A DNA stretch of 39,679 nucleotides from positions 1 through 39,679 of the forward strand of contig JAAFIA010000008.1 of NCBI GenBank assembly GCA_013298545.1. The letters are read 5' to 3'. This document shows, one piece after another, positions 1 to 39,679 of the stretch. The position numbers and the translations under genes were made by a program. Within the stretch, counting starts at the first letter, position 1. Every line of letters begins with the position of its first letter. This stretch comes from Bacteroidota bacterium. GTDB taxonomy: Bacteria > Bacteroidota > Bacteroidia > Palsa-965. The notes under the pieces are model-generated. The model saw only the letters and a list, made by a program, of their open reading frames with translations. It ran no database searches and had not been told where the DNA came from.

Positions 1-1599
1 AGCGGCATTTCCACCTGAAGGCGACCAAGCATAGGTAAATGGAGCATTACCAGCAGTTGTTGTTGTTGTTGCTGAACCGTCTGCACATGAACCACACGTA
101 GCTGAAGTAGTAGTTGTTGTTGCTGCAAAATTGGTACACACATCACCGAAATTGGCACGAATCACAAACGCTTTCGCAAATTGAGGACCAAAATCTTCGG
201 CATTTGACCAGCCTGATGCTGGATTCGTTGGCCACTCGACCCATGTTTTATTTGCGGTATGAATGTCATTGGTGTAACCAAGTTGAAGTGTGCTATCAAA
301 CTCAACGCCAGTAACTACATACCAACCCGGATTAAGCGTGATTGGACCATTGCTCAACATAGTGGTGTAGAATCGTGCAGAATCATCGGCATAAATCAAC
401 GTATCCGTAGAGGCGATGATGGCATTCGGCGAGCCGTTTGGAAGTGTGCTCCAAATCACAGCAGCATGTTTTTCGCCGGTATAACCTGCTGTATGATAAT
501 ACGAAATAGAGGTCAACTGATCGGGAGCAATAACGCGGAATGATTGTCCTAGATAACCGCCATTTCCTGCACCAATGCCTAATGCACCCGTTACCACACC
601 ATTATCACGTGCATAAACCGTATCACTCATGTAGAAGCCATCATAAACCGTGTCGTTTAATAAATTCTGATCGGCTTGTGAATGCGAAACGATGAAACGA
701 GCAGTATAAACATCAACAGCAGTTGGTGTATATGAAGGAATGGTAAATGTTGCATTTGCGGCAGGAGCTAAAGAAGAAATAGCGGTACTGTTTGCCGAAT
801 AAACACTCGTATTTGAACTATTGAAGATATTGACATTTACAACAAGGTTACTCAAACTAAGCAAACCGTTGTTATTGATAGTTCCTGTAAAAGGAATGGC
901 TTGCGCTTGCAAAAGTGGTGTTGCGGTATATTCTGTCAACGTATCTACAAACGTAATGCGCGCATCGTAGTTGGTTTGTACTTCAACTTTAATATCGTCG
1001 ATGAGAAGCACAAACTTGTCGTTGCTAGCATTACGGAAGCCAACGTAAATACTTTGTCCAGCATAAGCAGCGAGGTTCACCGTGCGCGAAGTCCATGTTG
1101 CGTTCTCGGCAGGAATTGTAAAAACCTGCGTCGAATTCGTAAGCTGGTTTCCGATAACCGCATTGCCACCTGTTGGTGGGCCTTGAGAGGAGGTCATGAT
1201 GCGCACCTCATAACCATCTGCGTACTGGGGATCATAAGCAACCGCATTCCATGAAAGCACGCAATTAGCAGGAAGAGCGCCAATGAGCGGTGTCCACATA
1301 AAATCATTTGCAGCACCTACTGGCGTGTACCAAGAGGTACTAAAAGCACACGAATCGGCAACATTATTCGCGAAATCTTCGCGGCGTTCCCAAGCGTCGT
1401 TTACATAAGAAACCGCAGGGTCAGGTGTACGGTTATCAACATTGCGTAGCAAGAATCCGGGTGCAAAATTGTATGTTCCAGCACCACCACTTGTTGGGCC
1501 ACCAATGCCATCAAAATCTTCGAGGTAAACGACTTGAGCCGAAACCGATGTGCTTGCAAGCAAAAGACCCGCAATTAATTTGAGTATTTGTTTTTTCAT
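1..1599 (-). CDS. Secreted cleaved-adhesin-type protein with SprB-like repeat, 3' end off window
   Basis: The minus-strand frame stays open from an ATG at 1599 to the window edge (533 codons, no stop), so the C-terminus is missing. Residues 1-22 are a signal peptide (MKKQILKLIAGLLLASTSVSA then Q). Residues of about 25-215 have the pattern of the cleaved-adhesin/choice-of-anchor J family (EDFDG start, FMWTP, VLSWNA, TSRTVNL..YAGQSIYVGFRN, LLIDDIKVE). A second beta-rich region follows. The last visible residues (CGSCADGSATTTTTAGNAPF, then TYAWSPSGG) match the SprB repeat of gliding/type IX secretion surface proteins. Two runs of threonine codons sit in this last part. By analogy with the family the protein should be exported by T9SS, with a sorting signal beyond the window. 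The adhesin role is inferred from family membership only. Confidence 0.85.
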   Translation of the reverse strand, partial: MKKQILKLIAGLLLASTSVSAQVVYLEDFDGIGGPTSGGAGTYNFAPGFLLRNVDNRTPDPAVSYVNDAWERREDFANNVADSCAFSTSWYTPVGAANDFMWTPLIGALPANCVLSWNAVAYDPQYADGYEVRIMTSSQGPPTGGNAVIGNQLTNSTQVFTIPAENATWTSRTVNLAAYAGQSIYVGFRNASNDKFVLLIDDIKVEVQTNYDARITFVDTLTEYTATPLLQAQAIPFTGTINNNGLLSLSNLVVNVNIFNSSNTSVYSANSTAISSLAPAANATFTIPSYTPTAVDVYTARFIVSHSQADQNLLNDTVYDGFYMSDTVYARDNGVVTGALGIGAGNGGYLGQSFRVIAPDQLTSISYYHTAGYTGEKHAAVIWSTLPNGSPNAIIASTDTLIYADDSARFYTTMLSNGPITLNPGWYVVTGVEFDSTLQLGYTNDIHTANKTWVEWPTNPASGWSNAEDFGPQFAKAFVIRANFGDVCTNFAATTTTTSATCGSCADGSATTTTTAGNAPFTYAWSPSGGNAA

Positions 1600-1619
1600 G
1601 AGTTAAATATTAAAGGTTG

Positions 1620-1651
1620 CAAAAGTACAGAAAACGAAGCGTTAATTGCAA
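1620..1651 (-). promoter_or_regulatory. Bacteroidota-type promoter of the adhesin gene
   Basis: Read on the minus strand, TACTTTTG (1627-1620) matches the -7 consensus TAnnTTTG, and a TTG (1651-1649) lies 21 bases upstream, within the usual 17-23 spacing. The leader to the ATG at 1599 is about 15 bases. Confidence 0.6.
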
Positions 1652-1765
1652 CCGAAAAGGCTCTGATCCTTTTTTAATCCTTACAAAACAGGTATTTATA
1701 CGTATGCCAACTATGCAGCAGTACACACTTTAAATTAATAAAACAGCACGTATTTAAAAATCGCT

Positions 1766-2971
1766 TTATTCAAAGTCGTCGTAGAGCAAATACTTCTTAC
1801 GAATGACCTTGTATTTCGTTAATCCTGCACCCCAAGTTTGACGAATCTGTTCTTCGCTTTTTCCTGAAATAATTTGTTCTTTCAGGGAACTGGTTCCTGC
1901 GAGTTTGATAAAATAATCGTTGAAGAAAATAGATTTGTTCGGGATGTCTTTGTAACACCCCATCAGCCAGAACAAATACAATTTTTTATAGTCGCGCACA
2001 TACAGCGTTGCAAAATTGCGCAGATCGTGCCCATAACACGTCATGCCTTCATATAAGGGTTGCATGGCCCCTACACGCGGTTTTGGCGAAAATGTAAAAT
2101 CGGCATTTTGCAATTCGGGATGACCAACTACTTGAAACGGAAAATCGGTACCGCGCCCAATACTCATGAGTGTTCCTTCAAACAAACACAACGAAGGATA
2201 CAAATACACGGCAGCCATATTGGGCAAATTAGGCGATGGTTTTACGGGCAATTGATACCAATCGGAGTGCGTATAGCTTTCGCAAATGACCCATTGCAAA
2301 TCGCACATAACGCCTTTTGCAAGCCATTTTTCGCCATTCACCATACGCGCATATTCGGCAACCGTCATGCCATGTACAACGGGTACTGGATGCAAACCCA
2401 CAAACGATTTATTGGCATTCTCCATGATTGGCCCATCCACATAATAGCCGTTTGGATTGGGGCGATCGAGAATTAAAAATGTTTTTTTCTGTTCGGCGCA
2501 TGCTTCCATGGCATACGTCATGGTAGAGATATAGGTAAAGAAGCGAACGCCCACATCTTGCAAATCAAACACCACAACATCAATGCCTTTTAAATCGGCT
2601 TCTGTCGGTTTTTTATGCTCGCCATAAAGTGAAATGACGGGCAATCCGGTTTGTTGATCTTTTCCGTTTTTAACTTCTGCACCAGCATCGGCATCGCCGC
2701 GAAAACCATGTTCGGGCGAAAATATTTTAACCACATTTACTTTTAACGCCAACATGGAATCGACCAAATGGGTTGTTCCAATTAAGGAGGCATGGTTGGC
2801 GATCACAGCCACTTTTTTGCCTTGAACTTTGGGAAGCCACATTTCTGTACGTTCTGCTCCCGTACGAATATCAGCATCCGTCTTTTCGATATTTTGGCGA
2901 GAGCGAACAATGATTTGGGCCGACAAGCACATCGGCAACAAGTACATTAAACTTAAAAGGATGAGGCGCAT
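1766..2971 (-). CDS. namZ: Exo-beta-N-acetylmuramidase NamZ-like (DUF1343, GH171)
   Basis: The 401-aa protein matches the DUF1343 family, whose characterised members (NamZ of Bacillus subtilis and Tannerella forsythia) remove terminal MurNAc from peptidoglycan fragments. I chose the ATG at 2971 because it starts directly with a signal peptide (MRLILLSLMYLLPMCLSA-Q) and lies 5 bases below a TACTTTCG promoter-like element (2984-2977). A start at 3031 would put 20 extra residues ahead of the signal peptide. Visible family blocks are VAVIANHASLIG (55-65), KIFSPEHGFRG (82-92, with a conserved Glu at 87 likely in the active site), VVFDLQDVGVRFFTY and LDRPNPNG, then the C-terminal domain. It is probably periplasmic or a lipid-free exported enzyme in cell-wall recycling. 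It is divergent from the Abi gene next door and has no operon partner. Confidence 0.9.
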   Translation of the reverse strand: MRLILLSLMYLLPMCLSAQIIVRSRQNIEKTDADIRTGAERTEMWLPKVQGKKVAVIANHASLIGTTHLVDSMLALKVNVVKIFSPEHGFRGDADAGAEVKNGKDQQTGLPVISLYGEHKKPTEADLKGIDVVVFDLQDVGVRFFTYISTMTYAMEACAEQKKTFLILDRPNPNGYYVDGPIMENANKSFVGLHPVPVVHGMTVAEYARMVNGEKWLAKGVMCDLQWVICESYTHSDWYQLPVKPSPNLPNMAAVYLYPSLCLFEGTLMSIGRGTDFPFQVVGHPELQNADFTFSPKPRVGAMQPLYEGMTCYGHDLRNFATLYVRDYKKLYLFWLMGCYKDIPNKSIFFNDYFIKLAGTSSLKEQIISGKSEEQIRQTWGAGLTKYKVIRKKYLLYDDFE

Positions 2972-3091
2972 GGTTTCGAAAGTACAAGAATTGTGCGAAA
3001 GTTGGTGCGTCTTCTCAAAATTGATTTCCATAAAGTCGTTTTAATTTAACCAAAACGGATACGAGATTGTGATTTTTTCTTTGTAGGAAAC

Positions 3092-3121
3092 TTGATTTTA
3101 AGGAAAAAAGATGTACTTTTG
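3092..3121 (+). promoter_or_regulatory. Promoter of the Abi leader RNA and gene
   Basis: TTG at 3092-3094, 19 bases, then TACTTTTG at 3114-3121, which is a full match to the Bacteroidota TTG / TAnnTTTG arrangement. Predicted transcription start is around 3126, which leaves a leader of about 60 bases before the Abi start codon. Confidence 0.65.
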
Positions 3122-3125
3122 TAGC

Positions 3126-3177
3126 AACATATCCACCCCGCTTCTCGTTAGATCAGCGCGCTCAGGGTGGATTTTTT
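3126..3177 (+). ncRNA. Candidate abiF-type structured leader RNA (hairpin plus oligo-U)
   Basis: Between the promoter and the Abi start codon an 8-bp perfect stem forms: ATCCACCC at 3131-3138 with GGGTGGAT at 3165-3172. An inner helix CGCT (3139-3142) with AGCG (3155-3158) is possible. The stem runs directly into six T residues (3172-3177), so it would serve as an intrinsic terminator and release an RNA of about 50 bases, with read-through giving the Abi mRNA. A conserved RNA (the abiF motif) has been described upstream of abiF genes, and RNA antitoxins for AbiF HEPN toxins have been reported. That this is such an RNA is inference; a plain attenuator is the alternative. Confidence 0.5.
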
Positions 3178-3185
3178 ATGCCTAT

Positions 3186-4082
3186 ATGTCAAAGATTCCT
3201 TACACAAAGCCTCCACTTTCGTATTCAGATCAAATTAAGCAACTTCAATCGAGAGGATTAATTATACTAGACGAACAAGCGGCTAGCGATGTTTTGGAGC
3301 ATGTGAGTTATTATCGGCTTAGTGGTTATTGGAATCTGTTCCTTGATTTATCTCAAAAGGATCGATTTATTGGTGGTACTTCTTTCGACGATATTTATAC
3401 TGTGTATGCTTTTGATCAGCAACTAAGACAACTTATTCAGGCGGCATTAGGTGAATTAGAAATTGCCATTCGGGCAAAATTAATTTATTTTTTATCTCAT
3501 ACTCATGGTCCTTTTTGGCTTGAAAATTCGCATTTATTCATTGATCCTTTAAAATTCGCAAATACGCTTCATAAGCTCGGACAAGAATATGGAAGAAGTG
3601 ATGCTGAGTTTATTCAATCCTTTAGAAAGAAATATGCGCATCACTTACCACCAAGTTGGATTGCACTTGAAGTAACTACATTTGGAAGTCTGTCTGTTCT
3701 TTATTCCAATTTAAAAAATGGACGCACCAAGCGTGATATCGCGAATCATTTTGGCGTGAGTGATCCAGTATTTGCATCTTGGTTGCACACGCTCACCTAT
3801 ATACGCAATGTATGCGCGCATCATGCTCGTTTTTGGAACCGACAAATACGAATCACGCCTCAAAAGCCATTATCTATTTCAAATACCTGGTTAACTAATT
3901 TGAAGGTCAGCAACAAGACACCTTATTATAGTTTAGCGATCATTGCTTATCTGTTGCAAACGGCAAACAAAAAAAATACATTTTCAAAGAATCTTAGGGC
4001 ACTACTTGCAGATTTCCCGACTGTGTCTGTTTTTTCGATGGGTTTCCCTTCCAATTGGAGCGATGAGGAGCTTTTTGCCTGA
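3186..4082 (+). CDS. AbiF/AbiD-type abortive infection protein (Abi_2, HEPN RNase)
   Basis: 298 aa. The Abi_2 family hallmarks are visible: the N-terminal YYRLSGYW block (42-49), the central ELEIAIRAKL helix (90-99) and the HEPN ribonuclease motif Rx4H (Arg207-Asn-Val-Cys-Ala-His212) followed by HARFWNR. HEPN proteins of this group are RNA-cleaving toxins that arrest growth on phage infection. The ATG at 3186 is used because it begins with a normal MSKIPYTKPPLSYSDQI; a frame start at 3111 would translate through the promoter element and the leader hairpin. The coding sequence looks more AT-rich than its neighbours (many TTA, ATA and AAT codons), which suggests acquisition by transfer. It stands alone between an unrelated muramidase (divergent) and a permease with its own promoter. 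No protein antitoxin gene is adjacent, in line with RNA-based control. Confidence 0.88.
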   Translation: MSKIPYTKPPLSYSDQIKQLQSRGLIILDEQAASDVLEHVSYYRLSGYWNLFLDLSQKDRFIGGTSFDDIYTVYAFDQQLRQLIQAALGELEIAIRAKLIYFLSHTHGPFWLENSHLFIDPLKFANTLHKLGQEYGRSDAEFIQSFRKKYAHHLPPSWIALEVTTFGSLSVLYSNLKNGRTKRDIANHFGVSDPVFASWLHTLTYIRNVCAHHARFWNRQIRITPQKPLSISNTWLTNLKVSNKTPYYSLAIIAYLLQTANKKNTFSKNLRALLADFPTVSVFSMGFPSNWSDEELFA

Positions 4083-4130
4083 TTGTGAAATAAGCAACTT
4101 CTAAGAAGCTGTTTAAATTATTGCAAACAT

Positions 4131-4138
4131 TACCTTTG
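4131..4138 (+). promoter_or_regulatory. TAnnTTTG -7 element of the permease gene
   Basis: TACCTTTG ends only six bases before the ATG at 4145, so the transcript would be leaderless or nearly so. No clear TTG is seen at the expected -33 distance. Confidence 0.45.
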
Positions 4139-4144
4139 CCTTTC

Positions 4145-5383
4145 ATGCTTCCCGATAAATTCTTTTTCGAACGCTTACTTGCTGGTCGTATGTTGGACCA
4201 AACCGATACGGGTGGACGCATTTCGCGGCCAATTGTGCGTGTGGCGGTTATTGGAATTGCGGTTGGTATGTTGGTGATGATCGTTACGCTTGGTGTCATG
4301 AATGGATTTCAAGGCGAAATCAGAAATAAAGTCATTGGTTTCGGCTCACACATCCGTATTTCGGGCTACGATACAAATGATTCTTGGGAGACTGACTCCA
4401 TCAAACAAAACCTCCCCGAAATTCAAATGATCCGAAAAATTTCAGGCATTCGGCATGTTCAGGCGTTTGCAACCAAAGCGGGGATCATGAAATCGGGCGA
4501 CCAACTTTTAGGCGTTGTATTGAAAGGTGTTGGCCGCGATTTTGAATGGTCTTTTTTCGAAAAAAAATTAGTGTCCGGAAAATCGTTTACCCTTCCCGAT
4601 ACGACTACGGATGCTGTGTTGGTATCAAACGTCATTGCTAAAAAAATGAACTTGGAAGTGGGCAAAAAATTTCGGATGTTTTTTTTAAAAGACAACCGTT
4701 CCCGCCCCCGCGCCTTCCGTGTCTCGGGAATTTATGAAACGGGCCTCGAATCGTTTGATGACAAATTTATCCTGGCCGATTTGCGGCAAGTGCAAAAATT
4801 AAATGACTGGGATTCATCGCTTGTTGGTGGCTTTGAAATTGCGACAACAGATTACAATCGACTCGAAGCGTTAACCGAAGAAGTTCGCGAAAACTTGCCC
4901 ATTGATTTGAATGCAGCCAACATACGCGAATTGCAACCGCAAATTTTTTCTTGGCTCGATTTGCTCGATACCAACGCGCTCATCATCATCGTGCTCATGC
5001 TTTTTGTGAGTATGATCAACATGATTTCTGCACTCATCATTCTCATTCTCGATCGTACCAATATGATTGGTTTGTTGAAAGCACTTGGCGCACAGAATCA
5101 ATCGGTCATGCGTATTTTTTTAATGCATGCCGCGCGACTTATTGGCAAAGGCTTACTCATGGGCAATGCGTTGGGCTTGCTGCTGTGTTGGATTCAATAT
5201 CAGTTTGAAATCCTTCACCTCGATCAAGCTTCGTACTATGTTGACGCCGTTCCGGTTGATTTGGTGTGGTGGCATGTACTTGCCTTGAATGCGGCGGCAT
5301 TGATTTTATGTATGCTTGCCTTGTACATTCCTGCACGCATCATCACCCGCGTATCGCCGGTTCGCGCAATTCGTTACAATTAA
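4145..5383 (+). CDS. LolC/LolE-type ABC transporter permease
   Basis: 412 aa in the FtsX/MacB-LolC permease layout: a cytoplasmic N-terminal stretch (FFFERLLAGRM), a first membrane segment near 30-52 (VAVIGIAVGMLVMIVTLGVMNG), a large periplasmic domain of about 220 residues starting GFQGEIRNKVIGFGSHI, then three membrane segments at roughly 280-310, 325-350 and 375-400, ending VSPVRAIRYN, which is typical of the family. LolC/E proteins extract lipoproteins from the inner membrane with the ATPase LolD; no ATPase gene is adjacent, as is usual in this phylum. The ATG at 4145 is chosen because it fits the family N-terminus and lies just past a promoter element; an upstream TTG at 4121 would lie inside that promoter. 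The next gene begins 4 bases after its stop, so they are likely co-transcribed. Confidence 0.85.
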   Translation: MLPDKFFFERLLAGRMLDQTDTGGRISRPIVRVAVIGIAVGMLVMIVTLGVMNGFQGEIRNKVIGFGSHIRISGYDTNDSWETDSIKQNLPEIQMIRKISGIRHVQAFATKAGIMKSGDQLLGVVLKGVGRDFEWSFFEKKLVSGKSFTLPDTTTDAVLVSNVIAKKMNLEVGKKFRMFFLKDNRSRPRAFRVSGIYETGLESFDDKFILADLRQVQKLNDWDSSLVGGFEIATTDYNRLEALTEEVRENLPIDLNAANIRELQPQIFSWLDLLDTNALIIIVLMLFVSMINMISALIILILDRTNMIGLLKALGAQNQSVMRIFLMHAARLIGKGLLMGNALGLLLCWIQYQFEILHLDQASYYVDAVPVDLVWWHVLALNAAALILCMLALYIPARIITRVSPVRAIRYN

Positions 5384-5387
5384 TGGT

Positions 5388-5927
5388 ATGCTGACACGCC
5401 TGGAAATTGATTCGGAACTTTATCTTTCGGTACTTGACCAGAACGACGCTGCTGCTTTGGCTTTGTATCTAAACGAAAAAGAAATTTACGATCGCACCTT
5501 ACAAATTCCTTTTCCGTATTCGGAAGCAGATGCGCATTGGTTTATTGCGCATTGCGAGCAGTTGCAGCAAGCACACGGCCACGTCATCAATTGGGCCATT
5601 CGTTTAAAAACGGGCGAGTTGATTGGTGGTATCGGTTTTCATTGCAAAAACACAGTTACCCCGATTGCGCACCGCGACGAGGTGGGTTATTGGGTGGCCA
5701 AGCCCTATTGGAACAAAGGCATCATGTCGCGTGTTTTACCTGTTGTATGCGCTTATGGGCGCGATGTTCGCGGATTAAGACGCATTGAAGCACCAATTTA
5801 TGCTTGGAACATCGGCTCAGAAAAAGTTTTACTTAAATCAGGATTCCGTCAGGAAGGCTACCTTTGCAAATCGTATTTCAAAAACAACACATTTCACGAC
5901 GCAAAAATTTTTGCGCTTATTTATTAA
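5388..5927 (+). CDS. GNAT acetyltransferase, RimJ/RimL-like
   Basis: 179 aa. It shows the RimJ/RimL-type GNAT pattern: an early LYLNEKEIYDRTLQIPFPYSEADAHWFI block, TGELIGGIGFH (beta4), VGYWVAKPYWNKGIMSRVLPVV (the acetyl-CoA binding loop and helix) and a C-terminal NIGSEKVLLKSGFRQEGYL. These enzymes transfer acetyl from acetyl-CoA to N-terminal amines of proteins or small amines; the substrate cannot be read from sequence. The start at 5388 follows the permease stop by 4 bases and precedes the carboxylase gene by 6 bases, so the three genes probably form one transcript. Confidence 0.85.
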   Translation: MLTRLEIDSELYLSVLDQNDAAALALYLNEKEIYDRTLQIPFPYSEADAHWFIAHCEQLQQAHGHVINWAIRLKTGELIGGIGFHCKNTVTPIAHRDEVGYWVAKPYWNKGIMSRVLPVVCAYGRDVRGLRRIEAPIYAWNIGSEKVLLKSGFRQEGYLCKSYFKNNTFHDAKIFALIY

Positions 5928-5933
5928 ACCATT

Positions 5934-7475
5934 ATGGAACAAAAACGCAAGGCTCTCGAAGATAAAATTGCTCAAGCACAATTGGGCGGAGGTGTAAAAC
6001 GTATTGAGTCGCAACATAAAAAAGGAAAACTGACAGCGCGTGAGCGGTTGCATTTCCTACTCGATGAGGGAAGTTTTGAAGAAATCGGGATGTTTGTAAC
6101 ACACCGTGCAACGGATTTTGGTCTTGATAAAGAAAAATACTTGGGCGATGGTGTTGTAACGGGTTATGGTAAAGTAAACGGGCGTTTGGTCTATGTTTTT
6201 TCGCAAGACTTTACGGTTTTTGGGGGTTCGCTTTCAGAAACACATGCCGAAAAAATTTGCCGCATTATGGATTTGGCCATGAAAAATGGTGCGCCGGTAA
6301 TTGGGTTGAATGATTCGGGTGGTGCGCGGATTCAGGAGGGGGTTGTTTCTTTGGGGGGGTATGCCGATATTTTTTACCGTAACACACTTGCTTCTGGGGT
6401 GATTCCACAAATTTCTGCGGTGATGGGGCCGTGCGCGGGGGGGGCTGTTTATTCGCCAGCCATTACCGATTTTATTTTGATGGTCGAAAACACTTCGTAC
6501 ATGTTTGTAACTGGACCAAACGTTGTGAAAACAGTTACACACGAAGAAGTAACGGCAGAAGAATTGGGTGGTGCTTCTACACATGCTTCCAAATCGGGCG
6601 TTACACATTTTGCTTGTGCCAACGAAATTGAGTGCATTCAAAACATTCGTTCAATGTTGAGTTATATGCCGCAAAATTGCGAAGAGGAAGCTCCGCGTAT
6701 GGCATACGAAAGCGGCAATGAAAAACGTCGTGATCTCAACACCATTATTCCTGCAAATCCAAATCAGCCTTACGATATTCGTGATGTCATCAATCACACC
6801 ATTGACACCGATTCGTTTTTAGAAGTGCATAAAAATTTCGCAGAAAATATTGTTGTTGGCTTTGCTCGCATTGGTGGAAGAAGCATTGGTATTGTAGCCA
6901 ATCAACCTGCGGTGTTGGCGGGCGTTCTCGATATTCATGCTTCAACCAAAGCAGCGCGTTTTGTACGTTTCTGCGATTCATTTAACATCCCTTTGTTGGT
7001 GTTTGAAGACGTACCTGGATTTTTGCCTGGAACAGATCAAGAATGGAATGCGATCATTACCAACGGTGCTAAATTGCTCTATGCGTTTTGCGAAGCAACC
7101 GTTCCGCGCATCACGGTCATCACGCGCAAAGCGTATGGCGGTGCGTACGATGTCATGAACTCCAAACACATTGGTGCCGACATGAATTATGCGTGGCCAA
7201 CTGCCGAAATTGCGGTGATGGGACCAAAAGGTGCTGCGGAGATTATTTTCAAAAATGAAATCGCCGCTTCTAGCGATCCTGCTGCAAAACTCAAAGAAAA
7301 AGAAACCGAATACCAAGAAGTTTTTGCCAATCCATACCGCGCTGCTGAACGGGGTTATGTGGATGAAGTGATTCTTCCCGAAGATACACGCAGCAAATTA
7401 ATCGCAGCCTTTTCAATGCTTGAAAATAAGGCCGATCAATTGCCACGCAAGAAACACGGAAATATTCCACTCTAA
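5934..7475 (+). CDS. Acyl-CoA carboxylase beta (carboxyltransferase) subunit, propionyl-CoA type
   Basis: 513 aa, the usual length for PccB-type carboxyltransferase subunits. Two crotonase-fold halves are visible: the N-terminal half with [37 protein letters not shown] and [15 protein letters not shown] (oxyanion-hole glycines), and the C-terminal half with [52 protein letters not shown] and [13 protein letters not shown]. It would transfer CO2 from biotin to propionyl-CoA or a related acyl-CoA, giving methylmalonyl-CoA. The biotin carboxylase/carrier subunit is not in the window; a methylmalonyl-CoA decarboxylase alpha role cannot be fully excluded. A strong terminator follows. Confidence 0.9.
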
Positions 7476-7490
7476 ATTTTTTATGTAAAA

Positions 7491-7521
7491 AAAGAACCGC
7501 TCAGATGTGAGCGGTTCTTTT
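7491..7521 (+). terminator. Intrinsic terminator after the carboxylase gene
   Basis: A 13-bp perfect stem (AAAGAACCGCTCA at 7491-7503 with its complement at 7508-7520), a GATG loop, and a T run on the plus strand; the A run before it could also make it work on the minus strand. Confidence 0.9.
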
Positions 7522-7768
7522 ATGCGTTGCAGTGGGAATATTAACAGCCAAGACATCTAGTACGCGAAGAAAAAATAACCGCAGAGGAGCACAGCGTTTT
7601 GTCGTAATTTTTCTTAGACTCTGCTTCGCGCGCTTCGTGTTTGTTTTGCTCAATTCGCCTGCGGCGGGCTGACAAGCAGGGTTTAGAAAAGGAAGTTTTT
7701 TCTTTATCTTTCTTTGCATGCCCAAAGAAAGAAACAAAGAAAAGGCACAACGGAAACCAACCGACAAT
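7522..7768. other. Gene-free intergenic stretch with repeat-like character
   Basis: No credible gene. Open frames here (e.g. minus 7803-7501) have low-complexity FLFLSLGMQRK-like content, run through both flanking hairpins and resemble translated repeats. The text mixes purine/pyrimidine tracts (CGCAGAGGAGCACAGCG, CTGCTTCGCGCGCTTCG, GCCTGCGGCGGGC) of a kind often seen as dispersed intergenic repeats in this phylum, and contains the hairpin listed at 7708. Repeat status within this genome cannot be judged from one copy. Confidence 0.4.
7708..7731. repeat. Perfect inverted repeat (9-bp arms)
   Basis: CTTTCTTTG (7708-7716) and CAAAGAAAG (7723-7731) flank the hexamer CATGCC. The polypyrimidine/polypurine text continues on both sides. 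It is not followed by a T run, so a terminator is less likely than a dispersed palindromic repeat. Confidence 0.55.
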
Positions 7769-7808
7769 AAAAAATGGCCTGACGATATTATCCGGTTAGC
7801 CATTTTTT
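7769..7808 (-). terminator. Hairpin terminator, probably for the minus-strand membrane protein gene
   Basis: AAAAAATGGC (7769-7778) pairs with GCCATTTTTT (7799-7808) around a 20-base loop. Read on the minus strand the stem ends in six T residues. It lies about 100 bases downstream of the stop codon at 7910. The long loop makes it weaker than the terminator at 7491. Confidence 0.5.
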
Positions 7809-7909
7809 AAATTTCGGTTCGCACCTTCCGTTGACATCTCCCCGCGGATGTTAGTAATTTTCCGTTGCGTTCTTCGCGCCTGCTTTGCGGTTTAAAAATA
7901 AAAATCCTT

Positions 7910-8407
7910 CTATTTCTCCAAACGCACAGGCATCTTCATCAACCCTTCTTCATCCAACACACGCAAGGCTTGATTCAAACATTCTTCCGAATCGTAAATC
8001 GCAAAACGGCGACGAAGCATACGGCCACCAACACCAGAATAGGTTACAATAATGGAATCGTTTCCAAGCAACTGCTTTTTGTAGTTTACATTTAAAATAT
8101 CGGAACGATTGATGACTGCTGTTTGCGAAAATGTTACCAAACGCGCTAATGTGATTGTCGCAAGCAAACCAATGAATAAAAATAGAAACGTAAAAACAAA
8201 CAACCCAATCATAAACGTTGCGGTAAAAAATCCTGCCGAAATCAACACACCAATTCCAACGGCGATGATTACAGGCAGATTGGGTTTATCATTAGCAACA
8301 GGTTTCGGATCTTTTATTTCTTTCTTCCCGACCATTAATTGATCTGAAAAAATATGGCAATACAAGCCATCGGCCAACACAAAATGCGGATGCTTTGGTT
8401 CATTCAT
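7910..8407 (-). CDS. Small integral membrane protein, unknown function
   Basis: 165 aa, family not recognised. Residues of about 1-45 are soluble ([20 protein letters not shown], then a charged stretch), followed by two membrane segments near 46-65 ([18 protein letters not shown]) and 67-92 ([20 protein letters not shown]), then a soluble C-terminal domain of about 70 residues ([43 protein letters not shown]) that resembles the ligand-free half of small PH-like membrane proteins. I set the start at 8407 because anything further upstream is translated heptanucleotide repeat. The repeat array begins only 13 bases upstream of this ATG, so no ordinary promoter is visible next to the gene; it may be co-transcribed with the metallo-hydrolase gene upstream. 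Confidence 0.75.
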
Positions 8408-8420
8408 GGCGCAAAGGTAC

Positions 8421-8827
8421 GGATTCCAAGTGCCAATGCACAAGTTCCAAGTTCCAGATTTCAAGTTCCAGATTCCAAGTTCCCAAGTTCCAATTCCCAA
8501 GTTCCAAGCTCCAAGTTCCAGATTCCAAGTTCCAATTCCCAAGTTCCAGATTCCAAGTTCCAATTCCCAAGTTCCAGATTCCAAGTTCCAATTCCCAAGT
8601 TCCAGATTCCAAGTTCCAAGTTCCAGATTCCAAGTTCCAATTCCCAAGTTCCAAGCTCCAAGTTCCAGATTCCAAGTTCCAATTCCCAAGTTCCAGATTC
8701 CAAGTTCCAATTCCCAAGTTCCAGATTCCAAGTTCCAATTCCCAAGTTCCAGATTTCAAGTTTCTGATTCCAAAGCTCAAGTTCCTATGCTCATGTGCAA
8801 CGTTCCAGATTTAAACGCTCAAGTGCA
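8421..8827. repeat. Heptanucleotide tandem array (58 units, 7-bp period)
   Basis: The stretch splits into 7-base units in one register from 8421 to 8827, broken only by a single extra C at 8484. In the core (8442-8757) nearly every other unit is AAGTTCC; the units between are AGATTCC, AATTCCC or, twice, AAGCTCC, giving 14- and 28-bp higher-order periods. Both edges decay gradually while keeping the 7-bp register (AAGTGCC, AATGCAC on the left; TATGCTC, ATGTGCA, ACGTTCC, AAGTGCA on the right). A 124-bp block is exactly duplicated (8485-8608 and 8632-8755, offset 147 bp = 21 units). Because 7 is not a multiple of 3 and the units carry no stop codons, several frames appear open; none is taken as a gene. 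The array lies between two minus-strand genes and may be transcribed with them. Confidence 0.95.
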
Positions 8828-8843
8828 TAAAACAAAACACGTT

Positions 8844-8857
8844 GGAACTTGGAACTT
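8844..8857. repeat. Two inverted heptads facing the array
   Basis: GGAACTT twice in tandem (8844-8850, 8851-8857), the exact reverse complement of the main AAGTTCC unit, 16 bases beyond the array's end. It can pair with many positions in the array. Confidence 0.7.
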
Positions 8858-8868
8858 TCTAGAATCGC

Positions 8869-9510
8869 TTAGACCGCCGAAACGAATGGATTATTTTTCT
8901 TCTCATAACCAATCGTAGTCGATGGCCCGTGCCCGGGATACACACGTACCGCATCGGGCAAGGTGTATAATTGCGAACGGATGCTTTGTGCCAACGTATC
9001 GAAATTGCCGCCCGGCAAATCGGTCCGACCAATACTTCCTTGAAACAAAACATCACCGGCAATGACTTGCTGACTTGCGGCATCATAAAAACTCACACTT
9101 CCAGGCGAGTGTCCGGGTGTAAATAAAATGGTGAGCGTGGTATTTCCAAACAGAATGGTTTCGCCTGCTTGTAGCCATTTTTTAGGCTCGGGTTGCGTTC
9201 CGCCCGGCAAACCATACATGGAACAAACCGTGTTGAACGATGCCAATACCGAAACTTCTAAAGGATGAATTTCCAAATCCAAATTCCACGTTTCGGCCAC
9301 CCAACTGTTTCCATACACATGATCGAAATGGCAATGTGTATTGAGCAAGCGTACCGGACGCAAATTGTTGGTATCGATATACGTTTTGAGTTGCTTTTGC
9401 TCTGTCGTGTTAAAACAGCCCGGATCAACAATGATACATTCGCCCGAAGCATCGGAGAGAATGTATGTGTTTTCGGCAACAGGATTGAATGTAAAGGAGT
9501 GGATGTTCAT
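8869..9510 (-). CDS. MBL-fold metallo-hydrolase (glyoxalase II-like)
   Basis: 213 aa. Metal ligands of the metallo-beta-lactamase fold are all visible: THCHFDH (residues 58-64, HxHxDH), TPGHSPGS (third His), AGDVLFQGSIGRTDLPGG (bridging Asp) and YPGHGPSTTIGYEKKNNPF (last His). This form matches the small glyoxalase II/YcbL-like hydrolases of thioesters such as S-lactoylglutathione, but short YcbL-type proteins often have other or unknown substrates. The start at 9510 (MNIHSFTFNPVAENTYI) is the family's normal N-terminus and sits 6 bases after a TACCTTTG element. It is the first gene of a possible minus-strand unit running through the heptad array into the membrane protein gene. Confidence 0.88.
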   Translation of the reverse strand: MNIHSFTFNPVAENTYILSDASGECIIVDPGCFNTTEQKQLKTYIDTNNLRPVRLLNTHCHFDHVYGNSWVAETWNLDLEIHPLEVSVLASFNTVCSMYGLPGGTQPEPKKWLQAGETILFGNTTLTILFTPGHSPGSVSFYDAASQQVIAGDVLFQGSIGRTDLPGGNFDTLAQSIRSQLYTLPDAVRVYPGHGPSTTIGYEKKNNPFVSAV

Positions 9511-9516
9511 GTACCG

Positions 9517-9524
9517 CAAAGGTA
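9517..9524 (-). promoter_or_regulatory. TAnnTTTG -7 element of the metallo-hydrolase gene
   Basis: TACCTTTG on the minus strand, ending six bases before the ATG at 9510; the transcript would be leaderless or almost so. Confidence 0.45.
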
Positions 9525-9567
9525 AACACATCTCGTACAAACCATGCTTTGTATTTCAACGAACGAC

Positions 9568-10164
9568 TTATTTTTTAGTTGGGTCCACGTACGTAAAGTG
9601 CGTACGAAGATGAAATCCTAAACCAAAAGAGAATCGCCATTCACGGAGCGATGTGGGTGCTACCGACGGTGCCAGAAATTGCCCGAAAACATATTCTGCT
9701 TCGGCAAACAAGTGAAAAATCTCTTCGCCAAAAAAACGCACACCCACATGAGGCGCAAGAATTGGATCAACGTGCATGGGATTGATGCTGTAATTTATTC
9801 CCGGTTCGGTACGCCGCGAAAACGCAAGACCCGTCATGCAACCAACATAAGGATCGATCGCATGCTTAGGCCAAAAATGCCACGAACCGCCCGCCAAAAG
9901 ACTGTGTGAATACGCTAAACCATTTGCCTCTTTTCCTGTTACGACCTGATACCAACCCGATCCGCGCAACGAAAATTGTTCGCCGAAATAATACCCAAGT
10001 GCACCCTGCAAATAAACCACGGGGGATTTTTGAATGCTTCGTAGGCCCGGTGCAATCGTTAAATGTGCATGAACGATAGTCGTTCGAGAAATAGCTTCTT
10101 GTGCTGATACGGGCACAACAAACAAGAAGCACAAAAACGCAAAAAGATCTGTTCTCCGTTTCAT
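9568..10164 (-). CDS. Outer-membrane beta-barrel protein, unknown function
   Basis: 198 aa with a signal peptide (MKRRTDLFAFLCFLFVVPVSA-Q) and alternating aromatic/hydrophobic strands to the end (LQGALGYYFG, FSLRGSGWYQVV, SHSLLAGGSWHFW, HVGVRFFGEEIFHLFAEAEYVFG, WRFSFGLGFHL), typical of small OmpW/opacity-like barrels of about eight strands. The ATG at 10164 overlaps the TGA of the upstream gene (ATGA), indicating translational coupling; the in-frame ATG at 10182 lies inside the upstream gene and before the signal peptide. No function can be read from the sequence. Confidence 0.75.
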   Translation of the reverse strand: MKRRTDLFAFLCFLFVVPVSAQEAISRTTIVHAHLTIAPGLRSIQKSPVVYLQGALGYYFGEQFSLRGSGWYQVVTGKEANGLAYSHSLLAGGSWHFWPKHAIDPYVGCMTGLAFSRRTEPGINYSINPMHVDPILAPHVGVRFFGEEIFHLFAEAEYVFGQFLAPSVAPTSLREWRFSFGLGFHLRTHFTYVDPTKK

Positions 10165-10805
10165 CCTTTTTTCCCTTTCCATAAATCGATAATAAACACA
10201 TTCAAACTAAACGTTAGCAACAAATGACCTTCGAGTGCAGCATCTTCTAATTCAATGATCGGATAAGGTCGATCATACGCATCGCGTCCGTAATGTGTAT
10301 GGATGTGTTTGCCCAGATGCATCATGTACTGGGCGTTGACCGAGAAATCAATGCGTTCGTGAACAGGCAAATGAACACCGAGGCCGCCTTGAATGGCTGA
10401 ACTATAACGCGAAACAGATTGTAACAAATAAGGAACGCTACTCGACACACGCGTGAGGTCGAAACAATGTCCGCCGATGAGATACGGCAAGGGGCGAAAA
10501 TTTTGGCGGGTTGTTTTAAGCGGATAAAACAAAACAGACCAACCGATGTGGTAATCGCTTCGCGTTGCGAGGTCGTTTAGATTCGTTGTGATGTAATCGG
10601 CAAACCATTCGGTGTTGATGCGGTCTGAAAGACGGATGCGAAATTGTCCGCCCATGCCAAGGCCCGTTATTCCGGCTTCGCCAAAAAGGCTCGTTGTGCT
10701 TCGGATTCCAAGATCGAAACGGCCGGAGGGTGTTGGCTCAACAGGATCGAGGGCGAATGCATGCTGGGCAATGAGCAAAGCATTAAAAAAAAGGAATCGT
10801 TTCAT
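10161..10805 (-). CDS. Outer-membrane beta-barrel protein, unknown function
   Basis: 214 aa. Signal peptide MKRFLFFNALLIAQHAFA, then amphipathic strands (GRFDLGIRSTTSLFGEAG, GMGGQFRIRLSDRINTEWFADYI, HIGWSVLFYPL, IQGGLGVHLPVHERIDFSVNAQYMMHLG, GHLLLTFSLNVFI) consistent with an outer-membrane barrel. Start at 10805 is chosen for the signal peptide; 18 residues upstream in frame would not fit. It overlaps the next barrel gene by 4 bases and is divergent from recX. The two barrels may work as a pair, but this is only inferred from coupling. Confidence 0.75.
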   Translation of the reverse strand: MKRFLFFNALLIAQHAFALDPVEPTPSGRFDLGIRSTTSLFGEAGITGLGMGGQFRIRLSDRINTEWFADYITTNLNDLATRSDYHIGWSVLFYPLKTTRQNFRPLPYLIGGHCFDLTRVSSSVPYLLQSVSRYSSAIQGGLGVHLPVHERIDFSVNAQYMMHLGKHIHTHYGRDAYDRPYPIIELEDAALEGHLLLTFSLNVFIIDLWKGKKG

Positions 10806-10876
10806 AAGCGGGGTGGTGTTGGATAAAAGACGACTACGATAAAAAACGTTGCCCGACATGCTGTATTTTTACGGCT

Positions 10877-11362
10877 GTGAAAGAAGAAAAAAGCAACCGC
10901 ATTACGGATCCAGCACTTGCGTTGGCGAAGGCCGAATCGTGGTGTGCGTTTCAAGAGCGTTGTCAGCAGGAAGTGCGCGATAAATTGTATGGTTGGGGCT
11001 TGTGGCCGGAAGCGGTTGAATCGATTATTGCCGAATTAATTTCCCGAAAATTTGTTGATGAAGAACGTTTTGCGCGGGCTTTTGCGGGGGGGAAATTCCG
11101 CATCAAGCATTGGGGTCGCATTAAAATTCGTTTGGAACTGAAACGCCGCAAACTGAGTGATTATTGCATTCGCAAAGGCTTAGAAGAAATTGACGAGCGC
11201 GCATACATGAACACCTTACGCAAATTAGCCAACGAAAAGAAACGGCTGACGAAGGAAAAACATCCTCTCAAGAAAAAATATGCCATCATGCGCTTCCTCG
11301 CATCGAAAGGATACGAAACAGATTTAATACGCGAAGTTGTCGAACTTGACGAAGAAGCATAA
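10877..11362 (+). CDS. recX: RecX family regulatory protein
   Basis: 161 aa, all-helical, with the RecX three-helix repeats: ALAKAESWCAFQERCQQEVRDKLYGWGL, then VESIIAELISRKFVDEERFARAFAGGKFRIKHWGRIKIRLELKRRKLSDYCIRKGLEEI, then a degenerate third repeat (KKKYAIMRFLASKGYETDLIREVVE). RecX binds RecA filaments and limits their activity. The start is a GTG at 10877, since no suitable ATG lies near. recA is not in the window. The intergenic space of 71 bases to the divergent barrel operon must hold both promoters. Confidence 0.85.
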   Translation: MKEEKSNRITDPALALAKAESWCAFQERCQQEVRDKLYGWGLWPEAVESIIAELISRKFVDEERFARAFAGGKFRIKHWGRIKIRLELKRRKLSDYCIRKGLEEIDERAYMNTLRKLANEKKRLTKEKHPLKKKYAIMRFLASKGYETDLIREVVELDEEA

Positions 11363-11364
11363 AC

Positions 11365-11380
11365 ACTGATAATTATCAGT
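11365..11380. promoter_or_regulatory. 16-bp perfect palindrome upstream of the DUF983 gene
   Basis: ACTGATAATTATCAGT is fully self-complementary. It begins 2 bases after the recX stop and ends exactly 20 bases before the TAACTTTG -7 element, so it covers the -33 region. It has no T run, so an operator is more likely than a terminator. Confidence 0.45.
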
Positions 11381-11400
11381 ATTCAACAATTCCTTTTATG

Positions 11401-11408
11401 TAACTTTG
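11401..11408 (+). promoter_or_regulatory. TAnnTTTG -7 element for the DUF983 gene
   Basis: TAACTTTG, 17 bases before the ATG at 11426. A consensus TTG at -33 is absent; the palindrome at 11365-11380 takes that place. Confidence 0.5.
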
Positions 11409-11425
11409 CTGCATCATTCTCGATT

Positions 11426-11830
11426 ATGTTATCGCTCAAAGAAGGTTCGTTATTCAGCATCTTGCATTCCAAATGCCCGAAATGTAATTTGGATAAGTTA
11501 TACGAGGACAATAATCCCTACCATTTATCAAAACTGGGAAGCATGCACAAAAACTGTGCGCGTTGCGGCCAAAAATTTGAACCCGAAACCGGTTTTTACT
11601 ATGGTGCCATGTATGTGAGTTATGGGCTTTCTGTTGGTCTGATGTTTATTGTGGCGGCTATTTTGTATTGGGGCTTTGATGCATCTTTCGCCGTTTTACT
11701 AACCACGATTCTCGGCATTTATATTCTCGGCTTTCCGTTGCTGTTTCGCATTTCGCGCAATATTTGGTTAGCCATGTTTGTCAAATACAATCCCACACTT
11801 CGCGCCGAACTTGAACGGCAACACATTTAA
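11426..11830 (+). CDS. DUF983 family membrane protein
   Basis: 134 aa. Two CxxC knuckles (CPKC near residue 17, CARCGQKF near 44) form a likely zinc ribbon, followed by the family signature GFYYGAMYVSYGLS and two membrane segments (about 68-88 and 90-110). Function of DUF983 is unknown; it is widespread in Bacteroidota. The next gene starts 12 bases after its stop. Confidence 0.85.
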   Translation: MLSLKEGSLFSILHSKCPKCNLDKLYEDNNPYHLSKLGSMHKNCARCGQKFEPETGFYYGAMYVSYGLSVGLMFIVAAILYWGFDASFAVLLTTILGIYILGFPLLFRISRNIWLAMFVKYNPTLRAELERQHI

Positions 11831-11842
11831 AAAAAAACGGTC

Positions 11843-12451
11843 ATGTCTAGCAGTACGTCTGATACGCCTCGAAAAAAACTCGCCGAATTTTACAAGCAGT
11901 TTAATTTGGATAGCGATGGCGGGCAAAGCAAATCGTATGTCAAAATCGAAATTGGCGGCGGCTTGGCATTTTATCTTCCAAATTTGGAATCGCGTAAAAA
12001 AGCAGTTGTCAAACACGATGTACATCATTTGCTCACGGGTTACTCGGGGCTATTGGCGGGCGAATCAGAAATTAGTGCGTGGGAATTGCGTTCGGGCTGT
12101 TGGAAATATCCGTTTGCATTTTTCATTAACCTTTCAGGAATGCTGACGGGTTTACTATTTAATCTCCCTGCCGTTTTTCGGGCTTGGACAAAAGGGCGCA
12201 CCACAACCAATCTTTATCAACTCGAATTGACTGAAGATGAAATACTCGATACACCTACTGAAACGTTGCAAAAAATCATCAACTGGACGGCAACACCCGA
12301 AAAAGCGATAGGCTATGATTACATTTCGTTTCTAGGTTTTGTACTACTGGGCATTCTCTTTGCGCTATTATCAATTGTAGCATTACCCTTTGTTCTTTTG
12401 TATTCGATCTATATTGCGTTGACTGCAAAGACAACACCACAAAGCGCCTAA
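11843..12451 (+). CDS. Membrane protein with COQ4-like metal motif HDxxHx11E
   Basis: 202 aa. Residues 58-74 read His-Asp-Val-His-His, eleven residues including LLTGYSG, then Glu: this fits the HDxxHx10-13E metal-binding motif of COQ4. It continues SEISAWELRSGCWKYPFAFF, again like COQ4, where an acidic helix follows. After the motif come a membrane segment near 92-110 and two near 160-195 (LGFVLLGILFALLSIVALPFVLLYSIYIAL). COQ4 acts in coenzyme Q synthesis, but Bacteroidota normally make menaquinone, so a ubiquinone role is doubtful and I do not assign one. It probably shares a transcript with the DUF983 gene (12-base gap). Confidence 0.7.
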   Translation: MSSSTSDTPRKKLAEFYKQFNLDSDGGQSKSYVKIEIGGGLAFYLPNLESRKKAVVKHDVHHLLTGYSGLLAGESEISAWELRSGCWKYPFAFFINLSGMLTGLLFNLPAVFRAWTKGRTTTNLYQLELTEDEILDTPTETLQKIINWTATPEKAIGYDYISFLGFVLLGILFALLSIVALPFVLLYSIYIALTAKTTPQSA

Positions 12452-12557
12452 CCTAAAAATTGGCTCGCTAGGTTCTTTCTGCTGGAAAATACTTTTCAAC
12501 ACCGCTTCAAAAATAAGGTAAGGCCATAGTATATTAGTATTCTAAAACCCTTACACG

Positions 12558-14159
12558 ATGCAATGCATACCCATTTTAGACAACCTGATTGAGCACAACA
12601 ACGGCACCACATACCTGCCGATTGGCACAGTCAACAAAATTTTCAAGAACAACAAATTGCTTGGAAAAATTGCTGACAAACTCGCTAAAAACACCAAGCA
12701 ACATGTCGAAGAAATGTGGGCCACGGTTGGGCGCGCCGATGACAAACCTGTTGATTGGTCGGGCGAAGTAGAATGTTCTGGAAAAGGAAATATTCTTTCG
12801 TTAGGCGTTGCAGGGCGCGAAGTCGATCTGATTCGCAACTGGCAAATCATGCCCAAAAAAAGTGGCATTGCTGAAAAATTCATTTCGTTTGATAAAGTAA
12901 AATTCGGAGCATCTGCCGGAAGTCGTAAAATACGCATGACCGTTATGTTGCAAGCCGGAGAAAGTGCGGTTGCATTTTACCAACATACGGGTGAAAACGA
13001 TACCAATTCCATTGAGGGATTTACAGAATACATTCTTCCCACAAAAACAACAGAAGCCGATCGCCGCACATTTGAATTTGATGTGCCGGAAGAAGACGAG
13101 GCAGCTGTCAAAAAAAATGGCTTGTTTGGTTTGCGCAAACGATTCTTGGTCAAAGTGCTTACGTTTAAATCAAATGGCGGCACCAGTTTGCGAAGCCTCT
13201 ACACCATGGGCGAACAATATCGCCTCTTGAAATTTGATGCCAATGCCAACGATTTTCGAGAGGTTGGTGGTGGTTATGAAATTGATCCTGCTAAAAAAAC
13301 ATTACTGCTCATTCATGGCACTTTTTCAAGCACGGCAAAATCGTACAAAGGCCTGTATGGTGCTGATGACAAACGTTGGCTGCAACAACTCCTTCAAAAC
13401 GGCAGAAAGTACGAACAAGTCATCGCCTTTGATCATTATACCGTTGTGGATGGGCCGCGCGAAAACGCAGATGAATTTGTGCGTCGTTTGGGGAACGGAT
13501 TCCGCTTTACCAAATCGGTTGATATGATTTCGACCAGCCGTGGCGGCCTTGTGGGTAAAACCATTTGCAATGACCAAAATATTTACAAGAACATTCTGCA
13601 AATTGAAAAATTTGCGCCCGTGGCTTGCGCTAATGGTGTTGACTATTTCACCAAAGCCGCACCGAAAGTTGTGAGTTTCCTCAACGCCATGAAAGTGCTC
13701 GGACAAATTACGGGCAATGTTTCTTTAGAAATTATCATGAGTGCCTTGCAAATGACTGCCGAAGATTTTCTAGCACAACCCGGCATGCGCGCCATGACGC
13801 CCGGAAGCGATGAACTGAAGGCCATTATTGGAACGCCCGATAAACCTGTCAATCCAGCCAACCCCAATACCCGCTACTACCCGATTTGCGGCGATTACCA
13901 ACGCAAAAAAATTGATCCACTCAAAAACGCACTCGATCGCTTGATTGGAAAAATTCTCGGTCCGCAAAACGATTGGGTTGTGGGTACAAAAAATCAAGTC
14001 ATCATGCCAACGGGGTATTACGCACTTGGTCTCAATGCCGAATATTTCCTCGCGCACAGCATCAACTGCCGCCACCTCGACTACCTCAAACGCGATAAAC
14101 TAGCAAGCGATTCTACGCATCCGCAAGAATTGATCTGGGATTACCTGCACGACCATTAA
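12558..14159 (+). CDS. Large alpha/beta hydrolase (DUF7379-like lipase/esterase)
   Basis: 533 aa, no signal peptide. The first 240 residues are of unknown fold. From about 245 an alpha/beta-hydrolase core begins: KTLLLIHGTFSSTAKSYKGL (HGT at 253-255, oxyanion loop), VIAFDHYTV, then the nucleophile elbow MISTSRGGLVGK with Ser327. The elbow is Ser-x-Ser-x-Gly-Gly, where the canonical first Gly is Ser. The catalytic His is probably one of those in AHSINCRHLDYL near the C-terminus. Similar HGTFS...SRGGLV proteins are found next to CHAT proteases and in contact-dependent toxic lipases, but here the gene stands between a COQ4-like gene and bacilliredoxin. Hydrolase activity is likely; substrate is unknown. 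Confidence 0.7.
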   Translation: MQCIPILDNLIEHNNGTTYLPIGTVNKIFKNNKLLGKIADKLAKNTKQHVEEMWATVGRADDKPVDWSGEVECSGKGNILSLGVAGREVDLIRNWQIMPKKSGIAEKFISFDKVKFGASAGSRKIRMTVMLQAGESAVAFYQHTGENDTNSIEGFTEYILPTKTTEADRRTFEFDVPEEDEAAVKKNGLFGLRKRFLVKVLTFKSNGGTSLRSLYTMGEQYRLLKFDANANDFREVGGGYEIDPAKKTLLLIHGTFSSTAKSYKGLYGADDKRWLQQLLQNGRKYEQVIAFDHYTVVDGPRENADEFVRRLGNGFRFTKSVDMISTSRGGLVGKTICNDQNIYKNILQIEKFAPVACANGVDYFTKAAPKVVSFLNAMKVLGQITGNVSLEIIMSALQMTAEDFLAQPGMRAMTPGSDELKAIIGTPDKPVNPANPNTRYYPICGDYQRKKIDPLKNALDRLIGKILGPQNDWVVGTKNQVIMPTGYYALGLNAEYFLAHSINCRHLDYLKRDKLASDSTHPQELIWDYLHDH

Positions 14160-14210
14160 TCTCCGTTTGTCGATATTGTTTTTTTAACAAATGACGCGTT
14201 TGATAATTCG

Positions 14211-14218
14211 TACCTTTG
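14211..14218 (+). promoter_or_regulatory. TAnnTTTG -7 element of the bacilliredoxin gene
   Basis: TACCTTTG, 26 bases before the ATG at 14245, in the 85-base gap after the hydrolase gene. No TTG at a suitable distance; a TTTG at 14199-14202 is too near. Confidence 0.5.
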
Positions 14219-14244
14219 TGCCAACAATTTAAAACACATAAAGT

Positions 14245-14658
14245 ATGTATCCAGCACAACTTGTCATGCCCATGAAGGCCGAATTGGTCGATGCGGGCTT
14301 TGAAGACCTCAATTCTCCTGAATCGGTCGATACTGCCGTTAAAACTAGCGGCACACATTTATTGGTGGTTAATTCCGTTTGCGGATGCGCGGCAGGTGCT
14401 GCACGTCCCGGTGTAAAAATGGCCGTTCAAGGCGACGGAAAAAAACCATCAAAACTTTCAACCGTTTTTGCAGGATTTGATAGCGAAGCCGTAGCGCAAG
14501 CACGCAAATACTTTGCGCCATATCCGCCATCATCACCATCCATCGCACTTTTTAAAGATGGCAAACTCGTTCACTTCGTAGAACGCCATCACATCGAAGG
14601 CCGTTCAGCACAAATGATTGCCGAACACCTCAAAATGGTTTTCGACGAATTTTGCTAA
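14245..14658 (+). CDS. BrxA/BrxB family bacilliredoxin
   Basis: 137 aa, full family length. The redox motif is Cys46-Gly-Cys48 in VVNSVCGCAAGAARPG, preceded by the family N-terminus MYPAQLVMPMKAELVDAGFE and followed by PYPPSSPSIALFKDGKLVHFVERHHIEGR. Bacilliredoxins remove bacillithiol from S-bacillithiolated proteins after oxidative stress; Bacteroidota are among the phyla reported to make bacillithiol or similar thiols. The cofactor in this organism is inferred. It has its own promoter and a strong terminator, so it is monocistronic. Confidence 0.9.
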   Translation: MYPAQLVMPMKAELVDAGFEDLNSPESVDTAVKTSGTHLLVVNSVCGCAAGAARPGVKMAVQGDGKKPSKLSTVFAGFDSEAVAQARKYFAPYPPSSPSIALFKDGKLVHFVERHHIEGRSAQMIAEHLKMVFDEFC

Positions 14659-14675
14659 GCTAAATTCACAAAAAC

Positions 14676-14715
14676 AAAAACGCGCGCTGAACATATTTTC
14701 AGCGCGCGTTTTTTT
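14676..14715. terminator. Bidirectional terminator between bacilliredoxin and gatC
   Basis: A 16-bp stem (14676-14691 with 14698-14713) containing ACGCGCGCTGA, a six-base loop, an A run on the left and a T run on the right. It sits between convergent genes and can serve both. Confidence 0.92.
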
Positions 14716-14741
14716 ATGCGTTCTATTCGGGAATAAGCTTG

Positions 14742-15035
14742 TTATTTCTTCTCAACCACTTTAGGCACTTTAAAATAATCCGAATCTTTTTTCGGCGCAT
14801 TTTTCAATACATCCGCAAGTGGCAATCCGGCTTTCGCTTCATCTTTCCGCAACACATTGGTCTCATCGCTCATGTAGATCAACGGTTCAACATTCGATGT
14901 ATCGAGTTGATTCAATTGTTCCACAAAAGACAACATGCGATTCATGTCATTGATGATTCGCGGCTTGCTTGCTTCGTCAAATTCCAATCGCGCGAGGTGC
15001 GCCACTTGGTCAACCGTTTGTGTGTCGATGCTCAT
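14742..15035 (-). CDS. gatC: Asp/Glu-tRNA amidotransferase subunit C
   Basis: 97 aa, typical for GatC. Family blocks: VDQVAHLARLEF, MNRMLSFVEQLNQLDTSNVEPL, and the C-terminal LRKDEA..LPLADVLKNAPKKDSDYFKVPKVVE. GatC stabilises the GatAB complex that converts Glu-tRNA(Gln) or Asp-tRNA(Asn) to the amidated form. GatA and GatB are not in the window, which is common. The start lies 26 bases inside the end of plsC in another frame, pointing to translational coupling with it. Confidence 0.9.
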   Translation of the reverse strand: MSIDTQTVDQVAHLARLEFDEASKPRIINDMNRMLSFVEQLNQLDTSNVEPLIYMSDETNVLRKDEAKAGLPLADVLKNAPKKDSDYFKVPKVVEKK

Positions 15036-15798
15036 AAGTAGAAAGTGTTTTTTCGATCGTTGATCGTACTTGATGGCGCAAATTTACCAAATCTTCTTCG
15101 GTTAATCCCTTTGTTGAGACTGGTGCATGAATAATGACATCGGCAATGCCCGGACGACCATACGATTTAAAGAATCCACCGTTTTGTAAAAGTTTCCAAT
15201 TATTTAAAAAACTAATCGGAACAATGTCTGCTTGATGTTCGATCGCCAGTTTGAAAGCCCCATTTTTAAACGGTTTGATGCGTCCCCACGATTCGATTGT
15301 CCCTTCGGGATAAATAAAAACGCTTTCGCCTGCATCTAGTTTTTCGCCTGCTTGTTCAAATGCTTTGTAAGAACCCATGCGTGTTTTCCGATCAACATAA
15401 ATATTCATGCCCGCACGGCCATCGCGCATATTGCGGAAAAAGATGCGCAGCAACGGCGCTTTGTCTATTTCCAATTTACCCATATAGACAAAATATTTTT
15501 CCAGCACGATATAACTAATCACAATATCGAGGTACGATGCATGATTGGCCACCAACACACAACGCGCTGGCAGTTCAGTTGCTGGAACTTCGCGTGTTAC
15601 ACGCACAAACACACCCGGAACATGCAAGACCCAACGCGCCCAAAAACGCATCAGTCGAAATGCCGCCGGAAAACGCGACCGACGCGCCAGTAAAAACGCA
15701 AAAAAGGGATACAGCACCACCAAGCCCACAACAAAGTTGAGGATAAAAAAAACTTTCCAAACCGCACGAGGAATAAGGCCGAGGTAGTGGCGAATCAT
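15010..15798 (-). CDS. plsC: 1-acyl-sn-glycerol-3-phosphate acyltransferase
   Basis: 262 aa from the ATG at 15798. Acyltransferase motif I NHASYLD (residues 85-91, catalytic His86 and Asp91 in Hx4D), RNMRDGRAGMNIYVDR (motif II region), FIYPEGT (161-167, motif III) and IVPISFLNN (motif IV). Two N-terminal membrane segments lie near 15-40. The enzyme acylates lysophosphatidic acid to phosphatidic acid at the inner membrane. The start at 15798 is preferred over the ATG at 15828 because a TACCTTTG element lies between them, only 4 bases before 15798. Downstream gatC overlaps by 26 bases. Confidence 0.9.
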   Translation of the reverse strand: MIRHYLGLIPRAVWKVFFILNFVVGLVVLYPFFAFLLARRSRFPAAFRLMRFWARWVLHVPGVFVRVTREVPATELPARCVLVANHASYLDIVISYIVLEKYFVYMGKLEIDKAPLLRIFFRNMRDGRAGMNIYVDRKTRMGSYKAFEQAGEKLDAGESVFIYPEGTIESWGRIKPFKNGAFKLAIEHQADIVPISFLNNWKLLQNGGFFKSYGRPGIADVIIHAPVSTKGLTEEDLVNLRHQVRSTIEKTLSTYEHRHTNG

Positions 15799-15802
15799 CC
15801 CG

Positions 15803-15810
15803 CAAAGGTA
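15803..15810 (-). promoter_or_regulatory. TAnnTTTG -7 element of plsC
   Basis: TACCTTTG on the minus strand, 4 bases before the plsC ATG. If used, the mRNA begins at or within a few bases of the start codon. Confidence 0.45.
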
Positions 15811-15918
15811 ATCAACCGCACGAGCCATGAACCGGATTTTGATTTGCTGCGCTTAGAATCAGCAAAACACCAACAAAAATTAATTCCTTACGAACGGTTT
15901 ATTCGCCAATCCAATTTG

Positions 15919-15926
15919 TATTTTTG
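15919..15926 (+). promoter_or_regulatory. TAnnTTTG -7 element of the threonine dehydrogenase gene
   Basis: TATTTTTG, 27 bases before the ATG at 15954. The same divergent space also holds an inverted repeat TTTGCTG (15843-15849) / CAGCAAA (15860-15866), possibly an operator. Confidence 0.45.
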
Positions 15927-15953
15927 GCCTTCATTCATACAAAACATGTGCGT

Positions 15954-16919
15954 ATGCCGCAAACAGATACAATTCTAGTTATTGGTTCGTCAGGCCAGAT
16001 TGGCACCGAACTCGTTATGAATTTGCGTGAGCAATTTGGTTCATCGCATGTTGTGGCCTCCGACTTAAAAGATGCCGCGCCCGAAGTCATGGAAAGTGGG
16101 CCGTTTGAAACACTGGATGTGCTTGACCGCCAACGGCTGCATGAAATCATCAGTAAATACAAGGTTACCCAAGTTTATCTGTTGGCGGCATTGCTCTCCG
16201 CAACAGCCGAACAAAATCCCATGTTTGCATGGAAACTAAATATGGAAAGCCTTTTCCATGTGTTGGAGCTTGCCCGCGAAGGACACATCAAAAAAATATA
16301 CTGGCCAAGTTCCATTGCCGTTTTCGGACTAACAACACCGCGCGACAACACACCGCAATTTACAAGCATTGAACCCAGTACAATATATGGTATCAGCAAG
16401 CAAGCTGGCGAACGTTGGTGTGAATGGTATTATAAAAAGTATGGCGTAGATACTAGAAGTTTGCGTTATCCCGGATTGATCGGTTGGAAATCGGCCCCAG
16501 GTGGTGGTACTACCGACTATGCTGTCCATATTTTCCACGAAGCATTGAAAAATAACCAATACACCAGTTTTTTATCTGAAAATACGATGTTACCCATGAT
16601 GTATATGCCCGATGCCATTCGGGCTACGTTAGAAATCATGGATGCGCCTGCAGAACAAATTCGTATTCGTGGTGGTTATAATCTAGCGGGAATGAGTTTT
16701 TCGCCAGCCGAAATTGCAGCAGAAATACGCAAACACCGTCCTGATTTCAAAATCGATTATGCTCCTGATTTCAGACAACAAATTGCCGATTCTTGGCCCA
16801 GAAGCATCGACGATTCAGAGGCCCGAAATCACTGGAATTGGAAACCTGAATTTGATCTTGACAAAATGACAAGTGATATGTTAATTAACTTATCAAAAAA
16901 ATTAACCGTAAAATTGTAA
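15954..16919 (+). CDS. tdh: L-threonine 3-dehydrogenase, SDR (epimerase-like) type
   Basis: 321 aa extended SDR. NAD-binding GSSGQIG at 11-17, catalytic Ser near 119-120 (YWPSSIAVFG), and YxxxK as Tyr145-Gly-Ile-Ser-Lys149. The blocks LAALLSATAEQNP, ERWCEWYYKKYGVDTRSLRYPGLIGW, APGGGTTDYAV and LPMMYMPDAIRATLEIM are the signature of the short-chain threonine dehydrogenases of Flavobacterium and trypanosomes, rather than UDP-sugar epimerases. It oxidises threonine to 2-amino-3-ketobutyrate. The partner lyase (kbl) is not in the window; a threonine aldolase lies at 23.8 kb. Start at 15954 matches the family; the TTG at 15924 lies inside the promoter element. Confidence 0.9.
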   Translation: MPQTDTILVIGSSGQIGTELVMNLREQFGSSHVVASDLKDAAPEVMESGPFETLDVLDRQRLHEIISKYKVTQVYLLAALLSATAEQNPMFAWKLNMESLFHVLELAREGHIKKIYWPSSIAVFGLTTPRDNTPQFTSIEPSTIYGISKQAGERWCEWYYKKYGVDTRSLRYPGLIGWKSAPGGGTTDYAVHIFHEALKNNQYTSFLSENTMLPMMYMPDAIRATLEIMDAPAEQIRIRGGYNLAGMSFSPAEIAAEIRKHRPDFKIDYAPDFRQQIADSWPRSIDDSEARNHWNWKPEFDLDKMTSDMLINLSKKLTVKL

Positions 16920-17112
16920 CCGGATCAAACCAACCCGCGTACAACAAGTCCAATATCAAATCCCCTACTGATTAAATAATTGCACTATCGCGGTTTTTGC
17001 ATAATTCGTCGCCTGAATTATACAACTAATCGAAAACCTACAACGTGTAGGGATCACAATGGGTATATTTGAATTATAGAGTACGGCAAGCGCCACACAG
17101 CATGTCAGACCA

Positions 17113-18012
17113 ATGAAAAAAATTACACTTATTCTCTTATTTATCGTTTGCAAGGTTGGCCTAGCGCAATCCTATGAGATGTATCAGGGCGATACCATCA
17201 ATTATATTGATGCCTCGGGCAAACGCCAAAAACATTGGGTCATTTTCGGACGGATGAAGAAAGAAGTTCAGGGCTTTGCCGCTGATGCTAAAGTAGAAGA
17301 AGGAAATTATACCGACAGCAAAAAGACTGGTGTTTGGATCAGCTATTTCCCTAACGGAAAAAAGCAAAGCGAATACACCTACGAAAACAACCGTCCGTTT
17401 GGTCATGCCATTACCTATTACGAAAACGGAAAAATTCAAGAAGAAGGCACTTGGAAAGGAACACGTTGGGTTGGTGATTATAAATTGTACTACGAAGACG
17501 GCAAACCACGACAGGCATTTACCTACAACCCACTTGGCCAGCGCGATGGCAAACAGCTTTACTACCATCCAAACGGACAGTTAGCGATTGATGTAAACAT
17601 GAAAGCGGGTAAAGAAGAAGGCGTTAAGAAAGAATTTTACGAAAATGGCGATTTGAAATCCGAAACCACATTCAATGGTGGTTCGATTGATCCAGCTAAA
17701 ACCAAAACGTACGAGCCGAAAAAAGCAAACGTTGCGCTCGATGCTCCTGAAGAAAAAGACCTCAAAGGAACTGCTCCAGAAGCGAAAGCCGATATGAAAG
17801 CCAATCCAGGTGGAAAACCTTTCGACGGAAATGGACCTTACATCCTCTATCGTAATGGCCAAATCACCATGAAAGGAACATTCAAAAACAAAAAATTGAT
17901 TGAAGGTGAAGAACGGATTTACGACAACAACAACATTTTAATTCGCGTTAAACTCTACAAAGACGGAAAATATGTTGGCGATGGCCCACTTCCAACCGAC
18001 GCAAACAAATAA
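17113..18012 (+). CDS. Secreted MORN-like repeat protein (YwqK-like)
   Basis: 299 aa with signal peptide MKKITLILLFIVCKVGLA-Q. From about residue 60 to 200 and again at 235-290 there are repeats of the MORN_2 type, spaced about 23 residues: GVWISYFPNGKKQSEYTYENN, GHAITYYENGKIQEEGTWK, GDYKLYYEDGKPRQAFTY, GKQLYYHPNGQLAIDVNMKAG, GVKKEFYENGDLKSETTFNGG and GPYILYRNGQITMKGTFKNK. A linker of charged, low-complexity text (about 205-235) separates the last repeats. Such proteins are common in Bacteroidota; the toxin-antitoxin label some carry is not supported here. Function unknown. A strong terminator follows. Confidence 0.8.
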   Translation: MKKITLILLFIVCKVGLAQSYEMYQGDTINYIDASGKRQKHWVIFGRMKKEVQGFAADAKVEEGNYTDSKKTGVWISYFPNGKKQSEYTYENNRPFGHAITYYENGKIQEEGTWKGTRWVGDYKLYYEDGKPRQAFTYNPLGQRDGKQLYYHPNGQLAIDVNMKAGKEEGVKKEFYENGDLKSETTFNGGSIDPAKTKTYEPKKANVALDAPEEKDLKGTAPEAKADMKANPGGKPFDGNGPYILYRNGQITMKGTFKNKKLIEGEERIYDNNNILIRVKLYKDGKYVGDGPLPTDANK

Positions 18013-18031
18013 ACATTCATACTTTTCTTTT

Positions 18032-18062
18032 AAAAGGTTGCCCACTCTGGCAACCTTTTTTT
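18032..18062 (+). terminator. Intrinsic terminator after the MORN-like gene
   Basis: 11-bp perfect stem (AAAAGGTTGCC 18032-18042 with GGCAACCTTTT 18049-18059), hexaloop CACTCT, followed by T residues. Confidence 0.92.
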
Positions 18063-18140
18063 ATTTCCAAAGTCCAAGCCTGTAAACGCCTTGGTATCGG
18101 CTTACGCAAAAACGCTACCTTTATATGCGGCAACAAGAAT

Positions 18141-20444
18141 ATGATGATCCGAATACCGTTACTTATTTTGTTTATCTGCCTTGGTCTGTGTCGCGCATCG
18201 GCACAGCATGAAAAAGTAGGTGTTGTTCTCAGCGGCGGTGGCGCATCGGGCTTGGCACATATTGGTGTTTTAAAAGCCTTAGAAGAAAATAATATTCCTA
18301 TTGATTACATCTGCGGCACATCGATGGGTGCGCTCGTAGGTTGTCTTTATGCACAAGGTTACACGCCAACTGAAATTGAAACACTCGTGAAATCGGAAGA
18401 ATTTCGGAGTTGGGCGTATGGCACCATTGAGCCACAGAATGTCTATTATTTCAAGAAAAAAGAAGACAACGCTTCGTGGATTAGTTTTAAATTATCGTTA
18501 GATACATCGCTCGTTACCAATTTGCCCACCAATATTATTTCGCCCATCCAAATGGATTTTGCGTTGATGGAGCGAACGGCACCGGCGGCAGCAGCGGCGG
18601 GCTATAATTTCGATAGTTTATTTATTCCTTATCGCTGTGTTGCTTCCGATATTGAAGCCAAACAATCGATAACCTTCCGCAACGGCGATCTCGGCGAAGC
18701 CGTTCGCGCGTCTATGTCGTACCCTTTTTATCTCAAACCCATTAGTGTAAACGGCAAACTCCTCTTTGATGGTGGCCTGTACAATAACTTCCCGTCCAAC
18801 ATCATGTATCAGGATTTTTATCCCGATTTTATTGTGGGCAGTAATGTTGCATCTGCATCAACGAAACCCGACGAAGACAACTTGGTATCGCAGATTCGGA
18901 CCATGTTGACGAGTAAAACCGATTTCAATCCACAATGCGAAAACGGAATCATTGTACAACCCAATGCCGATTGGGTTGGCTTGTTTGATTTCGACGATGC
19001 GCAGCGTGTCATTGATAGTGGTTATGTGGCGACGATTCGGCGTATCGATGAAATTAAAATAGCGGTTCAACGTCGCAGCGACCCCAATGTGTTAGCGGCA
19101 AAACGCGCGGCCTTCAAAGCCAAAATGCCGAAGCTTGTTTTCGATAACATTGAAATTGAAGGGCAAAATTTGAATAAAAACCAAGTCAGTTATGTGCGTA
19201 AATTATTGCGTCGAAACAGCCGATTTGTTTCAATCGAAAACCTGAAACCTGGCTATTACCGCCTCGCTGCCGACGACAAGATCAAGCAGATTTTTCCGAA
19301 AGCACGTTACAATCCTTCTACGGGTTATTACGATCTAAAACTGGTTATCAAAAAAGAGAAAGACATCACCACGCAATTTGGTGGCAACTTTTCAAACAGA
19401 CCGATCAATTTCGGATTTGTTGGTGTGCAATACAACTACCTCGGAAATCCGTCCATTAGTTTAAACGGAAATGCATACTTCGGAAAATTATACAGTTCGG
19501 TTCAAGTTCGTTCGCGCTTCGATTTCCCGTTTCGTTATCCAATTTTTATCGAACCGATAGTTACCTACAACCGTTGGGATTATTTCCGAAGTAGTCCTGC
19601 TTTCTTTGAAGATACCAAACCTGCATTTCTGATTCAACTTGATCGGTTTGGCGAATTAGACATTGGTTTTCCGGTTCGCAACAAAGGGCGATTGGTAGCC
19701 GGAACAGCGGTTTCGTTTATTCGAAATTTGTATTACCAAACAGATGTATTCACATCGGCAGATACGGTTGACCGAACTGATTTTAGTGTATTCACTTCAC
19801 ATATTTTATACGAGCGCAACACCCTTAACCGCAAACAGTACGCAACACAAGGAACGTATTTTGCTTTGCGTGTGCGGTACATACAAGGCGAAGAATTTTA
19901 TTTGCCGGGTACAACCGCTCCTTCGCTCGATCCGTTTCGTGCCATACATGATTGGGTTCAATACAAAGTAACGTATGACACCTGGTTGAAGGAACGTGGG
20001 CGTTGGCGTATTGGTTTGCTCGGCGAAATGGTGTGGTCAACACAACCCTTGTTTAGCAATTATACCGCAACCATTTTGAGTGCGCCAGCATTTCAGCCAA
20101 CACCCGAAAGCCGCACGTATTTCATTCCCGAATTTCGCGCACATCAATATGCCGCGGGTGGAATTAAAACCGCTTTTTTGCTTTGGAAAAACATCGATCT
20201 CCGTTTTGAAGGCTACGCTTTTCAACCCGTAGCCGCAATCCGGCGTAGGCCAGATTATACCGCAGAATATGGCGCAGCATTCTCTATCACGGATTTAGCT
20301 ATCCTCGGAAACAGTACACTGGTATGGCATTCGCCGCTTGGCCCCGTTTCGTTAAGCCTCAACTATTACAGCAAAAAACGCGAGCCGTTTAGTTTTCTCT
20401 TCCATTTCGGCTACATCATCTTCAACCGCAAATCGACGGATTGA
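18141..20444 (+). CDS. Patatin-like phospholipase fused to a BamA-type outer-membrane barrel
   Basis: 767 aa. Signal peptide (residues 1-21), then a patatin domain: oxyanion loop GGGASG (32-37), nucleophile Ser61 in GTSMG, and catalytic Asp210 in FDGGLYNN. Residues of about 330-410 (KLVFDNIEIEGQNLNKNQVSYVRKLL...) look like a POTRA domain. From about 415 to the end runs a BamA/Omp85-type barrel (FGGNFSNRPINFGFVGVQYNYLG..., ending FSFLFHFGYIIF with a C-terminal strand). This is the architecture of PlpD-like (type Vd) proteins, in which the barrel places the lipase at the cell surface. Lipase activity on phospholipids is likely by motif; target unknown. Stands alone, with its own short upstream region (TACCTTTA at 18115-18122 resembles a -7 element). 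Confidence 0.9.
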   Translation: MMIRIPLLILFICLGLCRASAQHEKVGVVLSGGGASGLAHIGVLKALEENNIPIDYICGTSMGALVGCLYAQGYTPTEIETLVKSEEFRSWAYGTIEPQNVYYFKKKEDNASWISFKLSLDTSLVTNLPTNIISPIQMDFALMERTAPAAAAAGYNFDSLFIPYRCVASDIEAKQSITFRNGDLGEAVRASMSYPFYLKPISVNGKLLFDGGLYNNFPSNIMYQDFYPDFIVGSNVASASTKPDEDNLVSQIRTMLTSKTDFNPQCENGIIVQPNADWVGLFDFDDAQRVIDSGYVATIRRIDEIKIAVQRRSDPNVLAAKRAAFKAKMPKLVFDNIEIEGQNLNKNQVSYVRKLLRRNSRFVSIENLKPGYYRLAADDKIKQIFPKARYNPSTGYYDLKLVIKKEKDITTQFGGNFSNRPINFGFVGVQYNYLGNPSISLNGNAYFGKLYSSVQVRSRFDFPFRYPIFIEPIVTYNRWDYFRSSPAFFEDTKPAFLIQLDRFGELDIGFPVRNKGRLVAGTAVSFIRNLYYQTDVFTSADTVDRTDFSVFTSHILYERNTLNRKQYATQGTYFALRVRYIQGEEFYLPGTTAPSLDPFRAIHDWVQYKVTYDTWLKERGRWRIGLLGEMVWSTQPLFSNYTATILSAPAFQPTPESRTYFIPEFRAHQYAAGGIKTAFLLWKNIDLRFEGYAFQPVAAIRRRPDYTAEYGAAFSITDLAILGNSTLVWHSPLGPVSLSLNYYSKKREPFSFLFHFGYIIFNRKSTD

Positions 20445-20583
20445 TTTTTTGAATCGCTTTTATTCGCAAATAATTTCCTGCGACCGTTCATCACCCAGAA
20501 TCGGGCGAGCAACCTTTATTCAATTGCGTTGCGCAAAACAAGGTTTATATTCGTTTATACATTTTACTTTAAAAAAAGCAAGG

Positions 20584-21552
20584 ATGAAAAAAACAAAAAC
20601 AATTCTTCTTCTATGCTGTTGTGCGTTGTTTGGTTTTGCCTTCACGTTGGTCATTTCAACAAAACCAAAAGCCGATTCACAAAAAACTGTTGAAGCATTT
20701 ATTCCCGATATCATTACTCAATTTCCGAATGTGCGCGATCTCGCCATTGCGCCTACAGAAAACGAAATGTATTTTACCATTCAAGGATATCAAGGTGAAT
20801 TATCAAGCATTGCGGTTTATAAAAATTATGCGTTGAAAAATACAAAACCAGAAATTGCTCCCTTTTCCGGAACATTTGATGATCTTGAACCTGCGTTCTC
20901 TAGCGATGGTTTACGTTTGTATTTTTCCTCCAACAGGCCAATCGACAAGCAAAGCAAGACACCAAAAGATTATGATATTTGGTATGTAGAACGTAAAACG
21001 CTGCAAAGCGATTGGTCCGAACCAATCAATATGGAAGCGCCGATCAATACGCCGCAAAACGAATTTTATCCTTCAGTCGCAACATCAGGAAATATCTACT
21101 TCACGAGCGACGGCGAACGATCAAAAGGCAAAGACGACATTTTTGTATGCTTATTTAAAAACGGAAAATACGAAGCACCAATTTCGTTGAGCGATTCCAT
21201 CAACACCGAAGGATATGAATTCAATGCTTTTATTGCACCAGATGAATCCTATTTGCTTTTTTCGGGTTACAACCGCAAAGACGGTTTTGGAAGTGGCGAC
21301 TTATACATCAGTTACCACAAAGCCAATGGAGAATGGAGCACTGCAAAAAATTTAGGCAAAACAATTAATTCAGCGCAGATGGATTATTGCCCGTTTATCC
21401 AATCAGGAGTTTTGTATTTCACGAGCAAACGCTTAAGCACATCGACGCTCGAAAAAAGAAATATCGAAGACTGGAAAAAAGAAACGAATCGTTATGAGAA
21501 TGGATTGAGTCGTTTGTATATGACACCTGCAAACACATTTATGCAAAAGTGA
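20584..21552 (+). CDS. Secreted PD40/TolB-type beta-propeller protein
   Basis: 322 aa. A signal peptide or membrane anchor at the N-terminus (MKKTKTILLLCCCALFGFAF). Five or so PD40 blades are visible from the motif pattern [DE]xxPxFSxDGxxLYFSSNR: DLEPAFSSDGLRLYFSSNRP, NEFYPSVATSGNIYFTSDGE, EFNAFIAPDESYLLFSGYNR, QMDYCPFIQSGVLYFTSKRL. Between blades the KDYDIWYVE and GKDDIFVCLF strands are as in OmpA/TolB-associated propellers of this phylum. The ATG at 20584 is preceded by AGG and by the signal peptide logic; an in-frame ATG 45 codons upstream does not give a signal peptide. Function unknown, probably protein or glycan binding at the envelope. Confidence 0.82.
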   Translation: MKKTKTILLLCCCALFGFAFTLVISTKPKADSQKTVEAFIPDIITQFPNVRDLAIAPTENEMYFTIQGYQGELSSIAVYKNYALKNTKPEIAPFSGTFDDLEPAFSSDGLRLYFSSNRPIDKQSKTPKDYDIWYVERKTLQSDWSEPINMEAPINTPQNEFYPSVATSGNIYFTSDGERSKGKDDIFVCLFKNGKYEAPISLSDSINTEGYEFNAFIAPDESYLLFSGYNRKDGFGSGDLYISYHKANGEWSTAKNLGKTINSAQMDYCPFIQSGVLYFTSKRLSTSTLEKRNIEDWKKETNRYENGLSRLYMTPANTFMQK

Positions 21553-21608
21553 TTTTACTTGGCTGTATCTTTCAAAAAACAATTCGTTATAGTTGAAAAA
21601 TACACCCC

Positions 21609-22934
21609 ATGCGATTCATTTATTTTTTTCTTTTGCTTACCATCAATGGCTGGGCCAATCCCGTTCAATTTTCCGCTAGCCTGCTCGCTCATCCTGAAAA
21701 GAAACCAACCGAGCTTGAAAAAAAATTTACAACAAAAGAAATTACGCGATACCTCCCCGATACCACTTGGCAAACTGTTGTGCTTGAAAACGGATATGCA
21801 AAATCTAAAATTGTCAACGCCCAAGATTGGATAGGTAGCGAAGGAATTTGTGTGCGTGAAGTCCGTTTGATTTATACAAAATACCCAGCCGATCAGTCGT
21901 TTTGGTTGACCGATTATCACCGCTTACTTGCCGATCGTTTGATCGAATTATTTCGTTTAGACTCCACGTTAAATTCGGCTGACATCAAATGGATCATTGT
22001 TTTACAAACCGATTGCAAAACGGCTCGTGAGGCACAAAAACGATTTCACGGGATTGAGATTTGCTACGAAGAATGCAACGCACCAACAAGTCTGCATCCA
22101 AACGATTCGCTTGCATTAAAAGAAAACAAAAAAATGGATTCGCTTCGCTATGTCCGCTCTACCAAAAAAGTAGAGCGCTACATTGCCAAGAGCGGTGGAA
22201 TGGGCGACTCGACGGTATGGAAGGTATTGAAACGTCATCCTGAATGGAAGAACGCACTTGTAGTCATGGATTTTACCGGAAGCATGTATCCATACGCTGG
22301 ACAGGTTTTGCTTTGGCATACCAAGAATTTAGGCAAATCGGGGTTGGAGTATTGTGTGTTTTTTAACGATGGTGATCAAAAAAGGAATTCCAAAAAAATC
22401 CCAGGTGAAACAGGTGGAATTTATTTTTCTACTGCAAAAAATATTGATGCTGTTATTCGCTTGATGCAAAAAGTACAAAGCAAAGGCAATGGCGGCGACT
22501 GTCAAGAAAACGACATCGAAGCTATACTGGCCGGAATCGATCATTATTCAGGATTCGATCATGTTATCCTAATTGCCGACAACAATGCCTGTATGCGGGA
22601 TACGGCATTCATGAATAAGATCCACGTACCCGTTCATGTGATTTTATGCGGAACGTTTTCGGGCATCAATCCGCAATATGTTGAACTTGCCAAACGCACA
22701 GGCGGATCGCTTCATACCATTGAAGCTGATTTACAGGGAAATTCTGCCTTCGACAAAAACACGGATCTGGAGAATGAGATGGCGCGTTTCCGCAAAACCC
22801 ATCATGGAAACCATTTGGGCATCTTACACATTAGCGGAAAACACGATCCTTGCGGACGTATTCCCAAATCGCATAAACCAAAAAAGAAGCCGTTGAAAAA
22901 AAGAATAAAATCTTTTCTGAAACGAATTTTCTAA
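21609..22934 (+). CDS. Secreted von Willebrand factor A domain protein
   Basis: 441 aa with signal peptide MRFIYFFLLLTINGWA. Residues of about 20-200 have no recognisable domain. A vWA domain starts near 215: NALVVMDFTGSMYPYAG carries a MIDAS motif DxTxS, and NGGDCQENDIEAILAGIDHYSGFDHVILIADNNA supplies later metal-site and Rossmann-strand positions. The C-terminus is very basic (KPKKKPLKKRIKSFLKRIF). It differs from the paired vWA proteins at 30.8-33.8 kb. Metal-dependent binding is inferred; partner unknown. It ends 10 bases from the convergent DUF3467 gene with no terminator in between. Confidence 0.8.
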   Translation: MRFIYFFLLLTINGWANPVQFSASLLAHPEKKPTELEKKFTTKEITRYLPDTTWQTVVLENGYAKSKIVNAQDWIGSEGICVREVRLIYTKYPADQSFWLTDYHRLLADRLIELFRLDSTLNSADIKWIIVLQTDCKTAREAQKRFHGIEICYEECNAPTSLHPNDSLALKENKKMDSLRYVRSTKKVERYIAKSGGMGDSTVWKVLKRHPEWKNALVVMDFTGSMYPYAGQVLLWHTKNLGKSGLEYCVFFNDGDQKRNSKKIPGETGGIYFSTAKNIDAVIRLMQKVQSKGNGGDCQENDIEAILAGIDHYSGFDHVILIADNNACMRDTAFMNKIHVPVHVILCGTFSGINPQYVELAKRTGGSLHTIEADLQGNSAFDKNTDLENEMARFRKTHHGNHLGILHISGKHDPCGRIPKSHKPKKKPLKKRIKSFLKRIF

Positions 22935-22944
22935 GAGCCTGTTT

Positions 22945-23259
22945 TTACGCCTGACCTTGTGGCGGCCCAAAGTGCATGGGATAATTATTGGGTGCGTCGG
23001 TATCGTTGATAAGCCCATTGACTGACTCGAAACGCGCGATATTATCTTTCAACGCTTTCATCAAACGTTTAGCATGTTGTGGTGTGAGAACAATGCGCGA
23101 TTTAACTTTAGGCTTCGGTACACCGGGCATAATTTTGATAAAATCGACAATAAATTCCGAATTGGAATGTGTAATGATTGCCAGATTGGAATAAATGCCT
23201 TCGGCCACATCTTCGTTCAACTCAATGTTTACAGGGCCGTCTTGTGGATCGTTTTGCAT
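22945..23259 (-). CDS. DUF3467 family protein
   Basis: 104 aa. Matches the short DUF3467 family by INIELNEDVAEGIYSNLAIITHSNSEFIVDFIKIMPGVPKPKVKSRIVLTPQHAKRLMKAL-type text (here split over residues 10-70). Family function is unknown; it is common in Bacteroidota and other phyla, usually as a single small cytosolic protein. Confidence 0.88.
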   Translation of the reverse strand: MQNDPQDGPVNIELNEDVAEGIYSNLAIITHSNSEFIVDFIKIMPGVPKPKVKSRIVLTPQHAKRLMKALKDNIARFESVNGLINDTDAPNNYPMHFGPPQGQA

Positions 23260-23312
23260 AGTGGAAATTGATTTAGGTAAAGTTAATGTATTTTATCAAT
23301 GCATGAATTGGA

Positions 23313-23846
23313 TCAACGTGTTGTGTGCTGATCCACTAATTTTCGGAGTGTGGCATAATGTGTTCCGAGCAAAGTTTTCGGCAACATAAAAAGTAATTTT
23401 TTATCGGTGCCAAAAACATATAAGACTTCTTCAAATTCTTCCCCCCGCACACATTCCGCCCACACAAAACGAGCTTCTTCCTGTTCTTTCACCCACGAAA
23501 TTTCGTGCTCATCCCAACGATAATGAATCGTCGCATCTTCAGGCGGATCATCCCGCAACCAGTGTTGAATCGCTTTTCCCTTTCGCCGCGCAATACGGTA
23601 TTGCAAAAACATCATCGACGCAAAAAGTGGTGGTGCAAAAAACAAAATGCCCAAGGTAAATCCCCAGCCCATCGTCAACAAACCGATGCCATTCAACACG
23701 ATCAATCCGATGAAAACATAGAGTTGTATCCGAACGCGTTTTGCCGTTTTTTCAACCATCAACTTGCCATAACCCTTCCACATTTTTTCAATGATCGAAG
23801 CGTTCAGCATCGTTATATATTCGCCTTGTGTTGGAGTGGCCGTCAT
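23313..23846 (-). CDS. YcxB-like membrane protein
   Basis: 177 aa. Two adjacent membrane segments (about 43-62 and 64-82), then a soluble C-terminal domain with the YcxB-like pattern (IHYRWDEHEISWVKEQEEARFVWAECVRGEEFEEVLYVFGTDKKLLFMLPKTLL), a PH-like fold of unknown role. It begins 2 bases after the threonine aldolase stop, so it is probably translated from the same mRNA. Confidence 0.7.
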   Translation of the reverse strand: MTATPTQGEYITMLNASIIEKMWKGYGKLMVEKTAKRVRIQLYVFIGLIVLNGIGLLTMGWGFTLGILFFAPPLFASMMFLQYRIARRKGKAIQHWLRDDPPEDATIHYRWDEHEISWVKEQEEARFVWAECVRGEEFEEVLYVFGTDKKLLFMLPKTLLGTHYATLRKLVDQHTTR

Positions 23847-23848
23847 GA

Positions 23849-24877
23849 TTATGAAAACGATTTCAAAACTTCACAAGTACGTTCAAGCATCGCATCATCA
23901 AAATCGAGATGCGTTACAAAACGAATGGTTTGTTTGCCAAACCCAACAGCTTTAATTTTTGCTGCAAGCAATCGCTGAACAAACGCATCGCTCGGCATCT
24001 TGGCATCCAAGGTAAAAATGATGATGTTTGTTTCTACGGGTAAAAGCGAGGTTACATACGGCAAGCTCGAAATCACCTCGCCCAGTTGTTTCGCACGGCG
24101 ATGATCTTCGCCAAGCCGTTCGATATTGTGATCAAGCGCATACAATCCGGCAGCGGCTAAAATGCCGACCTGACGCATGCCCCCGCCCAGCACCTTACGG
24201 ATGCGCCGCGCGCGTCTGATGTGTTCCTGCGAACCAAGCAAAACCGATCCACCCGGTGTTCCCAAGCCTTTCGACAAACACACCGAAACCGTATCGAATA
24301 ACGTTCCCACTTCCTTCGGTGTATTTTTTGTTTCCTGCAACGCATTAAAAATTCGCGCACCATCTAAATGATACCGCAACGCATGCTTCTTACAAATGGC
24401 TTGAATCTCGCGCATCCGATCCAATGTATAATAGGTTCCACCCGCGCGGTTGGCCGTATTTTCTACACTCACCAAGCGCGTACGCGTCAGCCAATCAAAT
24501 ACCGGATTGATGCTCTCTTCTACTTGTTGTGCCGTGATTAGTCCACGTTCGCCAGCAATCAACTTCGCTTGCGCGCCTGAATTAAAACCAATGCCGCCGC
24601 CTTCGTAATTATAAATGTGCGCGCTGGCATCGCAAAGCACTTCATCGCCCGGATCGGTATGTAGTTTGATGGCAATCTGATTCGTCATTGTTCCTGAAGG
24701 ACAAAACAAACCCGCTTCATGTCCAAATAAAGCAGCCAATTTATTTTCCAGCAAAATCACCGTCGGATCTTCCTGAAACACATCGTCGCCCAAAGGCGCA
24801 TTAAACATAGCATCGCGCATACCTGCCGAGGGGCGCGTAACGGTATCGCTGCGGAGATCAATTTCCATAGTCATCAT
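23849..24877 (-). CDS. ltaE: Low-specificity L-threonine aldolase
   Basis: 342 aa PLP enzyme of fold type I. Start block MEIDLRSDTVTRPSAGM, phosphate-binding FCPSGTMTNQIAI (58-70), His87 stacking position in SAHIYNYEGGG, YHLDGARIFNA (Asp172 to the pyridine N), and the PLP lysine Lys203 in SVCLSKGLGTPGGSVL. It splits threonine or allo-threonine to glycine and acetaldehyde. Three ATGs lie close together (24877, 24874, 24868); the last would give the commonest family N-terminus, the first is listed. Upstream CATCTTTG resembles the -7 element with one mismatch. Confidence 0.92.
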   Translation of the reverse strand: MMTMEIDLRSDTVTRPSAGMRDAMFNAPLGDDVFQEDPTVILLENKLAALFGHEAGLFCPSGTMTNQIAIKLHTDPGDEVLCDASAHIYNYEGGGIGFNSGAQAKLIAGERGLITAQQVEESINPVFDWLTRTRLVSVENTANRAGGTYYTLDRMREIQAICKKHALRYHLDGARIFNALQETKNTPKEVGTLFDTVSVCLSKGLGTPGGSVLLGSQEHIRRARRIRKVLGGGMRQVGILAAAGLYALDHNIERLGEDHRRAKQLGEVISSLPYVTSLLPVETNIIIFTLDAKMPSDAFVQRLLAAKIKAVGFGKQTIRFVTHLDFDDAMLERTCEVLKSFS

Positions 24878-24983
24878 TGCGTGTGCAAAGATGCTTCGAT
24901 TTTTTTAGTCTATGGCCTCAAGTGCCCGAATTATATCAACGATATGCCGAAATTCTGCATCTTTGCAAAACACGCTTCCCACT

Positions 24984-26588
24984 ATGTCCCGATTACGAAT
25001 TGCACTGTGTACATTGTATTTGCTACTGGGCTTTGCCGCTCAGGCGCAAACCTCCTATTGGGTTTATTTCACCGATAAGCATCAATGTACGTTTAATCCC
25101 CAAACCTATTTTGCGCCAGAAGCACTTCAACGACGTGTTCTTCATCCGCAAGCAATAACCGACTCCTCCGACTTTCCGGTCAATACACATTATCTCAACA
25201 AAATTGCCAAGCACGTCGATACATTGGGTTATGCTTCGCGGTGGCTCAATGCGGTTAGTGTGGTAGCAACACCAAAGCAACTGGAAGAGATTGCAAAATT
25301 TCCTTTTGTAAAACGTATCGCACCACAACTTGTTTCTGGTGCGCCCACCATCTGCGCACAACCCAAATCGGTTGTTCCGGATACAATTTCAGGCGACACA
25401 ATCATTAAAACGTCTGAAGGCGAATTTTGGCCGAGTAAGCAAATCGGAAGCATGAAAGGACAACTTTTTACTGCCGAGAATTACCGCGCCAAAGGCATCG
25501 TCATCGCAATTTTTGATGTCGGTTTTCAGGGTGTTGACAAGCACAAAGCCTTTGAACAAATTCGTTTCAACAACCGCATCCGCGCCACCTTCGATTTTTA
25601 CACCGACAATTGGAATGTCTATGCAGCCAAAGACGATCATGGCACCATGGTACTTTCTTGTATTGCTGGAACCATGAATGGATCGCCAATGGGTTTGGCA
25701 ACTGATGCCACGTTTTTGCTTGCCCGCATTGGCAAGGCATACAGCAACCAATACCGCTACGAAGAACGTTGGATGGCGGCCCTCGAATGGTCCGACAAAC
25801 AAGGCGTAAACATCATCAATTGTTCGGGTGGCCCCAATCAACGTGCCTATTTTCAGGAACAAATGGATGGCAAAACGGCAGTTGTTTCTGTTGGTGCTAA
25901 ACTCGCTGCGAAAAAAGGAATTTTAGTTGTCGCTGCCGCCGGAAACAACGGCGAATTTGGACATCCAAGCATTTTACCACCTTCCGATGCCGATAGTGTT
26001 ATCTGTGTCAGTGCTACCGATTATGCAGGTGTGCACAGCCCATTCAGTTCTTATGGCCCAACGCCAGATTTCAGACGCAAACCAGATGTATGCGCACCGG
26101 GAATGGTTGTGGTTGCTACTGCCGATAATAGTTTTGATGCCGAAGACGGTACATCGTTTTCTTGCCCCCTTGTTGCCGGATTTGCAGCGTGTTTGTTGGA
26201 AATGTACCCCGATTCCAATGTCATGGCAGTATTACGCATGGTACAACGGGCAGGATCACTTTATCCCTACTACGATTATGCACACGGCTACGGCATTCCC
26301 CAAGCAACGGCATTCATTGGACTTTCAACCAACCCTGATCCAACGGTTAATTTTATCTTGAGTGATGATGCCATCACAATTAAAACCAATCCTTCCCTAA
26401 CAGCAAGCGAAAAACCCGCAAAGCAATTGCTGTACTGGAGTGTGAGCGATGCATCGGGCCGTATTCTCGAATACCACGTGGTTGAGTTTGACCGCGTAAC
26501 AGAAATTGTTTTAAAGAAAGAAAAATACCAGAAAGGATTTCAGATTCACATTAGCTGTAACCACTACTATGCCAATCAGACATTTTAA
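24984..26588 (+). CDS. Secreted subtilisin-like (S8) serine protease
   Basis: 534 aa. Signal peptide MSRLRIALCTLYLLLGFAAQA-Q, a prodomain-like region (25-150, with FPFVKRIAPQ at its end, the typical I9-like tail), then the S8 catalytic domain: Asp178 in AIFDVGFQG, His219 in DDHGTMVLSCIAG, oxyanion Asn in VAAAGNNGEFGHP, and Ser391 in GTSFSCPLVAG. After the protease a short domain of about 90 residues follows; there is no visible type IX sorting tail. The ATG at 24984 gives a normal signal peptide. It overlaps the next gene by 20 bases. It is probably a periplasmic or exported protease. Confidence 0.9.
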   Translation: MSRLRIALCTLYLLLGFAAQAQTSYWVYFTDKHQCTFNPQTYFAPEALQRRVLHPQAITDSSDFPVNTHYLNKIAKHVDTLGYASRWLNAVSVVATPKQLEEIAKFPFVKRIAPQLVSGAPTICAQPKSVVPDTISGDTIIKTSEGEFWPSKQIGSMKGQLFTAENYRAKGIVIAIFDVGFQGVDKHKAFEQIRFNNRIRATFDFYTDNWNVYAAKDDHGTMVLSCIAGTMNGSPMGLATDATFLLARIGKAYSNQYRYEERWMAALEWSDKQGVNIINCSGGPNQRAYFQEQMDGKTAVVSVGAKLAAKKGILVVAAAGNNGEFGHPSILPPSDADSVICVSATDYAGVHSPFSSYGPTPDFRRKPDVCAPGMVVVATADNSFDAEDGTSFSCPLVAGFAACLLEMYPDSNVMAVLRMVQRAGSLYPYYDYAHGYGIPQATAFIGLSTNPDPTVNFILSDDAITIKTNPSLTASEKPAKQLLYWSVSDASGRILEYHVVEFDRVTEIVLKKEKYQKGFQIHISCNHYYANQTF

Positions 26589-27318
26589 ATTTTTACTGGT
26601 TTTATTTTTGGCTTTTGCGTCCGATCTGGCAGCGCAAAAAGAGTTGCTGAACATAAAAGTTGATACAACAACTAAAATTCCAACTTGGGGACCAAACCGC
26701 CGTCATTATTTTCAGCAATTCATTGGTATCGGCATCATGCCTGGACCAATGGAAACTGGTGCAAAAACAAATTGGTGGTCAACATCCTTACTTTATGGGT
26801 ATCGTTACAAGCTGAAATTGTGGTCATGGAACGCACTTGTCGTGGAAGGCGCTTACCGCCACGATCGCTATTCCATCAATCAGAAACAAGTTAAATTGTT
26901 ACCTGTTGATCCACTTCGTCATCAACGCGAACGCATTTCACTGCACAACATCACTGGCGCATTTTACGACCGCATCAATTTAGGAAAACGGGGCAATGTG
27001 CTCGGGCGTTGGATTGATTTGGGGGTGTATGCCGATTATGCGTTCCGTGTTTCGCATGTTTATTTGGATCAATACTACGATTCCAATTCATTTCAAGGCG
27101 GACAAGTGCGCCGAAAAACGCGTGTTACGCGCTTGCCTTTTGCCAATAAGTTGAATTACGGTGCATCTGTTCGCTATGGAAGTTATTTTTATGCGATTTG
27201 GGTGAATTACCGCATGACGGATATTATTAAGTATCCTGAAGGAGCAACGGCAACGCCTGAATTACCCAGAATTGTTGTTGGCATTGAATTTAGTATGTAT
27301 TGGCTACGGCATCTCTAA
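26569..27318 (+). CDS. Predicted outer-membrane beta-barrel protein
   Basis: 249 aa with signal peptide MPIRHFKFLLVLFLAFASDLAA-Q and strands of aromatic-rich text (WWSTSLLYGYRYKLKLWSWNALVVEGAYRH, RWIDLGVYADYAFRVSHVYLDQYYD, LNYGASVRYGSYFYAIWVNYRMTD, ending RIVVGIEFSMYW). No family recognised. Its start lies 20 bases inside the protease gene in another frame, so translation is probably coupled, suggesting the two act together. Confidence 0.72.
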   Translation: MPIRHFKFLLVLFLAFASDLAAQKELLNIKVDTTTKIPTWGPNRRHYFQQFIGIGIMPGPMETGAKTNWWSTSLLYGYRYKLKLWSWNALVVEGAYRHDRYSINQKQVKLLPVDPLRHQRERISLHNITGAFYDRINLGKRGNVLGRWIDLGVYADYAFRVSHVYLDQYYDSNSFQGGQVRRKTRVTRLPFANKLNYGASVRYGSYFYAIWVNYRMTDIIKYPEGATATPELPRIVVGIEFSMYWLRHL

Positions 27319-27360
27319 TCTTGCCCGAATTTTGTATCTTTCCCTACTCAGACAAATGCT

Positions 27361-29148
27361 ATGGCAGAACTAACCGTTACCCGTGTTTTCGATTTGCTCG
27401 AACGTTACGAGCAAAAGTATGGCAATAATCCAAATGCCTATAACGGCAAAGAAAATGGCCAATGGCGTTCGTGGAGTTTTAACGAATTTAAGAGCAAAGC
27501 CTATCAGATTGCTGCGGGCTTGATTGATTTGGGTGTTAAACCTGGCGATCGTATCGGACTCGTTGCAAACAACCGCCCAGAATGGAACATCATTGATTTT
27601 GGTTCTCAACTTTGCGGTGCGGTACTCGTTCCAATTTATCCAACCATCAGTAGCGAAGATTTAAAGTTTATTCTCGAAGACGCGAGCGTAAAAGCAACGT
27701 TTGTTTCTACAAGCGAATTATATGATCGGGCAAGTGCAGCAACGGCAGGCATTTCGGGTAATGTTGGTGTGTTTTGTTTTGCAGCTTTACCCACACAAAA
27801 AAGTTGGGAAGAAGTGTTGAAACGAGGCGAACAACATCCGTACACCACAGAAATTAAACACATCCTTAGTCAAGTTAAGCCAGATGATTTGTGTTCGTTA
27901 CTTTATACATCGGGTACAACTGGGCATCCGAAAGGTGTGATGCTGACGCATCATAATTTTGTGAGTGATTTTACGTCGCTTTGCGAATTGCCACCAATCA
28001 AAGCACCCGATACGGTGTTGAGTTTTTTACCACTCAATCACTCGTACGAACGTATTCTCAGTTACCTCTATTTATTGCACGGGGCATCGGTTTGGTATGC
28101 CGAAAGTTTAGAAACCGTTGGCGATAATATTCGCGAAGTAAAACCGTATATGTTTACCTGCGTTCCGCGCTTGGTAGAAAAAGTGTACGACCGCATCATC
28201 AACAAAGGAGCTGAACTGAAAGGCATTAAACGCGCTTTGTTTTTCTGGGCTGTTGAAATCGGTGAACAATATGAAGTAGATCCGGCAAAACGTTCGTGGG
28301 CTTACAACCAGAAATTAAAACTTGCCAACAAATTAATTTTCAGCAAATGGCGCGAGGCCTTGGGTGGCAATGTGCGCTGCATGGTTTCGGGTGGCGCGGC
28401 GCTTGATGCGCGGCTTGCACGAATTTTTTATGCTGCTGGAATGCCCATTCTCGAAGGATACGGACTTACCGAAACATCGCCTGTTATTTCGGTCAATAAT
28501 TTATCGCCCAATTCGTTGCGCTTCGGAACAGTTGGCCCTGTCATTCGTGGTGTTGAGGTAAAAATTGCGGAAGATGGCGAAATTCTCGTCAAAGGCCCAA
28601 TTGTGATGAAAGGCTATTACAACCGTCCTGAAGCAACTGCCGAAGTCATTGATGCCGAAGGTTGGTTCCATACTGGCGATATTGGCACATTTGTCGAAAA
28701 TCGTTTTTTGAAAATCACCGACCGAAAAAAAGAAATTTTTAAAACTTCTGGTGGAAAATACATTGCGCCACAATTACTCGAGAACAAACTTAAAACATCG
28801 CGTTTTATCGAACAAGCAATGGTGGTTGGTGAAAACCAAAAATATGCTGTTGCACTCGTCGTTCCGAGTTTTGCATTCATTCAAGAATGGGCCAAACGAA
28901 AAGGACTAACGGTTGGCGATCCTCAAGCCATCGTGAATGATCCTGCTGTAAAGAAACGCATCATGGAATCTGTTTCTAAAATCAATGAAACACTGGCGCA
29001 ATACGAAACCATTAAAAAAATTGTACTGCTCCCTCGCGAATGGACAACCGCAACGGGCGAACTGACACCCAAACTGAGTATGCGCCGTAAAATTATCCTC
29101 AACGCCAATGCAGAAGCCGTTGACCAATTGTACCGCGAAGACAAATAA
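27361..29148 (+). CDS. Long-chain fatty acid-CoA ligase (AMP-forming)
   Basis: 595 aa, standard length for long-chain acyl-CoA synthetases of the FAA1/FadD15 kind. ATP-binding P-loop YTSGTTGHPKGVMLTHHNF begins at residue 182; further blocks are LPLNHSYERI, CVPRLVEKVYDRI, MVSGGAALDARLARIF, EGYGLTETSPVIS, WFHTGDIG and DRKKEIFKTSGGKYIAPQ (A10-type lysine region). It activates fatty acids to acyl-CoA and feeds the beta-oxidation cluster at 34-39 kb, or lipid synthesis. Single gene by spacing, followed 12 bases later by a lipoprotein-like gene. Confidence 0.92.
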   Translation: MAELTVTRVFDLLERYEQKYGNNPNAYNGKENGQWRSWSFNEFKSKAYQIAAGLIDLGVKPGDRIGLVANNRPEWNIIDFGSQLCGAVLVPIYPTISSEDLKFILEDASVKATFVSTSELYDRASAATAGISGNVGVFCFAALPTQKSWEEVLKRGEQHPYTTEIKHILSQVKPDDLCSLLYTSGTTGHPKGVMLTHHNFVSDFTSLCELPPIKAPDTVLSFLPLNHSYERILSYLYLLHGASVWYAESLETVGDNIREVKPYMFTCVPRLVEKVYDRIINKGAELKGIKRALFFWAVEIGEQYEVDPAKRSWAYNQKLKLANKLIFSKWREALGGNVRCMVSGGAALDARLARIFYAAGMPILEGYGLTETSPVISVNNLSPNSLRFGTVGPVIRGVEVKIAEDGEILVKGPIVMKGYYNRPEATAEVIDAEGWFHTGDIGTFVENRFLKITDRKKEIFKTSGGKYIAPQLLENKLKTSRFIEQAMVVGENQKYAVALVVPSFAFIQEWAKRKGLTVGDPQAIVNDPAVKKRIMESVSKINETLAQYETIKKIVLLPREWTTATGELTPKLSMRRKIILNANAEAVDQLYREDK

Positions 29149-29160
29149 TAATTTTTATTT

Positions 29161-29739
29161 ATGAAATATTTTTGCGCTCTCCTTTGCTCCTGCCTGCTTG
29201 TTTTTTGTGGCTGTGGAACAACAGAACCCAATTCAACAACTGGCACGCCTGTACAAGACAGTTCCCTCGTTTTAAATCAGGTGTACTCGTTTTACGCAAC
29301 AACAGACAAAGCCTATTGTAGTGCCGACTCGATTATTCCTTCCGATTGTGCGGGTGGACAAATTATGTTTACGCCCAAAGGAAATGTATTGATGATTTAC
29401 TACTGCCTCGGAAACGATTCAGACATGTACACCATCGGAACATACAAAGCTGATACAGGAAAAATCACGTGTACATTTAATCGTAGTTATACATTTCCGC
29501 TCGACTGTTACGATTGCGAAGGCGTTGAAGACAAAGAACCCGCCGATCCAAACAAAGGCGTTTTGAAAAACATTCCAGTTATGGAGCTCACCTTTTCAAA
29601 ATTGGCTTGCCCGAATTATGATTATCATTTCTCCTACGCGGCTGATTCTGAAATTTACATTTTAGAAAAATCGAATACGCTTGGCACAAAAGAATTTAAA
29701 AATGCCATTGCGTCGATGCAGAAATTATCGGGCTTGTAA
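29161..29739 (+). CDS. Putative secreted lipoprotein, unknown function
   Basis: 192 aa. The N-terminus is hydrophobic and ends in cysteines (MKYFCALLCSCLLVFCGCGT), like a lipoprotein signal, although the residues before the likely anchoring Cys (FCGC) do not fit a strict lipobox. The mature part is rich in Cys (about ten, including DCYDCEG) and Asp/Tyr, with beta-type text. No family recognised. It follows the acyl-CoA ligase by 12 bases. Confidence 0.65.
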   Translation: MKYFCALLCSCLLVFCGCGTTEPNSTTGTPVQDSSLVLNQVYSFYATTDKAYCSADSIIPSDCAGGQIMFTPKGNVLMIYYCLGNDSDMYTIGTYKADTGKITCTFNRSYTFPLDCYDCEGVEDKEPADPNKGVLKNIPVMELTFSKLACPNYDYHFSYAADSEIYILEKSNTLGTKEFKNAIASMQKLSGL

Positions 29740-29769
29740 GCACGACTTCCGAAAAACAATTTCGATTTC

Positions 29770-29787
29770 GCCCAAGGCGCTTTGGGC
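29770..29787. other. Small hairpin before the sulfotransferase gene
   Basis: GCCCAA (29770-29775) and TTGGGC (29782-29787) enclose GGCGCT. No T run follows, so it is not a standard terminator. It lies 30 bases before the sulfotransferase ATG. Confidence 0.35.
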
Positions 29788-29817
29788 AGACGTTCCACAA
29801 CAAGCGGAGCCGTTTCT

Positions 29818-30834
29818 ATGAAGAACATTCAATTTATTGGCACACAACGTTCGGGTTCAAATCTGCTGCGTGTTATGTTACACGAATTGCCCGATGTCTG
29901 CGCGCCACATCCGCCGCATATCCTTCAAGTTATGCGTCCTTTTTTGCCGATGTATGGAAACTTGCAGGACGAAAAAAAATTCATGCGGTTGATTGATGAT
30001 GTTTGCCAACTCGTTGAGAAAAATCCAGTAAATTGGAACATCGCTTTTGATCGAAAAAACATTCGCGAGCGTTGTGCGCAGAATTCGCTTCCACAAATTG
30101 CAAAAGCAATCTACGAAACCAAAGCAATTGAAGAACATGCTACTTGGTGGTGTTGCAAAAGCATGGCAAACATTCATTTTGTAGATGAACTTGAAGCCGC
30201 AGGAATCAAGCCTTTTTATCTTTACTTATACCGCGATGGGCGCGATGTGGCACTTTCCTTTCTAAAAGCAATCGTTGGCGAAAAACACATTTACCATTTA
30301 GCTCAACAATGGCGCGATGAGCAAATGCGTTCACTCGAATTGTGTGCGCGCTTGCCCGAAACACGCTATTTCAAAATTGATTACGAAACATTTGTTGCCG
30401 CACCAGAAATTACCCTTCAACACATCTGCGCCAAAACCGGAATCGCATTTTCCGAAAACGCATTGAAGTACAACCAGTCCGAAGAATCGCGCGAGACGGC
30501 GGCATCAGGCCTCATGTGGTCTAATTTGACCAAACCCGTCATGAAAGACAACACGAAAAAATATTTGACCGGGTTAAGTGCCGAACAGATTGAAATTTTT
30601 GAGCGCGTTGCTGGAGATGCTTTACTTGCACTTGGCTATCCGTTAGAAACAAGTCCTACAAACAAGCCTTTTTCAATCGCGGAAATTGAAGCGTTCAATA
30701 CCATCAATCAACAAGCAAAATCCGACGCGCGCAAACAAGCCGTACAAAACGATCTCGAAAAACGAGCCGCACAAGACACATTCATTACTTCTTTACGCGA
30801 ACAGTTTGCAGCATTCGTTGCACTTACTGCGTGA
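29818..30834 (+). CDS. Sulfotransferase family protein
   Basis: 338 aa. The PAPS 5'-phosphosulfate loop is QFIGTQRSGSNLLRVMLHE (residues 4-22) and the 3'-phosphate motif is FYLYLYRDGRDVALSFLKAIVG near 139-160. The C-terminal half is helical and charged. These enzymes move sulfate from PAPS to a hydroxyl or amine, often on glycans or lipids; the acceptor is unknown. The ATG at 29818 starts right at the first beta strand, the normal start; the in-frame codon at 29782 would run through a hairpin. Its 3' end overlaps the end of the convergent vWA gene by 11 bases. Confidence 0.82.
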   Translation: MKNIQFIGTQRSGSNLLRVMLHELPDVCAPHPPHILQVMRPFLPMYGNLQDEKKFMRLIDDVCQLVEKNPVNWNIAFDRKNIRERCAQNSLPQIAKAIYETKAIEEHATWWCCKSMANIHFVDELEAAGIKPFYLYLYRDGRDVALSFLKAIVGEKHIYHLAQQWRDEQMRSLELCARLPETRYFKIDYETFVAAPEITLQHICAKTGIAFSENALKYNQSEESRETAASGLMWSNLTKPVMKDNTKKYLTGLSAEQIEIFERVAGDALLALGYPLETSPTNKPFSIAEIEAFNTINQQAKSDARKQAVQNDLEKRAAQDTFITSLREQFAAFVALTA

Positions 30835-32269
30835 TAAAATAAATCGCACCCACAAGCAGCGCCGGAATGAAGAGTTTTGTGAATAATTGCCACGCCAAAA
30901 TTTTACCCCATCTTCGTCCAGAGTAAGGTGTATCGAATACTGCTTTCGGCCCCGTTTTCATGAGTACTTCTTCCACATTTATTTTGGTAATCGCAGACGA
31001 TTCGCCATCGCCAAGCTCCACCACTTTTTCAATCTGTTTCGGTATTTCGTCGCCAAAGAAAAAAACATCTAAGCGAATATTTTTTTCTTTCGCCATTTGC
31101 GCCACTTCGCGTTGTGTTCCTTTGGGCAAATAAATTTTACCATCGGTAAACAATACAATTCGGTTGTTTCCATTCGGAAGCAGATGTTGTTGCACCAATT
31201 CGTAAGCGGTATGAAGCGCCCCCGCCGCATTACTTCCCCCGCCCGCTCGAATTGTTTGCAAGGCAGAATCAAGCCGTTGCGTTTCGCCGCCCATAACGTC
31301 TGTGGCCAGAATTTGAACCGCATCGCTATATGCTAAAACAGACAATCGGTCATTGGGTCCCAACGCTCGCGCATACGGCAGCACCGCATCGCGCACCGAA
31401 GCAATCAAACTATCCTGCACCATCGATTTTGACACATCAATGATCAGTACAATATTATTTCGTGCAATATTTTCACGAACCGGAGCGCACAACACATCAT
31501 ACTGATCGACGAGCGTTATGCTCACATCATCGAGCCAATAATACGCATACTTATTCAGTGCCACCACATGCAGTGAACCATGCTCCGACGATTTCACTTG
31601 ATGCACATGCTTGGGTGCCTCTGCCGAAAAATTCCCGATCGTCATAAAACGTTCATTGCCTTTGGCAACAAACGTATCACAAACCAAAACCCAACCTTCA
31701 TCACTCGTAATAAAATGATCGTCGTGAGCAATTACTTGCGGCGTGTACTGGCCATACAATGGAAATTTATGTTCCGCTTGCAATCGGTTTTCGGTAAAGA
31801 CTGCGCCAAAACCGTTGGTCGCATAATTGGAACGTTTATCTAACGAAACATAATACCGCACACAATACATTCTTCCCGCCTCTAGTGTATAGCGCAATTC
31901 TGTTTCGATGTACTCCGCATACGCTTCGCCCTGACGCAAAGCTGCCATCAAACTACTTCGTTGACCAATGCCGGTAATGATGCCCATGCGTCCTTTTCCT
32001 GTTCGCGCCTGTTTACACGCAAGCCCTTGCAAATGCGATTTGTTAGAATTAAGGTAGTCCGGTGTTCCACCAGTTGGTTGAAACCAACCTTCAGTCAAAA
32101 TCCGTTCTTGACCAGCAATCCCTTTTTGCCAATCTACATACTTTCTCCAATTGAATTTATGAATCGGTGGTGCAAGCGTATCGCGCTCGAAAGAAGGATT
32201 GTTGATGTATTGCTGCGCCGAAGCGTATGTCGCAAAGATTAAAAAGAAAAAAAGAAATGTTTGGCGCAT
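30824..32269 (-). CDS. vWA domain protein with N-terminal jelly-roll-like domain (paralogue A)
   Basis: 481 aa. Signal peptide MRQTFLFFFLIFATYASA-Q; residues 20-255 form a conserved domain beginning YINNPSFERD and ending YAYYWLDDVSITLV, similar to the NPSFE...DDVSL carbohydrate-binding-like jelly rolls of surface proteins. Then a vWA domain: NNIVLIIDVSKSM with MIDAS Asp278-x-Ser280-x-Ser282, GGGSNAAGALHTAYELV and NRIVLFTDGKIYLPKG. A single C-terminal membrane segment (about 460-480) ends the protein, so it is probably anchored in the inner membrane with the vWA outside. Close paralogue of the gene upstream. Start at 32269 fits the signal peptide. Confidence 0.85.
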   Translation of the reverse strand: MRQTFLFFFLIFATYASAQQYINNPSFERDTLAPPIHKFNWRKYVDWQKGIAGQERILTEGWFQPTGGTPDYLNSNKSHLQGLACKQARTGKGRMGIITGIGQRSSLMAALRQGEAYAEYIETELRYTLEAGRMYCVRYYVSLDKRSNYATNGFGAVFTENRLQAEHKFPLYGQYTPQVIAHDDHFITSDEGWVLVCDTFVAKGNERFMTIGNFSAEAPKHVHQVKSSEHGSLHVVALNKYAYYWLDDVSITLVDQYDVLCAPVRENIARNNIVLIIDVSKSMVQDSLIASVRDAVLPYARALGPNDRLSVLAYSDAVQILATDVMGGETQRLDSALQTIRAGGGSNAAGALHTAYELVQQHLLPNGNNRIVLFTDGKIYLPKGTQREVAQMAKEKNIRLDVFFFGDEIPKQIEKVVELGDGESSAITKINVEEVLMKTGPKAVFDTPYSGRRWGKILAWQLFTKLFIPALLVGAIYFITQ

Positions 32270-32365
32270 GATTAATGACATTAGAAAACTAGAGCAATTG
32301 CACCCTGTTAAATTAGCCTAAATTTAATTCATTCAAACGAAGTATGCGTATTTCTCAATTCGCTC

Positions 32366-33802
32366 TTATAGCAATACGAGTATAATTAAAGCAGGTAAAG
32401 CAATTTTTGTGAAAAACTGATACAAGGCAATCGTTCCGGCTTTGCGTCCTGAATAGGGCGTATCTATAAAAGCATTGGGGCCAGTTTTCATTAACGCATG
32501 ATGCAGACTTGTTTTAGAAACTGGATGCACTTCACCATTTCCAGTTGCAGCAATTTTCTCGACTTGTTTGGGAACTTCCTCGCCGAAAAATAAAACTTCT
32601 AATTGAATGTTTTTTTCTTCTGCCATCATGGCAACTTCGTTGCGTGTTCCTTTGGGCAAATAAATTTTCCCGTCGGTAAACATCACCACACGGTTATTTC
32701 CTTTTTCAATGGTGTTTTTTTCGACTTGTTTGTATGCAGCATGTATCGCACCAGCCGCATTGCTTCCACCACCCGATTTAATTTGAAGCAATGCTTGTTC
32801 AAAAAAAGGAATATCATCAGCCAAATGACTTTCGGCGAGTAGTTGCACTTCGTCGTTATAGGCGATCACAGCAACATGATCATTGGGGCCGAGCGCGCGG
32901 ATGAAGGGAAGAATAACAGCCGTTACTTGTTCTATCAAGCTATCTTTTTGCATGGATTTAGAAACATCGATGACCAGTACGATATTGTTGCGCGGGAGGC
33001 TGTCGCGGGGGGGCGCGCATAAAACGTCTTCTGGCATCACTTCTGTCAAACTCACATCGTCCATCCAATAATACGCATACTTATTGAATGCAAAAGTACG
33101 CAACGAACCATGCTCCGATTTTTTCACCTTGTGTACATGCTTTGGTGTTTCTCCAAAAAAACACCCCAAAGTCAAAAAACGTTCGCCACCTTTTGCAATG
33201 AACGTATCACAAATCATCACCCAACCCTCGTCGCTCGTTACATAATGATCGTTGTAGGAAACTATTTGCGGCGTGGGATTTCTACCATAAAAAGGTTGGC
33301 TATTCTTCACCAATACACAATCCTTTGTCAGTGCAGCACCAAAACCACGAGCAGCAAAATTGCTTCGTTTATCGAGGGCAACATAGTAACGTACACAATA
33401 CATTTTCCCCGAATCGAGTGGCTGTTTGAGTCGGGTGGCGATATACTCTGAATAGCTAATGCCGTTCTTTGTCCAACTCACATAATTATTGCGACTAATT
33501 CCTGCAATAAATCCAACACGTCCTTTTCCTGTTCGGGCAGTTTTTAGTGGATAGCCCAAAAAATGAGAACGCTCAGAATTCACATAATCCGGCGTTCCTT
33601 CCGTTGGTTGAAACCAACCTTCCGTCATGACATTTCCTTTACCCGATTTCGCTGGCAAGTAATCGCCGTATTTATTCCAATTGAATTGATGAATATAGGG
33701 AGCACCAGTATCGGCTTCAAAGGAAGGGTTGACAACCAAATTTTGCTGCGCCAAAAGCGGAGATACCAAACATAAAAACAAGACACATAAACGTAGCAGC
33801 AT
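32366..33802 (-). CDS. vWA domain protein with N-terminal jelly-roll-like domain (paralogue B)
   Basis: 478 aa. Same order as its neighbour: signal peptide (MLLRLCVLFLCLVSPLLA-Q), NLVVNPSFEADT domain, YAYYWMDDVSLTEV, vWA with NNIVLVIDVSKSM (DxSxS), GGGSNAAGAIHAAYKQV and NRVVMFTDGKIYLPKG, and a C-terminal membrane segment after TPYSGRKAGTIALYQFF. Long stretches are identical or nearly so to paralogue A (EGWFQPT, KMYCVRYYV, DKRSN, SKSM), with most change in surface loops around 90-190. The tandem arrangement (96 bases apart) points to gene duplication. Role unknown; MIDAS-bearing proteins bind ligands in a metal-dependent way. Confidence 0.85.
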   Translation of the reverse strand: MLLRLCVLFLCLVSPLLAQQNLVVNPSFEADTGAPYIHQFNWNKYGDYLPAKSGKGNVMTEGWFQPTEGTPDYVNSERSHFLGYPLKTARTGKGRVGFIAGISRNNYVSWTKNGISYSEYIATRLKQPLDSGKMYCVRYYVALDKRSNFAARGFGAALTKDCVLVKNSQPFYGRNPTPQIVSYNDHYVTSDEGWVMICDTFIAKGGERFLTLGCFFGETPKHVHKVKKSEHGSLRTFAFNKYAYYWMDDVSLTEVMPEDVLCAPPRDSLPRNNIVLVIDVSKSMQKDSLIEQVTAVILPFIRALGPNDHVAVIAYNDEVQLLAESHLADDIPFFEQALLQIKSGGGSNAAGAIHAAYKQVEKNTIEKGNNRVVMFTDGKIYLPKGTRNEVAMMAEEKNIQLEVLFFGEEVPKQVEKIAATGNGEVHPVSKTSLHHALMKTGPNAFIDTPYSGRKAGTIALYQFFTKIALPALIILVLL

Positions 33803-33876
33803 GCCCTCGAAATAACAAAAACCATACCCTTTCCGAAAAAAATCGCAATTAATTTACCTAAAAATAATTTTTAAAA

Positions 33877-33894
33877 TACTATGCTTGCATAATA
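33877..33894. promoter_or_regulatory. Candidate MarR operator upstream of marR/fadN
   Basis: TACTATGCTTGCATAATA is an imperfect palindrome (14 of 18 positions symmetric, core TATGC-TT-GCATA). It overlaps the -33 region of the TACATTTG promoter and lies 29 bases before the MarR ATG, the usual place for autoregulation by MarR proteins. Confidence 0.5.
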
Positions 33895-33899
33895 ATTTA

Positions 33900-33907
33900 T
33901 ACATTTG
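33900..33907 (+). promoter_or_regulatory. TAnnTTTG -7 element of the MarR/fad cluster
   Basis: TACATTTG, 15 bases before the ATG at 33923, directly after the operator-like palindrome. No consensus TTG at the right spacing. Confidence 0.5.
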
Positions 33908-33922
33908 AAAAAAGAAACTCGT

Positions 33923-34357
33923 ATGGCAAAGAACGATACCGTGTGTGCAAAATTGCGTCATTCATGGCTTGGTGTGGCTCGCATGTATAATGCTGAAGCA
34001 TTGAAATATGACCTGACGACAACGGTTGGTTTTATTCTCTTACGCATCGACTCCAAAGAAGGCGTTCCATCAACTAAAATCGGACCTTTACTGGGTATGG
34101 AAGCCACAAGCCTTACACGTACCTTGAGCCAGTTGGAGAAAAAAGGATACATCCGCCGTCAAAAAGACGAAACCGATGCACGACGCGTTTTGATCACGCT
34201 CACCGATAAAGGAAAACAGAAACGCGATATTGCTCGTAAAACAGTAAAAGCGTTTAACGAAGAAATTCGCAAACGTGTTGGAGAACAAAAATTAAATACA
34301 TTCTTATCTGTTTTGGAAAACATCTCAGGCATTGCTTCTGAAATGGATTTTCAATAA
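33923..34357 (+). CDS. MarR family transcriptional regulator
   Basis: 144 aa winged-helix protein. Helix-turn-helix block VPSTKIGPLLGMEATSLTRTLSQLEKKGYI, then the wing RRQKDETDARRVLITLTDKGK (the MarR DxRxxxLTxTxxG motif), and dimerisation helices at both ends. The start at 33923 is used; a TTG at 33905 lies within the -7 element. It precedes fadN by 20 bases, so it is probably the first gene of the beta-oxidation transcript and its regulator, responding to an acyl-CoA or fatty acid (inferred from context). Confidence 0.88.
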   Translation: MAKNDTVCAKLRHSWLGVARMYNAEALKYDLTTTVGFILLRIDSKEGVPSTKIGPLLGMEATSLTRTLSQLEKKGYIRRQKDETDARRVLITLTDKGKQKRDIARKTVKAFNEEIRKRVGEQKLNTFLSVLENISGIASEMDFQ

Positions 34358-34377
34358 CGCATTATACATTGCTCGCT

Positions 34378-36783
34378 ATGAAAAGAATCATTAAAAAAGT
34401 GGCCATTCTTGGCTCTGGTGTCATGGGTTCGCGCATTGCTTGCCATTTTGCGCATATCGGTTGTGAAGTTTTACTGCTTGATATTATTCCACGTGAACTT
34501 TCTGCTGCAGAACAAGCAAAAGGAAAAACCTTGAACGATGCCGATGTACGCAATCGTGTTGTGAATGAAGCCTTGCAAGCAGCGCTCAAAAGCAATCCTT
34601 CGCCCATTTACAAAAAGGCATTTGCTACACGCATAAAGACTGGAAATTTCGACGACAATATGAAAGATATTGCTTCGTGCGATTGGGTACTCGAAGCCGT
34701 AATCGAACGCTTAGATATTAAGCGAATGGTTTATGAGCAAGTAGAAAAATACAGAAAAGCCGGAACGCTCATCACCACCAATACATCGGGTATTCCAATG
34801 CACTTGTTGGCAGAAGGCAGAAGCGAAGATTTCAAGAAAAATTTCTGCGGTACACACTTTTTCAACCCTCCGCGTTACCTCAAATTGCTCGAATTAATTC
34901 CGGCTCCCGAAACGCATTCCGATGTGATTGATTTTTTGCTGGATTATGGCGAAAAGCAATTGGGCAAAACAACAATTTTCTGCAAAGACACGCCGGCCTT
35001 TATTGCCAACCGAATCGGTGTGTACAGCATCATGGCGCTTTTTCACTTGGTTGAAAAAATGGATTTGACAGTTGAAGAAGTAGATAAACTCACAGGACCA
35101 GTTTTGGGTCGTCCTAAATCGGCCACCTTCCGCACTTGCGATGTTGTTGGTTTAGACACTTTAATTCATGTGGCAAACGGATTAACGGCTAATTGCCCAA
35201 ACGATGAAGCACGTGAGTTATTCGCCTTGCCAGCGTATGTTTCTAAACTCAGCGAAAACAAATGGCTTGGCGATAAAACAGGACAAGGTTTTTATAAAAA
35301 AGTAAAAGGAGCCGACGGTAAAAGCGAAATTCTTGCGCTTGATTTGAAAACAATGGAATACCGTCCGCAACAAAAAGTAAAATTTGCAACACTAGAACAA
35401 ACAAAACCCATCGACAACCTGCGCGAGCGCATGAAGGTGCTGGTGGCTGGCAAAGATAAAGCAGGCGAATTTTACCGCACAAGCTTCTTTGGTTTGTTTA
35501 GTTATGTTGCTAATCGCATTCCTGAGATTGCCGACGAAATTTATAAAATCGACCAAGCGCTGAATGCGGGATTTGGTTGGGAGATTGGACCGTTTGAAGT
35601 TTGGGATGCGCTTGGTGTGAACGAAACGGTAACACAAATGGAAGCGGCTGGCCATGCCGTTGCTCCGTGGATCAAGGAAATGCTTGCACAAGGAAACACT
35701 AGCTTTTATAAAAATGAAAATGGCATAGCGAAGTATTACGATCAACAAAGCAAATCGTACAAAACCATTCCGGGAACAGAGTCCTTGATTATACTGGATC
35801 TCATTCGCCCCACAAAAACAATCTGGAAAAACAGCGGCACCACCTTAACGGATATTGGCGATTGTATTTTGAACTTAGAATTTCACACCAAAATGAATAC
35901 GATCGGTGGCGAAGTTTTGCAAGGCGTAAATACGGCCATCGAAAAGGCAGAAAAAGAATTTCGCGGTTTGGTTATTTCAAACGAGGGTTCAAATTTTTCT
36001 GCTGGAGCAAACCTCGGAATGGTCTTTATGCTTGCCGTAGAGCAAGAATGGGATGAATTGGATTTTGCTGTTCGTGCCTTTCAAAATACGATGATGCGCA
36101 TTCGTTATTCATCTATTCCGGTAGTGGTTGCACCGCATAACATGGCGCTTGGTGGTTCGTGCGAAATGTGTTTACACGCCGATGCGGTTGTTGCACATGC
36201 CGAGACGTATATGGGTTTAGTCGAATTTGGTGTTGGCGTTATTCCTGGCGGTGGTGGCACCAAAGAATTTGCACTTCGCCTTTCGGACGAAATTCATGAA
36301 GGTGATGTCGAATTAAATGCGTTCAGAAATCGTTTTCTCACCATTGGTCAAGCCAAAGTATCGACCTCAGCGCACGAGGCTTTTGACTTGGGCTATCTCC
36401 GGCACGGAACAGATCACGTAGTTGTCTCACGCGCACGATTGGCCGCAGAGGCGAAAGCCAAAGCCGTTCAATTGGCGGAAGCGGGATACGTTGCACCGGT
36501 TCAGCGTACCGACATCCGTGTGCTCGGGCAAAGTGCCTTGGGCCTCGCATACATTGGTGCAAACAGCATGCGTAGTGGAAATTACATTTCAGATCACGAT
36601 GTAAAAATTTCACAAAAGATGGCGTGGGTGTTGTGCGGGGGCGAACTTTCACAACCAACATTGGTATCGGAACAATACTTACTCGATCTTGAGCGTGAAG
36701 TATTTCTATCGTTGTGCAGCGAACGAAAATCACTCGAACGCATGCAAAGTATTTTGACTGGCGGAAAGATTTTGAGAAACTAA
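34378..36783 (+). CDS. fadN: 3-hydroxyacyl-CoA dehydrogenase / enoyl-CoA hydratase (FadN type)
   Basis: 801 aa. Unlike FadB/FadJ of enterics, the dehydrogenase comes first: NAD loop VAILGSGVMGSRIA (9-22), TNTSGIPMHLLAEG, GTHFFNPPRYLKLLELIP (catalytic His) and FCKDTPAFIANRIG, followed by two C-terminal HAD domains. The enoyl-CoA hydratase half occupies about 500-700 (FRGLVISNEGSNFSAGANLGM oxyanion site, ALGGSCEMCLHADAVVAHAETYMGLVEFGVGVIPGGGGTKEF with the Glu positions). This order and length equal FadN of Bacillus subtilis. It performs hydration and oxidation steps of beta-oxidation. The ATG at 34378 is the natural start; an in-frame TTG 9 bases earlier is possible. Confidence 0.93.
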   Translation: MKRIIKKVAILGSGVMGSRIACHFAHIGCEVLLLDIIPRELSAAEQAKGKTLNDADVRNRVVNEALQAALKSNPSPIYKKAFATRIKTGNFDDNMKDIASCDWVLEAVIERLDIKRMVYEQVEKYRKAGTLITTNTSGIPMHLLAEGRSEDFKKNFCGTHFFNPPRYLKLLELIPAPETHSDVIDFLLDYGEKQLGKTTIFCKDTPAFIANRIGVYSIMALFHLVEKMDLTVEEVDKLTGPVLGRPKSATFRTCDVVGLDTLIHVANGLTANCPNDEARELFALPAYVSKLSENKWLGDKTGQGFYKKVKGADGKSEILALDLKTMEYRPQQKVKFATLEQTKPIDNLRERMKVLVAGKDKAGEFYRTSFFGLFSYVANRIPEIADEIYKIDQALNAGFGWEIGPFEVWDALGVNETVTQMEAAGHAVAPWIKEMLAQGNTSFYKNENGIAKYYDQQSKSYKTIPGTESLIILDLIRPTKTIWKNSGTTLTDIGDCILNLEFHTKMNTIGGEVLQGVNTAIEKAEKEFRGLVISNEGSNFSAGANLGMVFMLAVEQEWDELDFAVRAFQNTMMRIRYSSIPVVVAPHNMALGGSCEMCLHADAVVAHAETYMGLVEFGVGVIPGGGGTKEFALRLSDEIHEGDVELNAFRNRFLTIGQAKVSTSAHEAFDLGYLRHGTDHVVVSRARLAAEAKAKAVQLAEAGYVAPVQRTDIRVLGQSALGLAYIGANSMRSGNYISDHDVKISQKMAWVLCGGELSQPTLVSEQYLLDLEREVFLSLCSERKSLERMQSILTGGKILRN

Positions 36784-36784
36784 A

Positions 36785-36930
36785 TAGACATGAGACTAGA
36801 GACGTGAGACATGAGACATGAGATCGCACAGTCCCACGCTCTCCATCACGTCTCACATCTCATGTCTCAAGTCTCGTGTCTCACGTCCAGCGCAGGCAAT
36901 GCGGGAAGGAAAATCTCAAGTCTCACGTCC
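36785..36930. repeat. Inverted heptanucleotide arrays (large hairpin) between fadN and the four-helix-bundle gene
   Basis: Left arm: six 7-base units at 36785-36826 (TAGACAT, GAGACTA, GAGACGT, GAGACAT, GAGACAT, GAGATCG). Right arm: the reverse-complement type at 36850-36884 (GTCTCAC, ATCTCAT, GTCTCAA, GTCTCGT, GTCTCAC) and again at 36913-36926, in the same 7-bp register (offset 63). The longest exact pairing is GAGACATGAGAT (36813-36824) with ATCTCATGTCTC (36857-36868). GTCTCACGTCCA occurs twice (36878, 36920). In RNA it would form a long stem inside the fad transcript. Confidence 0.85.
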
Positions 36931-36950
36931 AAACAATTAAAAATAAAAAC

Positions 36951-37307
36951 ATGCACAATTACAAAGAACTTAAAATCTGGCAACGTTCAATGTTATTAGT
37001 CAAACAAATCTATAAGTTAACTGAAACCTTCTCAAAAGAAGAAATATATGGACTCGTAAGTCAAATTAGACGCTGCGCAGTTTCGATACCATCAAATATT
37101 GCTGAGGGGGCTGGCAGAAAAAATGACGCTGAGTTTGCGTACTTTCTAAGCATTGCCAATGGCTCTTCTTATGAATTAACAACTCAGCTGATTCTCTCAG
37201 TAGAGCTTAGTCTTGTTATTTCAAAAATTGTTCAACCAGTCTTAGATGATTTAGATGGTATTCAAAAAATGATTTTCACATTAATTGAAAAGCATAGAAA
37301 AAAATGA
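36951..37307 (+). CDS. Four-helix bundle protein (23S rRNA intervening-sequence family)
   Basis: 118 aa, matching the S23/IVP four-helix bundle family (PF05635): start block MHNYKELKIWQRSMLLVKQIY, LVSQIRRCAVSIPSNIAEGAGRKNDAEFAYFLSIANGSSYELTTQLILS is the hallmark second half. Family members occur inside 23S rRNA intervening sequences and as free-standing genes, also related in fold to the Avd proteins of diversity-generating retroelements. Function unknown. It sits inside the fad cluster, 24 bases before fadA, with text more AT-rich than its neighbours, and directly follows a heptad-repeat hairpin, so it looks inserted. Confidence 0.88.
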   Translation: MHNYKELKIWQRSMLLVKQIYKLTETFSKEEIYGLVSQIRRCAVSIPSNIAEGAGRKNDAEFAYFLSIANGSSYELTTQLILSVELSLVISKIVQPVLDDLDGIQKMIFTLIEKHRKK

Positions 37308-37331
37308 TTTCAGCAATTAAAAACTAACACT

Positions 37332-38510
37332 ATGAACGCATATATCATTGCCGGCCTTCGATCTGCTGTTGCAAAAGCACCGCGCGGTTTATTTCGTTTT
37401 GTTCGTCCTGACGATTTAGCGGCGGATGTGATTCGTCAGGTCATGGCGCAAGTGCCGCAACTCGACAAAGAACGCATCGACGATGTGATTGTTGGCAATG
37501 CGATGCCGGAAGCAGAACAGGGTTTAAATTTTGGTCGGCTCATTTCGTTGCTTGCGCTTGATACAGATAAAGTTCCGGGTATGACCGTGAATCGCTATTG
37601 TTCTTCTGGATTAGAAACCATTGCGATTGCGGCTTCCAAAATTCATTCCGGCATGGCCGACTGCATCATCGCAGGTGGTGTAGAATCGATGAGTTTGATT
37701 CCGATGGGTGGCTGGCGTGTCATTCCAAATTACAAAGTTGCACAAGAACATCCTGACTGGTATTGGGGCATGGGACTGACCGCAGAGGCCGTAGCAAAAG
37801 AGTACAATATTTCGCGGGCCGATCAAGATTTATTTGCATACAACTCGCATCAAAAAGCCTTGGCCGCTATACGCGATGGAAAATTCAAAACGGGCATTGC
37901 TCCAATTACCGTGAACGAAACGTATTTGGATGAAACTGGTAAACGCAAGCAACGCTCGTACATTGTTGATACGGATGAAGGCCCGCGCGCGGATACATCG
38001 CTCGAAGCCTTGGCAAAATTGAAACCTGTTTTTGCTGCTGATGGAAGCGTTACAGCTGGAAATTCATCGCAGACTTCAGACGGTGCAGCTTTTGTTATTG
38101 TAGTCAGCGAACGCATGTTGAAAGAGTTGAATGTACAACCCATCGCTCGGCTAGTAAATTACGCCGTAGCGGGTGTTCCGCCACGCATCATGGGCATCGG
38201 ACCAGTAGAAGCGATTCCTGCCGTTTTGAAAAAAGCGGGAATGCAACAAAAAGACATCGACTTGTTTGAATTGAACGAAGCATTTGCCTCGCAATCGCTC
38301 GCCGTCATGCGCACGTTAGACTTGAATCAAGAAATTGTAAACGTCAATGGCGGTGCTATTTCGCTTGGTCATCCGCTCGGTTGTTCGGGTGCAAAACTAT
38401 CGGTACAACTTTTCGATGAAATGCGTCGCCGGAAAAGTAAATATGGCGTTGTTACGATGTGCGTAGGAACGGGCCAAGGCGCTGCCGGAATTTTCGAGTT
38501 GCTCCATTAA
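37332..38510 (+). CDS. fadA: Acetyl-CoA acyltransferase (3-ketoacyl-CoA thiolase)
   Basis: 392 aa. Thiolase catalytic residues are present: Cys90 in NRYCSSGLETIA (nucleophile), NEAFA (315-319), His347 in GGAISLGHPLGCSGA, and Cys377 in MCVGTGQG. It cleaves 3-ketoacyl-CoA with CoA to acetyl-CoA and a shortened acyl-CoA, the last beta-oxidation step. Follows the four-helix-bundle gene by 24 bases and precedes fadE by 26 bases, as part of one cluster. Confidence 0.93.
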   Translation: MNAYIIAGLRSAVAKAPRGLFRFVRPDDLAADVIRQVMAQVPQLDKERIDDVIVGNAMPEAEQGLNFGRLISLLALDTDKVPGMTVNRYCSSGLETIAIAASKIHSGMADCIIAGGVESMSLIPMGGWRVIPNYKVAQEHPDWYWGMGLTAEAVAKEYNISRADQDLFAYNSHQKALAAIRDGKFKTGIAPITVNETYLDETGKRKQRSYIVDTDEGPRADTSLEALAKLKPVFAADGSVTAGNSSQTSDGAAFVIVVSERMLKELNVQPIARLVNYAVAGVPPRIMGIGPVEAIPAVLKKAGMQQKDIDLFELNEAFASQSLAVMRTLDLNQEIVNVNGGAISLGHPLGCSGAKLSVQLFDEMRRRKSKYGVVTMCVGTGQGAAGIFELLH

Positions 38511-38536
38511 TTTTTGAACTGTAAAAACTACTTGAT

Positions 38537-39679
38537 ATGTCAACTACAATCAAAGGAGGAGAATTCCTCATTCGCGAAACCAAAGCTGCCGATATATTTA
38601 TTCCAGAAGAATGGAATGAAGAAGCGCAACTCATGGCACAATCGTGTCATGACTTTTTAGAACAAGAAATTTTTCCAAACCTTGATCGTATTGATGCGCA
38701 AGAGCCGGGCTTGATGGAAAGTATTCTCGACAAGGCCGCCGAACTTGGCTTATTGGGAATTTCTGCGCCCGAACAATATGGTGGCTTTGGAAAAGATTTC
38801 AAAACAGCAACGCTGACAACAGAAATTTTAGGTGCGGGGCATTCGTTTGCGGTTGCCATCTCGGCACATACGGGAATCGGAACCTTGCCGATCTTGTATT
38901 ATGGCAACGAAGCTCAAAAAACAAAATACATTCCCAATCTGATCAGCGGAAAAACAAAAGCAAGTTATTGTTTGACAGAACCAGGTTCAGGTTCAGATGC
39001 AAACTCTGGTAAGACACGCGCTAAACTAGCTGCCGACGGAAAGCATTACATCATTGATGGACAAAAGATGTGGATTACGAATGGTGGCTTTGCAGAAATT
39101 TTCATTGTATTTGCAAAGATTGATGACGATGAAAACCTGAGTGCATTTATTGTCGAGAAATCGTTTGGTGGCATTACACTGAATCCCGAAGAACATAAAC
39201 TCGGTATCAAAGGAAGTTCTACACGTCAGGTATTTTTCAATGGCTGTCAAGTTCCGGTAGAAAATTTATTGTCGGAGCGCGGCAATGGATTTAAAATTGC
39301 CGTCAATATTTTAAATATCGGTCGTATCAAATTGGCTGCTGCTGCTATTGGCGCGAGTAAACGCATCACCACAACGGCTGCAAAATATGCCTTAGAGCGC
39401 GAACAATTTGGTCGTCCCATTGCGAAGTATGGAGCTATTCGCCATAAAATTGGCGATATGGCTGCACGTATTTATGCCAGCGAATCGGCTTTGTACCGCG
39501 CCTGCCAGAACATTGACGATGCCATCAAAACGCTTGAGGAATCGGGCATGGATCAGGCCAAAGCAAAACTGAAAGGTGTAGAACAATTTGCGGCAGAAGC
39601 GGCTATTTTAAAAGTGCACGGTTCTGAGGTGTTGGATTTTGTGGTGGATGAAGGCTTGCAGATTTATGGCGGCATGGGC
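38537..39679 (+). CDS. fadE: Acyl-CoA dehydrogenase, C-terminus off window
   Basis: 381 codons are visible with no stop before the edge. N-terminal helical domain, [18 protein letters not shown], then the FAD/substrate block [19 protein letters not shown] and [18 protein letters not shown], and [57 protein letters not shown] (flavin-binding helix). It oxidises acyl-CoA to enoyl-CoA. The family in Bacteroidota, like FadE of Bacillus subtilis, is about 590-600 aa, so roughly 215 residues lie beyond the window. Gene order fadN-fadA-fadE equals that of B. subtilis apart from the inserted small gene. Confidence 0.93.

Follow-up and report, generated by a model that had tools for sequence, protein, structure and literature searches.

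In C. difficile, the noncoding RNA RCd22 carries abiF motifs and mostly ends at a terminator before abiF (PMC12373285). It neutralises AbiF in cis and in trans via direct binding (PMC12373285). In PbAbiF, loss of R210/H215 inactivates the protein (PMC12373285), and the bulge nucleotides C32 and U38 of its RNA, PbAbiFr, inhibit the RNase (PMC12737573). For lactococcal AbiD1, a 50-b RNA ending just before the gene is the only transcript that can be seen from its promoter (PMC2661086). Phage PhiTE evades ToxIN by way of a pseudo-ToxI RNA, a phage-borne mimic (PMC3475682), and the genome of cyanophage S-CREM1 contains an abiF sRNA (RF03085, 51.6 bits; PMC9964418). According to a title cited in PMC12737573, lactococcal phage sk1 carries DNA protecting phage 712 from AbiF.

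A 39,679-nucleotide stretch of DNA from a Bacteroidota bacterium (hereafter the window; contig 133 of a 4.5 Mb assembly with 154 contigs) was compared with these systems; its promoter style and its relatives fit this phylum. The locus under study is very probably a two-part toxin-antitoxin (TA) cassette, in which an RNA antitoxin would also terminate its own transcript and read-through would make the toxin.

An Abi_2 toxin gene preceded by a structured RNA

The order at the locus is a Bacteroidota promoter, a ~52-nt RNA (3126-3177), and an Abi_2/AbiF HEPN gene that starts at 3186. The features are as follows, all on the plus strand.

3092..3121, plus: Bacteroidota-type promoter, with TTG at 3092-3094, a 19-nt spacer, and TACTTTTG at 3114-3121
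3126..3177, plus: antitoxin-type RNA, subtype A of the abiF-like RNAs (covariance model R1, 78.3 bits)
Within 3126..3177, 5' of P1, plus: AACAT leader of the RNA
3131-3138 with 3165-3172, plus: stem P1, 8 perfect bp, ATCCACCC with GGGTGGAT (from sequence)
3139-3141 with 3156-3158, plus: stem P2 inside P1, 3 bp, CGC with GCG (from sequence)
3142-3155, plus: apical loop, 14 nt
3159..3164, plus: single-stranded bulge CGCTCA, 6 nt, proposed HEPN active-site inhibitor
3165..3177, plus: 3' arm of P1 and six T, an intrinsic terminator from the RNA's own stem (from sequence)
3172-3177, plus: U tail, six T, overlapping the last letter of P1
3186..4082, plus: Abi_2/AbiF-type HEPN ribonuclease toxin, 298 aa (PF07751, E=5.7e-55), catalytic R207-N-V-C-A-H212

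A preliminary description of this DNA had claimed a full TTG/TAnnTTTG promoter, an 8-bp perfect stem ending in six T, an Abi_2 start codon 8 bases further on, and an Rx4H HEPN RNase motif (Arg207-His212). All of these were confirmed, with the ATG at 3186 lying 8 nt after the T run; P2 and the CGCTCA bulge within P1 had been missed. The longest open frame at the locus begins at 3111, a coding start that was rejected because homologues begin at the equivalent of 3186.

Besides the PF07751 (Abi_2) profile, the PADLOC AbiD model matches the window toxin (E=3.6e-77). Among solved structures, PDB 8vz6 is the nearest (E=4.8e-63); this is PbAbiF (PMC12737573), and alignment to it places R207/H212 on the PbAbiF catalytic pair R210/H215. 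The protein is thus an Abi_2 protein with the HEPN Rx4H motif of AbiF/Abi_2 TA systems. The RNA is likewise of the AbiF/Abi_2 kind, being structured, on the same strand, and directly upstream of the toxin gene, with its own promoter and a terminator before the gene. With its two stems, 14-nt loop, and 6-nt bulge, it is more than a bare terminator.

When the fold of the single sequence was compared with shuffles, the result was mildly significant (z -1.90), so the lone sequence is no proof of a structured RNA. A generic terminator scan of the window did not detect the RNA hairpin because the loop is too large. Comparison across homologues, with upstream DNA taken from genus, class, and phylum genomes and from a GTDB scan, lifts the structure far above chance. 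The same RNA architecture recurs ahead of about 50 homologous toxins in the sample, and TAnnTTTG occurs 9–12 nt before P1 at 24 of 52 homologous loci, compared with 1.7% in shuffles. Covariation in the stem among Abi_2 homologues had been named beforehand as a check, and it was found: across 13 gapless subtype A loci all 11 pairs are kept (100%), five of them with changes on both sides. The covariation score was reached by none of 500 shuffles, and slid pairings of the subtype A RNA collapse in this test. Pooling host and viral subtype A RNAs gave a score of 0.503, compared with 0.185 when shuffled. Outside the stems, the T-run is retained in bacterial subtype A copies, and the CGCTCA bulge is invariant apart from one C/T position.

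RNA subtypes and toxin clades

The search with Rfam RF03085 (abiF), proposed in the preliminary description as a check of the window RNA, failed: neither the window (up to E=10) nor its own genome gave a match. The window RNA therefore lies below the RF03085 gathering threshold of 37 bits, and the model misses it because it does not cover its subtype. Some homologues are matched (57.4 bits for L006 and 51.5 bits for L016), and a relative with a subtype B RNA reaches 25.6 bits. On a tree of 58 toxins, those with subtype A RNAs form one clade of 16 (support 98), and the subtype A RNA requires one change compared with a shuffled mean of 14.1. The RNA subtype marks one toxin clade.

Covariance model R1, built from subtype A RNAs, was run on 395 class genomes and gave 17 matches of at least 30 bits. 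Eleven are directly before an Abi_2 match, two precede eroded Abi_2 remnants (L079 and L083), and four are orphans (L084, L089, L091, and L092). The orphans, from four class genomes, show that the link between RNA and toxin is not universal. Weaker matches, under about 30 bits (in G306, G260, G386, and G378), were inspected and put down to chance. At the window locus, the flanking NamZ and FtsX-like genes are adjacent without the module in 6/6 congeners, so the two parts of the module were gained, or lost, together. Like the parts, their order, the covariation, and the match of subtype to clade, this is shown by the sequences themselves.

Several variants of the arrangement were seen. A deep Abi_2 lineage of five toxins (L043-L047) has no recognisable RNA upstream. 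At L033, L036, and L040 a distinct RNA precedes Abi_2, with both stems merged into an uninterrupted helix of ~11 bp and no bulge. Tandem pairs of different abiF-type RNAs are present before one toxin gene at L025, L032, and L034, and before an hsdR-like gene at L091. The orphan at L089 (1501-1552, genome G062) is of subtype B and lies near a CRISPR array with, by eye, cas1/cas2-like genes. L015 has an RNA with an additional hairpin in its apical loop and an intact Abi_2 downstream.

Since Abi_2 occurs twice more in the window's own genome, the window module could have a different cellular target or function. At one of these further copies (L010; G000:C122, 45755-46690, minus strand), an intact Abi_2 lies downstream of an RNA whose apical loop likewise contains an additional hairpin. 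The other (L011; G000:C89, about 50588-51608) has an intact subtype B RNA, and a perfect tandem duplication of 61 bp interrupts its toxin frame; this duplication may be an assembly artefact or may be reversible. Elsewhere in the window, 8445-8773 is a tandem array with a 14-bp unit, TTCCAAGTTCCAGA, in ~24 copies.

Toxin-free RNAs in phages and a plasmid

IMG/VR was scanned with exact patterns for three RNA subtypes, yielding 14 viral contigs with subtype A, 72 with subtype B, and 29 with RF03085-like RNAs, or 115 in total. These patterns were built from host RNAs, so that divergent viral RNAs are missed and the conservation of viral loops is partly by construction. Letter-reversed control patterns for subtype B and the RF03085-like RNAs had 0 matches in IMG/VR. 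PF07751 was found in 3 of the 115 whole viral records (L100, L127, and L195) and in none of the other 112, which are often fragments in which the absence of Abi_2 is no proof in any single case. Searches of the viral contigs with the window toxin and PbAbiF proteins as queries found no relatives.

Two complete isolate genomes settle that phages with an AbiF-type RNA but no toxin exist: Acinetobacter phage Acj61 (RF03085, 58.0 bits) and Roseobacter phage CRP-143 (RF03085, 50.8 bits), both without Abi_2. Isolate phages were found by blastn with the RF03085-like consensus only; the subtype A and B consensus RNAs had no blastn match among isolated phages. Phage sk1, searched without a position for its protective fragment, had no hit to RF03085 up to E=5 and none to the descriptors that was convincing. 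The toxin-free viral copies are a conserved antitoxin RNA in phage genomes without toxin, as is characteristic of a phage-borne antitoxin mimic, and are located as follows.

L098-L111 and L116-L216; NC_014661 77195-77235; OR420748 21012-21055: toxin-free AbiF-type RNAs in phage genomes, proposed anti-AbiF decoys

Among 10 distinct toxin-free subtype A RNAs, pairing persists at 49 of 50 outer P1 pairs that the search pattern did not demand. Five or more stem pairs can form in 71/72 subtype B and 21/29 RF03085-like viral copies, compared with 4–5% at random places; the eight weaker RF03085-like copies may be chance or shifted. The RNA starts -3 to 15 nt from the 3' end of a same-strand tRNA in 29 of 115 contigs (L099, L105, L142, and L157, for example), where 0.34 would be expected. 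Genes for a portal (L103, L119, and L173), tape measure (L103), baseplate (L105), terminase (L107), and endolysin (L101) occur on RNA-bearing contigs, and these virion and lysis genes confirm several of them as phage. In the tRNA-embedded copies L099 and L110 the stem and bulge are kept and the full U-tail is lost, which indicates a role of the RNA itself that is separate from termination. Plasmid pPP10 of Persicobacter psychrovividus (L219) carries two toxin-free subtype A RNAs flanking a GIY-YIG nuclease gene.

As antitoxin RNAs without toxin, kept folded in phage genomes, the viral copies are most readily explained as phage anti-AbiF decoys that would keep the host toxin neutralised, comparable to the pseudo-ToxI of PhiTE. 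We consider it fairly probable that toxin-free AbiF-type antitoxin RNAs are widespread in phages, often in tRNA clusters, and act as anti-defence factors during infection, and that the subtype predicts the AbiF clade defeated. Alternatively, these RNAs could be decayed modules, against which the kept stems and the position in tRNA arrays argue, or could take part in phage gene control. A literature search that left many journals outside its reach returned no paper claiming phage-borne anti-AbiF decoy RNAs.

Mechanism, alternatives, and comparison with known systems

In the mechanism that we propose for the window, one promoter would produce a short structured RNA of ~52 nt, whose outer stem P1 would double as antitoxin fold and intrinsic terminator. 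Most transcripts would end before the toxin gene, leaving the RNA in excess, and occasional read-through would yield the Abi_2/AbiF HEPN ribonuclease. The RNA would bind the toxin and block its active site, probably via the bulge CGCUCA, which appears to occupy the place equivalent to the inhibitory bulge of PbAbiFr. If the RNA were lost during phage attack, the released RNase would arrest growth. Neutralisation by direct RNA binding is known for relatives (PMC12373285, PMC12737573) and putative for the window pair, and inhibition, toxicity, and phage defence of the window module are likewise predicted from characterised relatives.

The hairpin could instead be a mere attenuator or intrinsic terminator lowering toxin expression, with an RNA inert in trans: the stem ends in six T 8 nt before the start codon, and AbiD1 and AbiF leaders do terminate transcription (PMC2661086, PMC12373285). 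We regard this as very unlikely, because the 14-nt loop and 6-nt bulge, needless for a terminator, are nearly invariant in subtype A, and because toxin-free viral copies retain their outer stem pairs, some in tRNA arrays without a full U-tail. In addition, other subtypes have a separate downstream terminator (L064, L070, and L073), and RCd22 works in trans (PMC12373285). A riboswitch-like sensor of phage infection, for example through binding of a phage protein, would make the RNA mainly a switch of toxin expression and neutralisation secondary. Such control has been proposed for RCd22 (PMC12373285), and phage Orf1 activates translation of abiD1 mRNA (PMC2661086), but if the RNA did no more than control a downstream gene, its toxin-free copies in phages and plasmids would be difficult to account for, and we judge this explanation unlikely.

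The preliminary description had called the roughly 50-base RNA an antitoxin or guide-like partner. AbiF has been proposed as the ancestor of Cas13 (PMC12737573), so the RNA could be a crRNA forerunner steering the HEPN nuclease to targets. This is extremely improbable, since the RNA is single copy with no array (one strong R1 match in the window) and has no variable segment: within subtype A only the stem and a few loop letters vary, the loop and bulge are otherwise constant, the stem changes are compensatory only, and the variable spacer of a CRISPR/Cas13 guide is absent. The antitoxin half of that description is strongly supported by covariation, the match of subtype to clade, and the characterised relatives, and the same evidence strongly supports its suggestion that termination and read-through set the RNA-to-toxin ratio (PMC12373285, PMC2661086).

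The antitoxin reading extends a recently characterised class of RNA antitoxin, which has been suggested to foreshadow Cas13, to subtypes unseen by the public model. Because RNA subtype is tied to toxin clade, cognate pairs become predictable from sequence. The viral copies suggest that phages fight AbiF with small RNA decoys beside tRNA genes, an idea testable with a ~50-nt insert.

As in the type III TA system ToxIN, an RNA antitoxin would precede the toxin gene with a terminator between them. ToxI consists of repeats in tandem and its partner ToxN is no HEPN protein, whereas the window RNA is single and non-repeated, so the tandem repeats of a ToxIN-like type III antitoxin are absent. The S-CREM1 sRNA differs in that it was catalogued as a single sRNA, with neither an antitoxin nor an anti-defence role put forward (PMC9964418), and in that Rfam mostly fails to recognise the subtypes found here. 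AbiD1 has nearly the layout of the window, with a 50-b transcript that halts at a terminator before the gene and read-through to the toxin (PMC2661086); work on its 5' leader, however, treated it as the target of phage Orf1 and not as an antitoxin. The closest likeness is to AbiF/AbiFr (PbAbiF and C. difficile AbiF/RCd22), which share an Abi_2 HEPN toxin with identical catalytic residues, a small structured same-strand RNA just upstream, a terminator between RNA and gene, and a stem-loop with a single-stranded bulge. The window RNA differs from theirs in lying outside RF03085, in an apical loop of 14 nt compared with 11, in a bulge of CGCUCA compared with CAAAUC, and in having one motif where RCd22 has two, and its outer stem itself serves as the terminator.
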